Part shown: in pieces, positions 1 through 64,000 of the stretch
How the letters are laid out: every line of letters starts with the position of its first letter
Numbering within the stretch: the first letter of the stretch is position 1
Source of the DNA: Mammaliicoccus vitulinus
GTDB taxonomy: Bacteria; Bacillota; Bacilli; Staphylococcales; Staphylococcaceae
Direction of reading: 5' to 3'
Assembly (NCBI RefSeq): GCF_029024305.1
Contig: NZ_CP118974.1
Span: forward strand, 1,643,069-1,707,068
Length of the DNA stretch: 64,000 nucleotides
Made by a program: the position numbers and the translations under genes
Notes under the pieces: generated by a model
What the model was told of the DNA's origin: nothing
The model's input: only the letters and a program-made list of their open reading frames with translations
Databases searched by the model: none

Positions 1-1206
1 CCTCGGATAATCTTCTTGTTTATATGTTGCTTCATGTTCTTCATCTATAATAATGAGACCTAGTTTTTCAAATGGTGCAAAGACACTTGATCTAGCACCT
101 ACTGAAACACTTGCTTTACCATCTCTAATCTTTTGCCATTCATCATACTTTTCACCTTTGGATAGTCCTGAATGTAACACTGCTACTTCATCGCCAAAGC
201 GCGCTTTAAAACGATTGACCATTTGTGGTGTTAACGCAATTTCAGGTACAAGCATGATTGCTTGTTCACCCTTTTTCAACACATTTTCAATGGTTTGCAA
301 ATAAACTTCTGTTTTACCTGAGCCTGTTACACCATGTAATAAGAAAGTCTTAGATTCATGTGCTTTAACCGCTTCATCAATTTGAGTAAACGCATCTTGC
401 TGAGCTTCAGTTAAAGCTTTATTATGTTCTTTTTCAAATATACGATGTTCATATGGGTCTCTATTTACAATTGCTTCGAATTTTTCTAGAACTTGATTTC
501 TAACTAGCGTATTTATACTAGAATTAGAAAAACCTTCTTCTTTTAAAGTTTTTAACATGACATCTTCATTTCTATGTTCAATTAAATAATTGATGATATC
601 TAATTGTTTTTCTTTTTTACGCAAAGATTCAATGATTTCATCTAATCTGTCTGTCGGTAACAGTCTTACACATGTTGCGTATTTCCTCGTTAATTGTTGC
701 CCAACGATTGTATCTTTCGTTAATGCTTCAGATTTCACATACCCTTCAAGTTCAGCTACAATTTGATAGTTTTGTGCTTGATCAAAAGTTAAAATGCCAT
801 CTTTATTAAAATGATTTAAGTATTCAGCTGGAATAGCTTCTGGGTCATTTACACAATAGACCTTTTGATATTTAGCTTTAACAGCACTTGGCAACATTAT
901 TTCTAAAGCGGAAATACGTCTAACAAGATGAAAATTAGACATCCATTCGCTTAATTCAATTAATTCTGCAGTTAATTCTGGTTTAAAATCTTTCACTCTA
1001 ATAAGTGATTTCAATTTAGATTCATCAATATCACTTGATAATTCTTCACTGATGCCAATAACAAATCCTTGAATTTTTCTTGGACCAAAAGGTACTTCAA
1101 CTCTAACGCCAACTTTAACAATATCTTCAATATCTTGGGGGATGATATAATCGAAAATTTTGTCGACATTTTTAGCTGGAATATCCACTACAACATTTGC
1201 AATCAA
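1..1206 (-). CDS. priA: Primosomal protein N' (PriA helicase), N-terminal part
   Basis: PriA is a DEAH-type helicase that restarts stalled replication forks. The first 402 codons lie in the window and the rest runs off the left edge; the family is usually about 800 residues. An N-terminal DNA-binding region is followed by a Walker A motif GVTGSGKTE near residue 292 and the Walker B box DEEH near residue 388. Start chosen: TTG at 1206, which overlaps the coaBC stop (TTGA) and has an AGGTGG ribosome site just upstream. No in-frame ATG is better placed. It is the second gene of a coaBC-priA unit, so translation is probably coupled. The family call is very sure and the exact start fairly sure. 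Confidence 0.95.
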   Translation of the reverse strand, partial: MIANVVVDIPAKNVDKIFDYIIPQDIEDIVKVGVRVEVPFGPRKIQGFVIGISEELSSDIDESKLKSLIRVKDFKPELTAELIELSEWMSNFHLVRRISALEIMLPSAVKAKYQKVYCVNDPEAIPAEYLNHFNKDGILTFDQAQNYQIVAELEGYVKSEALTKDTIVGQQLTRKYATCVRLLPTDRLDEIIESLRKKEKQLDIINYLIEHRNEDVMLKTLKEEGFSNSSINTLVRNQVLEKFEAIVNRDPYEHRIFEKEHNKALTEAQQDAFTQIDEAVKAHESKTFLLHGVTGSGKTEVYLQTIENVLKKGEQAIMLVPEIALTPQMVNRFKARFGDEVAVLHSGLSKGEKYDEWQKIRDGKASVSVGARSSVFAPFEKLGLIIIDEEHEATYKQEDYPR

Positions 1207-2405
1207 TCTTCCCACCTACTAGTGATTTCATTTAATATTTTAAAAGCTATTTTTTGTTTTGATTCTTTAGCTAAAGGTACACGATCTCCGTTTGCAAAAA
1301 ACATTTCTACTTCATTGTCTGATGATCTAAATCCAATTTCTTGGTTCGCTACATGATTAGCAACGATTACATCAGCATTTTTCTTTTTCAGTTTACCCAT
1401 AGCATAAGCTTCAACATTATCTGTTTCGGCAGCGAATCCAACTAAATATTGTTGTTCTTTATGTTCCCCTAAATATTTCAATATATCTGTTGTTCTTTTA
1501 AAAGTAAGTTCTAAATCGCCGTCTTTCTTTTTCATTTTGTTATCTGACTTTTCAACGGGTGTATAATCTGCAACAGCCGCCGCTTTAATAATCATATCCA
1601 TATCATGCATTCTCGCTTTTACTGCTTGAAACATTTCTTCAGCGCTTGAAACTTGAATAAACTCTAACCCTGTTGGTTGCGTTAAATTTGTCTCACCGCT
1701 GACTAATATGACATTTGCCCCTAAATCTCTTGCTGCTTCCGCTAAAGCATATCCCATTTTACCGCTTGAACGATTTGTGAAATATCTTACTGCATCTACT
1801 TTTTCTACTGTCGGACCAGCTGTAACTAAAACATTTTTCCCTTGAAGTGCGAATGTTTGTGGATTTTTTTGTTCTTTAAAATAATCATCTATAATTGTTA
1901 ATATAGTAATGGGTTCTTCCATTCTACCTTTTGCAACATAACCACATGCTAAATAACCCTCTCCGGGTGCAATAAATTTATATCCGTAACTTCTTAGACG
2001 TGACATATTTTCAACGGTTGCAGGGTGCTCAAGCATATGCACGTTCATAGCAGGTGCAATAAATACTGGAGCAGTTGTTGCAAGTAAAGTGGAAGTCACC
2101 ATATTATCAGCAAGACCATTTGCTAACTTGCTAATTGTATTTGCTGTAGCTGGTGCGATTATGACAGCGTCTGCCCAGTCAGCTAACGTTATATGTTGAA
2201 TTTCACTTACATCTTTTTCATCAAAAGTATCTGTATAAACATGATTACGACTAATTGCTTGAAAAGCTAATGGTGTAACAAATTGTTGTGCATGCTCTGT
2301 TAACATCACGCGAACACAATAACCATTTTGAGTTAGTTTACTCGTTAAATCTATAGCTTTATAGGCAGCTATACCACCCGTTACAGCTAGAAGTATATTC
2401 TTCAT
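1203..2405 (-). CDS. coaBC: Bifunctional phosphopantothenoylcysteine decarboxylase/synthetase CoaBC
   Basis: CoaBC makes 4'-phosphopantetheine for coenzyme A: the C-terminal CoaB domain joins cysteine to phosphopantothenate and the N-terminal FMN-dependent CoaC domain decarboxylates the product. The CoaC half shows the flavin-fold start LLAVTGGIAAYKA, the APAMN substrate clamp and the catalytic-loop cysteine in ACGYVAKGRMEEP. The CoaB half starts near residue 185 with GKNVLVTAGPT and has the FTNRSSGKMG nucleotide-binding turn. Length 400 aa is typical. The frame extends 24 codons upstream, but the ATG at 2405 has a GGAGGAG site and matches the family N-terminus. It has its own promoter and overlaps priA. 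Confidence 0.96.
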   Translation of the reverse strand: MKNILLAVTGGIAAYKAIDLTSKLTQNGYCVRVMLTEHAQQFVTPLAFQAISRNHVYTDTFDEKDVSEIQHITLADWADAVIIAPATANTISKLANGLADNMVTSTLLATTAPVFIAPAMNVHMLEHPATVENMSRLRSYGYKFIAPGEGYLACGYVAKGRMEEPITILTIIDDYFKEQKNPQTFALQGKNVLVTAGPTVEKVDAVRYFTNRSSGKMGYALAEAARDLGANVILVSGETNLTQPTGLEFIQVSSAEEMFQAVKARMHDMDMIIKAAAVADYTPVEKSDNKMKKKDGDLELTFKRTTDILKYLGEHKEQQYLVGFAAETDNVEAYAMGKLKKKNADVIVANHVANQEIGFRSSDNEVEMFFANGDRVPLAKESKQKIAFKILNEITSRWED

Positions 2406-2448
2406 TTGTGTACTCCTCCGATAAATTCGATTCTTAATCTTAATATTT

Positions 2449-2477
2449 ATTATACATCCTTTAAAATAGACTGTCAT
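2449..2477 (-). promoter_or_regulatory. Sigma-A-type promoter of coaBC-priA
   Basis: On the minus strand, ATGACA (2472-2477) is followed after 17 bases by a perfect TATAAT (2449-2454), about 45 bases before the coaBC start. The rpoZ terminator lies just upstream, so this looks like the start of a new transcription unit. Seen in sequence; not tested. Confidence 0.6.
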
Positions 2478-2504
2478 GAATCTAAATTACATCATTTCAT
2501 TTAA

Positions 2505-2556
2505 ATAAAAAAAGACCTTTTATGAATGGCTATAATTCCCATTCATAAAAGGTCTT
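2505..2556 (-). terminator. Rho-independent terminator after rpoZ
   Basis: An 18-bp perfect stem (AAGACCTTTTATGAATGG at 2512-2529 with its complement at 2539-2556) is followed on the minus strand by a T run. It ends the gmk-rpoZ unit before the coaBC promoter. The stem is long enough to work in both directions. Confidence 0.85.
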
Positions 2557-2572
2557 CAGTAAATAATGATCA

Positions 2573-2772
2573 TTAGTCTTCTAGTTTAGCATACACTTTA
2601 TGTGCTGCGATTTCTTCGAGTGCTTGACCTACATTTTTAAGTGAACGATATTCATCTAATAATAAACTATCAGGATGTTCTTGCAATTCGCGTGCTCTTT
2701 TAGCTGCAGTTGTTACAACTAAATATTTAGAATTAATACTGTCTTTTAATTCATTTTGTGGTGGATATAACA

Positions 2773-2773
<1 letters not shown>
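2573..2773 (-). CDS. rpoZ: RNA polymerase omega subunit
   Basis: A 66 aa protein of the RpoZ family, which helps assemble and stabilise RNA polymerase by binding beta prime. The family core is visible as KYLVVTTAAKRARELQ with the downstream acidic helix containing ALEEIAAHKV. Length fits Firmicute omega (60-70 aa). Its first base coincides with the last base of gmk, and gmk-rpoZ is the standard Firmicute pair, so translation is probably coupled. A strong terminator follows. Confidence 0.96.
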
Positions 2774-3411
<638 letters not shown>

Positions 3412-3569
3412 CTAATGAATACTAACGATTTATTATCATTTTGTTTTTTATATCTTACCATATTTCATTTCTATATGGCTAGAGAGGTTGTAAAGATTAA
3501 ACAGAATTATACTCATTTAACCCCTAACATGTTACAATAAATTGACTTTTGATAAAGGTGGAAATGCAA

Positions 3570-5258
3570 ATGGCTTTTGATGGCTTATTTACAAGAAAGA
3601 TTGTTGAAGATATTCAATCGCTCGTTACAGGGCGAATTCATAAAATTACTGAACCAAGTTCAGATACAATTATTTTAACAATTCGAAGTGAAAGAAAAAA
3701 CAAACAATTATTATTATCGACACATGCTAATTTTAGTCGATTTCATTTAACTACAGAAAAATATGACAATCCATTTGACCCACCAATGTTTTTAAGAGTG
3801 TTACGAAAACATTTAGATGGTGGTATTGTACAAAGTATTACGCAAATTGGAAACGATAGATTAGTAGAAATCGATATTCATTCAAGAGATGAAATTGGTG
3901 ATTTAAGAAAACGTACTATTATATTAGAAATTATGGGCAGACATAGTAACATCATTTTAGTTGATGGAGAACGTAAAATTATTGATGGTTTTAAACACCA
4001 TACGCCTAATACGAATACTGCTCGTACAATTATGCCTGGGTTCAAATATGAATATCCACCTACTGTAAAAAAACTTAATCCTTTTGAAGTAGAAGATATT
4101 AATAAATATATTGATTTTAATTCAGGAAAAATAGATCGACAACTATTACAACAGTTTGAAGGCTTTAGTCCACTTATAACAAAAGAGATTGTTTCTAGAA
4201 GACCGTTTATGAATCAAGAAACATTAGTAGAATCTTTTAATGAAGTGATGAACGAAGTAAAACAATCACCTAAACCTGTTATATATCGTGATGATTCAAT
4301 AAGTAAAGAAACTTTTTATTTCATGCCGTTACACTCATACGGAAATGATTATATGACATTTGACACGATTCATGAATGTTTAGATCGATTTTATGAATCA
4401 CGTGGCGAAAGAGAACGCGTGAAACAACGTGCACTTGACTTAGTGAAAATAGTTGATCAGCATTTACAAAAAAATCGTCATAAATTAGAAAAATTAATTA
4501 ATGAAAAAGAAGCTGCGCGTACTAAAGACGAACAACAATTATATGGTGAATTAATCACAGCCAATATGTATCAAATTAAACAAGGCGATAAAACTTTAGA
4601 AACAATCAATTATTATAATAATGAACCTATATCCGTACCTTTGAATCCAACTAAATCACCTTCAATGAATGCGCAGTCTTATTACAAACAATATAATAGA
4701 CTTAAGACAAGAGAAATTGAATTAAAAAAACAAATCAAACTTACTCAGTCTAATATTTTATATTTCGAGTCTTTAGAGCAACAACTTGCGCATATATCTG
4801 TAGAAGATATAGATGATATAAGAGAAGAATTAGAAGATCAAGGTTTTGTCAAAAAACGTAAAAGTAAGAAAAAGAAAAAATCAAACAAAATTACAATTAC
4901 GACATTCATTTCATCGGATGGCCAAACGATATTACTTGGTAAAAATAATAAACAAAATGATTATTTAACACATCGAGTAGCTCGAAAAAATCAATTATGG
5001 TTCCATACGAAAGATATTCCAGGTTCACACGTTGTCATTCAAGAAGATGAGCCAACACAAACAACAATAGAAGAAGCGGCAATGATTGCTGCATATTATT
5101 CTAAAGCAAGTCAATCTGGACAAATACCTGTAGACTATACTACTGTCAAAAACGTCCACAAACCAAGTGGCGCGAAACCAGGTTTTGTAACATATGACAA
5201 CCAAACAACACTTTACGTCACAACAGATTATGACGATATTAAAAAATTATTAAAATAA
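3570..5258 (+). CDS. rqcH: Rqc2 homologue RqcH (NFACT protein; older name FbpA-like)
   Basis: RqcH binds stalled 50S subunits carrying peptidyl-tRNA and adds C-terminal alanine tails that mark unfinished chains for degradation. The NFACT-N domain starts at residue 1 and contains the Asp-Arg pair at residues 96-97 (in IGNDRLVEI), matching the DR motif needed for tailing in the family. A helix-hairpin and long coiled-coil segment cover roughly residues 270-430, then a lysine cluster (KKRKSKKKKKS) precedes the NFACT-R domain. The frame opens at a TTG at 3549, but the ATG at 3570 is about nine bases from AAAGGTGG and fits the family start MAFDGLFTRK. The old fibronectin-binding annotation is best not used. 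Confidence 0.93.
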   Translation: MAFDGLFTRKIVEDIQSLVTGRIHKITEPSSDTIILTIRSERKNKQLLLSTHANFSRFHLTTEKYDNPFDPPMFLRVLRKHLDGGIVQSITQIGNDRLVEIDIHSRDEIGDLRKRTIILEIMGRHSNIILVDGERKIIDGFKHHTPNTNTARTIMPGFKYEYPPTVKKLNPFEVEDINKYIDFNSGKIDRQLLQQFEGFSPLITKEIVSRRPFMNQETLVESFNEVMNEVKQSPKPVIYRDDSISKETFYFMPLHSYGNDYMTFDTIHECLDRFYESRGERERVKQRALDLVKIVDQHLQKNRHKLEKLINEKEAARTKDEQQLYGELITANMYQIKQGDKTLETINYYNNEPISVPLNPTKSPSMNAQSYYKQYNRLKTREIELKKQIKLTQSNILYFESLEQQLAHISVEDIDDIREELEDQGFVKKRKSKKKKKSNKITITTFISSDGQTILLGKNNKQNDYLTHRVARKNQLWFHTKDIPGSHVVIQEDEPTQTTIEEAAMIAAYYSKASQSGQIPVDYTTVKNVHKPSGAKPGFVTYDNQTTLYVTTDYDDIKKLLK

Positions 5259-5264
5259 TAAAAT

Positions 5265-5310
5265 AAATCACCCAAACCGTTAGATTCATTTTCGGATTGG
5301 GTGATTTTTA
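5265..5310 (+). terminator. Terminator between convergent rqcH and VOC gene
   Basis: Perfect 9-bp stem ATCACCCAA (5267-5275) with TTGGGTGAT (5297-5305) followed by TTTTTA. It sits seven bases after the rqcH stop. Confidence 0.8.
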
Positions 5311-5357
5311 TTTTGCTGATTTTATTTTGTAAAGTGCATGCTTGCCTACATGCATAT

Positions 5358-5765
5358 TTATTGTTGTTCAGGTAATGCTAATTGGAAATTAACGCCATAT
5401 TTATCTTGTACCCATGCAAATTCTCTAAAAGTTGGAGGTAATTCAGTTTTTGGCATAAGAATAGCGCCACCTGATTTTAATTTTGAATAAAGATTGTCCA
5501 TTTCTATCGCTGATTCACATGTTACATACAACGACATTGCTGGATTCATTTCAATTTCTACACCATTACTTTGATCAATCGCCATAAAGATTTGTCCATT
5601 TATTTTGAAAATAGAATGTTGTACTGTACCTGGTTCTCCAGGGCCATCCTCGCCATATTTAACCATGGTTAATATTTCACTGTCTTGAAAAATGGATGTA
5701 TAAAAGTTAATAGCTTCTTCTGCTTCACCATTAAACATTAAAAAGGTCGTTATTTTTGGTATCAT
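5358..5765 (-). CDS. VOC-superfamily (PhnB/glyoxalase-like) protein
   Basis: A 135 aa protein with the two beta-alpha-beta-beta-beta modules of the vicinal-oxygen-chelate fold. It starts with ITTFLMFNGEAEEAINFYTSIF and ends with FREFAWVQDKYGVNFQLALP, the PhnB/YdhR-like subgroup often annotated as 3-demethylubiquinone methyltransferase-like. That name is misleading because no methyltransferase fold is present. Substrate unknown. ATG start with GGAGTG upstream. Monocistronic between two terminators. Confidence 0.85.
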   Translation of the reverse strand: MIPKITTFLMFNGEAEEAINFYTSIFQDSEILTMVKYGEDGPGEPGTVQHSIFKINGQIFMAIDQSNGVEIEMNPAMSLYVTCESAIEMDNLYSKLKSGGAILMPKTELPPTFREFAWVQDKYGVNFQLALPEQQ

Positions 5766-5853
5766 ATAATGAACACTCCAATATCATATTTTAAAAATTT
5801 CTTATATCTTTTAGTATAATCGTAATAAGAGCCAAAGACAAAGGAGAGATTTT

Positions 5854-5940
5854 ATGTCATTTTCATTATTGTTACCTACCGTCATCATGCTCGCTGTTAT
5901 TATAATCGGGTATGTCTTCATTAAACTATTTATGGACTAG
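5854..5940 (+). CDS. Small single-pass membrane protein (28 aa)
   Basis: A short frame encoding MSFSLLLPTVIMLAVIIIGY followed by VFIKLFMD. It has an AAGGAGAG ribosome site eight bases upstream, a TAGTATAAT box about 35 bases upstream and a perfect 18-bp terminator right after the stop. The peptide is one hydrophobic helix with a short charged tail. The complete promoter-RBS-ORF-terminator arrangement argues that it is a real gene. I do not recognise it and give no function. Confidence 0.7.
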   Translation: MSFSLLLPTVIMLAVIIIGYVFIKLFMD

Positions 5941-5950
5941 TGTTATACAA

Positions 5951-5992
5951 AAAGCCACGATGCAAAATCAAATTTTGCATCGTGGCTTTTAA
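5951..5992 (+). terminator. Strong bidirectional terminator
   Basis: Perfect 18-bp stem (5951-5968 with 5972-5989) closed by a three-base loop, with T-rich sequence on the plus side and A-rich sequence on the minus side. It separates the 28 aa gene from the convergent sdcS-like gene. Confidence 0.9.
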
Positions 5993-6009
5993 TTATTTTA
6001 TTTAATAGC

Positions 6010-7593
6010 TTATAAATCGATTCCGAACAACCAAGGTACCATAAATAATACGAAGCCAACGATAATAACACAACTGATTAAGTTTAACCAAAATCCTGTT
6101 GTAGCCATTTCTCGTATTGTCACTTTATCTGTACCGAATACAATTGCGTTTGGTGGCGTACCTACTGGTAACATAAACGCACAGTTTGCTGCCATTGCAG
6201 CTGGAATCATTAATGCTAAAGGATGCACATTTATACCTACTGCTATTGTAGCTAATATCGGTAATATCATTGTAGCAGTAGCTGTATTGGATGTGATTTC
6301 TGTTAGGAATAATACAAATAACGTTACAATAGAGATAATTAAAATGATATTTATACCTTCTAATCCAGAAATTTGTTTACCCATCCATTTATCTAATCCA
6401 CTTTCTGTAATAGCTGATGCTAAAGCTAAACCTCCACCGAATAGTAATAAAATACCCCATGGTAAGTCTTTAGCAACTGACCAATCTAAAATTCTAGCAA
6501 ATTTTCTTCTAGCCGGTATTAAGAATAAAATAACAGCTATAAACATAGATATCGTTCCGTCTTTAACTAATTCTGTGAAAGGTAACTGTGTTAATAAGAA
6601 TTCTCTTGATACCCATAAAAATGCAGCTAAACAGAATAATGTAAATACAACTTTTTCTTCGTATGTTGTTTTACCTAATGCTTCTAATTCTCGCGTAATA
6701 ATTTTTTTACCACCGGGCAATTCTTTCATATCATGTTTAAACATAACAAAATTTAAATATGCCCAAGTAATTGCTAATAGTATGATGACAGTCGGCACAC
6801 CCATTACCATCCATTGCCCGAAACCTATTTCTTCACCAAATATTTTTTCATACTGACCTTTTAAAATAATTAAAGGAGGTGTTCCTATTAAAGTTCCAAG
6901 CCCACCTATCGTACCAGCATAACCAATACCTAAAACAAGTGATTTTTCAAATTGAGTTAAACTATGGTTTTCATTTCCATTGGCTGTAAGCTCATTAGCC
7001 TCTTTAATAATCGCCATACCAATTGGAATCATAATCATAACAGCCGCTGTATTTGATACAAACATTGAAAGTGCACCAGTTGCAATCATAAAGCCTAGTA
7101 AAATCCTACCAGTACTTGTACCTATACTTTTAATAATGACAAGTGCAATTCTCGTATGTAAATTCCATCTTTCCATCGCAATCGCAATAATAAACCCACC
7201 GAGGAATAAGAATATAATATCATTTCCATAAGCGCTAGATACTGTTTCACTATCCATTACGCCCCCTAATGGAAATAAGAATAAAGGCATTAAACTCGTA
7301 GCAGGAATTGGAATAGCTTCTGTTATCCACCATACTGCAATCCATAAAGTAGCTGCCATAACATATACACCAGTTTGACTTAATCCATCTGCCTTGAAAA
7401 ATAGCAATATTACTAAAAATAGTAAAGGTCCTAATATCAATCCAATTAATTGAGCTGTATTATAAGCTTTCAATTCAGGATCCGGCTTATTTTGAGACTT
7501 TAATGCATCAGATGAAAAGAATTTCAACATCTCTTTAGTTCTTCCACTTTCTTTCCAAAGCTGTTCAGTAATTTTTTTCTTTTTATTACGCAT
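6010..7593 (-). CDS. sdcS: Sodium-coupled dicarboxylate transporter, DASS/SLC13 family (SdcS-like)
   Basis: A 527 aa polytopic membrane protein with 11 or more hydrophobic segments after a charged 45-residue cytoplasmic N-terminus. The two hallmark SNT motifs of the divalent-anion:sodium symporters are present: SNTAAVMIMIPIG in the first repeat and SNTATATMILPI in the second. GTPPNAIVFG lies near the C-terminus. These form the sodium and carboxylate sites in VcINDY. Length and N-terminus match staphylococcal SdcS, which imports succinate, fumarate and malate. The exact substrate is inferred. ATG start with GGGGG upstream; monocistronic. Confidence 0.9.
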   Translation of the reverse strand: MRNKKKKITEQLWKESGRTKEMLKFFSSDALKSQNKPDPELKAYNTAQLIGLILGPLLFLVILLFFKADGLSQTGVYVMAATLWIAVWWITEAIPIPATSLMPLFLFPLGGVMDSETVSSAYGNDIIFLFLGGFIIAIAMERWNLHTRIALVIIKSIGTSTGRILLGFMIATGALSMFVSNTAAVMIMIPIGMAIIKEANELTANGNENHSLTQFEKSLVLGIGYAGTIGGLGTLIGTPPLIILKGQYEKIFGEEIGFGQWMVMGVPTVIILLAITWAYLNFVMFKHDMKELPGGKKIITRELEALGKTTYEEKVVFTLFCLAAFLWVSREFLLTQLPFTELVKDGTISMFIAVILFLIPARRKFARILDWSVAKDLPWGILLLFGGGLALASAITESGLDKWMGKQISGLEGINIILIISIVTLFVLFLTEITSNTATATMILPILATIAVGINVHPLALMIPAAMAANCAFMLPVGTPPNAIVFGTDKVTIREMATTGFWLNLISCVIIVGFVLFMVPWLFGIDL

Positions 7594-7714
7594 ATTATTA
7601 CGCCCCCTTTAGTGTATTTGTTAACATTTTAACAAAGTTTATACAAAAGTAGTACTATTTTCTGAATATTCTATAATAATTATTCATAAAATCGAAAAAA
7701 AATTTACATATAAC

Positions 7715-7746
7715 AAAAAAGGCTGAGACAATTTATTGTCCCAACC
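7715..7746 (-). terminator. Terminator at the end of the pyr transcription unit
   Basis: Imperfect stem GGCTGAGACAAT (7721-7732) with ATTGTCCCAACC (7735-7746); the minus-strand transcript then runs into six T. The sequence resembles the GGCTGAGACA/TGTCCCAGCC hairpins common between staphylococcal genes (recalled, not searched). The remaining 7594-7792 holds no gene that I can see. Confidence 0.7.
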
Positions 7747-7792
7747 TCATCCTTAAGGAAACTTCAGCAAAGCTTTCCTATAGTGTCATGTG

Positions 7793-8071
7793 TTAATTTT
7801 GATGCTTTTGATCTTCAAAGAACCCTTTTTTCTCGAGTTCTTTTTTAATGCTTTTAAATATATTTTTGTCATCTAAATCATATCTTCTTTGTCTATTAAC
7901 ATTCGTATTATTTGAGTATCCAGTGCGTTCATACAAATTATGATCTCTTACTTTATAGTGATTAAAGTCAGTCGTTTTTTCAGAATCTTTTTTTAGAAAA
8001 TCATTAATATGTCCCCATTTTTGTATCTGCTCTTCTTGTTCTTCTGCAGATAGTTTATGTTGGCTTTCCAT
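7793..8071 (-). CDS. Conserved hypothetical protein downstream of pyrE
   Basis: A 92 aa hydrophilic, strongly charged protein with no signal peptide or membrane segment. ATG start with AAGGGGGG upstream. It lies 25 bases after pyrE on the same strand with no terminator between, so it is the last cistron of the pyr transcript. I recall a similar small gene at this place in S. aureus. No recognisable domain; function unknown. Confidence 0.75.
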   Translation of the reverse strand: MESQHKLSAEEQEEQIQKWGHINDFLKKDSEKTTDFNHYKVRDHNLYERTGYSNNTNVNRQRRYDLDDKNIFKSIKKELEKKGFFEDQKHQN

Positions 8072-8096
8072 AAAGACCCCCCTTATCTTGACTTTA

Positions 8097-8705
8097 TTAT
8101 AAAGTATCTTTCCACGCTTTTAAAGTTTTTATATCTTTATTTTGGATATACCCTTCTTTTTCAGCGACAGAAATAAGTTCATCATAATTTGATAGTGTAT
8201 AGAAAGGAACATCAATTGATTTGAATGCTTCTTCTGCTTTTTTGATGCCATATGTAAAGATTGCGAAGACGCCTACAACTTCTGCACCATCTTCTACTAA
8301 AGCTTCTACAGCATTAATTGATGAGCCACCTGTAGAAATTAAATCTTCAATTACAACTACTTTTTTGCCTTTGCTTACAGCACCTTCGATTTGATTACCT
8401 TTACCATGGCCTTTACTTTTAGATCTCACATAACTCATCGGCAATCCTAATTGATCGGCTATGAATGCAGCATGTGGAATACCTGCTGTTGCCGTTCCTG
8501 AAATAATTTCAACATCTTGTGCATGTTCTTTAATTAATTCAATAAGTTCTTTATAAATCGTTTTTCTTATTTCTGGATAAGCTAAAGTGACCCTATTATC
8601 ACAATAAATTGGTGACTTAATGCCAGAACTCCAAGTATACGGATTTTCAGGTGATAGTGTAACAGCTTTAATTTCTAATAGTGATTGCGCAATATTTTGT
8701 GTCAT
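8097..8705 (-). CDS. pyrE: Orotate phosphoribosyltransferase
   Basis: Joins orotate to PRPP to give orotidine monophosphate, the fifth step of de novo UMP synthesis. The PRPP-binding signature [14 protein letters not shown] is at about residues 118-131, and the [17 protein letters not shown] loop carries the catalytic lysine and histidine. Length 202 aa is normal. ATG start with AAGGATAA upstream, three bases after the pyrF stop. Confidence 0.97.
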
Positions 8706-8708
8706 ATA

Positions 8709-9401
8709 TTATCCTTCCCATCTTTGTAATATTTCATGATATCGTGAAACTGGATTTTGATGCTGAGTGATAGAACGCCCAACCACTATATGTGTTGATC
8801 CAAAGCTTTTAGCATCTTCCGGTGTCGTTACTCTTTGTTGATCGTGCGTTTTGTCAGATTCTAAACGTATACCAGGTGTTACTTTTAAAAACGCTTTTCC
8901 GATATGTTCTTTAATAAGGTTTGATTCTAAAGGTGAACAAACGACACCATCTAAGCCTGCTTGTTGCGTCATTTTGGCAAAATGAACGACAGAATCTTCT
9001 ACTGTTGTTTGGATGTTTTGCTCATTTCGCATTTGTTCTTCAGTCGTTGATGTTAATTGTGTAACAGCGATTAATTTGGCTTCTGGATTTGTTGAACGTA
9101 ATCCTTCAAGTCCTGCTTCCATCATTTTCACGCCGCCAGCTGCATGTACGTTTATTAGATCAACATTATATTTACCTAACCCTTTTAAAGCGCCTTTTAC
9201 TGTATTAGGAATATCATGTAGTTTTAAATCGAGAAAGATATCATGACCTCTATCTTTAATCATTTTTAAAGTTTCAGGACCATTTTGTAAATAGAGTTCC
9301 ATTCCTACTTTCACAAAAAGGGGCTCGTCGAATAAATCTAGAAACTGTTCAACTTCTTCTAGAGTTGCAAAGTCTAAAGCGATAATTGGTGAATTTTTCA
9401 T
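8709..9401 (-). CDS. pyrF: Orotidine 5'-phosphate decarboxylase
   Basis: Decarboxylates OMP to UMP, the last step of the pathway. A TIM barrel of 230 aa with the catalytic DxKxxD motif at residues 58-63 ([10 protein letters not shown]) and the phosphate-gripping GIRLESD and HIVVGRSIT segments near the C-terminus. The start ATG directly abuts the pyrD stop (TAAATG), with AAGGAG inside the end of pyrD. Confidence 0.97.
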
Positions 9402-11086
<1,685 letters not shown>

Positions 11087-11095
11087 AATCCCCCT

Positions 11096-14000
11096 CTACA
11101 TTTGTTCCGTTTTAAATGTCATGCTTTCAATCACATCTGCTAAAGCATTAGCAGTATCTAATGAAGTTAAGCAAGGTATTCCGTTCTCAACCGATTCTCT
11201 TCTAATTTGGAAACCATCTCTTTCATATAATTTCCCTTTCGTCATCGTATTCACAACGATTTGAACTTCACCTTTTTGAATGACGGATAGTAAATCATGT
11301 TCTCCACCAATTTTACCTACAGTGTATACTGGAACGCCTTGTTCCTTAAAGTATTTAGCTGTGCCTGATGTACCAAAAATGCGATAACCAATTTCATGGA
11401 ATCTTTTTGCAACCATTAAAGCTTCTGCTTTATCTTTATCACTTACTGTAAATAATGCTGTGCCTGTATCTTGTACTTTTAACCCACTAGCTGTTAAACC
11501 TTTGTATAACGCTTTTTCTAAAGTGCTATCTTTACCCATTACTTCACCAGTTGATTTCATTTCAGGTCCTAAAGTGATATCCACATTTTTAAGTTTACTA
11601 AAGCTGAATACCGGTGCTTTAACATACACGCCTTCTTTATATGGTACTAATCCACTTTCATAACCTTGTTCTTTTAATGAAATGTTAACAATGGATTTTG
11701 TAGCAATTTTAGCCATTGGAATATCTGTTATTTTGCTTAAGAAAGGTACTGTTCTACTTGCTCTTGGGTTTACTTCTAGTACAAACACTTCACCTTTAGA
11801 AAGTACAAACTGAATATTGATGAGACCAATGATGTTTAAACCTTTAGCTAATTTTGTTGTGTAATCTACTAATAAATCGATTTCCTCATCCGTTAAAGTT
11901 TGAGGTGGATAAACAGCTATTGAGTCACCAGAATGTACGCCGGCTCTTTCAATATGTTCCATAATACCTGGTATAACAACCGTTTCTCCATCTGATATTG
12001 CGTCTACTTCGATTTCTTTACCCGTTAAGTAACGGTCAATTAACACTGGATGTTCTGGACTAGCTTTAACAGCTTGTTCCATATAATTTCTCAATTCTGG
12101 TTCTGCATAAACAATTTCCATCGCTCTTCCACCAAGTACATATGAAGGTCTAACTACAACTGGATACCCTATAGCATTGGCATTATCAATTGCTTCTTGA
12201 ACTGAAGTCGCTGTTTTCCCTAGTGGTTGAGGTACATCTATTTTTTGTAATAATGCTTCGAATTCTTTTCTATCTTCTGCTCTGTTTAAATCTTCAAGCG
12301 TTGTTCCAAGAATTTTAACACCTTTTTTAGAAATTTTGTCTGCCAAATTGATAGCTGTTTGTCCACCAAATTGTACAACTACGCCTTTAGGTTGTTCATG
12401 GTTAATGATACTCATAACATCTTCTTCAGTAAGTGGTTCAAAGTATAATTTATCTGATATAGAAAAATCCGTAGATACTGTTTCAGGATTATTATTAATA
12501 ATAATCGCTTCGTATCCAGCTTCTTGTATAGCCCAAACTGCATGGACTGTAGCATAATCAAATTCCACACCTTGTCCAATACGTATCGGTCCTGATCCAA
12601 GCACGATAATTTTTTCTTTCTCTGTAACTACAGATTCATTTTCTTGTTCATAAGTACCGTAAAAGTATGGTGTTTCAGATTCAAATTCTGCAGCACAAGT
12701 ATCTACTGTTTTATAAACAGGGTTGATGCCATTTTCTTGTCTTAAGTCGTAAATTTCACGCTCTGATTGTTCCCATCTATGTGCAATTACTTTATCACTA
12801 AATCCATATTGTTTAGCCCATTGTAATGCTTCTAGGTTACCTTTATTGCCTTTTAAGCCGTGTTCAATATCGATAATATGTTTAAATTTATTTAAGAAGA
12901 AATAATCAATTTGAGTTAATTCATGAATTCTTTCTAAAGATGTTCCGCGTCTAATCGCTTCCCCTATAAAGAACAACCTTTCATCATCTTGTGCTTTAAT
13001 TCTTTCTTCAATAAAATCAAGTTCAAATTCGTCACCATTTGGTAATCCTAAATGATGCACGCCATACTCTAATGAACGAATAGCTTTTAGTAGTGATTCT
13101 TCGTATGTTCTACCTATTGCCATTACTTCACCAGTAGCTTTCATTTGTGTCCCTAAAACACGTTCCCCTTTTTCGAATTTATCGAATGGAAATCTTGGGA
13201 TTTTAGAAACAACATAGTCTAATGCAGGTTCAAACGCTGCGTAAGAAGTCCCAGTAACTGGGTTTAACATTTCATCTAAAGTCATGCCAATTGCAATTTT
13301 AGCTGCTAACTTAGCGATTGGATAACCTGTTGCTTTCGAAGCCAATGCTGACGATCTTGAAACACGTGGATTTACTTCGATAATATAATAGTCTAAAGAA
13401 TGTGGGTCTAATGCGAGTTGTACGTTACATCCACCTTCAATTTTTAATGCGCGAATAATTTTTAAAGACACATCTCTTAACATTTGATACTCAACATCAG
13501 ATAACGTCTGGCTTGGTGCAACTACAATTGAGTCACCAGTATGAATACCTACAGGGTCAATGTTTTCCATATTACAAACAACGATTGCGTTATCATTTTT
13601 ATCTCTCATCACTTCATATTCTATTTCTTTAAATCCTGCGATTGATTTTTCTAATAAACATTGTGTAACAGGGCTGTATTTCAAACCATTTTGAACAATT
13701 TCTCGCAGTTCTTTCTCATCATTACAAATTCCGCCGCCTGTTCCACCCATAGTAAATGCTGGTCTAACAATAAGTGGGTAGCCGATTTTATTAGCAAAGT
13801 TTAAAGCGCCTTCTAAATCATTTACGATATCACTTTCTGGTACTGGTTCATTAAGCTCATTCATGAGTGTACGGAATAAGTCTCTGTCTTCCGCTTGTTC
13901 AATTGAAGTAAGTTGTGTACCTAATAAGCGCACATTATTTTCTTCTAATACGCCATTTTCATGTAATTCAATTGCCATGTTTAAACCAGTTTGTCCACCT

Positions 14001-14269
14001 AACGTTGGAAGTAATGCATCTGGTTGTTCTTTACGAATAATACGACTTACAAAGTCTAGCGTTAATGGCTCAATGTAAACTGTATCAGCTATTTCTGTAT
14101 CAGTCATAATTGTTGCTGGATTAGAGTTCACTAAAATAACTTTATAACCTTCTTCTTTTAGTGCTAGGCATGCTTGAGTTCCTGCATAGTCAAATTCTGC
14201 AGCTTGTCCGATGATGATTGGACCTGAACCAATTACTAGGATGGATTTAATATCTGTTTGTTTAGGCAT
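11096..14269 (-). CDS. carB: Carbamoyl phosphate synthase large subunit
   Basis: A 1057 aa enzyme with two homologous ATP-grasp halves. The N-terminal half ([20 protein letters not shown]) makes carboxyphosphate and phosphorylates carbamate in concert with the second half ([19 protein letters not shown] near residue 555). A C-terminal MGS-like domain (from about residue 930, [11 protein letters not shown]) usually binds UMP or PRPP as allosteric effectors. The start overlaps carA by eight bases. The only CarAB in the window is in the pyrimidine operon. Confidence 0.97.
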
Positions 14270-15362
14270 TGATTGTACGCTCCTTCGCTTTATGTAATTT
14301 AATCATTTCAATAAATTCATCGAATAAATAGTTTGAATCGTGCGGTCCAGGTGATGCTTCTGGATGATATTGCACTGAAAATGCTGGATATTTTTTATGT
14401 CTGAGTCCTTCGATAGATTTATCATTTAATGCTATATGTGTTACTTCTAAATCTGTGTTAGCGATTGAATCTTCATCTATTGCATAACCATGGTTTTGAC
14501 TTGTTAAATCAACTTTACCAGTTTCTAAATTTTGTACTGGATGATTCGCACCTCTATGTCCAAATTTCATTTTATATGAAGTTGCACCTTGAGATAGTGC
14601 AAATAGTTGATGGCCTAAACAAATTCCGAAAAATGGTATTTTTCCTACTAATTTCTCGATCGTTTGTATCGTTTCTTGAACACTCTCTGGATTTCCTGGA
14701 CCGTTAGAAACCATGATACCGTCTGGGGAAATATTCATAATTTCTTCTATAGAAGTTTGATACGGTACCACTGTCACATCGCATCCTCTTCTATTTAATT
14801 CTCTTACGATATTTTCTTTTTTACCGTAATCTATGAGTACGATTTTATAACCGTCACCTGTAGAAATATAAGGTCTAACTGAAGATACTTGTGCTACTTC
14901 ATCAGTTGGCAACGGCTCTGTATTTAAACGTTGAACTAATGTATCAATTTCATCCACGTTGTCTGTGAAACCTGCTTTAAGCACGCCAAACTTTCTAATT
15001 TTACGCGTTAAACTTCTTGTATCTACACCTGAAATACCTGGTATATGGTAGAATTTCAATGTTTCATCTAATGATTTCGTCGATCTAAAATTACTTGGAT
15101 AGTCACATGCTTCTCTCACCACTACACCATTTAAAGTCGGACTTAATGATTCAAAATCATCTCTATTAATGCCGTAATTACCAATAAGAGGATACGTAAA
15201 CGTAATGATTTGCCCAGTATAAGATGGGTCTGAAATCGTTTCTTGATAGCCTGTCATAGCAGTATTAAATACAATTTCACCTACAGTTAAATCATCTGAA
15301 CCTAACGTATATCCTGTATAAGTCGTACCATCTTCTAATACTAAGTAACGTTTTTTTTTCAT
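14262..15362 (-). CDS. carA: Carbamoyl phosphate synthase small subunit (glutaminase)
   Basis: Hydrolyses glutamine and channels ammonia to CarB. The N-terminal half has the family start [17 protein letters not shown]; the C-terminal class I amidotransferase half has the nucleophile cysteine in [13 protein letters not shown] and the His-Glu pair in [11 protein letters not shown]. Length 366 aa. The frame extends upstream to 15395, but the ATG at 15362 follows AAGGAGGAAATATAAA and matches the family, so I use it. Confidence 0.96.
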
Positions 15363-15363
15363 T

Positions 15364-18849
<3,486 letters not shown>

Positions 18850-18864
18850 TTTCATTCTCCTATT

Positions 18865-18975
18865 CAAAAAAAGATCCCTTCACAAGATATGCAAAGGGAT
18901 CTATGGGTACAGTGACACCTATCGTAATAGATGTATCCTGTCTCATATATACTCCTTTGCCAGTCTCTCGTACTG
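18865..18975 (-). promoter_or_regulatory. PyrR attenuator between pyrR and pyrP
   Basis: On the transcript: a PyrR-type hairpin CAGTACGAGAGACTG (18961-18975), with a CAGU/ACUG stem around the GAGAG core; an intervening segment that can form an antiterminator; then the terminator stem AGATCCCTT/AAGGGATCT (18872-18880 with 18894-18902) followed by seven T at 18865-18871. In this mechanism UMP-bound PyrR stabilises the first hairpin and lets the terminator form. The core departs from the usual AGUCCAGAGAGGCU more than the upstream copy does. Confidence 0.8.
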
Positions 18976-18991
18976 ATTTAAAAGGATTTAT

Positions 18992-19519
18992 TTAATTTAA
19001 TTTTACAGCTGTTTGATTATCGAATTCTTCTAGTTCTACAACAATTGATTCATTAGAAGATGTTGGTACGTTTTTACCAACATAATCAGCTCTAATTGGA
19101 AGCTCTCTATGGCCTCTATCAACTAAGGTAGCTAGACTTATTTTTCGTGGTCTCGCATGATCTAATATAGCATCTAATGAAGCTCTGACAGTTCTACCCG
19201 TGTACAAGACATCATCAACAATAATGACGTGCTTATCATTAATATCAACATCGATATTAAATGATTTCACTTTAATTGCATCATGCTGATTTTGAACATC
19301 ATCGCGATAATGTGTCACATCAATTTCACCTGTTGGCACTTGAACTTGTTCAATCGCTTCGATTTTTTTCTCGATTCTATTCGCAAGAAATACGCCTCTT
19401 GTCTTAACACCTAACAAGACGATATCTTTAGTACCTTTATTCTTCTCAAGTATTTCATGTGACATTCTTGTTAATGCTCTATTTATAGCAGCATCATCCA
19501 TGATTAACCTTTCAGCCAT
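18992..19519 (-). CDS. pyrR: Bifunctional pyr operon regulator and uracil phosphoribosyltransferase
   Basis: PyrR binds pyr mRNA in a UMP-dependent way to promote termination and has weak UPRTase activity. The PRPP motif [15 protein letters not shown] is near residues 95-109, and ILLGVKTRG-like [13 protein letters not shown] precedes it. Length 175 aa. The frame opens at a TTG at 19525, but the ATG at 19519 is seven bases after GAAGGAG. It is first in the operon and lies between two attenuators, so it is autoregulated. Confidence 0.96.
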
Positions 19520-19536
19520 ATTCAATCTCCTTCCAC

Positions 19537-19632
19537 AAAAAAATACTCACGTCTTTAGAAGACATGAGTATATACTGGTACCTATAAATAGGTCCACACG
19601 TACATATTAAGTCTTCTCAGCCTCTCTGGACT
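19537..19632 (-). promoter_or_regulatory. PyrR attenuator in the pyr leader
   Basis: The leader carries a perfect PyrR recognition core AGTCCAGAGAGGCT (19619-19632, minus strand) and, downstream, a 13-bp terminator stem (19559-19571 with 19543-19555, one mismatch) followed by seven T (19537-19543). This is the classical first attenuator before pyrR. Confidence 0.92.
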
Positions 19633-19663
19633 GTCTGTTAAAGACGATTTAATTGTTAAACCT

Positions 19664-19692
19664 ATATTATCGTTTTTTTCTGTTGATGTCAA
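19664..19692 (-). promoter_or_regulatory. Consensus sigma-A promoter of the pyr operon
   Basis: Perfect -35 TTGACA (19687-19692), 17-base spacer, -10 TAATAT (19664-19669) on the minus strand. The PyrR core begins about 30 bases downstream. A near-consensus promoter fits an operon controlled mainly by attenuation. Confidence 0.88.
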
Positions 19693-19732
19693 AGTTTATA
19701 TTGAATTAATTAAGTATTTTTACACGTTCTAT

Positions 19733-20656
19733 TTATTTTTTATCTTCGTGATTTCTTAATTTTTCTAATATTGTTGCAAAGTATTCAGGTAGTGGTGCTT
19801 CTTTTTCAATATATTCACCTGTGACTGGATGCTCAAAACCTAATAAACCAGCATGAAGTGCTTGACCGTCTATATTCATCGTCTTTTTAGGTCCATATTT
19901 TGGATCGCCGACCAATGGGAAGCCAATATGTTTCATATGAACCCTAATTTGGTGAGTACGGCCAGTTTCTAACTGACAATTTACTAATGTATATTTATCG
20001 AATTTATCAATAACATTAAAATGTGTCACTGCTTCTTTACCATCATCAACAATGGCCATTTCTTGACGTTCTCTAGGATTTCTTCCTATTGGAGCTTCAA
20101 TCGTTCCAAATTCATGTGGTATATTTCCGTGAACGAGCGCAGTATACTCTCTTGTCACCGTTTTATTAACTAATTGTTCAACAAGGCCTCTATGAGCAAT
20201 GTCATTTTTAGCAATCATTAATAAACCTGAAGTATCTTTATCGATACGATGAACAATTCCCGGTCTAATTTCACCATTAATTCCAGACAAATCATTAATA
20301 ACATGCATTAAACCATTTACTAAAGTACCTGTATAATGCCCTGGTGCTGGATGAACGACCATGCCTTTAGGTTTGTATACTACCGCTACATCTTTGTCCT
20401 CATAATATACTTCAATACCTAAATCTTCTGCAACGATGTCTACTTCTTCGATGACTTTCTCAGTAGCAACGATTACGTCGTTTAATTTTGTTTTGTAGTT
20501 AGCTTTAATAACACTGCCATTTACTTCAACTAAACCTAATCTAATCCAGTCTTGAATTTGGTTCCTAGACCAATCTGGGTTTAATTCAGGTAATAACTTA
20601 TCTATTCTAACGCCTTTTTCACTATCTTTTTCAATCTTAAATTCAAATGTATTCAA
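19733..20656 (-). CDS. rluD: RluD-family 23S rRNA/tRNA pseudouridine synthase
   Basis: A 307 aa enzyme with an N-terminal S4 RNA-binding domain (about residues 15-75) and a catalytic RluA-type domain. The catalytic aspartate is in HRIDKDTSGLLMIAK near residue 138, and the HQIRVHMKHIGFPLVGDPKYG signature (core RTHQIRVHM) follows. The start is TTG at 20656, overlapping the lspA stop as TTGA with GGAGG upstream. lspA-rluD pairing is common in Firmicutes. The exact target uridines cannot be read from sequence. Confidence 0.93.
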   Translation of the reverse strand: MNTFEFKIEKDSEKGVRIDKLLPELNPDWSRNQIQDWIRLGLVEVNGSVIKANYKTKLNDVIVATEKVIEEVDIVAEDLGIEVYYEDKDVAVVYKPKGMVVHPAPGHYTGTLVNGLMHVINDLSGINGEIRPGIVHRIDKDTSGLLMIAKNDIAHRGLVEQLVNKTVTREYTALVHGNIPHEFGTIEAPIGRNPRERQEMAIVDDGKEAVTHFNVIDKFDKYTLVNCQLETGRTHQIRVHMKHIGFPLVGDPKYGPKKTMNIDGQALHAGLLGFEHPVTGEYIEKEAPLPEYFATILEKLRNHEDKK

Positions 20657-21132
20657 GCTTTTTCCTCCTTACCTTCAAATAAAATCACAATGATTAGTAC
20701 AATTACGCCTATTGTTAAAGCAGCATCTGCTACATTAAATATCGGAAAATTATAACTAAAGATATATGTATCAATAAAATCAACAACTTCGCCTCTAAAT
20801 AAACGGTCTATAAAATTACCAATAGATCCTGCAATTAATAAACTTAAACCAAGTTGTATAACAGGTTGACCATATCCTTCATTTTTAAAGAACATAAATA
20901 AAATAACAAGTACAACAACAGTAACGATATAAAACAACCACATTTTTCCTTGTAAAATCCCCCAAGCAGCACCTTGGTTTCTATGAGACGTTATATATAT
21001 AGCATTACTGATTACTTTTATAGAGTCACCAACTTCTAATGATTTAACAATTAAAAGCTTAGTAAATTGATCAATTGCTATTAATAATATAATAAAAGTA
21101 CTCCATATCGGTATATTGTAACCTTTACGCAT
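20653..21132 (-). CDS. lspA: Lipoprotein signal peptidase (signal peptidase II)
   Basis: Membrane aspartyl protease that removes signal peptides from prolipoproteins. Four hydrophobic segments; the two catalytic aspartates are in GNFIDRLFRGEVVDF and FNVADAALTIG. The N-terminal signature ITSHRNQGAAWGIL is also present. Length 159 aa is typical. ATG start. Its customers in this window include the lipobox protein at 50544-51347. Confidence 0.96.
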   Translation of the reverse strand: MRKGYNIPIWSTFIILLIAIDQFTKLLIVKSLEVGDSIKVISNAIYITSHRNQGAAWGILQGKMWLFYIVTVVVLVILFMFFKNEGYGQPVIQLGLSLLIAGSIGNFIDRLFRGEVVDFIDTYIFSYNFPIFNVADAALTIGVIVLIIVILFEGKEEKA

Positions 21133-21201
21133 CTATATTTCACTCCAATCTTGATTATTTTACCACATAATACGACTGGAATGTTAATTTCATAAACAAT
21201 G

Positions 21202-21240
21202 AAAAGCACAAATCAACTCATTTTGATTTGTGCTTTTCTG
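21202..21240 (-). terminator. Terminator after ileS
   Basis: Perfect 15-bp stem AAAAGCACAAATCAA (21202-21216) with its complement (21223-21237), just before the ileS stop side and upstream of lspA. U-rich on the minus strand. Confidence 0.8.
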
Positions 21241-21245
21241 AATTC

Positions 21246-23996
21246 TTATACTAATGTTTTAACAACTGATTGACAACGTGGGCATAGATGATCAAGTTCA
21301 CCAACTGAACCTAATTCATCTGAGTAATTCCAACAACGTTGACATTTTTCTCCGTCAGCATGTTCAACTTTTACTTTAACATATTCGTAAGCTTCACCGT
21401 CTGTTAATTCATCAACTACATCAACTTTTGATACGATAAATAGTTGTTGTAAGTCTTGGAACTGACTTAAGAATTCTACAGTATTAAAGTCTTCTGAATT
21501 TGAAAGTGTGATATGCGCTTCTAATGATTTACCAATAACTTTTTCGTTACGCGCAACTTCTAAAGCTCTGTTCACATCATCTCTTACTTTCATAAGTTTA
21601 GACCATTTTTCAACTAATTCAATATCAACTTCATGTGGATTAGGCATATTCGTTAAATGAACACTTTCTTCTTCTACGTGTGGAATGTGTCCCCAAGTCT
21701 CATCAGCAGTATGTGGAATAATAGGTGCTAACACTTTAGTTAACTTCACTAATGTTTCGTTTAACACGGTTTGCATACTACGACGTTTCAATGAATCAAC
21801 TTCTTCGATATATAAAATATCTTTACCATAATCTAAGTAGAAGTTACTTAATTCTACGTTAATAAAGTTTTGAATATCTTGGTAAATATCTAAGTAATCA
21901 AATGCTTCATAATGAGATAACGTTCTACCAATAAATTGATTTAATCTGTTATGCATATATTGATCAATTTCAAGCATGTCTTCATATTTAACGCTATCTG
22001 TAGCAGGATTGAAATCACTCACATTACCTAGTAAGAAACGGAACGTATTTCTAATTTTACGATATACGTCAGAAGTTTGTTTTAAGATGTCATTTGAGAT
22101 ACGTACGTCTGCTAAGTAATCTACACTACTTACCCATAATCTAGCAATATCGGCACCCATTTGCTTAACAATTTTATCTGGCACGATAACGTTACCTAAA
22201 GATTTACTCATTTTCTTACCTTCTCCATCCATAACGAAACCATGTGATAGTAACATTTTATATGGAGAGATACCTTTAGTTGCTACAGATGTTGTAATTG
22301 AAGAGTTGAACCAACCTCTATATTGGTCACTACCTTCTAAATAAATATCTGCTGGGTATGATAATTCAGGACGTGTTTCTAGAACACCTCTATGTGTTGA
22401 TCCTGAATCAAACCAAACGTCCATAATATCTGTTTCTTTAGTGAATACTCCATTTGGACTACCTTCGTGTGTAAATCCTTCAGGTAATAAATCTTTTGCA
22501 TCTCTTTCAAACCAAATGTTTGAACCATGCTCTTCAAATAGATTTGCAACATGATTAATTGTTTCGTCTGTCATGATGATATCGCCATTTTCAGCATAGA
22601 ATACTGGCAATGGTACACCCCATACTCTTTGACGTGAGATAACCCATTCTCCTCTATCTCTAATCATGTTATATAATCTCGTTTTACCCCAATCAATTTT
22701 GAACTTCGTATCATCAATTGCATCTAAAATGTCTTGTCTTACTTTGCTGATAGATGCAAACCATTGTTCTGTTGCTCTAAAGATGACTGGTTTTTTAGTA
22801 CGCCAGTCATGAGGGTATGCATGTTTAAAGAATGAAAGTTTTAATAGTGCGCCAACTTCATCTAATTTTTCAGTAATAGTTTTGTTTGCTTTATCGTAAA
22901 ATTGTCCTTCGAATTCACCAGCTTCTTCAGTGAATACACCTTTGTCATCAATAGGACTAATAACGTCTAAACCATACTTTTGTCCTACAACATAGTCATC
23001 TTCACCATGTCCAGGTGCTGTGTGAACACATCCTGTACCAGCATCAGTTGTAACATGGTCACCTAGAATTAATAATGATGTTCTATCGATAAATGGATGT
23101 TGCGCTGTTACATATTCTAATTCAGAACCACTAAATTCTTTCTCTCTGACGATTGTTTCTTTATTCCATTCTAACGCTTCACAAACTGTATCTAATAAAG
23201 CTTCTGCAACAACATATTTTTTACCTTCAACGTTTACTTGAACATAATTTAATGTTGGATTTACAGCAATTGCAACGTTAGATGGAATTGTCCAAGGTGT
23301 AGTTGTCCAAATAACAAACGCTGCATCTTCATCAACGATTCCTTTACCATCGACTACATTAAATGCTACATATATTGAAGGAGATTTTTTATCTTGATAT
23401 TCAATTTCTGCTTCTGCTAATGAAGATTCACTTGAAGGAGACCAATATACTGGTTTTTTCCCTTTATAGATTAATCCTTTGGCAGCCATTTCACCAAACA
23501 CTCTAATTTGAGCTGCTTCGAATTCAGGTTTCAAAGTAATGTATGGGTTATCCCAATCACCATTAACACCTAAACGTCTGAAGTCTGCTTTTTGTAATTC
23601 AATTTGCTCTAATGCAAACTCTTTACATTTTTCACGGAACTCCGCTATAGACATTTCTTTTCTTTTAACACCTTTGTTCGTTAAAGCTTGCTCAATTGGT
23701 AAACCGTGTGTATCCCAACCAGGAACGTATGGTGCATAATAACCAGACATTGATTTTTGTCTAACGATGATGTCTTTCAAAATTTTATTTAAGGCATGTC
23801 CCATATGTAAATTACCATTTGCATATGGTGGTCCATCATGAAGAATAAATGGTGTATTCCCTTTATTTTTCTCTAAAATTTTATTAAATAGGTCTTTCTC
23901 TTTCCACTCTTCTTGAATTTGTGGTTCTTTGTTTGGCAAACCACCTCTCATTGGAAAACTTGTTTTAGGCATTAGTAACGTATCTTTGTAATCCAT
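21246..23996 (-). CDS. ileS: Isoleucyl-tRNA synthetase
   Basis: Class I aminoacyl-tRNA synthetase, 916 aa. The HIGH motif reads HMGH ([17 protein letters not shown], near residue 65), KMSKS is in [12 protein letters not shown] near residue 600, and the CP1 editing domain lies between them. The C-terminal zinc ribbon CQRCWNY...CPRC closes the protein. The length and zinc ribbon point to the ordinary mupirocin-sensitive housekeeping type rather than the longer acquired type (inference). ATG start with GAAGGAG upstream. Controlled by the T-box leader before it. Confidence 0.97.
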
Positions 23997-24019
23997 AAGT
24001 CTTAATCTCCTTCATCATT

Positions 24020-24195
24020 TAAATTAAAATAAAAAACTCTAAGTTGAAATAATAGGGACGACTTTAATCGCGGTACCACCCTCATTAACTCAACTTAGAG
24101 TTCACTCATCAACAATATATCATTTTGTAAACAGGTGATACCTAAAGCTTTGAATTCATTAGGCTCTCACTATCCCTAATTCGCTTAGCAATTCA
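24020..24195 (-). promoter_or_regulatory. Isoleucine T-box riboswitch of ileS
   Basis: The minus strand carries the T-box motif AGGGTGGTACCGCG (24069-24082). A specifier-loop sequence GGTATCACC offers the isoleucine codon ATC (24137-24139). A 13-bp terminator stem (24090-24102 with 24035-24047) is followed by T-rich sequence. Uncharged tRNA-Ile should pair with ATC and, through UGGU-ACCA-type contacts in the T-box bulge, favour the antiterminator. The leader begins close to the divIVA stop, so its promoter probably lies inside the end of divIVA. Confidence 0.93.
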
Positions 24196-24780
24196 TTATT
24201 CTTTAGACGTGTCCTCTTCACTTTTAACTGATTGATTATTTATCTGTTCTTGATTATTTTCTTCTTCTTTATTCAAAATGTCAATATTTTCTTCAGTAAC
24301 TTTTTGTTGATCGACATCATAATTCAGTAAATAATCCCAATCTTCATTTTTCAATAAATCTAATTGCGCTTCTACTAACATGCGGAAACGAGAGCGGAAT
24401 ACTTTAGATTGACGTTTCATATCTTCAGTTTGGAAACTGATATGACGCGCTTTTTGAAGTGCATCGTTAATGATTTGATCAGAACGACCTTCTGCTTCTT
24501 TAACAATAGCATCTGCTCTCAAAATAGCCGTATGCTTTGTTTCTTCGCCTGCTTTTTGTGCTTGTAATAACGCTTCAGATATTGTATTTTCAACCGCTTT
24601 AAAACGGTTGATATTTTCATCTTTATCATTTATTAAAGTTTGTAATTGTTCTTTATCAGCTTTTAACTTTTCAATTTCATTACTTAAAGTCTGTAAGTAT
24701 TCACGTACTTCTGTTTCATCTAATCCTTTATGGACTCTACTGAATTCTTTTTGTTTGATTTCTTCAGGGGTAAATGCCAT
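24196..24780 (-). CDS. divIVA: Cell division protein DivIVA
   Basis: Curvature-sensing coiled-coil protein that gathers at division sites. A 194 aa protein whose first 60 residues form the conserved lipid-binding domain (FTPEEIKQKEFSRVHKGLDE), followed by a coiled coil to about residue 150 and an acidic Gln/Glu-rich tail. ATG start after GAGGAGG. It is last in the ylmD-to-divIVA block beside ftsZ, as in other Firmicutes. Confidence 0.95.
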   Translation of the reverse strand: MAFTPEEIKQKEFSRVHKGLDETEVREYLQTLSNEIEKLKADKEQLQTLINDKDENINRFKAVENTISEALLQAQKAGEETKHTAILRADAIVKEAEGRSDQIINDALQKARHISFQTEDMKRQSKVFRSRFRMLVEAQLDLLKNEDWDYLLNYDVDQQKVTEENIDILNKEEENNQEQINNQSVKSEEDTSKE

Positions 24781-24798
24781 AAGTTTTCCTCCTCAGCA

Positions 24799-25572
24799 CT
24801 ATTTAAACAAAGTTCGATAAGTTATTCTTATCTTGCCTTTTTTAGACTCTCCATTGTTTGCTATGATCAAAGCTCGACCGTATCCTTTAATAGATAATAA
24901 GTCATTCTCTTCGACTGTAAAGTCTACTGATTCAATTTCTCTATGATTCACTTTAACACGTTTACCTTCGATAAGCTTTTTACTTATCGTTCTACTTGTA
25001 TTTGTAATATGTTTAATGATTACATCAAGTCTCATCGTGCTAACTGTTATATCATGAGTAATCCAATTCTCACTTGATTGTATCATATTTCCGAATGGAA
25101 TAGAACTCAATTTGATTCCAGCGCCTTTAATCTTTGTTAATTCCATCATAATATATGATTCAAATCTTTTTGTCAAAACAAACTGTATGCGATCATTGAC
25201 AATAATATCGCCAAGTTGGTTTCTATCTATCCCAAGAGACATAATCGTTCCTAAAACATTTCTGTGCGTCAGTTTAACAAACTTAGAAGGATATGTAAGT
25301 TCAATCAGAACAATTTCATAATCTTCTTCTGTTGGAACAAAATAATCTGGCGCAATGATTGCACGTTTTCTTTCTAATTTATCATCCCCGCCAAAATAAT
25401 GTACGTTCAGCTCGTCAAATCCTCCAACGATCGTTTGCAAAATATATTGTTCTCTAGGGTCTAAAAAATCTGTTAATACATGTTGGTAATTTCTTTCGGC
25501 AATTTCACATTTATTTAAAAATAAATCAATTTCTTCTTTTTCTTCTTTTCTAAAGTGTTGATATATATCCAT
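24799..25572 (-). CDS. ylmH: YlmH, S4-domain RNA-binding protein
   Basis: A 257 aa protein of the YlmH family. The S4 RNA-binding domain is at the C-terminus (about residues 180-245, ISKKLIEGKRVKVNHREIE). In Bacillus, YlmH has been linked to rescue of obstructed 50S subunits, which would connect it functionally to RqcH in this window. The frame extends upstream to 25611, but the ATG at 25572 follows AGAGGTG and fits the family start MDIYQHF. Confidence 0.92.
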   Translation of the reverse strand: MDIYQHFRKEEKEEIDLFLNKCEIAERNYQHVLTDFLDPREQYILQTIVGGFDELNVHYFGGDDKLERKRAIIAPDYFVPTEEDYEIVLIELTYPSKFVKLTHRNVLGTIMSLGIDRNQLGDIIVNDRIQFVLTKRFESYIMMELTKIKGAGIKLSSIPFGNMIQSSENWITHDITVSTMRLDVIIKHITNTSRTISKKLIEGKRVKVNHREIESVDFTVEENDLLSIKGYGRALIIANNGESKKGKIRITYRTLFK

Positions 25573-25643
25573 TTTTACACCTCTAATTATATAAAAAATA
25601 GGATGTGACATTTCGTCTCACCCTACTGTCATTCATTGTTCAT

Positions 25644-25940
25644 TTATAAAATAGGTACTACAGGCACAATCATATTAAATATATTGATTAAACCGACATA
25701 GAATAAACTCAAAGTAATAAATGCCACTATTGAAGATATGTCTAACATACCTAAAGGTGGAATGATTTTTCTGAATGGTTCTAAAAACGGTTCATATATT
25801 TTTCCTAAAAATTGTCCTAATGCGCCTTCTCTAACGCCTGGCAACCAAGATGTAAGGAAATAAACGATCATACCATATTGATAAATTTTAACTATAAATA
25901 ATACAAATCCTAAAATTGTACTTAATAATCCACTATCCAT
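25644..25940 (-). CDS. YggT-family membrane protein (YlmG)
   Basis: A 98 aa protein with two transmembrane segments and the family signature TSWLPGVREGALGQFLGKIYEPFL (core YEPFLEPFRKIIPP). It sits between sepF and ylmH in the standard division-associated order. Its molecular role is not settled in the literature I know; it is usually linked to cell division or osmotic response. ATG start after GAGGAAA. Confidence 0.9.
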   Translation of the reverse strand: MDSGLLSTILGFVLFIVKIYQYGMIVYFLTSWLPGVREGALGQFLGKIYEPFLEPFRKIIPPLGMLDISSIVAFITLSLFYVGLINIFNMIVPVVPIL

Positions 25941-25952
25941 ATCTTATTTCCT

Positions 25953-26528
25953 CTATTCTTGATAAGGTTCAACTTGCTCTAATTGTTCAGTTATAGATCC
26001 TGCTACTTCAACGTTATCAGGTGTACATAAGAAAATATCAGTACCAACTCTTCTAATGTCGCCACCTATAGCATAAACAGTACCACTTAAGAAATCTATA
26101 ATTCTTTTAGCAGATACTTTATCAATGCGCTGTAAATTTACTAATGTCGTTCTTCTGTTTTTTAACTCATCAGCGATATCTTGTGTATCAGAAAACACTC
26201 TCGGTTCAAATAAGCACATTTTAGAACTTTGCGCAAAATCCATATTACCACTCATGCTAACCACATTCGTTTGAGATGAATTTGTACGTTTTTCAGTCAT
26301 GGCCTCTTTCCTTTCAGGTTTTTTAAAATCACGTGAACGCTGTGATTGATATCTTGTTGTATTTGTTTTTTGTGTAGGTATACTTTGAATAGATTGTTGA
26401 TTCGTTTTTTTGTCTTGAGTTGATGGTTCTTGTTGTGGTGTTTTGCTTTGTTCTCTCTCGGGTTCTTCGTAAACTTCTTCTTCTTCATCAACTACGAAGA
26501 AACCTTTAAATACATCTTTAATTGCCAT
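25953..26528 (-). CDS. sepF: Cell division protein SepF
   Basis: SepF polymerises into rings that bundle FtsZ and tether it to the membrane. A 191 aa protein with a short N-terminal amphipathic segment ([15 protein letters not shown]), a long Gln/Thr-rich linker (about residues 20-95) and the C-terminal SepF domain ([19 protein letters not shown] to [11 protein letters not shown]; core CLFEPRVF). The linker is low-complexity, as is usual. ATG start after AGGAGTG. Confidence 0.95.
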
Positions 26529-26539
26529 AATTTACACTC

Positions 26540-27211
26540 CTATTCACCAACTAATTTAGTCCCAATTCTTACGTATGAAGCACCTTCTAAAATTGCTTCG
26601 TTAAAATCATTGCTCATACCCATGGATAATTCTGTACATGGCGCATATGCTAAATTTAATAACTGCACTTTATCTTTTATTGTTCTTAGTTGATTAAAAT
26701 ATTGTCTTAATTTTGATTTATCTTCAGTCAAAGGTGCCATAGTCATTAAACCAACTATCTCAATATGTTTAAAAGTTTCAAGTTCTTTAATAAATGGAAT
26801 CACTTCTTCAGGTGAAATACCATGCTTAGATTCTTCACCAGAAACATTCACTTGAACAAAACATTTTACAACATGATTAGCACGTTTATCAATTTCTTTA
26901 GCTAATTTTATTCTATCTAACGCATGTAAATAATCAATTTCATTGATTATTTCTTTAACTTTTCTTGTTTGTAATGAACCAATAAAGTGCATTACAGCAT
27001 CATCAGGTAGATGTTTTTTCTTCTCTAAGAAACCTTCTATTCTATTCTCACCAAAATTTTTCAATCCAGCTTGATAAGCTTCTATAGCTCGGTCTATTGT
27101 AACATATTTTGTCACAACAATCACTTGAGGTGTCGTTTCGAATGCTGATTCTTTACTACTATTACAAATTTGTGAATTTATATCGATCAAATTTTCTTTT
27201 ACTGATTTCAA
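26540..27211 (-). CDS. YggS-family pyridoxal phosphate homeostasis protein (YlmE)
   Basis: A 223 aa single-domain fold-type III PLP-binding protein. The cofactor lysine is in IVVTKYVTIDRAIEAY near residue 34, and phosphate-binding residues are in SMGMSNDFNEAI near the C-terminus. The family buffers free PLP and has no known catalytic reaction. Start is TTG at 27211 after AGTAGG, within nine bases of ylmD. Part of the sepF operon. Confidence 0.92.
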   Translation of the reverse strand: MKSVKENLIDINSQICNSSKESAFETTPQVIVVTKYVTIDRAIEAYQAGLKNFGENRIEGFLEKKKHLPDDAVMHFIGSLQTRKVKEIINEIDYLHALDRIKLAKEIDKRANHVVKCFVQVNVSGEESKHGISPEEVIPFIKELETFKHIEIVGLMTMAPLTEDKSKLRQYFNQLRTIKDKVQLLNLAYAPCTELSMGMSNDFNEAILEGASYVRIGTKLVGE

Positions 27212-27219
27212 AGTTTTAC

Positions 27220-28011
27220 CTACTTTCTGCCAATAAATGCTAACATTCTACCGGTCTTACCTTTTTCTACCCTATATGAAAAGAATAAATCTGTTTCACT
27301 TGCAGTACAATGACTCGTTTTAACAATATGCTTCGGACTGATGCCGTAATGAATAGCTAACAACTCGTTAGCAAGTTTTAAATCAATACCGTATTTATCA
27401 TAACCTCTTTGTTCTGTATATAAATGAGCGTCTATAGGCAAAGTTGTGAATTTATTATAAATATCTTCATTTATTTCATAACTATTAGAAGTAGATGGGC
27501 CGATAACGATTCTTAAATCGGATTTATCTCCCTTAAATTTAGCAATCATTTCTTTTAATATTTCAGAATAAGTCCCTCTCCAACCAGCGTGACAAATACC
27601 AACATACTCATTTTTAATATCATACAAATAAATAGGCACACAATCAGCAAAACACATTGTTAATAGTAAATCAGATTCATAAGTATATAGTCCATCAATA
27701 CCATGCAGTTCATTTGTTAATTCATTAATGTTTTTACCTTTATCTGTTGAAAATACTTCTTGCACTTTGTTTTCATGTGTTTGAATTGGAAAGACCCAAT
27801 TTTCACGACTGAAATCAATTTCATCAGCTAATATGCTTTGGTGTTTTGTAACATTTTCTGGATTGTCATCTATATAACGTGCCATATTGAACGCATTCTT
27901 CGGATATAAACTATAACCATCTCGACGTGTTGTTATGCCAAGCGTTATATCAGATCTGTCATCGATGTCATATGCCAAATAATGTTTATGCTGACTAAAT
28001 ATCTCTTTCAT
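27220..28011 (-). CDS. pgeF: YlmD/YfiH-family (PgeF-type) purine nucleoside phosphorylase
   Basis: A 263 aa protein once called a multicopper polyphenol oxidase. Conserved metal and active-site residues are in CFADCVPI, CHAGWRGTYSEI and TSHCTASETDLFFSYR. The family is now described as a purine nucleoside phosphorylase/adenosine deaminase or a peptidoglycan-editing factor; the assignment here is by family only. The ATG at 28011 follows AGGAGAG and is preferred to the frame opening at 28038. Confidence 0.88.
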   Translation of the reverse strand: MKEIFSQHKHYLAYDIDDRSDITLGITTRRDGYSLYPKNAFNMARYIDDNPENVTKHQSILADEIDFSRENWVFPIQTHENKVQEVFSTDKGKNINELTNELHGIDGLYTYESDLLLTMCFADCVPIYLYDIKNEYVGICHAGWRGTYSEILKEMIAKFKGDKSDLRIVIGPSTSNSYEINEDIYNKFTTLPIDAHLYTEQRGYDKYGIDLKLANELLAIHYGISPKHIVKTSHCTASETDLFFSYRVEKGKTGRMLAFIGRK

Positions 28012-28028
28012 TTCATCTCTCCTAACAA

Positions 28029-28062
28029 AAAAAGTCATCAGGACTTAGCCTGATGACTTTTT
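28029..28062 (-). terminator. Terminator after ftsZ
   Basis: Perfect 14-bp stem AAAAAGTCATCAGG (28029-28042) with its complement (28049-28062), with T-rich flank on the minus strand. It separates ftsZ from ylmD, so the ylmD-divIVA block probably depends on read-through or its own promoter. Confidence 0.82.
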
Positions 28063-28070
28063 AAGTTCAT

Positions 28071-29228
28071 TTATCGTCTAGAGCGTCTAGAACGTCTATC
28101 TTCTCTATTTCGAATGAAACTTGGGATATCACTATCATCAGTTGATTCATTTGCTGATTTATTTTCAAATGAAGCTGTTCTACCTAGTGATTCCCCTTCT
28201 TCTCTTTTAGAAGTAGGTTCTTCTGTAGTTCCACCAAATGCTCCACCAGTTTGAGGTTTGCGAGCACTAGAAGGTTTGTCATTGAAACCAGTAGCAATTA
28301 CAGTAACGACTAATTCGTCTTGTAATTCTGGGTTAATAACTGTACCAAATATCATATTCACATCTTCATCTGCTGCGTCTTGTACAATATCTGCTGCTTC
28401 TTGAGCTTCAAATAGTGATAATGACTCTCCACCAGTAATGTTCATTAAGACACCTTGAGCACCGACTATAGATGTTTCTAATAACGGTGAAGAAATTGCT
28501 TTTTTAGCAGCTTCGATTGCTCTGTTTTCACCTGAAGATACACCGATACCCATTAATGCTGAACCTTGGTTAGACATAATTGTCTTAACATCTGCAAAGT
28601 CTAAGTTAACTTCACCAGATACAGCGATTAAATCTGAGATACCTTGTACACCTTGGCGTAATACGTTATCTGCTTCTTTGAACGCTTCCATCATAGGCGT
28701 TGATTTATCAACGATATCTAATAAGCGGTCATTTGGTATAACGATTAGCGTATCTACTGCAGCTTTCATAGATTCTACACCAGCAGCAGCTTGAGTTTGA
28801 CGTTTACGACCTTCAAAGCTAAATGGACGTGTTACAACACCAACTGTTAAAGCGCCCATTTCTTTAGCGATTTTAGCAACTACAGGTGCCGCACCTGTAC
28901 CAGTTCCGCCACCCATACCAGCAGTAACGAATACCATATCAGCACCTTGGATCGCATCTTCTATTTGTTCACGTGATTCTTCAGCAGCTTTTTTCCCGAT
29001 TTCTGGGTTAGCTCCTGCGCCAAGTCCACGCGTTAATTTTTCACCAATTTGAATTTTAGATGAAGCTTTTGATAAATTTAAAGCTTGACCATCTGTATTA
29101 ATAGAAATAAATTCTACATTATTCATACCGTGATCTATCATACGGTTAACAGCGTTATTACCTCCGCCACCAACACCAATTACTTTTAAAGTAGCTAAAT
29201 GATTAAACCCTTGCTCAAATTCTAACAT
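28071..29228 (-). CDS. ftsZ: Cell division GTPase FtsZ
   Basis: Bacterial tubulin that forms the Z-ring. The GTP-binding signature [10 protein letters not shown] is near residues 107-116, and the T7 loop NLDFADV that activates hydrolysis follows. The C-terminus is a flexible linker ending in the conserved partner-binding peptide [10 protein letters not shown] and a basic tail. Length 385 aa. ATG start after TTAGGAGG. Last gene of the dcw cluster. Confidence 0.98.
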
Positions 29229-29256
29229 TTATTATCCTCCTAATCTTTATGACCCA

Positions 29257-30651
<1,395 letters not shown>

Positions 30652-30745
30652 CTAACACATGATAATCAAATTTACACTATTATTAGTTTACATGATAGAT
30701 GATTTAATGTGAACTAATTATAGGTTTATTTATTGATTTTTTTAC

Positions 30746-31690
30746 TTATTCTTCCGATTTCTCAGATGATTTTGATTCTTCACCTGATTTATCCAATTCT
30801 TTAGATAAATCTTGCAGCGCTTTGTCTAATTTTTTTTGTTCTGTTTGAGCATTTTCGTCTTGTTCAGACTCTTTTTCAGAACGTTCTTTTTGTTGTTCTT
30901 TTGATTCATAAGGTAAAAACGTCACGCCAACTTGCAAATCTACAAATCCAGGTGTTTTGAGCGCTCCAGAGTTATCTCTTTCTAATTTATCAGAAATACT
31001 CGGATAATAGTTGATTTTGCTCGCGAAAGTTTGAATATCTCCAACAACTTCGACATTATCTGTCATAAACAACTGTATTCTATTTTCATTATTTTCACCT
31101 GGTTTATAATTCACTTCTGAAATCATCGCTTTGACTTTAGGCTTAACTTTCTTTAATTCAGGAATCAATTTCTCTAATTTTTTCGAACTAAAATCATTTA
31201 AAATAGGAACATCAATTGGTAAATCAGTCGATAACTTTTTCATAGTTGATCCATTTTCTAACAAAGGCGTATATCCTTTTTTACTTTTAATCAAACCAAT
31301 TGGTTCATACTCATTCACTTCAACGGTTAAATCATTTGGGAAGTGTCTTTTAATTTTAACACTTTTAACACCTTCGATTTTTTCGACTTTTGTTGTCATA
31401 TCACTTTTTGACAAATTATAAATTCTAGAATCAGATTGAATATTCAAGGCTTTTTCAATATCTTTTTTTGCTACGATTTCTTCACCTTTAATATCAACTT
31501 GATCAACTTTACTTATATCTGTAAACATATAAATAACAATCAAAATGACAAGGAGTATAACACCTATGAATACACCTAATTGAATTTGACGTCTACGTTT
31601 TCTTTTTTTTCTTATAATTTTCAAACGTTCGTCTTCAGTAGTCGTTTCAAATTGCAATATATCCTCATTATTATCAGAACTTTTATTCAC
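30746..31690 (-). CDS. divIB: Cell division protein DivIB (FtsQ)
   Basis: Bitopic division protein. A basic cytoplasmic N-terminus (RKKRKRRR) precedes one transmembrane segment (about residues 37-57). The extracellular POTRA domain follows (SKVDQVDIKGEEIVAK) and then the beta domain. The C-terminal tail from residue 260 is charged and Gln/Glu-rich. Start chosen: GTG at 31690, eight bases after AAGGAG; an earlier GTG overlaps that site. Length 314 aa. Confidence 0.92.
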   Translation of the reverse strand: MNKSSDNNEDILQFETTTEDERLKIIRKKRKRRRQIQLGVFIGVILLVILIVIYMFTDISKVDQVDIKGEEIVAKKDIEKALNIQSDSRIYNLSKSDMTTKVEKIEGVKSVKIKRHFPNDLTVEVNEYEPIGLIKSKKGYTPLLENGSTMKKLSTDLPIDVPILNDFSSKKLEKLIPELKKVKPKVKAMISEVNYKPGENNENRIQLFMTDNVEVVGDIQTFASKINYYPSISDKLERDNSGALKTPGFVDLQVGVTFLPYESKEQQKERSEKESEQDENAQTEQKKLDKALQDLSKELDKSGEESKSSEKSEE

Positions 31691-31716
31691 GGTTGTCACT
31701 CCTTTTTATACAATTT

Positions 31717-33066
31717 CTAAAAAGTTGGTAAATGTTTTTGGAAACTTTCGATGAATTCTTCACCACGCGCTTCAAACGTATCATATTGGTCCCAACTCGC
31801 ACATGCAGGCGATAATAATACAACATCATTTGACTGGATATAATCTTGTATCTTATCGACAGCATCTTTTACATCATTTGCTTGTATAACTTCTTTACCT
31901 TGACTTGCACCTAATGTTTTAAGCTTGGTTTTTGTTTCTCCAAAAGTAACCATCAATCGAACATTGTCCATATAAGGTATCAAATCATCAAAATCATTAC
32001 CTCGATCCAAGCCTCCACACAACCATATAATTGGAGAATTAAAGGCACTCAAAGCAAATCGAGTAGCTAAAGTATTTGTTGCTTTAGAGTCATTATAATA
32101 TTTATTTCCTCGATTATTACCAACATATTGTAGTCTATGCTTAATACCAGAGAATGTCGTTAATGTATGAACAATCGATTTAACATCTACTCCAGATAAT
32201 AAAGCAGCTAGAACAGCTACAAGTACATTTTCTAAATTATGTTTACCCGGTAAAACAATATCATTCGTATGAATAATTCTGACACCTTTATAAACGACGT
32301 AATCATCTTCTATATAAATACCATCAACTTGTTGTTGAGTAGAGAAATAAAGAATTTTAGATTTTATGTCATCTTTATTGATGAGATGTCTTTGCTCATA
32401 ATTAAAGATTAAATAATCATCTTCAGATTGATTTTTAAAAATATTCTTTTTAGCATTTTGATACTCTTCCAAATTACCGTGATAATCTAAATGAGCAGAA
32501 TAGATGTTCGTAACAATTGCAATATGAGGTCTGTAATTAATCGTTCCTAAAAGTTGGAATGATGATAATTCGGTAATGAGGTAATCGTCTTTTGTAACTT
32601 CTTGTGCCACTTTCGATGCAACTACACCAATATTCCCAGAAACTTGTCCATTAACTTTACTATTTCCAAACATGTCCCCTATTAAAGAAGTCACAGTTGT
32701 TTTCCCGTTCGTTCCTGTAATACCGATAATAGGTGCTTCAGAAATATAATAACTCAATTCAACTTCTGTAATGATATCTAACCCTTTATTAAGCGCTTCT
32801 TGTAATAAAGGAATACTATATGGAATACCTGGATTCTTTACCACTAACGGATTATTATCCAGTAAACTAATTGGATGCTCACCGCTAATCACGTCAATAC
32901 CTTGGTTAATCAATTCAAGCGCGTGAGGATCAGAAGTTAAATCTTTACCATCATTCACAGTGACATTTGCACCTAGTTTATGGCATAATTTCGCACTTTC
33001 ATACCCACTCTTAGCTAAACCTAATATGAGTACATCTTTTCCTTTTAATACATCATATTCCTTCAT
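31717..33066 (-). CDS. murD: UDP-N-acetylmuramoylalanine-D-glutamate ligase
   Basis: Cytoplasmic ATP-dependent Mur ligase that adds D-glutamate to UDP-MurNAc-L-Ala. The ATP loop [14 protein letters not shown] is near residue 115, followed by the ELSSFQL central-domain motif, YNDSKATN and the C-terminal [18 protein letters not shown] signature (core SPACASWDQ). Length 449 aa. ATG start after GGAG, adjacent to mraY. Confidence 0.97.
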
Positions 33067-33067
33067 A

Positions 33068-34033
33068 TCACATTACTCCAATCCATAAACCAATTGCACC
33101 TGTAATGATACCTGTAGCCCAGAATACTAAGACAATCTTCCATTCACTCCAACCAACTAGTTCAAAGTGATGATGCAATGGACTCATTTTAAATATTCTC
33201 TTACCTGTAAGTTTATATGATGTAACTTGTAACATTACTGACAATGTTTCAATTACAAATACTAAACCTATCAATAACAAAGTGATTTCTTGATTAAGCA
33301 TAATTGAAATTGTCGCAAAAATACCACCTAATGCTAAACTTCCTGTATCTCCCATAAATACTTTCGCTGGATATTTATTATAAATTAAAAATCCAATCAA
33401 GCTTGCTAACATGACTAAACAGAATAAACCTATTTCTGGTTTATCTAAGATAAACGATAAAACTGCATAAAAACCAAATGCAATGATAGATAAACCTGTT
33501 GATAGGCCATCCAATCCATCTGTTAAGTTTACAGCATTACTGAATCCAACTTGCCAGAACACAATAAATATTATGTAAAAGATAGATAAAGGTAATGACC
33601 AATCGGTAAATGGTATATTGATTGCAGTTTCAAAATCATAATTCGGTAAAATAACGCTCACAATATAAAATATAATCGCGATCGCAATTTGTGCGAAGAA
33701 TTTTTGTTTACTTGTTAAGCCTTGATTATTTTTTTTAACGACAATAATATAGTCGTCTATAAAACCAATTAAACCGAATCCAATTGTTACAAATAGCAAT
33801 AGAATAAGTGGACCTACTTGTTCTACATAAAATAATGCAATGATTGTAACAATAATAGTTGAAAGTAAAAATGTTAACCCACCCATTGTTGGTGTGCCTG
33901 TTTTTTTCATATGACTCTTTGGTCCTTCTTCTCTTATACTCTGACCAAACTTTAATTTTTTAAGTGTTGGAATTAAAACTGGCACGAGTATCAAAGTCAA
34001 TAAAAACGCAATGACAGGTAGCGTAAAATTCAT
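33068..34033 (-). CDS. mraY: Phospho-N-acetylmuramoyl-pentapeptide transferase MraY
   Basis: Ten-helix membrane enzyme making lipid I. Signatures: [10 protein letters not shown] near residue 45, the aspartate pair in [16 protein letters not shown] with catalytic aspartate, and SPLHHHFEL near the C-terminus. Length 321 aa matches the family. ATG start after AAAGGTG. Confidence 0.97.
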
Positions 34034-34079
34034 AATTGTTCACCTTTTCTTTTATTTTTTTATCGGGAATCTAGTGATT

Positions 34080-36323
34080 TTATGAATCACTAGATGTCTC
34101 TTCTTTACTATCATCTTTACTTTCCTTTGTATCTTTAGAAGCATCTTCTTCTGGTACTTGCCCTATAGAATCATCACCATTTGGATGATTATTCGAAAGT
34201 GTGAATTTCACTTTTGTACCAGCTTTAATCGTTTGATTTCCTTCTATTGATTGTTCAGACACATAACCAGAACCCTCTGTTTCCACATCGATTCCAGTAG
34301 CTTCTTGTAGTTTCAAGAGATCACGTTTAGTCCATTTCTGAGTATCTGGCATCGTCATTTCTCCGTCAGTGACTAGCAAGATTCTTTCTTTGTCTTGAAC
34401 ATTTTTCCCTTTAAGAGGCAATTGTTTTTTAACTTTTTGACCATTGCCGATGACAATTGGTTCTAATTTCTTACCTTTAATTGCATCAGTTGCTTTTTGA
34501 ATACTCATGTTGACAACATCCGGAACTTCTGACGATTTATCCTTAGTCTTTCCTTCAGTTTCTTCAACATCTAAATATTTCAATGTGTTTTCCATAATAG
34601 GATTAAACCCTCTTGAAACACCGTATTCATATGCTTCTAAGTCACGCTTTTGTGCCAATGACATACCTGCATAAACAACTACTTCTGGATCTTTTGCAGG
34701 TGCGTAACCCATGAAACTAACAAAATAAGGGTTTGCGCCATTAACATAACCACCATTTTTAGTATCTGGAACTTGAGCAGTACCCGTTTTACCTGCTACA
34801 CGATAGCCATCAATTTGGTAATTTGTTGCGTGGCTTTCTTTACTATTTACGACTTTATCTAATTCATCCATTGTTTTTTGAGCAGTATCTTTAGAAATTG
34901 GATTGCCGACGACTTTTTTATCGCCTTTTTTAATTGTTTCATTATTTTCTTTATTTTGAATTGATTGTACATAATAAGGTTCTAACATATTACCTTGATT
35001 TAATATTGCTGTTTCAGCTTGCAACATTTGTACTGGTGTTACAGTAGTTGATTGTCCGAATGCAGATGTCTTTCTTTGAAGTTCATTGTCAAACGCAATA
35101 TTACCTGGCGCTTCACTATCGAACAAGCCTCCTGTTTTCTTACCGAAACCAAACTTTTCATAATAAGCTTTCGCTTTATCTTCTCCAACTAAATCTTGTA
35201 ATTTCATCATGAGTGTATTAGCTGAATAAGTAAACCCAGTCGTCATAGGTATATTGCCCCAACCATCATCGTTCCAATCGTAAATTTTAAATCCATCAAT
35301 TTCTCTATGACCAGATTTGAATTTTTTCTTAGGTTCAAACTTACCTTCTTCAATTGCTGCAGCAAGTCCATATGTCTTAAATGTAGAACCTGGCTCATAT
35401 GTATTTTGATATAAATCGTTCGCCCATTTTTTACCAAAATCTTTTTTTGTATCCGGATTAAATGTTGGACGTTGACTATAACCTAATATTTCTCCAGTCT
35501 TTGCATCCATTACGACAGCAAATAAGTCTTTAGGTTTATATCGATCATCCATTTCATTAAGTGCATTTTCAACGAATACTTGAATATTAGAGTCTAAAGT
35601 CAAGTGCACATCATCACCATTTTTAGCTTTAATACTGTTTTCACTGTTTGGTACGAGCATGCCCCATATATCTTGTTTATATGAATTTTTACCTTTTTTA
35701 CCACTTAAATAACTATCAAACACTTTTTCAGCACCTGCAACGCCTTTTAATTGATTTGTTTCTTGGTCTTTATCTGCCAGACCAATAAGATGAGATGCAA
35801 AGTTTCCATTAGGATAAAATCTTTTTTTCTCAGTTTCAAATGTAAGTCCAGGTAATTTTAATTTTTCAATTTGCGTTTTTTGTTTATATGTTAAATCTTT
35901 ACCTTTTTGTCCAAACTCAACTTGAAAGGCTTTTTTTGTCTTAAGTTTACTTAATATATCTTTTTCATCCATATCAATGATTTTAGATAACGCTTTAGCA
36001 GTTTTTTCTTTATCTTTAACATGCTTTGGCTTATCGCTACCTTCACTCATTTTTTTATCTAAAATTGCTACTAATTTATAGCTATCTGTATCTTCAGCTA
36101 AAACTTTCCCATTTCTATCATAAATTTTTCCACGTTCTGGCTCTGCAACTGATTGTCTTAAATATTTTTCACTGGCCCTGTAAGTTAAATCTTCACCAGC
36201 AGAGTGTCCACTGATCATTAAATATGAATATCTTACAGCCAATATAAAAAAGAGCAGTCCGAAAAAGCTTACTAAGAGGACTGCTCCTATTTTATTTTTC
36301 TTTATTTTAATTTTTGGCATCAC
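34080..36323 (-). CDS. pbp1: Penicillin-binding protein 1 (class B, division transpeptidase)
   Basis: Septal D,D-transpeptidase. One N-terminal membrane helix, a dimerisation domain (PERGKIYDRNGKVLAED), then the transpeptidase with STFK near residue 315, an S-A-N triad member in FTYSANTL and KTG in GKTGTAQ. Two PASTA repeats (from about residue 600) and an acidic Ser/Asp/Lys tail close the 747 aa protein. The transpeptidase layout matches S. aureus PBP1. The start is GTG at 36323 or the adjacent ATG at 36320; either overlaps ftsL by 14-17 bases. Confidence 0.96.
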   Translation of the reverse strand: MMPKIKIKKNKIGAVLLVSFFGLLFFILAVRYSYLMISGHSAGEDLTYRASEKYLRQSVAEPERGKIYDRNGKVLAEDTDSYKLVAILDKKMSEGSDKPKHVKDKEKTAKALSKIIDMDEKDILSKLKTKKAFQVEFGQKGKDLTYKQKTQIEKLKLPGLTFETEKKRFYPNGNFASHLIGLADKDQETNQLKGVAGAEKVFDSYLSGKKGKNSYKQDIWGMLVPNSENSIKAKNGDDVHLTLDSNIQVFVENALNEMDDRYKPKDLFAVVMDAKTGEILGYSQRPTFNPDTKKDFGKKWANDLYQNTYEPGSTFKTYGLAAAIEEGKFEPKKKFKSGHREIDGFKIYDWNDDGWGNIPMTTGFTYSANTLMMKLQDLVGEDKAKAYYEKFGFGKKTGGLFDSEAPGNIAFDNELQRKTSAFGQSTTVTPVQMLQAETAILNQGNMLEPYYVQSIQNKENNETIKKGDKKVVGNPISKDTAQKTMDELDKVVNSKESHATNYQIDGYRVAGKTGTAQVPDTKNGGYVNGANPYFVSFMGYAPAKDPEVVVYAGMSLAQKRDLEAYEYGVSRGFNPIMENTLKYLDVEETEGKTKDKSSEVPDVVNMSIQKATDAIKGKKLEPIVIGNGQKVKKQLPLKGKNVQDKERILLVTDGEMTMPDTQKWTKRDLLKLQEATGIDVETEGSGYVSEQSIEGNQTIKAGTKVKFTLSNNHPNGDDSIGQVPEEDASKDTKESKDDSKEETSSDS

Positions 36324-36687
36324 TACGCACTACCTTTACATTGTCATTATTCAACTTTAGACCGTAGTCTTCAGCTTTTTCGTAGATGCGCTCGTATGAC
36401 GATTGTTTCATAGATTCCGTCTTCAAATCACTATTAGTTGTTTGTTGTTGTTCAATCTTACTGTCTAATTCTGCAATTTGAGTCTTGTTGTTATACGCAT
36501 CCATTTTTAAAGATAGCATATAAATACTTATCAACGCAATCATAGTTATTAATGATATGTATACGACTTTTTCGATTCTAGATATACCTACAACTTTGGT
36601 CCTTGTAACTTTTTTCTTCTTCGGTTCGAGTTGTGGCTCTTGCCACTCATCAGGTCTATAATTTGGATATATTCTTTCTACTGCCAT
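36307..36687 (-). CDS. ftsL: Cell division protein FtsL
   Basis: A 126 aa bitopic protein: a charged cytoplasmic N-terminus, one transmembrane segment (about residues 42-63) and an extracellular leucine-zipper-like coiled coil. It recruits the septal synthase complex with DivIB and DivIC. Weak sequence conservation is normal; position between rsmH and pbp1 supports the call. ATG start after GAGGAG. Confidence 0.92.
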   Translation of the reverse strand: MAVERIYPNYRPDEWQEPQLEPKKKKVTRTKVVGISRIEKVVYISLITMIALISIYMLSLKMDAYNNKTQIAELDSKIEQQQTTNSDLKTESMKQSSYERIYEKAEDYGLKLNNDNVKVVRSDAKN

Positions 36688-36706
36688 TCAATTGCCACTC
36701 CTCTGC

Positions 36707-37642
36707 TTACTTCAAAATTTCTGCTACTCTTAACTTCGCACTTCTTGCTCGTTTGTTTTGCTCAAGTTCTTGATCATCAGAAATAATTGGTTTTCTATTT
36801 ACTCGTTTCAATTTCGGCTTGTACTCTTCCGGTATAACCGGTAATCCCCTTGGTACATCTGGTCCTTTTTCATATTCTTGAAAGACTTGTTTACACAAAC
36901 GATCTTCTAAAGAATGGAACGTAATTACCGAGATTCTTCCGCCAACTTTCACGTGTTGTATCGCAGCTTCAATTGATGTTTCAAAAGCACCTAACTCATC
37001 ATTCACTGCAATTCTCACTGCTTGGAAGACACGTTTTGCTGGATGTCCACCTTTTCTACGTTTAGCAGCTGGAATACCTTGCTTAATTAAATCCACTAAT
37101 TCGAAAGTCGTTTCTATAGGTACTTGTTCTCTTCTTGCTTCAATCTTTCTAGCTATTTGTTTAGAAAACTTCTCTTCACCATATCTAAAAAAGATTCTCA
37201 CAAGTTGTTCATATGACCATTCGTTTATCACTTCATAAGCAGATAATGATTGTGATTGATCCATTCTCATATCTAACTTAGCATCATAGTGATAACTAAA
37301 ACCTCGTTCAGGTGTATCGAGTTGTGGACTAGATACGCCTAGGTCATATAGTACGCCATCTACTTCACTAATATGTAGTTCTTCTAATATATGTTCTAAA
37401 TTTCTAAAGTTGTCTTGTACAAAAATTATTTTATGCAAGTGATCTTTTAAAATCTCTTTAGCATGCTCTAGCGCTGTTTCATCTTGATCGATTGCAATCA
37501 GTCGACCTTCGTCACTCAATTGTTCAACCAGGTATAAACTATGCCCAGCTCCACCTAATGTACAATCAACGTATGTACCATCGGGTTTAATATCTAGCTT
37601 GTCTACTGTTTCTTTTAATAGTACGGATACGTGATGAAACAT
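36707..37642 (-). CDS. rsmH: 16S rRNA (cytosine1402-N4)-methyltransferase RsmH
   Basis: SAM-dependent methyltransferase acting on C1402 of 16S rRNA. The SAM motif is in [15 protein letters not shown], followed by [22 protein letters not shown] and [12 protein letters not shown]. Length 311 aa is typical. ATG start after AGGAG. Second gene of the dcw cluster (formerly mraW). Confidence 0.97.
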
Positions 37643-37653
37643 TTAATTCACTC

Positions 37654-38085
37654 CTAAAAATCAAAATCAATGAGATCTTCCGCAATGTCCTCAAAATTGT
37701 CTTCAGATTCATCATAAAAATCATTCCACGTAGCTCTATCCCAAATTTCAATTCTATTAGAAACACCAATTACAGTACATTCTTTACTTAAATTAGCGTA
37801 ACTTCTTAAATTTTGAGGAATATTAATACGTCCTTGTTTGTCTAACTCCACTTCAATAGCACCTGAGAAGAACATTCTCATAAATTTACGGGCATCTTTT
37901 TTTGTAATGGGTAAGGTTTTGAGTTTCTCTTCGATGCGCGCCCACTCTTCAAGAGTGTAGCCAAACAAGCATTTATCTAGGCCTCTAGTGATAATAAAAC
38001 GTTCGTTCAAATCATATCTGAATTTAGAAGGCACAATTATACGACCTTTTATATCCAATTGATGTTGATATTCACCCATGAACAT
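37654..38085 (-). CDS. mraZ: Transcriptional regulator MraZ
   Basis: A 143 aa AbrB-like protein with two MraZ repeats; the DxKGR signatures occur as [15 protein letters not shown] and [15 protein letters not shown]. It forms rings that bind direct repeats upstream of its own gene and controls the dcw cluster. Such repeats are present just upstream here (38114-38138). ATG start after GAGGTG. Confidence 0.96.
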
Positions 38086-38104
38086 TTTATTTCACCTCAC
38101 CTTA

Positions 38105-38138
38105 TTTATAATTTACCACATTCCCCCACAATCCTCCA
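38105..38138 (-). promoter_or_regulatory. MraZ operator and dcw promoter region
   Basis: On the minus strand three direct repeats TGGAG (38134-38138), TGGGG (38124-38128) and TGGTA (38114-38118) are spaced exactly ten bases apart, matching the known TGGGN-N5 triple repeat bound by MraZ. A TATAAA -10-like box (38105-38110) follows directly, so bound MraZ would cover the -35 region. Confidence 0.8.
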
Positions 38139-38174
38139 CTATTTATGCAAGTTTTCTTAAACTTTGTGTAAAAA

Positions 38175-38214
38175 GTTAAAAAAACACCCAATTTACGATT
38201 TCGTAAATTGGGTG
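38175..38214 (-). terminator. Terminator after bshC
   Basis: Perfect 14-bp stem CACCCAATTTACGA (38185-38198) with its complement (38201-38214) and a two-base loop, followed on the minus strand by a T run. It isolates bshC from the dcw cluster. Confidence 0.88.
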
Positions 38215-38230
38215 CTAAACATTGATTTGA

Positions 38231-39847
38231 CTATAGTTCAAGCGTGATATGTTCAAAAGTGTAACGAAGTGGTGGATAAGTGGAGGGACTGAACATAGTA
38301 ATCCCAAATTGATTCATTAATTGGATAGGATTCCACACTCTTTCTTGTAGTCCGTGGTGAGGATGTAATGTATTCTCCACTATTTCAAAATGTCTCATAC
38401 TAATTTCGTTTTCTCTTTCTACATTTAACAAGTATCTATCTATCAAATACTGGTATTGATGCTGATGAATCTGGTTGTTCTTTTCAACCAATTTTCTGTT
38501 TTGATAATTATCACCAATTTGATTGATAAGCTTTTGATGGAAACTTGATTGAACTACTTTTATTTCTTCAATTTCTCTCAATACTTCATCAGACGCTTTT
38601 TCTCTAATAAACTTATCTTTGTCATCTTTAATACCGTTTATCAACAGGTTATCTAAATCCAGTTCGTAAGTATCTATACACTTCTTGCTTTCTTGAGTAA
38701 GATAACTAATACGCATTCTCGGCGTAACGATAGGCATTTCAATATTTAACGTTTTAAATACCTCTTTAAGTTCGCCCCAATATATAATTTCACTTGGGCC
38801 ACCAATAAAGCTTAACGTATTAAATAAATATTCTTCCATTAAAGGTCTTGTGACAACGTTATTAGAAAATCTTTCAGGATGTTTTTCCAACACACTGATT
38901 AATTCATCTTTGCTAAAAGTTACATCCGTATCTTTGCTTAAATAATATTTTTCATTTTCATACATAAGCAATTGTCTTTTCTGATTGTAGTCATAAAACA
39001 AATGTACGTTACTATCTGTTAAAATCATACGTTTTTTAATAACATTAGCAAATTGATCTTGCGTGTTACGGAAGGCATTATCTATCTCTTCACGTTTTTC
39101 GATTATTTCTTTAAATAATGGTATCTCGATTTTTCTTAATTTTGAATAGCTCGCATCAATTAATAATAAACCATGCTCTTTAAACACTTCATTCGTCATA
39201 ACCTTAAAGATATCGCTCCATGAATCAGATGCTTCTATCGCATCCGTAACCATTTCTTTAACAGCCTTTGAATGATTTGTTTCCCCTATAGCACTAAACA
39301 TATCGCTTAAAGCATCCATGACAAGTTCTTTATCGAACTGATACTGATACACGCTTTTTTCAGGAGGTTCTAAAGTGCTGTATTTCACTTTGTTTAACTG
39401 CCTAGAAACACGGTCATAAGCAAAAGTATGATTTACTTCATCAAAATCATGATCCTCTCCTGCTATCCAAAAAACTGGCACAACTGTTGTGTTTAATTTT
39501 TCACTTTGTTCATTCGCTAAAATTATTATAGAAATAATTTTATGGAAAGTATAAAGCGGCCCAGTAAATAAACCTGCTTGTTGACCACCAATTATAACTT
39601 TGTGACCATTTCTTAAATTCTCAATATTCTTAAGCTGTGCTTCTGTCAGTTCTAAGTCAGACATATAACTATGAATCACTTCTGACAATGCTTTTTCTCT
39701 ACCATTAGAATTTAATTTAGCACGTCTTTCAAATTCAGATTGTTCTCCAGGTTTATATTCATAAAAATCCAAAATTTCATCGCTTTGATTTGTATATCTA
39801 TCTATAAAGCTATTTTGTTGATCAATTACAGTCTTCTTACAGTCCAT
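38231..39847 (-). CDS. bshC: Putative cysteine ligase BshC (bacillithiol synthesis)
   Basis: BshC adds cysteine to GlcN-malate, the last step of bacillithiol synthesis. The 538 aa protein has the family motifs KVIIGGQQAGLFTGPLYTFHK (core GGQQAGLFTGP), VPVFWIAGEDHDFDEVNH, FSNNVVTRPLMEE and the C-terminal STYPPLRYTFEHI. ATG start after GAAGGAG. Monocistronic, with its own terminator. bshA and bshB are not in this window. Confidence 0.95.
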   Translation of the reverse strand: MDCKKTVIDQQNSFIDRYTNQSDEILDFYEYKPGEQSEFERRAKLNSNGREKALSEVIHSYMSDLELTEAQLKNIENLRNGHKVIIGGQQAGLFTGPLYTFHKIISIIILANEQSEKLNTTVVPVFWIAGEDHDFDEVNHTFAYDRVSRQLNKVKYSTLEPPEKSVYQYQFDKELVMDALSDMFSAIGETNHSKAVKEMVTDAIEASDSWSDIFKVMTNEVFKEHGLLLIDASYSKLRKIEIPLFKEIIEKREEIDNAFRNTQDQFANVIKKRMILTDSNVHLFYDYNQKRQLLMYENEKYYLSKDTDVTFSKDELISVLEKHPERFSNNVVTRPLMEEYLFNTLSFIGGPSEIIYWGELKEVFKTLNIEMPIVTPRMRISYLTQESKKCIDTYELDLDNLLINGIKDDKDKFIREKASDEVLREIEEIKVVQSSFHQKLINQIGDNYQNRKLVEKNNQIHQHQYQYLIDRYLLNVERENEISMRHFEIVENTLHPHHGLQERVWNPIQLMNQFGITMFSPSTYPPLRYTFEHITLEL

Positions 39848-39981
39848 ACGAGTCTTTCTCCTTCAAAATTAATTACTACCAATAGTATAAAGATTGTAGT
39901 TAAATAAAACAATCTAACGGCTTATAATTTAAAATTTTATCTAAATGAAGTATAATTGAGAAAAGAGCAAGGGGGATTATC

Positions 39982-40428
39982 ATGGCTAAAGTAGTACATT
40001 TACAAATTAATTACAAGACTGAAGAAGCATTTGAACAATTCCGTAACTTCGGTAACGAAGGTTTATATATGGTTGAAGAACTAAAAGGAAAAATGATAGA
40101 TGCTAGTTCAGATTCACCATTTTATGGTATTTACGTTGGGGACAAGTTAGTAGCGCGAATGTGTTTATATAAACAAGATGAAATCGAAAAAACTTACTTC
40201 CCACAATTTAATGATTACCTTATATTATGGAAACTTGAAGTAATTAAAGATTACCAAGACAGAGGATATGGTAATCAGTTATTAGATTATGCTAAGAGTT
40301 TCAAGTTACCTATCAAATGTATCGCTCGTAACCAATCTAAAGACTTTTTCTTGAAGCATGGTTTCCAAGATATAGAACAGCAAAACCAATCTGGCGAAGA
40401 TATTGTCATTTGGACGCCAGATAATTAA
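39982..40428 (+). CDS. GNAT-family N-acetyltransferase
   Basis: A 148 aa protein with the GNAT fold. The acetyl-CoA pyrophosphate loop is DYQDRGYGNQLLDYA near residue 91 (Q/R-x-x-G-x-G). Length and the N-terminal KVVHLQINYKTEEAFEQFRNFG segment match an uncharacterised staphylococcal acetyltransferase next to bshC. Substrate unknown. ATG after AAGGGGG; a TATAAT box lies at 39951-39956. Divergent from bshC. Confidence 0.88.
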   Translation: MAKVVHLQINYKTEEAFEQFRNFGNEGLYMVEELKGKMIDASSDSPFYGIYVGDKLVARMCLYKQDEIEKTYFPQFNDYLILWKLEVIKDYQDRGYGNQLLDYAKSFKLPIKCIARNQSKDFFLKHGFQDIEQQNQSGEDIVIWTPDN

Positions 40429-40489
40429 TAGCTTAAAAAATAAAAAGCAGAGAAGACACTTATAAAGTGCTTTCAAAATCGTGAAATTA

Positions 40490-40535
40490 AAAAAATCTCT
40501 TCACTAGGCTATAACCTAATGAAGAGAATTTTTAT
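40490..40535 (+). terminator. Terminator after the GNAT gene
   Basis: Stem TCTCTTCACTAGG (40496-40508) with CCTAATGAAGAGA (40515-40527, one mismatch), followed by ATTTTTATTTT. It may also serve the convergent gene at 40593. Confidence 0.75.
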
Positions 40536-40592
40536 TTTGAGAATGGTTATTTATGTCCCAAATTCTTTTTTTGATAAACAATGCATCTTTAA

Positions 40593-41585
40593 TTAAGATC
40601 GCAGCAAAGTATATGCAATTACGAAAACTAACATCATAATGATTGCAGTTGCATGTGTCTTCTTGAACATGTACATAATTGCTAAATATTCTCTAATATA
40701 TGCATTAGGATAAAAATAAGACTTTGATGATCCACCTGTTACAGTTGCATTTATATTTAGTTTTTTAGATAAAAACGCCGCTCTCAATATATGAAAATGA
40801 TTCGACACAATTGTAGCAATTGCTCCTTTTTTATACTCGTCCATTACCTTCATTGAAAAAACTAAATTTTCTTCGGTATTTGTTGACGCATCTTCCATTA
40901 TAATCTCTTCATTTCGAATACCTTGATCGACTAAGTATCTTCTCATTGCTTCCGCTTCACTAATTATTTCATCGGGTCCTTGCCCACCACTTACGATAAT
41001 CATTGTATCTAAACTTTTCTTTTTCAATTTAATAGCTTTGTGTAGTCTCGCTTGTAATAACGGTGTCACTTTTTCACCAATGATACCTGCACCTAGAACT
41101 ATGATAAAGTCACCCTTTTTTCTTTTAGCTACACCACTTAATATCCAAGAGTATAAGTTATGAAGGATGAAGAATAGATTCAAATAATAAAACAAGCATG
41201 AAATGACAATAACGATAAGCCCATTTAAATCGTCAACTAAGATATGAGGTTTAAAGATAATAATCAAAAAGTTAATAAGAATAAATGTGCCATAACCTAA
41301 GACAATCATGTTCGTGACGAACCTGCCTTCGTTTGCAATCTTCTTCTTTATATTCAAAAGTGACAAGAGCATGACGACAATGACAATTAAAGCATAAATG
41401 ATATTTGACATTAAAAGATAATTAATATTCATATGCAAATTTAAAAATGGAATTAAAACTTCAACAACAATGCTGGTAAATAAACTTACAAGAAAAATTC
41501 CAAGCAAAAAAACGTTCTTATATTGCCTAAAGTCTACAATATAACTAATGATGAGCAACATTAAAAAGAATAATGTAATGAACAT
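40593..41585 (-). CDS. YdcF-family (DUF218, ElyC/SanA-like) membrane protein
   Basis: A 330 aa protein. The N-terminal half has five or six hydrophobic segments, and the cytoplasmic or extracellular DUF218 domain (about residues 155-300) shows FIIVLGAGIIGEKVTPLL, VSGGQGPDEIISEAEAM and the ASTNTEENLVFS motif. A further membrane segment ends the protein. Relatives have been linked to envelope integrity; the activity here is unknown. ATG at 41585 follows AGGAGG by eight bases; an in-frame GTG at 41594 overlaps that site. Confidence 0.85.
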   Translation of the reverse strand: MFITLFFLMLLIISYIVDFRQYKNVFLLGIFLVSLFTSIVVEVLIPFLNLHMNINYLLMSNIIYALIVIVVMLLSLLNIKKKIANEGRFVTNMIVLGYGTFILINFLIIIFKPHILVDDLNGLIVIVISCLFYYLNLFFILHNLYSWILSGVAKRKKGDFIIVLGAGIIGEKVTPLLQARLHKAIKLKKKSLDTMIIVSGGQGPDEIISEAEAMRRYLVDQGIRNEEIIMEDASTNTEENLVFSMKVMDEYKKGAIATIVSNHFHILRAAFLSKKLNINATVTGGSSKSYFYPNAYIREYLAIMYMFKKTHATAIIMMLVFVIAYTLLRS

Positions 41586-41683
41586 GATTGTCACCTCCTA
41601 ATATATTATTTCAACAATAAAAGTATATCATCATCGTGAATATTATACACATTTAATTATTTTCAGAATTTTCAAAATAAATA

Positions 41684-41712
41684 TTGAATTAGGTCAACAC
41701 AGCTGATATAAT
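41684..41712 (+). promoter_or_regulatory. Near-consensus promoter of the ilvE-like gene
   Basis: TTGAAT (41684-41689), 17-base spacer, TATAAT (41707-41712), 40 bases before the ATG. No CodY-like AATTTTCWGAAAATT palindrome is obvious, although TTTCAGAATTTTC at 41661-41673 is a partial resemblance. Confidence 0.8.
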
Positions 41713-41751
41713 ATTTCACATTACCAATATACATACAGGAGGCAATTTATC

Positions 41752-42834
41752 ATGGAAAACAAAAGTTCAAGAAAATCAGCAGCGGTTGAGACATTAGATG
41801 AAGGTGAATCCCCATTTGGTCATCAGTTTGGCAATAAAATGTTAATCATGTCATATGATTCAGCCAAAGGTTGGTCTTCACCACATATTAAACCTTATGC
41901 GCCCATTACAATTTCTCCAAGTGCACAATGCCTTCATTATGGACAAACAGTATTCGAAGATATGAAAGCATATATTATTAAACATTCAATACATATATTT
42001 AAGCCTCAAGAACATTTAGAAAAATTCAACCTTTCTTTAAAAAGAATAGAAATGCCAGAAGTAGAAGTAGAAAGTGTATTATTAAGGTTAAATCAATTAC
42101 TCAATCAAGAACAACAACTATTTGAAGAAAATCATAATCATTCAATTTACATTAGAACATTTATGTATGCATCCGAAAGTAAGCTAGGCGTTAGTAAATC
42201 TGATACTTACGAGTTTATAGCATTCTTATCACCATTAACTTCAAATACAAAATGCCATATCCCAGAGCCTATTAAAGTCTATGTTGAAGATAACTATGTT
42301 AAATCCGTTCCTGGAGGCGCGGGATACACTCAGTATGGAGGCAATTACGCCTCAACATATGCAGCTACGTCAATGGCGACACAGCTAGGATATGATCAAG
42401 TATTGTGGTTAGATGGAATCAATAGAAGCTATATAGAAGATATAGGTAATATGAATGTATTTTTCGTCATCAATCAGCAAATCATAACACCTGAATTAAA
42501 TGGTAGTATTGTTCCAGGAGTTACACGCCAGTCAATAATAGAACTCGCAAAAGAACTCGGATATCAAATAGAAGAACGTAAAATAAGCATTGAAGAAATA
42601 AGTGAGCGCTACAAAGAAGGATCATTAACAGAAATATTTTGTACAGATACTTTACATTCACTAACACCAGTAAGTGAAGTTAAATATAAAAGTGATACAT
42701 TAATTATAAATAATCATAAGACCGGACCGATCACACAACATTTATTTAAAACTTATAGCTTCATACAAAATAAAACACTGCCTGACATACGTAACTGGAA
42801 TTATTCAATACAACGAGAACCTACAACAATATAA
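41752..42834 (+). CDS. ilvE: Branched-chain amino acid aminotransferase
   Basis: Fold-type IV PLP enzyme, 360 aa, interconverting leucine, isoleucine and valine with their 2-oxo acids. Motifs: LHYGQTVFEDMKAY near residue 63; the PLP lysine region, which here reads VPGGAGYTQYGGNYASTYAA (the family usually has K-x-x-G-N-Y-A, and the expected Lys position reads Q); EDIGNMNVFFV; and NGSIVPGVTRQSI. Loss of the PLP lysine would be a serious change if alignment confirms it. AGGAGG upstream of the ATG. Monocistronic between a strong promoter and terminator. Confidence 0.85.
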   Translation: MENKSSRKSAAVETLDEGESPFGHQFGNKMLIMSYDSAKGWSSPHIKPYAPITISPSAQCLHYGQTVFEDMKAYIIKHSIHIFKPQEHLEKFNLSLKRIEMPEVEVESVLLRLNQLLNQEQQLFEENHNHSIYIRTFMYASESKLGVSKSDTYEFIAFLSPLTSNTKCHIPEPIKVYVEDNYVKSVPGGAGYTQYGGNYASTYAATSMATQLGYDQVLWLDGINRSYIEDIGNMNVFFVINQQIITPELNGSIVPGVTRQSIIELAKELGYQIEERKISIEEISERYKEGSLTEIFCTDTLHSLTPVSEVKYKSDTLIINNHKTGPITQHLFKTYSFIQNKTLPDIRNWNYSIQREPTTI

Positions 42835-42840
42835 AAACAA

Positions 42841-42882
42841 AACACCCTATCCGAAATTTGAAATTTCGGATAGGGTGTTCTG
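42841..42882 (+). terminator. Terminator between ilvE and the convergent small membrane gene
   Basis: Perfect 19-bp stem (42841-42859 with 42861-42879). The two arms are separated by one G, so some closing pairs must melt to form the loop. Confidence 0.88.
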
Positions 42883-42886
42883 TATA

Positions 42887-43123
42887 TTATTTATAGTTTT
42901 TTATAACCCTAACGATCATAGCTACCGTTGGAAATATCATTAACACTAAAACGATATAATAAATATTAACAACAGCGTTCTCCCAAGACATTGGAACAAT
43001 AAATCCAAGTGCCATTAATAAAACTAATATTACAATATTCATAACCATGCTTATGATAAGTTCTTTAAAACTAGATTTGCTTTTATAATCGAATATTTGC
43101 TTCCAAAAATTTATATATGTCAT
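42887..43123 (-). CDS. Small two-helix membrane protein
   Basis: A 78 aa protein with two hydrophobic segments (SMVMNIVILVLLMALGFIV and a second YYIVLVLMIFPTVAMIV) and basic ends. ATG at 43123 follows GGAGG; the frame opening at 43159 has no ribosome site. It is somewhat like DUF805-type small membrane proteins, but I cannot assign a family. Confidence 0.7.
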   Translation of the reverse strand: MTYINFWKQIFDYKSKSSFKELIISMVMNIVILVLLMALGFIVPMSWENAVVNIYYIVLVLMIFPTVAMIVRVIKNYK

Positions 43124-43662
43124 CAGTAATCCTCCATTTTTTTCAAAGAATATAATCATTTAGATTTATTAAAAATCCGTCATAACAAAATAATAAATAT
43201 CCAAAACTGTATTACTAAAAACTATAGGAACTAAAAAATCCTGTCATTAATATTAATTACTATACTAAAGTGCAAGTGCAATAACTTAGATTAACTTTTT
43301 AGTCGAACGTTCATTTTCAATACGCTATATACATTTTCACCTCTTTATTTTATTGTATTTTAACTCTAAAGTAGCACTTGAAAATACATTTTATTACATT
43401 TATTCATTTATATCAATAGTATTTATTATAAATCTTAAAAACACTAAATTATATAAATTTTTTATATACAATTGTATTTATTGGTATTTATGTAAAGGTT
43501 CAAAATAGCTTATTAACTTTAAAGTTCTTAACTGATCACTCAACCCTGCTCCACCCTCGTTCATATTTCCCTTTAATTGTTTTAGACTAAATCATTTATT
43601 TCATATTGTGTTTGCTTTGAATTTAATAGGCACATTGTTATCATGAGCTTGAGGTGAGGAAA
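43124..43662. other. AT-rich intergenic region
   Basis: About 540 bases without a convincing gene. Many A/T runs and weak promoter-like boxes. No tRNA-like fold, CRISPR repeat or strong hairpin was seen. A CGAACGTTC palindrome at 43303-43311 lacks the spacing of a LexA box. It marks the edge between core chromosome and the accessory region. Confidence 0.5.
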
Positions 43663-43926
43663 ATGTATACAGATAACAAAAAAGAACTTGAATTCAACAT
43701 TTTCAATATTGATATAAAAGTTGTGACATTTTATAAGTTCCTATATCAAGTTAACGATATAATCCTTGCAATGTTCTTTATAGTTGGTAGTTTCCTATTC
43801 TTTAATGAATCTACTACTTTTGCTGGCACTGTTTTATTTGTTATCGGCAGTTTTCAAATGCTAATTCGTCCTTTAATTGCGATATCAAGAGATATTCATA
43901 TTAGTAAAATCAAAAAGAATAAATAA
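43663..43926 (+). CDS. YrhK-like small membrane protein
   Basis: An 87 aa protein with two hydrophobic helices (LAMFFIVGSFLFF and AGTVLFVIGSFQMLIRPL) separated by NESTTF. This matches the YrhK-type pattern of two helices around a short polar turn. ATG at 43663 after GAGGTGAGG; the GTG at 43654 lies within that site. Function unknown. Confidence 0.7.
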   Translation: MYTDNKKELEFNIFNIDIKVVTFYKFLYQVNDIILAMFFIVGSFLFFNESTTFAGTVLFVIGSFQMLIRPLIAISRDIHISKIKKNK

Positions 43927-44090
43927 ATTAATAAGCAATAATACTTAACTGCTCATCATAAATCGGACTATTTTGACACGCATTAGACACTTTAAATGTC
44001 TTTGAATTCGGATAGGATTGTGGGGATAAAATGAAAAAGACCACCCATTGATATGAGTGGTTAACATTGCTAATAATACATATATAATCA

Positions 44091-44270
44091 TTATTTTTTA
44101 GTCGAATTAGAATCAAATGCCCATTCAAAAAAAAGATAAGCAAGATAACTAAAAATAGAAATGATTATGTTCTTAGACCAATCTATTTCATCATCAACGA
44201 TTATATTTAGTAATGTTAATAATAAAAACATGAGCGCTACGTAAGCAATACCTTTTAATATATTCTTCAT
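44091..44270 (-). CDS. Small membrane protein (59 aa)
   Basis: Encodes MKNILKGIAYVALMFLLLTL then LNIIVDDEIDWSKN, a second hydrophobic helix IIISIFSYLAYLFFEW and a polar tail AFDSNSTKK. Two membrane helices with an acidic turn. An AGTAGG site is upstream of the ATG. It is too short for most gene finders. It lies among phage remnants, so it could be cargo or immunity. I do not recognise it. Confidence 0.55.
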   Translation of the reverse strand: MKNILKGIAYVALMFLLLTLLNIIVDDEIDWSKNIIISIFSYLAYLFFEWAFDSNSTKK

Positions 44271-44384
44271 TTTTAAAACCTACTTTTTAAACTTTTGATC
44301 TACACTTAGTGAACAAGATACTTCCATATAACCTATATTAGTTAATATACCAGGTACACTTCCTTTAATACCTAATTTAGTTAA

Positions 44385-44846
44385 TTATATCCTTAATTCT
44401 GTATATGATTCAACATTTGCTTTTGTCGTTTCTGCCTCTGCAGTTACCACCAAATCTAGCAACTCGTCAGTTGCTACTATTCCAGAATCATTAAATGCAA
44501 CTCTTTCAGTATTTTTCATTTCGTTTAATGCTTTTTCTTTTCTTAGCTCTGCTAATTCTTGCTACAACTTTTCATTCTCACATTCTGTTTTTTGGTCTTT
44601 ATTCATTTTGGCGTAACGTTTGGCTTCTTCGACTGCATCTTGCACTCTTTTATCTGCATTTTTCTTTTCTTTTGCTAGTCGACGTTCGATAATTTCATCA
44701 ACTTTTTTCTGTTGTTCTGGTGTAAAAGTTACTTCTTCTTGCTTGTCTTGTTCATCTTTAGAATCATTATTATCATTGGTATTTTCGTTTGTTCCTTCTT
44801 GATTGGAAAAGAATTGTAAATTAAGCTTAAGTTTATTTTTTTCCAT
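44385..44846 (-). pseudogene. Broken phage scaffolding protein (DUF4355)
   Basis: Starts MEKNKLKLNLQFFSNQEG after GGAGG, the standard beginning of siphovirus DUF4355 scaffold proteins, with the acidic and coiled-coil region following. A TAG stops the frame at 44562-44564 (after ECENEKL), but the same frame continues for 58 codons (QELAELRKEKALNEMKNTER, VAFNDSGIVATDELLDLVV, then TKANVESYTELRI) before a TAA at 44385. In-frame continuation with scaffold-like sequence shows a nonsense mutation. It is a head-gene relic unconnected to the tail module further right. Confidence 0.8.
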
Positions 44847-44922
44847 AAAATATACCTCCATTTATAGTCCGTCGACTCTATATTCCATACAAGCTTTTAA
44901 AGTCATCAGCACGTTTTGGACA

Positions 44923-44954
44923 TAAAAAATAGCCATTACATTGTTGTAATAGCT
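44923..44954 (-). terminator. Terminator after the LSM-like gene
   Basis: Stem AGCCATTACA (44931-44940) with TGTAATAGCT (44945-44954), one mismatch, followed on the minus strand by ATTTTTTATG. The following 18 bases are repeated after the terminator at 45292-45330. Confidence 0.65.
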
Positions 44955-45005
44955 TAAAAAAGTGTATAAAAATAGCGCCATAACCATTAATTTTCGGTTA
45001 GGTGC

Positions 45006-45200
45006 TTAATCTAAAGTTTCAATCGACTTTATTTTGCTTTCATCGAAGTCATATAATTGAAATCCAGTAGCCAAATGTATAGAAGGTTCCCCACTGTTAT
45101 TAACTATTTCATCATCGTAATCTGTAACTTCACCAATAAATTGTTTTCCATTCGTCAATTCTATTCGTACCTTTTTTCCCACATAAGTCCATAGTTTCAT
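45006..45200 (-). CDS. LSM-domain-like small protein, phage-associated
   Basis: A 64 aa protein of Sm-like pattern: VGKKVRIELTNGKQFIGEV matches the first Sm motif and the hydrophobic strand pattern continues to IHLATGFQLYDFDESKIKSI. Similar small genes occur in staphylococcal prophages and genomic islands (recalled). Very good ribosome site AAAAGGAGG. It might bind RNA, which is inference from fold only. Confidence 0.72.
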   Translation of the reverse strand: MKLWTYVGKKVRIELTNGKQFIGEVTDYDDEIVNNSGEPSIHLATGFQLYDFDESKIKSIETLD

Positions 45201-45291
45201 AACTTATCCTCCTTTTCGTACGGTACAATATGAGTTCCAGTTTTTGAGTAGTGCACCTTTTAACGCCTTAAGTACGTTTTGGACATAAAAA

Positions 45292-45330
45292 CACCCCGAA
45301 TGTTAGGTTTTTACTCTAACTTTCGGGGTG
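45292..45330 (-). terminator. Terminator after the coiled-coil membrane gene
   Basis: 15-bp stem with one mismatch (45292-45306 with 45316-45330), followed on the minus strand by TTTTTATG. It ends the 45359-46088 unit. Confidence 0.8.
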
Positions 45331-45358
45331 CAGTACACAATTAAGGTGGGTTTTGTTA

Positions 45359-45730
45359 TTAATAAAAACCAAAAACTTTCCCTGCTACCCCCAAAATAGC
45401 GATAAGTGTTCCAATAAACCATTTCATTTGTGTGTTCTTCATTTCAGAAATTTGAAGTTTTATTTTATCTTCTATTTTCATAGGTAGGTCATCTATTTTA
45501 TGGTTTAGATTATCGAATTTATCGTCGATTCTTTTCTCGAACTGTTCAAATTCTTTTCTACTTATATATTCATTCATATTTAACACCTCATTTGAACTTA
45601 TACTACCTGCACTATATTGATGAAAATCTAATCCACTAGCCTTTGATAATTCTTTTAAATCTTTTGTTATTCTTTCGTCCCTATTTTCTAATTTAAATTT
45701 ATCAAGTCTACTAATTTTTTCGTTCGCCAT
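45359..45730 (-). CDS. Coiled-coil protein with C-terminal membrane helix
   Basis: A 123 aa protein. The charged N-terminal half contains SRLDKFKLENRDERITKDL, a coiled coil covers about residues 55-98 and one hydrophobic C-terminal helix follows (WFIGTLIAILGVAGKVFGF). This pattern resembles phage XhlA-type and other tail-anchored accessory proteins, but I see no diagnostic signature. Its start lies 20 bases inside the upstream gene, so the two are probably translated together. Confidence 0.65.
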   Translation of the reverse strand: MANEKISRLDKFKLENRDERITKDLKELSKASGLDFHQYSAGSISSNEVLNMNEYISRKEFEQFEKRIDDKFDNLNHKIDDLPMKIEDKIKLQISEMKNTQMKWFIGTLIAILGVAGKVFGFY

Positions 45731-46088
45731 TTTCTAGATTACCTTTCATAACATTAAAGTATGCATTAGATGTATTATCTTCAATAGTTAACTTAATAGA
45801 ATGAATACCCTCTTTTTCGAATCTCAAATTATTAAAGCGAGCATTAGTTTCAAAGACATTTAAGTGTTTTTTATCTCCATTCTCTTCATCCATCTTTTTC
45901 TTATCAATTTTTACAGTAGTATTAAACATAATTTTATCATCAGGATCTATTAACTCAAATTGTAAAGTATAAGTTTTTATTTCATCTATACCTATTATCC
46001 CAAATGATACATCAAAAGAATAGTTATTAGGTAATACTTCTAAATTTAATTGTGCAAAAGATAGAACGTGAATCGAACAACCATCTAT
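45711..46088 (-). pseudogene. N-terminally truncated gene overlapping the coiled-coil gene
   Basis: The open frame runs from just after a TGA at 46089 without a good start codon and reads VLSFAQLNLEVLPNNYSFDV, then a beta-rich sequence to the stop at 45711. An internal ATG at 45929 gives 72 aa but has no clear ribosome site and would skip half the domain. The beta-strand pattern (FGIIGIDEIKTYTLQFELID) suggests a sandwich fold of the DUF6941 type, with low confidence. Probably a gene that lost its 5' end at the integration scar. Confidence 0.5.
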
Positions 46089-46106
46089 TCATTTAGGTGG
46101 GGTAAA

Positions 46107-46241
46107 TTAAAAACTTTTACCTTCACGATAATAATCTAAATCCGTCAAACAAATCCGTTTTAATATTTCATCTTCATATGAAATTTCAGGGTATTCTTTT
46201 TCAGTTTGAATAACTAATTGCATAAATTCATGTTCAGTAGA
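46107..46241 (-). pseudogene. C-terminal fragment of an unidentified protein
   Basis: Minus-strand frame reading STEHEFMQLVIQTEKEYPEI then SYEDEILKRICLTDLDYYREGKSF and a stop. The composition looks coding, but there is no start and the fragment ends where the plus-strand integrase fragment begins. I do not recognise the parent. Confidence 0.35.
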
Positions 46242-46439
46242 AAAATTGGCTTTGAAGATGATTCTATTACACCATATGCATTAAGACATACACATACATC
46301 TTATTTATTAAGTAAGTCCATTCCAATAGAATACATTAGTAAAAGATTAGGACATGGGAATATATCTATAACTTTAGAAATTCACTCTCATCTGTTAGAA
46401 GTATATAAAAAAGAACAAGGTCAACGTGTCAGAGAATGA
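46236..46439 (+). pseudogene. Tyrosine recombinase (integrase) C-terminal remnant
   Basis: Encodes the last part of a phage-type integrase catalytic domain: ITPYALRHTHTSYLLSKSIP (R-x-x-H motif), then ISKRLGHGNISITLEIHSHLLE. At the nucleophile position, where the family has Tyr before SHLL, this copy has His (EIHSHLLE). All sequence upstream of about residue 6 is missing. Truncation plus loss of the nucleophile make it inactive. It shows that an element once integrated here. Confidence 0.75.
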
Positions 46440-46492
46440 TTCTCTTGGCACATATGTTGACACCTGCAAGCTTGAAACATTAATATTATAGG

Positions 46493-46696
46493 CTAGTATA
46501 CGTCATTATCTGGTCCCCTAGCATATAGGTGTTTATCTTTATATAGTATAGATATACCTTTATTTTTTACACCAAAAGCTAAATGATTCAATCCAATGCT
46601 TTTTCTGTGATAACCGTGTTCTTTATATTCTTCTTCTACTTTAAAGAATACTATATAAACATCATTTAGTTTAAAACTAAATCCATTTTCCCATTC
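46493..46696 (-). pseudogene. Truncated VOC (glyoxalase/bleomycin-resistance-like) gene
   Basis: Minus-strand frame starting after a TAA and reading EWENGFSFKLNDVYIVFFKV, then EYKEHGYHRKSIGLNHLAFG and a final HLYARGPDNDVY. IGLNHLAFGV is the characteristic first strand of the second VOC module. The N-terminal half and the end of the second module are missing. A relic of chromosomal or cargo origin. Confidence 0.6.
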
Positions 46697-46804
46697 TTAA
46701 TATAATTGGTATCCTAATATTTTTTATAACTCTTCATATAAATTAGTTTATATATAAAACCCCATCACTCAAAGTGACAGGCAAATTATGAAGTTCTAAA
46801 TAAA
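46697..46804. repeat. Intergenic hairpin, first copy of the CCCCATCACT family
   Basis: Contains ACCCCATCACTCAAAGTGACAG (stem TCACT at 46765-46769 with AGTGA at 46773-46777). A close relative occurs at 50104-50127. It is probably a degraded terminator of a phage-region gene. Confidence 0.5.
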
Positions 46805-47101
46805 TCATTTATTCAATTTTAAGAAAATAATGTAAAATAAAACTAATATTGCAAAACCAACCACAAAAAGTAAAATCGATAAATAAAAATTATAGTCGTG
46901 TAACAATCCACTTGAAATAATAAAAATAGTTCCTAATACTAAACAAATTGAAAATAAATACGCTATTTTATTTTTATTTTCTGGTCGCACCTTTTCATGA
47001 TCGATTGATGCAATAATTTTTAAGTTTTTAGAGTATGCGACATATATTGCCAATAAAATAGATACTAAAAAGCAACTAATAGAGATTACTATATCAAACA
47101 T
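46805..47101 (-). CDS. DUF3784-like small membrane protein
   Basis: A 98 aa protein with three hydrophobic helices and a basic loop (NLKIIASIDHEKVRPENKNK) after the first. This order matches the DUF3784 pattern. ATG start after GGAGG. It stands alone between hairpins; function unknown. Confidence 0.62.
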   Translation of the reverse strand: MFDIVISISCFLVSILLAIYVAYSKNLKIIASIDHEKVRPENKNKIAYLFSICLVLGTIFIISSGLLHDYNFYLSILLFVVGFAILVLFYIIFLKLNK

Positions 47102-47227
47102 AATCAGTTAATCCTCCTTTTTACTGAATATACGTAGTTTTGCTTTATCCCTATATTATATACAATAAACATAAAATAACCCTACCTAGTTTCTACTAAG
47201 TAGAGTTTAATAATAGAAGTATTTATT

Positions 47228-47332
47228 TTAGTTATATGATATATCCTTTAATATAATACCCACATGTTCATCAATATAGTTAATCTTTTGTTGCAACTTT
47301 CCAATTTCGATTTCTTTATCTTTATTTAACAT
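47228..47332 (-). CDS. Possible 34 aa peptide
   Basis: Frame reading MLNKDKEIEIGKLQQKINYI then DEHVGIILKDISYN, mostly helical and charged. There is no clear ribosome site, and the terminator-like hairpin at 47342-47370 lies immediately upstream. Codon use is plausible. Possibly the end of a coiled-coil regulator; weak support. Confidence 0.3.
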   Translation of the reverse strand: MLNKDKEIEIGKLQQKINYIDEHVGIILKDISYN

Positions 47333-47341
47333 ATTAAAATT

Positions 47342-47371
47342 AAAGCACCCACAACTTAATGTAGGTGCTTT
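47342..47371. terminator. Terminator-like hairpin
   Basis: Stem AAAGCACCCACA (47343-47354) with TGTAGGTGCTTT (47360-47371), one mismatch. T/A-rich on both sides, so usable in either direction. Confidence 0.6.
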
Positions 47372-47434
47372 AATCAGGTTTAAGAATAGTTTGGTCTAAT
47401 TCAAATATAACAAGCTATTTCTTTATACAAAGAA

Positions 47435-47561
47435 ATCCCGTTGTACCATCGTTACGAATAACGAGATACAACGGGATATTGGTAATTTAGCGTCCTGGGA
47501 GGGATTCCCTAAACGCTATAACACCAATATTTATGTACATTTGGTGTAGTCCTGGTGTAGT
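47435..47561. other. Candidate attachment region (long hairpin, tRNA-end-like core, paired repeats)
   Basis: Within 127 bases: an 11-bp plus 6-bp nested hairpin (ATCCCGTTGTA at 47435-47445 with its complement at 47467-47477); a segment whose reverse complement GAATCCCTCCCAGGACGC looks like the T-arm and acceptor 3' end of a tRNA; an inverted pair TAGCGT/ACGCTA around it; ACACCAA/TTGGTGT inverted repeats; and a direct repeat TGGTGTAGT (47542-47550, 47553-47561). Core plus arm-like repeats at the end of a prophage suggest attL or attR. No complete tRNA is present. Confidence 0.4.
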
Positions 47562-47601
47562 AAATGATTTTCATCATAAAAAAGACCTCTCGCTTAGCCC
47601 C

Positions 47602-47631
47602 TTTACAAAACAGAACACTCGTTCGTATAAT
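47602..47631 (+). promoter_or_regulatory. LexA-box promoter of the YolD operon
   Basis: TTTACA (47602-47607), 18-base spacer, TATAAT (47626-47631). The spacer contains AGAAC-ACTC-GTTCG (47612-47625), one base from the Gram-positive LexA consensus CGAAC-N4-GTTCG, directly next to the -10. LexA would block polymerase until DNA damage. Confidence 0.82.
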
Positions 47632-47662
47632 GAAACTACTAATTATACGTGAGGTGTAAAAA

Positions 47663-48073
47663 ATGAAAATCATTAACCCTACTATGCCCGAACCATATAA
47701 GTATGAAACTGACTATCGTAAGATTCCTAAGGAGTATTTGAATACTAATATTCCGCAAGGTCGTAAGATGATTAAGTGGGCGCCATTTGCAACGATGCCA
47801 CAACAGTATGAAACGATTAGGCAGTATAAAGAAAATCAAAACAAAGTTGATAAGCCTGTATTTGATGAATTAGCGCTACGTGATTTAAATGATGTGTTAG
47901 CACAAAAGTTATTTTATGATCCACCAGCGACGATTAAATATTGGGATAACGGATATTATAAGACAATTGAATGTGAGATTAACAAGTTTGATAGTGAACG
48001 TAATAAGTTAGAAGTATTAGAGAATGGTGAGAAAGTAATATTGAGTATGGATTGTATTGTGGAGATAGAGTAA
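47663..48073 (+). CDS. YolD-like family protein
   Basis: A 136 aa protein. The conserved YolD motif region is RGRKMIKWAPFATMPQQYET in type (here GRKMIKWAPFATMPQQYE near residue 38), and the beta-rich C-terminal half has GYYKTIECEINKFDSERNKLEV. YolD proteins usually precede or accompany Y-family polymerase UmuC/UvrX and are SOS-induced. The LexA box fits. ATG after GTGAGGTG. No polymerase gene follows in this window. Confidence 0.88.
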   Translation: MKIINPTMPEPYKYETDYRKIPKEYLNTNIPQGRKMIKWAPFATMPQQYETIRQYKENQNKVDKPVFDELALRDLNDVLAQKLFYDPPATIKYWDNGYYKTIECEINKFDSERNKLEVLENGEKVILSMDCIVEIE

Positions 48074-48098
48074 TATTAATATAATGGAGGGGATATAA

Positions 48099-48371
48099 AT
48101 GAATCAAGAAATACACAATTATGATAAGGAAGTTGTAAAAGTAATTACTAATTCCATTTTCAAGGAAGAAATAACGAGTACACAAGTATTAAAAGACAGG
48201 GTCTATCAAAACGGACATGATGACAAAGATGTTTCTGATATTCTAAATGTTCTTCTGTATTCGGGTATAATTGATAGGCCTCGTTATGAGCTGAATGGAA
48301 AATTTAGAGAACACGACTTTATGGTTAATATGCATAAATTGAATGAAGTCGAACGTGAAGGACTAATATAA
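48099..48371 (+). CDS. Second gene of the SOS operon, unknown
   Basis: A 90 aa hydrophilic protein, predicted helical (VVKVITNSIFKEEITSTQVL; DDKDVSDILNVLLYSGIID). It could be a winged-helix-like fold, but I see no signature. ATG after GGAGGGG, 25 bases after the YolD gene with a terminator behind it, so it shares the SOS promoter. Confidence 0.7.
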   Translation: MNQEIHNYDKEVVKVITNSIFKEEITSTQVLKDRVYQNGHDDKDVSDILNVLLYSGIIDRPRYELNGKFREHDFMVNMHKLNEVEREGLI

Positions 48372-48376
48372 AAAAA

Positions 48377-48403
48377 AGCCCACCAATTAAGGTGGGTTTC
48401 TTT
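48377..48403 (+). terminator. Terminator after the YolD operon
   Basis: Stem AGCCCACC (48377-48384) with GGTGGGTT (48391-48398), then TCTTT. A-rich on the other flank, so it may also end the convergent membrane-protein gene. Confidence 0.75.
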
Positions 48404-48415
48404 ATGTTATTTATC

Positions 48416-49054
48416 TTATTGATTATCGACTGAATCATCAGATGATATGGGATTTTGTTTTTTATCATTCGTATCTATATATTCAATAAACTTAAACTTA
48501 ATACAAGTAGGTATTAATAGAACTGTAAAAATCAAACTAAAATAGACTATATATACACTTACCAGGGTTAAAGGATATAGAACAAAATTAGAAAAAGTTA
48601 TTGGTAAATTAACAATAAAATACCCTATAATCAATAAAAATATAGAAATCAAATTAAGTATACCTGATGCATAAAATCTATAAATTAAGATAGCAAAAAT
48701 TTCTACTTTGCTAAAAATTAATTTCTTGTTACTATTAGAAAACTCTTCTATACCTACTTTTGATATACGTTCAATATCCTCGGTTTTAAAAATCGATAAA
48801 ACTAAAGCTAGTGCTGATAGAGAAAAAGCAATCATCGTGATAAGTCCACCAATAAAAGTTAAAATCAACTCTGAAATCACAGATTTATATAATATAGAAT
48901 CTAATTGAAAAAAATAGTACATAATAAATATAGTGATCGCAGACAATAACAATGATATTAATGCTTCGATTGACCAAATCAACTCTTTTATTCTTTTTAA
49001 TAAGTATATATTCGGAGAGGTTTCAATAAAAATTTTATTCATTATATTTTTCAA
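48416..49054 (-). CDS. Multi-pass membrane protein, second gene of a RexAB-like cassette
   Basis: A 212 aa protein with four or five hydrophobic helices: two near residues 27-50 and 65-90, then two or three from about residue 118 to 185. The connecting loop (FKTEDIERISKVGIEEFSNS) is charged and the C-terminus is polar. Start is TTG at 49054 after AGAGGTG. It is 19 bases downstream of the 280 aa soluble gene, in one transcript. The layout (soluble sensor-like protein followed by membrane protein) recalls lambda RexA-RexB and other abortive systems. No family recognised. Confidence 0.7.
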   Translation of the reverse strand: MKNIMNKIFIETSPNIYLLKRIKELIWSIEALISLLLSAITIFIMYYFFQLDSILYKSVISELILTFIGGLITMIAFSLSALALVLSIFKTEDIERISKVGIEEFSNSNKKLIFSKVEIFAILIYRFYASGILNLISIFLLIIGYFIVNLPITFSNFVLYPLTLVSVYIVYFSLIFTVLLIPTCIKFKFIEYIDTNDKKQNPISSDDSVDNQ

Positions 49055-49073
49055 TTTAACACCTCTTTTTTCA

Positions 49074-49916
49074 TTATAAAATATTTTTATCTATTACTTC
49101 TGATGCGATTTCATTTGGAGAGTTTTTTATACTTTCGGGTATTTTATGTTTTTCTATTAATTCTTTGTTTTTTAAAGTATTTATTTCAAGTGGCATGCCA
49201 TCAATACCTTTTCCTTCTGCAACCATTTCACCATATCCTCTTTTCACAAAATTATATAGTCCCTTTACTAATTCTGATGATTTAACTAATGGTTTTCTGA
49301 TACTGGCTTTTAAAGAAAACTCCATTTCTGTCGCTTCAGTTTCTTCTAATTCTTCTGATATACTTTCAAGTCCTTTCCATAAATCCTTATCTGAATTTGG
49401 AGGAACTATCACAACTGATATCTTTTTCATAGTATTTATTTCTGCAAATTTTTTATCTAATTCTTTATTATCTAACTTTATTTGCAAATTAACTCGACCT
49501 ATTTGAGGACTACAAAGATAAATAAAATCAGCAAAAACTTTCAAGAAATGTTGTCTTGAGAATGCTTGTTTTGGAACAAATGCTATCATTTCCCTATGTA
49601 CAAAAAATGAAAAAGCTATATAGTCTGCTGGACTTTCTACTATTTGTTCTTTTAATTCATCATTTTTCTCATCATAAGTATTTTGAGTTTTACTTTTTTC
49701 AATTCTTAAAAACTTTCCATTTATTACAAAATCATTTGGATTTTTTTCAATGTCTACTATCTTATATCTTACGCCAGACATTTCATCTTCCATGACTCGA
49801 TTGGAATCAATGTCTATATACAGTTGATCTAAAAAGGTTTTTATTGTAGTTTCCCCTTTATAGACACTGTGGATTTTTTCATTTACATTTAATTTCGCTA
49901 AATATATATTTGCCAT
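49074..49916 (-). CDS. Soluble protein, first gene of a RexAB-like cassette
   Basis: A 280 aa protein without membrane segments. The N-terminal 150 residues are alpha/beta with GVRYKIVDIEKNPNDFVING and SPADYIAFSFFVHREMIAF, FSRQHFLKVFADFIYLCSPQ. A middle segment (KKISVVIVPPNSDKDLWKGL) follows, and the C-terminal 80 residues are helical and charged. The pattern is loosely like DUF4747-type phage and defence proteins, but this is a guess. It has its own promoter with a palindrome around the -10. ATG start; AAGAGG upstream. Length equals that of lambda RexA (about 279 aa), which is suggestive only. Confidence 0.7.
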   Translation of the reverse strand: MANIYLAKLNVNEKIHSVYKGETTIKTFLDQLYIDIDSNRVMEDEMSGVRYKIVDIEKNPNDFVINGKFLRIEKSKTQNTYDEKNDELKEQIVESPADYIAFSFFVHREMIAFVPKQAFSRQHFLKVFADFIYLCSPQIGRVNLQIKLDNKELDKKFAEINTMKKISVVIVPPNSDKDLWKGLESISEELEETEATEMEFSLKASIRKPLVKSSELVKGLYNFVKRGYGEMVAEGKGIDGMPLEINTLKNKELIEKHKIPESIKNSPNEIASEVIDKNIL

Positions 49917-49933
49917 TTCCCCAAACCTCTTTC

Positions 49934-49969
49934 ATTGTGTATTTAACAATATTATACATTTTACACAAT
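49934..49969 (-). promoter_or_regulatory. Promoter of the two-gene cassette with flanking palindrome
   Basis: On the minus strand a TATAAT -10 (49951-49956) lies between the two perfect 8-bp halves of an inverted repeat: ATTGTGTA (49934-49941) and TACACAAT (49962-49969). A weak TTCAAC -35 is upstream. The arrangement suggests a repressor site, possibly autoregulatory. Confidence 0.65.
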
Positions 49970-50008
49970 AAAGTTGAAAGAGTTAATTTATAAAAAGTGC
50001 AACTAACA

Positions 50009-50040
50009 TCAGGGAAGGACATTAGTTGCTAATACACACT
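50009..50040 (-). terminator. Terminator upstream of the cassette promoter
   Basis: Stem GCAACTAA (50009-50016) with TTAGTTGC (50030-50037) followed on the minus strand by ACTTTTTAT. It would shield the cassette from read-through out of the late lysis operon. Confidence 0.65.
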
Positions 50041-50543
50041 TATATTATACCACATATTAAGAGTTGATACTATTAGTAGATACTAATTATAGGCAAAAAT
50101 ATAACCCCATCACTATTGTGACAGGGTAAGGTAACAGGTGTTTAATATGATACTCAAGCATAACAAAAGTGCTTATATATAGTAATAATACACTTTTAGT
50201 ATTTAATCAAATAATAACACCCCGCTTTTTAGCGAGGTGCCAAAATCACTTAAGGGTGTTTAATACATGAAAATGCATCAAGATCTATAAAACAGGGGTA
50301 TCTTGACATTAACTTATTACCCCTTACTTTTTTATCATAAACATAAAAATACCCCACTTAATAAAAAGTAGGGTCGCCGTCATATTGTGTTTAATATGTC
50401 TTTCTGAATAATAACATATAATTTGTGAAAGGCATAAAAAATAACCATACCTAGTATACGCTAAGTAGGTTTTTTTCTTTAGTCATTATAAATATATTTT
50501 TACATTAAAATTATTTTTAAAGATTAGAACTTGCACGAGATTG
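50041..50543. repeat. Gene-poor spacer with a series of hairpins and a GTGTTTAATATG repeat
   Basis: Holds four hairpins (ACCCCATCACTATTGTGACAG at 50104; CACCCCGC..GCGAGGTG at 50219-50240; ACCCCACT..AGTAGGGT at 50351-50374; ACCATACCTAG..CTAAGTAGGT at 50444-50470). Three copies of GTGTTTAATAYATG or a close form follow three of them (50147, 50265, 50385). No convincing gene; short frames of 19 aa or less were not called. The hairpins may be stacked terminators left by loss and gain of small genes. Confidence 0.55.
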
Positions 50544-51347
50544 TTACGGATTATTATTAAATGCTCCATCTACACCTAACTCTTTCATTTCTTTAACTTC
50601 ATCTTGATTATTTAATGTAAAGACATGAACTTTCAACCCATTTTCATGACATTTTTTTACTAAATCTTTATTTACAACCTCTTTATTAAATCCCAAACCA
50701 TATGCGTATTTGGATAAATTTTTTAATTCTTTATCGTTTAAGCTTTTTACTACTTTATCGTCTACTAACTGGATTAACGGAATATTTTCATTTAATTTAT
50801 GTATATTTTTCAAACTTGTTTCAGAAAATGATTGAATGATTAGTTTTCCATTATCTAAATCATTTTCTTTTAAGATAGTGTTATCTTCTAAATCTTTTAT
50901 TAGTTTTTCATCCATACCCGGATACATATCGGGTTTTTTAGTTTCAATATAGAAGTTTGTTTTCTTTTTATATTTGCTTAATACGTCATTTAATTCTGGT
51001 ACTTTCTCACCCTTATATTTCTTATCAAACCATGATCCAGAATCGAGTTTTTTTATATCTTTCAATGTTTTATCTTTAACCATTCCTGTACCGTTTGTAG
51101 TTCTATCCACTTTGCTATCATGCATCGCTACTAGTTTATTATCTTTAGTCATTTGTAAATCAAGTTCTGTATAATCAGCTTTTTGTTTTATCGCTTTGTC
51201 GTATGCAGCATATGTATGCTCTGGAGTACTGCCACTTGCACCTCTATGTGCTATATTTATATAGTCTTTTTCTAATACACTTTCTTTACTATTACAACCA
51301 ACTAATGCTATACAACTTATTAAGCTTACTACTATGATTCTATTCAA
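50544..51347 (-). CDS. Lipoprotein glycerophosphodiester phosphodiesterase
   Basis: GDPD-family enzyme that hydrolyses glycerophosphodiesters to glycerol-3-phosphate. Signal peptide with lipobox LVGC (Cys about residue 18 from the TTG start), so it is membrane-anchored outside. The TIM-barrel motifs are intact: NIAHRGASGSTPEHT with HR and the glutamate, TELDLQMTKDNKLVAMHD with E-x-D-x...HD, FYIETKKP, then LKVHVFTLN near the end. Start chosen: TTG at 51347, nine bases after GAGG; an ATG at 51368 lacks a good site. It sits between endolysin and cassette, a moron position. It may act on glycerol-phosphate teichoic acid. Confidence 0.88.
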   Translation of the reverse strand: MNRIIVVSLISCIALVGCNSKESVLEKDYINIAHRGASGSTPEHTYAAYDKAIKQKADYTELDLQMTKDNKLVAMHDSKVDRTTNGTGMVKDKTLKDIKKLDSGSWFDKKYKGEKVPELNDVLSKYKKKTNFYIETKKPDMYPGMDEKLIKDLEDNTILKENDLDNGKLIIQSFSETSLKNIHKLNENIPLIQLVDDKVVKSLNDKELKNLSKYAYGLGFNKEVVNKDLVKKCHENGLKVHVFTLNNQDEVKEMKELGVDGAFNNNP

Positions 51348-51411
51348 CTTTAAAAACCTCGCTCGCATTTTAGTATTCTTCGCTATATTATCATAAATAA
51401 TACAAAAAATA

Positions 51412-51439
51412 ACCCTAGCCTATTCCAGTAAGCTAGGGT
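51412..51439. terminator. Hairpin between endolysin and GDPD gene
   Basis: Perfect 8-bp stem ACCCTAGC (51412-51419) with GCTAGGGT (51432-51439), A-rich on the left and T-poor on the right; better as a minus-strand terminator. It belongs to the same hairpin family as 47169 and 50444. Confidence 0.6.
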
Positions 51440-51546
51440 AAATAATAGTGTTGTAAAATTATGGAGATAATTTTAGTGAGCATAGTTAGCCTATAAACAT
51501 CGTATCATTATCAGACTATTCTTTCAATAATTTTTAGGTCTAATAT

Positions 51547-52962
51547 TTATGAGAAAGTCCCCCATGCTGCACCGACGATGTGATTCGGTGGCGTACCTTT
51601 AGCTGTTCTTACTGGCAAGTAGTATCTTACACCTTTGAATGTGTAACCAATCCATACATGACCATCTTGAATACAAACTTCGTCATAAGGTGTGTACCCT
51701 TTCGGTTGAAACCAATAACCTTCTGGTGCAGTTAAGAATGGTGAACCTACACGCGCTAGTATTGGACTTCCGCCACAAGTGAATGTTGCAGATTCTTTCA
51801 TCCACCATGTACCGTATTGATTCTTCTGCCATTTGCCAGTTGATACATTTGGTTTACTTGGTTTAGGTTTACTTAGTTTAACAGTTGTACCTATCAGTAT
51901 ATTGCCATTATAATATGCTTTAATTTGGCTAATGAAATAATCTTTAGTTTTATTCACAACAGATTGTGGCGCTCTATCGCTAGACGCATAGCCAGCATGT
52001 AATTTCATTGATCTATGTGGGCATTCTGTTGGCGCAAACTCATTATGAAGTCTAACTGTATTTCTATCGACTGGCAGTCCCCATTTCTTCAACATTCTCG
52101 CTGCCTCTTGAAATGCTGATTGTTCACTTGCTAAGAAGTCTTTATCACTTGCTGACATTGATTGACATACTTCAATGCCATAATAATTAGTATTGCCATC
52201 ATTATTAGCTGTATGCCATGCTGTACGCCCTTCTGCGAGTGCTTGCCATACTGTATTACCACTAATGTAACTATGCGCTATGCCGTTCTCTAATCGACTT
52301 AATGGTGCGTTTACTAAACTGTCGAGATATTGCATAGCTGATAAACTTCCAGCATCATTGTGGATAACTACACCTTTAGGTTTATAACCACGTTTAGGCA
52401 ATTTATAACCCGTTACTTCATCACGATTGTATTTTAAAGTTTTGGTTTTAGTTTTACTTGGTTTTTTAGCAGTTGCAGTTTTATGAATTTCTGTTTTGAA
52501 GTTTGGTCGGATAAACCACATCTTAGTATCATAAGTATGATTACGTTTAGTAACTGTTTCAGTACCTTTGCCACCTTGTTCAATTCCGTCAGTCCAGCCA
52601 TAGCCTAACCAATTCTGTTCCAATACTGTAATTGTGTTCAATGTAGCATTAATTACCCATGAGACATGACCATAACCTTGACCATAGTTAGCGTTAAATA
52701 TAACCATATCTCCTGGTTGTGCTAAAAAATCTGGTGTATTTTCATATACAGTAGCTTCTTTTTTGAAATACTGTTTATTCTCTTTATTGAATGGTATATC
52801 GATAGCACCGTCGCCTTTTAAACCATGACCAAATAATTGTTGCCAACCTATATTAGCATAGTCAAAACATTGGAAACCATACCAACCGTCAAAGTCATAT
52901 TGTTTCCCAATTGTACCGTTTAAAAATTTCACAAATTCATTCTTCGTTAATTTCGCAGTCAT
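51547..52962 (-). CDS. Phage endolysin: CHAP, amidase-2 and SH3b domains
   Basis: A 471 aa peptidoglycan hydrolase. Residues 1-140 form a CHAP endopeptidase (catalytic Cys in YGFQCFDYANIGWQQ, His in GHVSWVINA). Residues 190-340 form an N-acetylmuramoyl-L-alanine amidase of the amidase-2 type (GVVIHNDAG, AWHTANNDGN, HNEFAPTECPH zinc and active-site residues). The C-terminal 95 residues are an SH3b wall-binding domain (YGTWWMKESATFTC to HIVGAAWGTF). This is the classical staphylococcal layout. ATG at 52962 after AGGAGTG; the frame opening at 52971 lies in that site. Confidence 0.95.
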   Translation of the reverse strand: MTAKLTKNEFVKFLNGTIGKQYDFDGWYGFQCFDYANIGWQQLFGHGLKGDGAIDIPFNKENKQYFKKEATVYENTPDFLAQPGDMVIFNANYGQGYGHVSWVINATLNTITVLEQNWLGYGWTDGIEQGGKGTETVTKRNHTYDTKMWFIRPNFKTEIHKTATAKKPSKTKTKTLKYNRDEVTGYKLPKRGYKPKGVVIHNDAGSLSAMQYLDSLVNAPLSRLENGIAHSYISGNTVWQALAEGRTAWHTANNDGNTNYYGIEVCQSMSASDKDFLASEQSAFQEAARMLKKWGLPVDRNTVRLHNEFAPTECPHRSMKLHAGYASSDRAPQSVVNKTKDYFISQIKAYYNGNILIGTTVKLSKPKPSKPNVSTGKWQKNQYGTWWMKESATFTCGGSPILARVGSPFLTAPEGYWFQPKGYTPYDEVCIQDGHVWIGYTFKGVRYYLPVRTAKGTPPNHIVGAAWGTFS

Positions 52963-53012
52963 TAATAACACTCCTTTTATTGTATTAAAAAAGCCGACTA
53001 TTTAGCCGACTC

Positions 53013-53264
53013 TCATTTCATACCTTTTTGTTTCAACATTTCTTCTTGTTTCTTAGCTTTATCAGTTACAATAAACGTATTCTTATATACGCCATAGAAC
53101 GTTAACGCGATTGGTATGCCTGTGTTAAGCACGTTTACCCACGCGTCAACCTTTTGTGGATTAATCCATTCAGCGCTTATACCTGATGCGTTTAACGCTA
53201 GATATAAAGCACCTAGAAAACCACCGACTAATGCGATGAACTGTTTCGTTTTATCTTTATTCAT
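53013..53264 (-). CDS. Phage holin (SPP1-type)
   Basis: An 83 aa protein with two hydrophobic segments (FIALVGGFLGALYLALNASG and a second VNVLNTGIPIALTFYGVYKN) and a basic C-terminus KKQEEMLKQKGMK. It sits immediately upstream of the endolysin. It opens the membrane for endolysin release. ATG at 53264 after AAGGAGG. Confidence 0.9.
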   Translation of the reverse strand: MNKDKTKQFIALVGGFLGALYLALNASGISAEWINPQKVDAWVNVLNTGIPIALTFYGVYKNTFIVTDKAKKQEEMLKQKGMK

Positions 53265-53706
53265 TGTTATCCTCCTTCTCGTAATCATTCAAACTACCTT
53301 TTGATTTCATTTTCATTTTTAATTTATCCGTCTTATGTTTTTCATGTTCGTTACTCACCCTAAACACAAATTGAAAATTCTTAAAACCGACTAATGTATA
53401 TAGTGCCAATCCGATATTTGGATAAGTAAATAAATATGTTACCGCTATAAGTGTGAAGAATAAACCACTTAACACGTTCACAAACATGATGACAATATGA
53501 TGTTGCCAAATCATACTTACCACATAAAATAACGTGATGGATAACCCAAACAACATCCAAGCTTTTTGACTCGGTATTACTTGTAAAAACGCTCTATATA
53601 GATCTGAATTTGGCTCTCCAAACAAATTTTCTGAATAATAAAGTGTTATAAAGAAATAAGCGCCATATAGTGCACCGATTTGTTCTCCAGTTCCTAACTT
53701 TCTCAT
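53257..53706 (-). CDS. Phage membrane protein upstream of the holin
   Basis: A 149 aa protein with four hydrophobic helices up to about residue 108 and a very basic C-terminal tail (HKTDKLKMKMKSKGS). Overlaps the holin start by eight bases. No signature recognised; proteins in this slot are usually late accessory proteins. Confidence 0.7.
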   Translation of the reverse strand: MRKLGTGEQIGALYGAYFFITLYYSENLFGEPNSDLYRAFLQVIPSQKAWMLFGLSITLFYVVSMIWQHHIVIMFVNVLSGLFFTLIAVTYLFTYPNIGLALYTLVGFKNFQFVFRVSNEHEKHKTDKLKMKMKSKGSLNDYEKEDNNE

Positions 53707-53715
53707 TTAAATCAC

Positions 53716-54039
53716 CTACCATATGCCTAACTGTTTAAGCACAAAGCCGAAAATTGAAGTGACGGCTGTTCCTATGCTTCCAGAAAGGAGTATATTTTTT
53801 ACTGTCTTGCGGGTGTCCTTTTGCGATTCTAATATTTCTTCTAACTTATCATCAATTTTTTCTACATCATCAATGACATCTTTCAAAACATTTTTCAAAC
53901 CCTTTTCATCATCATTTAGAGTTCTATCTATTTCATCTAATTTCCGTTTGAGATTTCTCAAGTTTCTATCTACATCTTTGATTACTAATCTAAGTTTAGT
54001 AGGGTCTTGTAAATCTTCATTAGTTAGGTCATCTATCAC
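53716..54039 (-). CDS. Coiled-coil phage protein with C-terminal membrane helix (XhlA/DUF2951-like)
   Basis: A 107 aa protein with a continuous charged coiled coil (RNLRNLKRKLDEIDRTLNDD to LEEILESQKDTRK) and a C-terminal hydrophobic helix (GSIGTAVTSIFGFVLKQLGIW; core TAVTSIFGFVLKQ). This is the layout of XhlA-type lysis helpers and the DUF2951 proteins of S. aureus phages. ATG after GAGGGTG. Confidence 0.75.
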   Translation of the reverse strand: MIDDLTNEDLQDPTKLRLVIKDVDRNLRNLKRKLDEIDRTLNDDEKGLKNVLKDVIDDVEKIDDKLEEILESQKDTRKTVKNILLSGSIGTAVTSIFGFVLKQLGIW

Positions 54040-54105
54040 CTCGACACCCTCCTTAATTTATTTATCTATATAAAAAGACACTGAAATTAATCAGTGCCTT
54101 GTGAT

Positions 54106-54387
54106 TTATGCTTGTGTCTCTTCTGCAAGTTCAGTACCATTATCTTGCTTTTTAACACGCGTAATTGTTTCTTCAACGTAATAAGTGAATGTATTATTAC
54201 CAAAGATAGTTGCTAATGTGTTTTGTACTGTACATGAAGTTTTTGCGTCTTCCTCACTTGAAAACTTGTGAGCAGATTGAGGTGTGCCACCTCTATTAAA
54301 ACCATTACCATAATTTTTGATCAAACAAGACTCTTGACTATTACTATCACGCTCTACTAAAAAATATTGTTTAATATTCATTTCCAT
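54106..54387 (-). CDS. Small phage protein (DUF2483-like position)
   Basis: A 93 aa soluble protein (MEMNIKQYFLVERDSNSQES; Gly/Asn-rich centre). ATG at 54387 after GGAGTG. Located between tail fibre and lysis genes, where staphylococcal phages carry small proteins of unknown role. I cannot assign a family with confidence. Confidence 0.65.
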   Translation of the reverse strand: MEMNIKQYFLVERDSNSQESCLIKNYGNGFNRGGTPQSAHKFSSEEDAKTSCTVQNTLATIFGNNTFTYYVEETITRVKKQDNGTELAEETQA

Positions 54388-54424
54388 TTAAAACACTCCT
54401 TTAATTTTTTATATAAAAAACACC

Positions 54425-54589
54425 TTACTCACTTTGAGTAGGTGCTTGATTATCAGTTTGTTGTTGTTCATTTTGTTCTTGCACTATTGCTTTTAAAACT
54501 GCATTTTCATGCATTAATCTTGCGTTTTCCTGTACTAAATTGTTGATAACAATTTGAGGGTTTGCTTGAATGTTGTTTTGTTCGTTCAT
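54425..54589 (-). CDS. Small Gln/Asn-rich phage protein (54 aa)
   Basis: Encodes MNEQNNIQANPQIVINNLVQ, then a helical ENARLMHENAVLKAIVQEQN and a polar tail. CGGAGG is upstream. The ATG overlaps the tail-spike stop (TAATG), typical of coupled phage genes. The C-terminal codons overlap a hairpin (54421-54444). Probably a short coiled-coil trimer; function unknown. Confidence 0.7.
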   Translation of the reverse strand: MNEQNNIQANPQIVINNLVQENARLMHENAVLKAIVQEQNEQQQTDNQAPTQSE

Positions 54590-57500
54590 TATTTTTCCTC
54601 CGATTTCGCCTCTAGTATTTGCACTTTTTTTGCCAATTCTTGTATTGCTTTAATTGACCATGCTGTCATTTCATACGAATCAACACCGTCACCATTTTTC
54701 CATTCGTCTGGCGTTTCTCTCTCTAAAATAACGCCATGTCTGATACGATCGCTTTCGTCATCTTGTTCCGAATATAATTTATAACTATATAATTTAATGC
54801 GATTAACGAGATGATCTAACACATCAATATTCCAATCTTCAATGTCGTATTTATATCTTTCAGATGACGTCCATGTAGCACTTGCTGCTCGGATTGGAAT
54901 ATAGCTATCAGTAGTATTTCTTTTAGTTATTCGCACCTCATTATCTGCTCTTAAATAAAGATTTGTGGCACTGGTATTAGGGTTGATATCTAAAAAGTTA
55001 GCGTACAATCCATTTGCTGCTAGATTACGCCATATTGGACTTCCTCCATTATATAAAGACCGTCCTGTTATTCTTACGCCGTCATCAGTACCCAAATATA
55101 AATTACCAGTATCTCGTGTTATTAATGAACTACCATATATGTTCTTTGCTCTAGTATCTACATAGGAATCGGTTGTACCTTTTGCAGTAAATCGTACTTC
55201 TGCGTTTGAATCAGGTCGTATATAAATGTTTACACCGCTAGTTACACTGTTCGTTTCAATAAAGTCACCATAGTAACCTAATGCCCTAACGTTACGATAA
55301 ACAGTATCTGTTCCGTTATATCCACCTCTCGCAGTTGCTCGCACTTCGTTATCCGTACCTAAATACAAATTAGTACCTGCGTTAGTCATTAATTTATCTC
55401 CTATAAAGCTATCTGCTCTAATCGGTACATAACGATAACTATCCCACGCTCCATCACTTGGTATTTGTGTAAAATCAACCGCACGTATTTCATAGCCTTG
55501 TTGAGCAGCTAAATATACATTTGCATTTGTTGTGCCTATAGCTGCCGATTGTACAAAAGTTGTATTCATTGTAAATCTAGTTGACCCATTAGGATTAGTC
55601 ATTGTAATACCATTTATACCCATATCTAATTTATAACCGTCAGTTCTGTTCATAGTTATCGTGCCATTTTCGATATTCACTTCTGACTTGTTATCTTTAG
55701 CTTGAATACGTTTTGCAGTAATATCAACACTGTTTAAATAATTGATCGTCGCTTGTTTAGAAAATAATTTATCAATATAAGCGTCTTTGATAGTAGTTAC
55801 GCCGTCTTTAACAATCACGTCACCGTCGTTTATTTCAAAAACATTGGTATTTATTTTCACACCACTTGGTCCGACATTTAAATCAATTACGTCCCCATTG
55901 TCATCATAAGAGAGTGTGACACCTGTAGTCGTGTTCATTAAAATTTCTGATATTGTCTTTGATAAGGTTTGTTTAGTTTTATTAAATTCTTCTTCACTAG
56001 CTTTTAATTCAATATCTTTACCATTTTGTTCAATGCTTGTTTGCATGGTTGATAATCTTTCATCTGTTTCTTCGGGTGCTTGGTGATAATTCCCTATTGT
56101 ATTGCCTTCAACTAACATTGCATTAGTTACTTTTACCTCTGTTGTTGTATTTTCTGGCGTTGAATTGGTAGCTGAATAAATTAGGAATAACGTACTCGGC
56201 GCTGTAGCTGTAAAGGTAAGTTTGTTATGCGTACTATTATCAATATTGATGTTAATAGAACCACCACTAGGCTCATAAGGTAACACTGTCGTTTTACCGA
56301 AGTTATCGCCACTTGTAACCTCCATATCAAATATTAAAGTATACTCGCTACCTATTTTTAAAGGCGTAGTTAAATCATATACAATTCTTCGGTGCGTAGT
56401 GCTACCAAACAAATCAGAACGCTCTTTACTATTTTTTAATAAGTTACGCGTACCAACGCTTAAATTATCAATTTTCTTTTTAGTTGTTTGGTATTCGTTT
56501 AACGTCACACGATCGGCTATTTGATTGGCAAGTTGAACACGTTCAGTATCTGATGTGTTTAATCGACCAACTACGCTGTTTATATCTGCGTCATACTGCG
56601 CTTGTGATACCTTTGCGGCTATTTGGCTAGGTAAGACATCAAGCGTTGCCTTTTGCACATCTACTTGCGTTTGTAACGGCGTTAAATACTGGTCGTATAT
56701 CTTAGTAACTTCCGTATTGTTTGCCTTTAATGCAATGCCGTCTTTCAAGATTTTTATGTCTGCTGCTTGTGTTGTAACGGTTGTACTTATAGTGCCTACT
56801 GCATTATCTGCGTGAGTTTTTGCCTCCGCTGCCTTTTGATCGGCATAAGTTTTAGCTTGTGCTAATTTAGCTTGCGCGTCGGCTATTGCGCGTTTTTCTT
56901 CTTCGTCGACTACACCGTCCGCATATGCTTTTGTTTCAATCGCTTTCAAGTTATCTTGTGCGTCCGCGTATGCTTGCGCTGCGTTTGTTGCGTCTTGTTG
57001 CGCTAACGCTATTCGCTGTTCAATATCTTCTGGTGCGGCCGTCCATGATGTTGCTATGTTACCTTCTTCAAGTTTTAATTTAGTTATTTTCGTTTTATTA
57101 AAAGTAATAGGTTCTCCATAAGCTGTTCCGTCTCCTGTATATCTTCCAGAATATCCAATCAATCTATAATCATATAAAGTATTGATAGTGAAAGTATGTT
57201 TCACTATCATTTTATTACCTAATTCACGTTCAAGTTGTTGTTGAGTGTCTATAGACATGCTACTATTACCACTTGCAACATGGAATAGTAGTCCATGACT
57301 TTTGCCGTATACCATTTCAGACGTTGCTAATTCCGTTATTTCTAATTCATATGAAAGCGTATAAGTTTTTCCTTCTTCTAAAACATTTTTAAGATAATTA
57401 GCACTATATAATTCAGTAGCCCAACCAGAAAAATCAAATTCTTTAGTGCTTGTTAAATTAGGGTAAATTTTACCTGCTTCACTTTCGTTAAATGATTGTA

Positions 57501-59454
57501 ATAAATTCCTACCGCCAACTTTTAAACCGTCGACTTTTCGAGTTACCGACGTAATACCTGCGCTTAATTCCTCGTTAGTATTTGTTATACGTTGATTAGT
57601 TTCTGTTATGCCATCTTGCAACTCTTGTAATTTAACTTGGTTTGCTTGTGTTAAATCACTTAATGATTGTTCAAGCGTGGCGCGTAAATCTTCTAACATA
57701 TCGTTATTAGGTATGTCTGCTATTAATTGCCCTGTATCTTCGTTAAACGTTCCACCTATCGCTGTTGCTACACCTTGCATAGCCTCGTTAAATTTTTCTT
57801 CTGTATATTGAGCCTGTAACAATTTAAATCGTTCATCAATAGCCATTCTAGCATTTAGTAACGCGTCATTAAGCGCATATATTTGCGCTCGATATTGAAC
57901 AATCATACTTTGCGCGTCCATTAATTTACCTATAGTTGCTGTTTCAATTGTCATACTTCCAATTAAATCTCTAGCGTTATTAAATAAACTGTTAACTGTG
58001 TCTAATTCATTGTTTAACCAAGCTCTTATATCTTCATCAACTAAATATTCACTATTTAAAGCCTCATACACCTCGTTGGTTATTTTTGCATGTTGTACTG
58101 ATAAAATAATGTATGTGCCATTTATTTCGTTGTATATGATTGCTTCTTTTGTCATACCACCAATTTGTTCGACATCATGTGCTGACGCGTTTTGCCATTT
58201 ACCATTAACAAATTCACGTAATACTGCAACGTTTGGATTTGATGTATCATACCAAAACTGTCCTTCTTCTGGATTGTCGGGTGGTGTTGTGCCTTTGTGT
58301 ATTTTTTGTTGCAATTTATCGATTTCTTCTTCAATACGATCAGTAATAATTGTATTTGAATTATTGATGTTATTGGTTAATTTCTTTTCAATTTCTTCCA
58401 TTCGACTTCTAAAATACTTTAATAAATCATCTTCTTTATATTCGACAATATTTCCAATATTCCAAGTTAGTTCATCAGATATAAGCTCATGCGTAAAGCC
58501 TACTACTTCACTTTCAGCATATAAACTTGGCGTGTAATCTGAATTTTTGATTCGGACGATATCCCCGAATCTTATAATTTCATGCGGGTATTCTTTCTCT
58601 AAATCAAAAGCTTCAATTTCATAGCTAAGCGCTGATGACTTACGTTTATTTAATTCTGTTTTAGTTAGAGTGATAAGTCTTTCAAGCGTCATATCTTGGT
58701 CATCTGATTCTGGTTCGTAAATACCCCATAAGTATCGTTTTGGTAAATTGAATTGTTGTTGTGCCTCATCATCTACTACAACAGTACTTATTCTTGTTCC
58801 GTCGTCCTTTTCTGGACCAAAAGCAAATAAAGCTGTTTTAACTTCTGTCATATCAACTGTTCTTTTCATGGATATCAAGTCTTTACCGTATATAATTTCC
58901 TTGCCTTCAAATAAAGGTTTAGGTTGTACCATATTTACTTTACGACTTACAACTTCGTTATTTTTAATTTCAATTTCATAATCCGGTTCCAGTTTATAAG
59001 TTGTGGTTAATTGGTCTATCATTTCGTGTGGTGTTCTAACAGAAGTCCATGACATGGATTTAATGCCACCATACTCACACAATCCGACTTCCCAACCAGA
59101 ATCTTTTAATGTTTCAGACAAAGCTTGGTTTACAGTTAGTTTAGTGAATTGACCAGCTGGTATAGGCTTAGCTTTGCCTATATCTTCAACGTATGAAGCA
59201 TCACACTCGACCTCTATATAGTCTTCTACATCTTCTACGCGATTAATAATAAATTCACGATATGCATTATTCTTATCTTGAATAATAATTCTGTTACGTT
59301 CTTTAAAATATTCTGCACGTTCTGATAATATTGTGAGGTTTAACATTTCACTCTTATCTTCTCTGCTTCTTGTATACTCCGCACGAATAACTGACAAATC
59401 ATCTTTGCTAATAAAATCTATAATTTCGCTATTGAAATTGAGTACATGTATCAA
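54589..59454 (-). CDS. Phage tail tip/spike protein with C-terminal S74 chaperone
   Basis: A 1621 aa minor structural protein. The N-terminal 370 residues form the prophage tail endopeptidase/tail-associated domain (LNFNSEIIDFISKDD; VRTPHEMIDQL). A long helical and coiled-coil section has IHKGTTPPDNPEEGQFWYDT, typical of staphylococcal tail proteins, and a carbohydrate-binding-like sandwich with TLSYELEITELA. Residues about 1300-1520 hold repeats of the form LYLGTDNEVRATARGGYNG. The C-terminus is a peptidase S74 intramolecular chaperone (TSSERYKYDIEDW with the Ser and Lys) that cleaves itself after trimer folding. Start is TTG at 59454 after GGAGGTGG. Likely receptor binding. Confidence 0.88.
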   Translation of the reverse strand: MIHVLNFNSEIIDFISKDDLSVIRAEYTRSREDKSEMLNLTILSERAEYFKERNRIIIQDKNNAYREFIINRVEDVEDYIEVECDASYVEDIGKAKPIPAGQFTKLTVNQALSETLKDSGWEVGLCEYGGIKSMSWTSVRTPHEMIDQLTTTYKLEPDYEIEIKNNEVVSRKVNMVQPKPLFEGKEIIYGKDLISMKRTVDMTEVKTALFAFGPEKDDGTRISTVVVDDEAQQQFNLPKRYLWGIYEPESDDQDMTLERLITLTKTELNKRKSSALSYEIEAFDLEKEYPHEIIRFGDIVRIKNSDYTPSLYAESEVVGFTHELISDELTWNIGNIVEYKEDDLLKYFRSRMEEIEKKLTNNINNSNTIITDRIEEEIDKLQQKIHKGTTPPDNPEEGQFWYDTSNPNVAVLREFVNGKWQNASAHDVEQIGGMTKEAIIYNEINGTYIILSVQHAKITNEVYEALNSEYLVDEDIRAWLNNELDTVNSLFNNARDLIGSMTIETATIGKLMDAQSMIVQYRAQIYALNDALLNARMAIDERFKLLQAQYTEEKFNEAMQGVATAIGGTFNEDTGQLIADIPNNDMLEDLRATLEQSLSDLTQANQVKLQELQDGITETNQRITNTNEELSAGITSVTRKVDGLKVGGRNLLQSFNESEAGKIYPNLTSTKEFDFSGWATELYSANYLKNVLEEGKTYTLSYELEITELATSEMVYGKSHGLLFHVASGNSSMSIDTQQQLERELGNKMIVKHTFTINTLYDYRLIGYSGRYTGDGTAYGEPITFNKTKITKLKLEEGNIATSWTAAPEDIEQRIALAQQDATNAAQAYADAQDNLKAIETKAYADGVVDEEEKRAIADAQAKLAQAKTYADQKAAEAKTHADNAVGTISTTVTTQAADIKILKDGIALKANNTEVTKIYDQYLTPLQTQVDVQKATLDVLPSQIAAKVSQAQYDADINSVVGRLNTSDTERVQLANQIADRVTLNEYQTTKKKIDNLSVGTRNLLKNSKERSDLFGSTTHRRIVYDLTTPLKIGSEYTLIFDMEVTSGDNFGKTTVLPYEPSGGSININIDNSTHNKLTFTATAPSTLFLIYSATNSTPENTTTEVKVTNAMLVEGNTIGNYHQAPEETDERLSTMQTSIEQNGKDIELKASEEEFNKTKQTLSKTISEILMNTTTGVTLSYDDNGDVIDLNVGPSGVKINTNVFEINDGDVIVKDGVTTIKDAYIDKLFSKQATINYLNSVDITAKRIQAKDNKSEVNIENGTITMNRTDGYKLDMGINGITMTNPNGSTRFTMNTTFVQSAAIGTTNANVYLAAQQGYEIRAVDFTQIPSDGAWDSYRYVPIRADSFIGDKLMTNAGTNLYLGTDNEVRATARGGYNGTDTVYRNVRALGYYGDFIETNSVTSGVNIYIRPDSNAEVRFTAKGTTDSYVDTRAKNIYGSSLITRDTGNLYLGTDDGVRITGRSLYNGGSPIWRNLAANGLYANFLDINPNTSATNLYLRADNEVRITKRNTTDSYIPIRAASATWTSSERYKYDIEDWNIDVLDHLVNRIKLYSYKLYSEQDDESDRIRHGVILERETPDEWKNGDGVDSYEMTAWSIKAIQELAKKVQILEAKSEEK

Positions 59455-59469
59455 AATTCCACCTCCTCC

Positions 59470-60990
59470 CTACAAGAATCTATCTCGCCATATAATTTTT
59501 GTATCAAACTTACCTTGTGGATCTATAACTAATTCTGACGAACCACTATCAATATTAAAATAATTTGAACCGAAGTCTTTCATTTTCAAAACACTCTCAT
59601 CATTTAGCGTGACAAGATTTTGTCCTGTATCGATTACAATTAAATCTCCTGTACGTATCACTATTGGTGTAACATCCGATTGTTTAGGCAATAATTCCTG
59701 AATGGAATACCCTAATATATTGACATACAATCTCTTTTCATATTTAGCAGATTTACCAACATACATTTGACTGATGCGTACTTTGCGTTGATAAAAGTTA
59801 CCGCTATCTGTATAAGTTCTGGAATGCTTATCTAAAGGCTTTCTACGTCCTTTGTCTTTAGCATAATCGTACTTACAAGTTTCGATATATATTTCATTAC
59901 CTTTACGTTCCAATGTCATGAACACATGCATATTATCAATTTTCAAATACTTAAAAGGCGTTTCTCTTGTATAAATACGTTGTGCCTCACCATGCTCGTT
60001 ATAAGCATATGCAATGATTTGTCCAAAGTTACGACTTGTAGAAGTATTAACATAACCAATACTGAATAATGTTCTATTTTTCTCATCTAATATATAAGTA
60101 AATCCTTTGCCAGGACCTGTATCTGCATGATGTCTTACAAGTACTTTAAATTTCACTCTTAAATCTCCTAAACTTTTACCAAGTGATTTATATATCGCTG
60201 CACCGTGCCAATTCGTTGAAATTGTTGTTCCATAGTTACTTGGATAAATACTATCCTTTAATTCCGAAACACCAAAACGTCCCCCATTTGCATCCCCACC
60301 GTCTAATTTATTACCAAACGACGTGTTCGCTGCAACATAAGCCCAATTACCAATACCTGTATGAAATTCATCATTAAATAAAATAGGTTCTTCGTCTTTA
60401 TTTACTTTATTGGCGTCTTCCGACTTACCAATCATAAAATAATCTTCAGCTACGCCATCTTTACCTTTTGCAATCATAAAGTTTGTGCTATCTTTTATTG
60501 CCCTTGCTTCAATAACAATTGGTGTATCAGCCGTCCCTTTATTCACTATTGCTACTTCATCAGATATTGCAGTGTTTGTATATTCATTTGTTGAATACTT
60601 ATAAGGATCAGTAAGAATAATTTTCAAGGTAAATTGTATGATTTGCCCTTCTGTATTTAAAGGTATTTCAATAGGTCCATCTATTTGTACATTCCAATAC
60701 CAACTTTGGGAACTGAAACGAAAAGTGATGGGTTCATCATAGTTTACAAATTTAATTATTTCTTGTGAGATTTCGTCATGGTCTTTAATACCACCATCTG
60801 ATAAATAATCGTTTCTCACAAGTATTGGTATTTCTATTTCGTATTCATCTAATTGTCTAGACTTCTTAACACTTCCTGGTCTTCCATTTATTTTTTCTCG
60901 TTCAGTAACAAAATTAAAAGAGGGTATATTAAACCCTCTTTCAACTTCTAACCATGGAAGTTTTTTACCATTTACGATTATTGTTTCAAT
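59470..60990 (-). CDS. Phage distal tail protein (Dit), with a non-standard start
   Basis: A 506 aa siphovirus Dit-family protein. The N-terminal segment IIVNGKKLPWLEVERGFNIP and GRPGSVKKSRQLDEYEIEIP is typical of the family, followed by FRFSSQSWYWNVQIDGPIEI and a C-terminal extension carrying a jelly-roll-like domain. The first in-frame ATG or similar codon in the standard set is at 60819 and would drop the conserved N-terminus. The frame stays open to ATT at 60990 (and 60993), eight bases after AAGGAGG. I infer initiation at ATT, or a start codon lost by mutation (ATG to ATT). Confidence 0.8.
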   Translation of the reverse strand: METIIVNGKKLPWLEVERGFNIPSFNFVTEREKINGRPGSVKKSRQLDEYEIEIPILVRNDYLSDGGIKDHDEISQEIIKFVNYDEPITFRFSSQSWYWNVQIDGPIEIPLNTEGQIIQFTLKIILTDPYKYSTNEYTNTAISDEVAIVNKGTADTPIVIEARAIKDSTNFMIAKGKDGVAEDYFMIGKSEDANKVNKDEEPILFNDEFHTGIGNWAYVAANTSFGNKLDGGDANGGRFGVSELKDSIYPSNYGTTISTNWHGAAIYKSLGKSLGDLRVKFKVLVRHHADTGPGKGFTYILDEKNRTLFSIGYVNTSTSRNFGQIIAYAYNEHGEAQRIYTRETPFKYLKIDNMHVFMTLERKGNEIYIETCKYDYAKDKGRRKPLDKHSRTYTDSGNFYQRKVRISQMYVGKSAKYEKRLYVNILGYSIQELLPKQSDVTPIVIRTGDLIVIDTGQNLVTLNDESVLKMKDFGSNYFNIDSGSSELVIDPQGKFDTKIIWRDRFL

Positions 60991-61003
60991 AATAAAAACC
61001 TCC

Positions 61004-61040
61004 TTAATATGCAGGTCTGAATTGCGCTAACCCCATGATG
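61004..61040 (-). pseudogene. Last residues of the tape-measure protein
   Basis: Minus-strand frame IMGLAQFRPAY followed by TAA, just upstream of the Dit ribosome site. In tail modules the gene before Dit is the tape-measure protein, and a short hydrophobic-aromatic end is plausible. All of the rest is replaced by the IS element. Family assignment is by position. Confidence 0.5.
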
Positions 61041-61108
61041 TGGGAGTAAAATAAAAACACTTTCGTTGAATTCATATTAAAATGAATTTATACGGAGGTG
61101 TTTTTTCT

Positions 61109-61423
61109 ATGAAAAGAGTGGCATATTCAGTTGAAACAAAATATAAAGTAGTAGAAATGAAACTTAAAGGATATAGTACAAGAGAAATAATGGATGCTTT
61201 AAATATTAAAAATGAATCTCAAGTTAAAGTGTGGTGGAAATGGTATAGAAATGGGGAAACACATAGATTCAATCAACAAGTAGGTAAACAATATTCCTAC
61301 GGAAAAGGAAATGAAGAATTGAGTACTGTTGAGACGCTAAAAATTGAATTAAAGCGCAAAGAAGTAGAAAATGAAATTTTAAAAAAGTACAAGGAATTGG
61401 AAAGGAAGTGGTCCCAGAGGTAG
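61109..61423 (+). CDS. IS150-group transposase OrfA
   Basis: A 104 aa helix-turn-helix protein (VETKYKVVEMKLKGYSTREI, then VKVWWKWYRNGE) with a C-terminal leucine-rich coiled coil. ATG at 61109 after ACGGAGG. The slippery heptamer A-AAA-AAG (61381-61387) lies in the correct phase for a -1 shift into orfB. Confidence 0.92.
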   Translation: MKRVAYSVETKYKVVEMKLKGYSTREIMDALNIKNESQVKVWWKWYRNGETHRFNQQVGKQYSYGKGNEELSTVETLKIELKRKEVENEILKKYKELERKWSQR

Positions 61424-62250
61424 TTGTTGAATTAGTAAATGAATTGAAATCTAAATATACAGTGAAAGTCATTTTAGAAACTTTAGATATTCCAAAATCA
61501 AATTATTACAGATGGAAAAACAAAGATTTCAGTATATCTGAGGATGAACGAGAAATTATAGAACTATGTAAGAAACATCGTTTTACATATGGTTATAGAA
61601 AAATAACTGCCTTGTTAAATAGAAAAAATAATAAACCAATTAATCACAAAAAAGTACAAAGGATTATGCAAAAACATAATTTAAATTGTAAAGTACGAAT
61701 GAAAAAATCGAAAAGACCAGGGAATGCATATTATAAAACACATAATCTATTAAATAGAAACTTCAAAGCAGAGAAACCTTTAGAAGTACTTTTAACAGAT
61801 ATCACTTATTTACCCTTCGGGAATACAATGTTGTATCTTTCATCTATCATGGATGCTTACAATGGTGAAATTGTGGCATATAAAATCGGTAATAAACAAA
61901 ATCAAGAATTAGTAAATGAGACATTAAAACAACTTCAATTGGAACCAGGTACTATATTACATAGTGATCAAGGAAGTGTGTATACTTCTTATGAATACTA
62001 TGCCCTATGTACAGAAAAAGGCATTACCAGAAGCATGTCCCGTAAGGGAACGCCAGCTGATAATGCCCCAATAGAATGTTTTCATGCCTCTCTAAAGTGT
62101 GAAACATTCTACTTAAACAGTGAGCTTAGAAGCTCTAATACCATTGTAATAGATATTGTCGAAAATTACATTGAAAACTATAATAAAGTTAGAATTCAAC
62201 AAAAACTAGGCTACTTATCCCCTATAGAATATAGGAAATTAGCAGCCTAG
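61408..62250 (+). CDS. IS150-group transposase OrfB (DDE integrase domain)
   Basis: A 280 aa rve-family catalytic domain. HTH_21-like part has YGYRKITALLN; the DDE residues are in LLTDITYLPFG, LHSDQGSVYTS and PIECFHASLKCE with the 35-residue spacing. The C-terminal YNKVRIQQKLGYLSPIEY is standard. It is in the -1 frame relative to orfA; GTG at 61408 is an internal opening, and full OrfAB is made by frameshifting. All catalytic residues are present, so it may be active. Confidence 0.93.
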   Translation: MVPEVVVELVNELKSKYTVKVILETLDIPKSNYYRWKNKDFSISEDEREIIELCKKHRFTYGYRKITALLNRKNNKPINHKKVQRIMQKHNLNCKVRMKKSKRPGNAYYKTHNLLNRNFKAEKPLEVLLTDITYLPFGNTMLYLSSIMDAYNGEIVAYKIGNKQNQELVNETLKQLQLEPGTILHSDQGSVYTSYEYYALCTEKGITRSMSRKGTPADNAPIECFHASLKCETFYLNSELRSSNTIVIDIVENYIENYNKVRIQQKLGYLSPIEYRKLAA

Positions 62251-62276
62251 AAAATAGTGTTTTTATTGAGCTCCCT

Positions 62277-62358
62277 TAGTAAGGGTGCAGTGCCAAATTT
62301 TCTTATCAGTCCTTTTGTGTTTAAAAATGTTTATCTTTTAGTTAAGATTCTAACTATT
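62277..62358 (-). terminator. Weak terminator region after the surface-protein gene
   Basis: A TAGTTA/TAACTA stem around GAATCT with A-rich sequence is all that is seen downstream of the stop. No strong rho-independent terminator, possibly because the IS removed part of the region. Confidence 0.3.
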
Positions 62359-64000
62359 TTACTTATCGGTCTTAGAATCTTTTTTCTTTCTTCTAAATGT
62401 TAAAATTCCACCAAATAACGCAATAACAGATGCAAATAAAGTTAAGTTTTTATCCTGTTCACCTGTATCTGGCAATTCTTTAGAATCATTCCCATCATTT
62501 GATGAATTGTTTCCATTATCTCCTGAGTTGTCGTTTCCACCGTTTGTTGAATCGTCTCCATTATCTCCTGAGTTGTCGTTTCCACCGTTTGTTGAATCGT
62601 CTCCATTATCTCCTGAGTTGTCGTTTCCATCGTTTGATGAATCGTCTCCGTTATCTCCTGAGTTGTCGTCATCTTCATCATCGCCTGGATTGTTACCATC
62701 ATTTGATGAATCATCTTTTACAATTATAACGAATTTTGTCGTTGTTTCATTGCCTTCACTATCTCTAGTTACAACTGTAACAGTGTATTCACCAGGTTTT
62801 GTCGGTGTGCCTGAGATTGTATTTGTTTCTGGATTATATGTTACACCTTCTGGTAAGCCATTTACTTCATGTGTCACTGGTTGACCGCTATTATCTTTAC
62901 CATTCAATGTTACATCTTTGATTGGTGTGTTCACTTCTGTTGTTTGATCTTCAATTGGATCTACCGTTGGTGGTAATGTATCTTCAACTGTTATCGTAAA
63001 TGTTGTTTCTGTTGTATTACCTGATTCATCTGTTGAAACTACTGTTACTTCATAACTACCTACCATTGTTGGTGTACCTGAAATAGTATTCGTTTCTGGG
63101 TCATACGTCACACCTTCTGGTAGCCCTGATACTTCATGAGTCACTGGTTTTCCACTATTATCTTTACCATTCAATGTTACATCTTTAATAGGTGTGTTTA
63201 CTTCTGTTGTTTGGTCTTCAACCGGATCCACATCAGGCGCTGTTGTATCTTCTACTGTTATTGTGAATGTTGTTTCTGTTGTATTACCTGATTCATCTGT
63301 TGAAACAACCGTTACATTGTAACTACCTACCATTGTTGGTGTACCTGAAATAGTATTCGTTTCTGGATCATACGTCACACCTTCTGGTAAGCCATTTACT
63401 CCATGTGTGACAGGCTTTCCACTATTATCTTGACCATTCAATGTTACATCTTTAATAGGTGTGTTCACTTCTGTTGTTTGATCTTCAATTGGATCTACCG
63501 TTGGTGGTAATGTATCTTCAACTGTTATCGTAAATGTTGTTTCTGTTGTATTACCTGATTCATCTGTTGAAACTACTGTTACTTCATAACTACCTACCAT
63601 TGTTGGTGTACCTGAAATAGTATTCGTTTCTGGGTCATACGTCACACCTTCTGGTAGCCCTGATACTTCATGAGTCACTGGTTTTCCACTATTATCTTTA
63701 CCATTCAATGTTACATCTTTAATAGGTGTGTTTACTTCTGTTGTTTGGTCTTCAACCGGATCCACATCAGGCGCTGTTGTATCTTCTACTGTTATTGTGA
63801 ATGACGTTTCTGTTGTATTACCTGATTCATCTGTTGAAACAACCGTTACATTGTAACTACCTACCATTGTTGGTGTACCTGAAATAGTATTCGTTTCTGG
63901 ATCATACGTCACACCTTCTGGTAGCCCTGATACTTCATGTGTCACTGGTTGACCGCTATTATCTTTACCATTCAATGTTACATCTTTAATAGGTGTGTTT
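62359..64000 (-). CDS. LPXTG cell-wall-anchored surface protein with Ig-like repeats, 5' end outside window
   Basis: At least 547 residues of a sortase-anchored adhesin-like protein. The C-terminus has LPDTG, a hydrophobic helix and RRKKKDSKTDK, a complete sorting signal. Before it lies an Asp/Asn/Ser/Gly-rich wall spacer of about 80 residues built from 15-residue units (GDDSTNGGNDNSGDN). Upstream are 89-residue (267-bp) Ig-like He_PIG-type repeats (GLPEGVTYDPETNTISGTP; TVVSTDESGNTTETTFTI), with at least four full copies. Two repeat versions alternate. The signal peptide and ligand-binding region are off the right edge. Role inferred: adhesion or biofilm. Confidence 0.9.
   Translation of the reverse strand, partial: NTPIKDVTLNGKDNSGQPVTHEVSGLPEGVTYDPETNTISGTPTMVGSYNVTVVSTDESGNTTETSFTITVEDTTAPDVDPVEDQTTEVNTPIKDVTLNGKDNSGKPVTHEVSGLPEGVTYDPETNTISGTPTMVGSYEVTVVSTDESGNTTETTFTITVEDTLPPTVDPIEDQTTEVNTPIKDVTLNGQDNSGKPVTHGVNGLPEGVTYDPETNTISGTPTMVGSYNVTVVSTDESGNTTETTFTITVEDTTAPDVDPVEDQTTEVNTPIKDVTLNGKDNSGKPVTHEVSGLPEGVTYDPETNTISGTPTMVGSYEVTVVSTDESGNTTETTFTITVEDTLPPTVDPIEDQTTEVNTPIKDVTLNGKDNSGQPVTHEVNGLPEGVTYNPETNTISGTPTKPGEYTVTVVTRDSEGNETTTKFVIIVKDDSSNDGNNPGDDEDDDNSGDNGDDSSNDGNDNSGDNGDDSTNGGNDNSGDNGDDSTNGGNDNSGDNGNNSSNDGNDSKELPDTGEQDKNLTLFASVIALFGGILTFRRKKKDSKTDK
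62900..63968 (-). repeat. Tandem 267-bp repeats in the surface-protein gene
   Basis: The same landmark (CCATTCAATGTTAC) recurs at 62900, 63167, 63434, 63701 and 63968, each exactly 267 bases apart. Repeats alternate between a TLPPTVDPIED and a TAPDVDPVED type, giving a 534-bp higher-order unit. Near identity at DNA level implies recent duplication. Confidence 0.92.

Follow-up and report, generated by a model that had tools for sequence, protein, structure and literature searches.

Two adjacent genes in a prophage of Mammaliicoccus vitulinus, here called A and B, likely work together as a two-component phage-exclusion (abortive-infection) system of RexAB type, which the prophage carries as cargo. 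They make up a conserved, co-varying pair, the soluble protein A has a RexA-like predicted fold and comes from a DUF4747-related family, and both genes lie in a cargo slot. Such pairs recur in other Gram-positive bacteria and are thus probably an unrecognised branch of a rare anti-phage system type.

The gene pair and its prophage slot

The window, i.e., the whole 64,000-nt stretch analysed, carries two minus-strand open reading frames (ORFs) of 280 and 212 aa with 19 bases between them, as the first-pass annotation described and the ORF list confirms. The features of this region are:

47461..47489: left prophage attachment repeat, 29 bp
47663..48073, plus strand: YolD-like gene at the prophage end (PF08863, E 5.6e-20)
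48376..48399: bidirectional terminator-like hairpin behind gene B and plus-strand genes
48416..49054, minus strand: gene B, 212-aa membrane protein with about four transmembrane (TM) helices, putative effector
49074..49916, minus strand: gene A, 280-aa soluble protein with a RexA-like predicted fold, DUF4747-related
49934..49969: inverted repeat with 8-bp arms and a 20-nt spacer around the -10 box, earlier read as an operator
49951..49956, minus strand: TATAAT -10 box, possible own promoter judged from sequence
49999..50029, minus strand: terminator-like hairpin upstream of the pair (12 pairs, T-rich tail)
50544..51368, minus strand: lipoprotein-like glycerophosphodiester phosphodiesterase, second cargo gene (PF03009, E 3.9e-57)
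51547..52971, minus strand: endolysin with CHAP, amidase, and SH3 parts, bounding the cargo slot on its inner side

The earlier division into a soluble and a membrane protein agrees with a hydropathy scan, which finds no hydrophobic segment in A and four main peaks, at about 37, 80, 140, and 170, in B, whose N-terminal and central loops are charged. The segment count for B depends on settings: a simple window predictor splits these peaks into five or six, and of 25 B proteins it assigns four segments to 14, two or three to 4, and five or six to 7. Gene B starts with TTG, preceded by a ribosome-site-like AGAGGTG.

Regulatory signals proposed earlier for the pair fared unevenly. In favour of a promoter of its own is a perfect TATAAT ending 34 nt before the ATG of A, but the -35 element is poor (TTCAAC, spacing 16). 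A promoter scanner itself reports a neighbouring 9-of-12 site, and promoter-like sites are not enriched in the stretch (21 versus 25.4 in shuffles). The operator-like palindrome does not rise above chance, being equalled or bettered in 114/1000 dinucleotide shuffles. The upstream terminator is present as a minus-strand hairpin (50029-49999) that would set the pair apart from the late operon, and terminator-like sites are frequent in 47500-51000 (7 observed, 1.1 expected). With GC contents of 0.275 and 0.236, respectively, A and B fall below the late operon (0.347), consistent with acquired cargo.

An identical copy of the 29-bp repeat lies just past the integrase-like gene (L068 18175-18203), giving a prophage of about 54.7 kb between the repeats, within which tape-measure-, capsid-, portal-, terminase-, replication-, and repressor-like genes can be read by eye. 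The pair was placed correctly outside the lysis genes and near the prophage end, between the endolysin and the left attachment repeat. Outside that repeat, 44562-46439 holds fragments that by eye resemble an older phage remnant, among them a capsid-scaffold-like piece and a C-terminal integrase-like piece. Elsewhere in the prophage, two copies of an IS3-like element (1279 bp, 99.8% identical; window 61022-62300 and L067 8401-9679) bracket a surface-protein gene of LPXTG type that is very long and rich in repeats. This block separates the tape-measure-like gene from a tail gene, so the tail operon seems to be interrupted.

The nearest related phages infect M. (Staphylococcus) sciuri. Two of them, phi879 and phi6228, carry KwaB followed by KwaA between the endolysin and the prophage end (L069 5099-6669 and L072 4044-5540, respectively), with PADLOC matches to Kiwa at E 1.3e-115 (KwaB) and 3.1e-57 (KwaA) in phi879 and at 1.3e-59 and 1.1e-34 in phi6228. 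According to its annotation, phi879 also has a YolD-like gene at the prophage end. The slot is annotated with staphylokinase and phospholipase A2 in phi575 and with other genes in phi31. Kiwa thus occupies the slot in 2/4 related phages compared, which makes this a cargo slot that can carry a known defence system: the same position is taken by Kiwa in some phages and by a RexAB-like pair in this prophage.

Fold and family of the two proteins

Comparison of the predicted structure of A with the RexA structure (8twq) supports a RexA-like predicted fold for A; the Foldseek comparison with the PDB re-aligned the best 1000 matches only. In sequence, the absence of recognisable homology to RexA and RexB seen by the first-pass annotation holds up, as the comparisons lie at background. 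A has no match to RexA (PF15969), with a profile score of 14.3 where the top of 157 comparison ORFs reaches 20.4. B has no match to RexB (PF15968), and its score of 19.4 is the top among only nine membrane ORFs, RexB itself included. B is also longer than lambda RexB (212 versus 144 aa), and kinship between the two is not evident from sequence. The RexAB-like reading of the pair is supported by architecture and by the predicted fold of A: on these grounds the pair is a RexAB-like module, with B outside the RexB sequence family.

By its sequence relationships, A belongs to a divergent family related to DUF4747 and lies outside the RexA sequence family. The window protein itself yields nothing above cut-off in Pfam, no match in PADLOC or NCBIfam, and, at E up to 1, none to DUF4747 (PF15931), whose gathering score is 27 bits. 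The link runs through relatives. A of one relative (L043) reaches 37.3 bits against DUF4747, above the 27-bit cut-off, and the A9 family profile aligns with another DUF4747 protein (A of L063, 33.6 bits) at probability 99.2 and E 9.4e-20 over 239 columns; the matching B families also align (E 1.9e-8, 82 columns). Among the A9 members, 5/24 match DUF4747 at E 0.1 or better. Across 24 A proteins K8, E109, and N174 are invariant and N10, G67, F102, P173, Y228, and G235 nearly so. PHROG 10040, a group without known function, is matched by the window A (E 7.9e-5) and by A of L025 (1.1e-8). Six genomes have DUF4747 matches; those at L064-L066 are weak and look unrelated.

Pairing and distribution of relatives

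A survey of homologue neighbourhoods, proposed with the original reading, finds an intact A followed directly by B in 26/30 distinct loci, with a gap of -50 to +51 and overlapping genes in 19/26. These loci come from 47 scanned, four of which lack an A match (L004, L006, L029, and L030), after duplicate, identical, and near-identical loci were merged by hand. The exceptions are L013, where A is broken and B lies 1.9 kb on; L026, where A is cut short and the available piece holds no B; L036 (genome G329), where a four-TM ORF unmatched by the B profile lies 205 nt on; and L039, where A is split into two ORFs with B next. Counting independently of the building of the B profile, B stands directly behind A in 14/17 loci (L039 included). 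Distances among A proteins correlate with those among B proteins (r = 0.83 over 23 pairs, r = 0.72 over the inner 15; 0/5000 permutations each); this shows that the two genes descended together and is no sign of contact between the proteins. At two loci a broken A stands with an intact B (L084 6461-7874 and L013 5669-8989), a hint against toxicity of B without its partner.

Relatives are sparse. A was found in 2/157 genomes of the order (the second match weak) and, counting its own genome, in 6/398 of the phylum and 9/398 of the class. Searching the same 398 genomes with B gave nine matches, seven at A loci and two marginal; G245 and G329 are matched by A and not by B, although G245 nevertheless has B beside A. 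Weak matches to A in G123 and to B in G041, G155, and G156 were taken as chance. Among phage records, tblastn of A-type proteins finds MT837915, an unverified fecal clone, and in one search two places in Serratia phages at E 5 and 8, while tblastn of B has no match; a first scan of viral contigs with a single A protein found no relative.

The surroundings of relatives, named from annotation for phage and plasmid records and otherwise from translations read by eye, are often mobile. In a plasmid record of Enterococcus faecalis that includes phage genes, one pair is flanked by an ArpU regulator and terS; others occur in IMG/VR contigs and on Priestia and Exiguobacterium plasmids, with a type I restriction subunit encoded a few genes away from the Priestia pair. 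Nearby genes encode HNH or terminase proteins (L016, L017, and L025), endolysin (L022 and L084), ImmA-like peptidases and recombinases (L075 and L077), or a DndD-like protein (L032). The viral-classed contig L024 (3027-13386) has the pair flanked by an ATPase-like gene on one side and Vsr/Dcm-like genes on the other, which looks like a defence island. Chromosomal housekeeping-like genes surround L031.

Proposed function and known systems

Under the preferred RexAB-type reading, the lysogen would express A from a dedicated promoter, and A would dimerise via its central domain and, by analogy with RexA, bind DNA non-specifically. Infection by another phage would change the state of A, the trigger being DNA-protein intermediates or a phage protein; the altered A would activate B, which would open a pore or channel, membrane potential and ATP would drop, and phage growth would stop, with the cell or its own growth being sacrificed.

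A variant that we consider unlikely makes soluble A itself the antiviral component, held or restrained by membrane protein B until infection. Butters gp30/gp31, which share the soluble plus four-TM plan, are proposed to work this way, and gene order and A/B co-variation fit; PMC12894663, however, sets Butters apart from other RexAB-like systems. A regulator of lysogeny and lysis, with A binding prophage DNA non-specifically to bias the lytic switch and B tuning it, would suit the ImmA-like genes beside some relatives, but is improbable for a pair that is distant from the repressor-like gene, at the end of the prophage, and has relatives on plasmids and near restriction genes. We give little credence to a toxin-antitoxin-like maintenance pair, in which A restrains a membrane toxin B: two adjacent or overlapping genes, often on mobile elements, speak for it, but Rex-type systems are indicated by the RexA-like fold and the tie to DUF4747, overexpressed A of RexABpp reportedly gives RexB-dependent growth effects (PMC12894663), and L013 and L084 have a broken A with an intact B. 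A phage lysis or structural accessory without a defence role is hardly credible, although the pair adjoins the lysis genes: it has a separate terminator-like hairpin, is replaced by Kiwa in two related phages, and has relatives on plasmids.

On a wider form of the RexAB-type reading we are closely divided, leaning slightly against it: RexAB may be one member of a widespread class that joins a RexA/RdgC-fold DNA clamp to fast-evolving four-helix membrane effectors, with a Bacillota branch, not recognised by the defence catalogue used here, that senses the DNA of foreign phages and so protects lysogens, plasmids, and defence islands of low-GC Gram-positive bacteria. If a sequence-divergent Bacillota branch is real, the RexAB class is broad and has members testable in Bacillus subtilis, and distant homologues would offer a way to attack the question of what RexA senses.

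Two-gene prophage defences of a soluble and a four-TM protein are described, with DUF4747 as a weak shared motif, in published work (PMC7542560, PMC6426606, PMC6426596, PMC13373217, PMC12894663, and PMC11077077), which also report non-specific DNA binding by RexA homologues and five RexAB-like systems. The systems named there belong to phages or prophages whose hosts are Escherichia, Mycobacterium, Gordonia, and Pseudomonas, more uncharacterised homologues are mentioned in other actinobacteriophages, and 17 DUF4747/CarolAnn operons are reported (PMC13373217). In the open-access literature searched, we found no RexAB-like member from Bacillota, the hosts of those 17 operons lying outside the comparison. 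A membrane-anchored prophage protein reported to act against kayviruses (PMC10127798) is distinct from this pair.

The pair resembles Kiwa (KwaA/KwaB) as a membrane and soluble pair in the same slot in phi879 and phi6228; it has no PADLOC match to Kiwa, and hhalign to phi879 KwaB and KwaA and phi6228 KwaB stays at background. RexABpp (PP_5643/PP_5644) of Pseudomonas putida, from another phylum, is set beside the pair by description; HHpred reportedly finds RexA there, whereas profile comparison with the single RexA does not here. As in lambda RexAB, a soluble gene is followed directly by a membrane gene inside a prophage. Unlike lambda rexAB, the pair has a promoter-like site of its own and lies away from the repressor-like gene, which with the integrase-like gene is at the opposite prophage end (L068, by eye), so that there is no CI-repressor linkage. 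For the Sbash pair, too, a promoter of its own and no CI-repressor linkage are reported. CarolAnn gp44 and Sbash gp30, from actinobacteriophages, have 370-372 aa, whereas A is shorter (280 aa) and from Bacillota. The two adjacent CarolAnn genes overlap. Profile scores against the single CarolAnn sequences are 18.8 for gp44, within the comparison-ORF range, and 15.0 for gp43, both at background. Defence is demonstrated for CarolAnn/Sbash-type systems, and the pair here is known from sequence and prediction. Like it, CarolAnn gp44/gp43, Sbash gp30/gp31, and Butters gp30/gp31 consist of a soluble and a four-TM protein encoded by adjacent genes of temperate phages, and the CarolAnn/Sbash-type systems are likewise tied to DUF4747.
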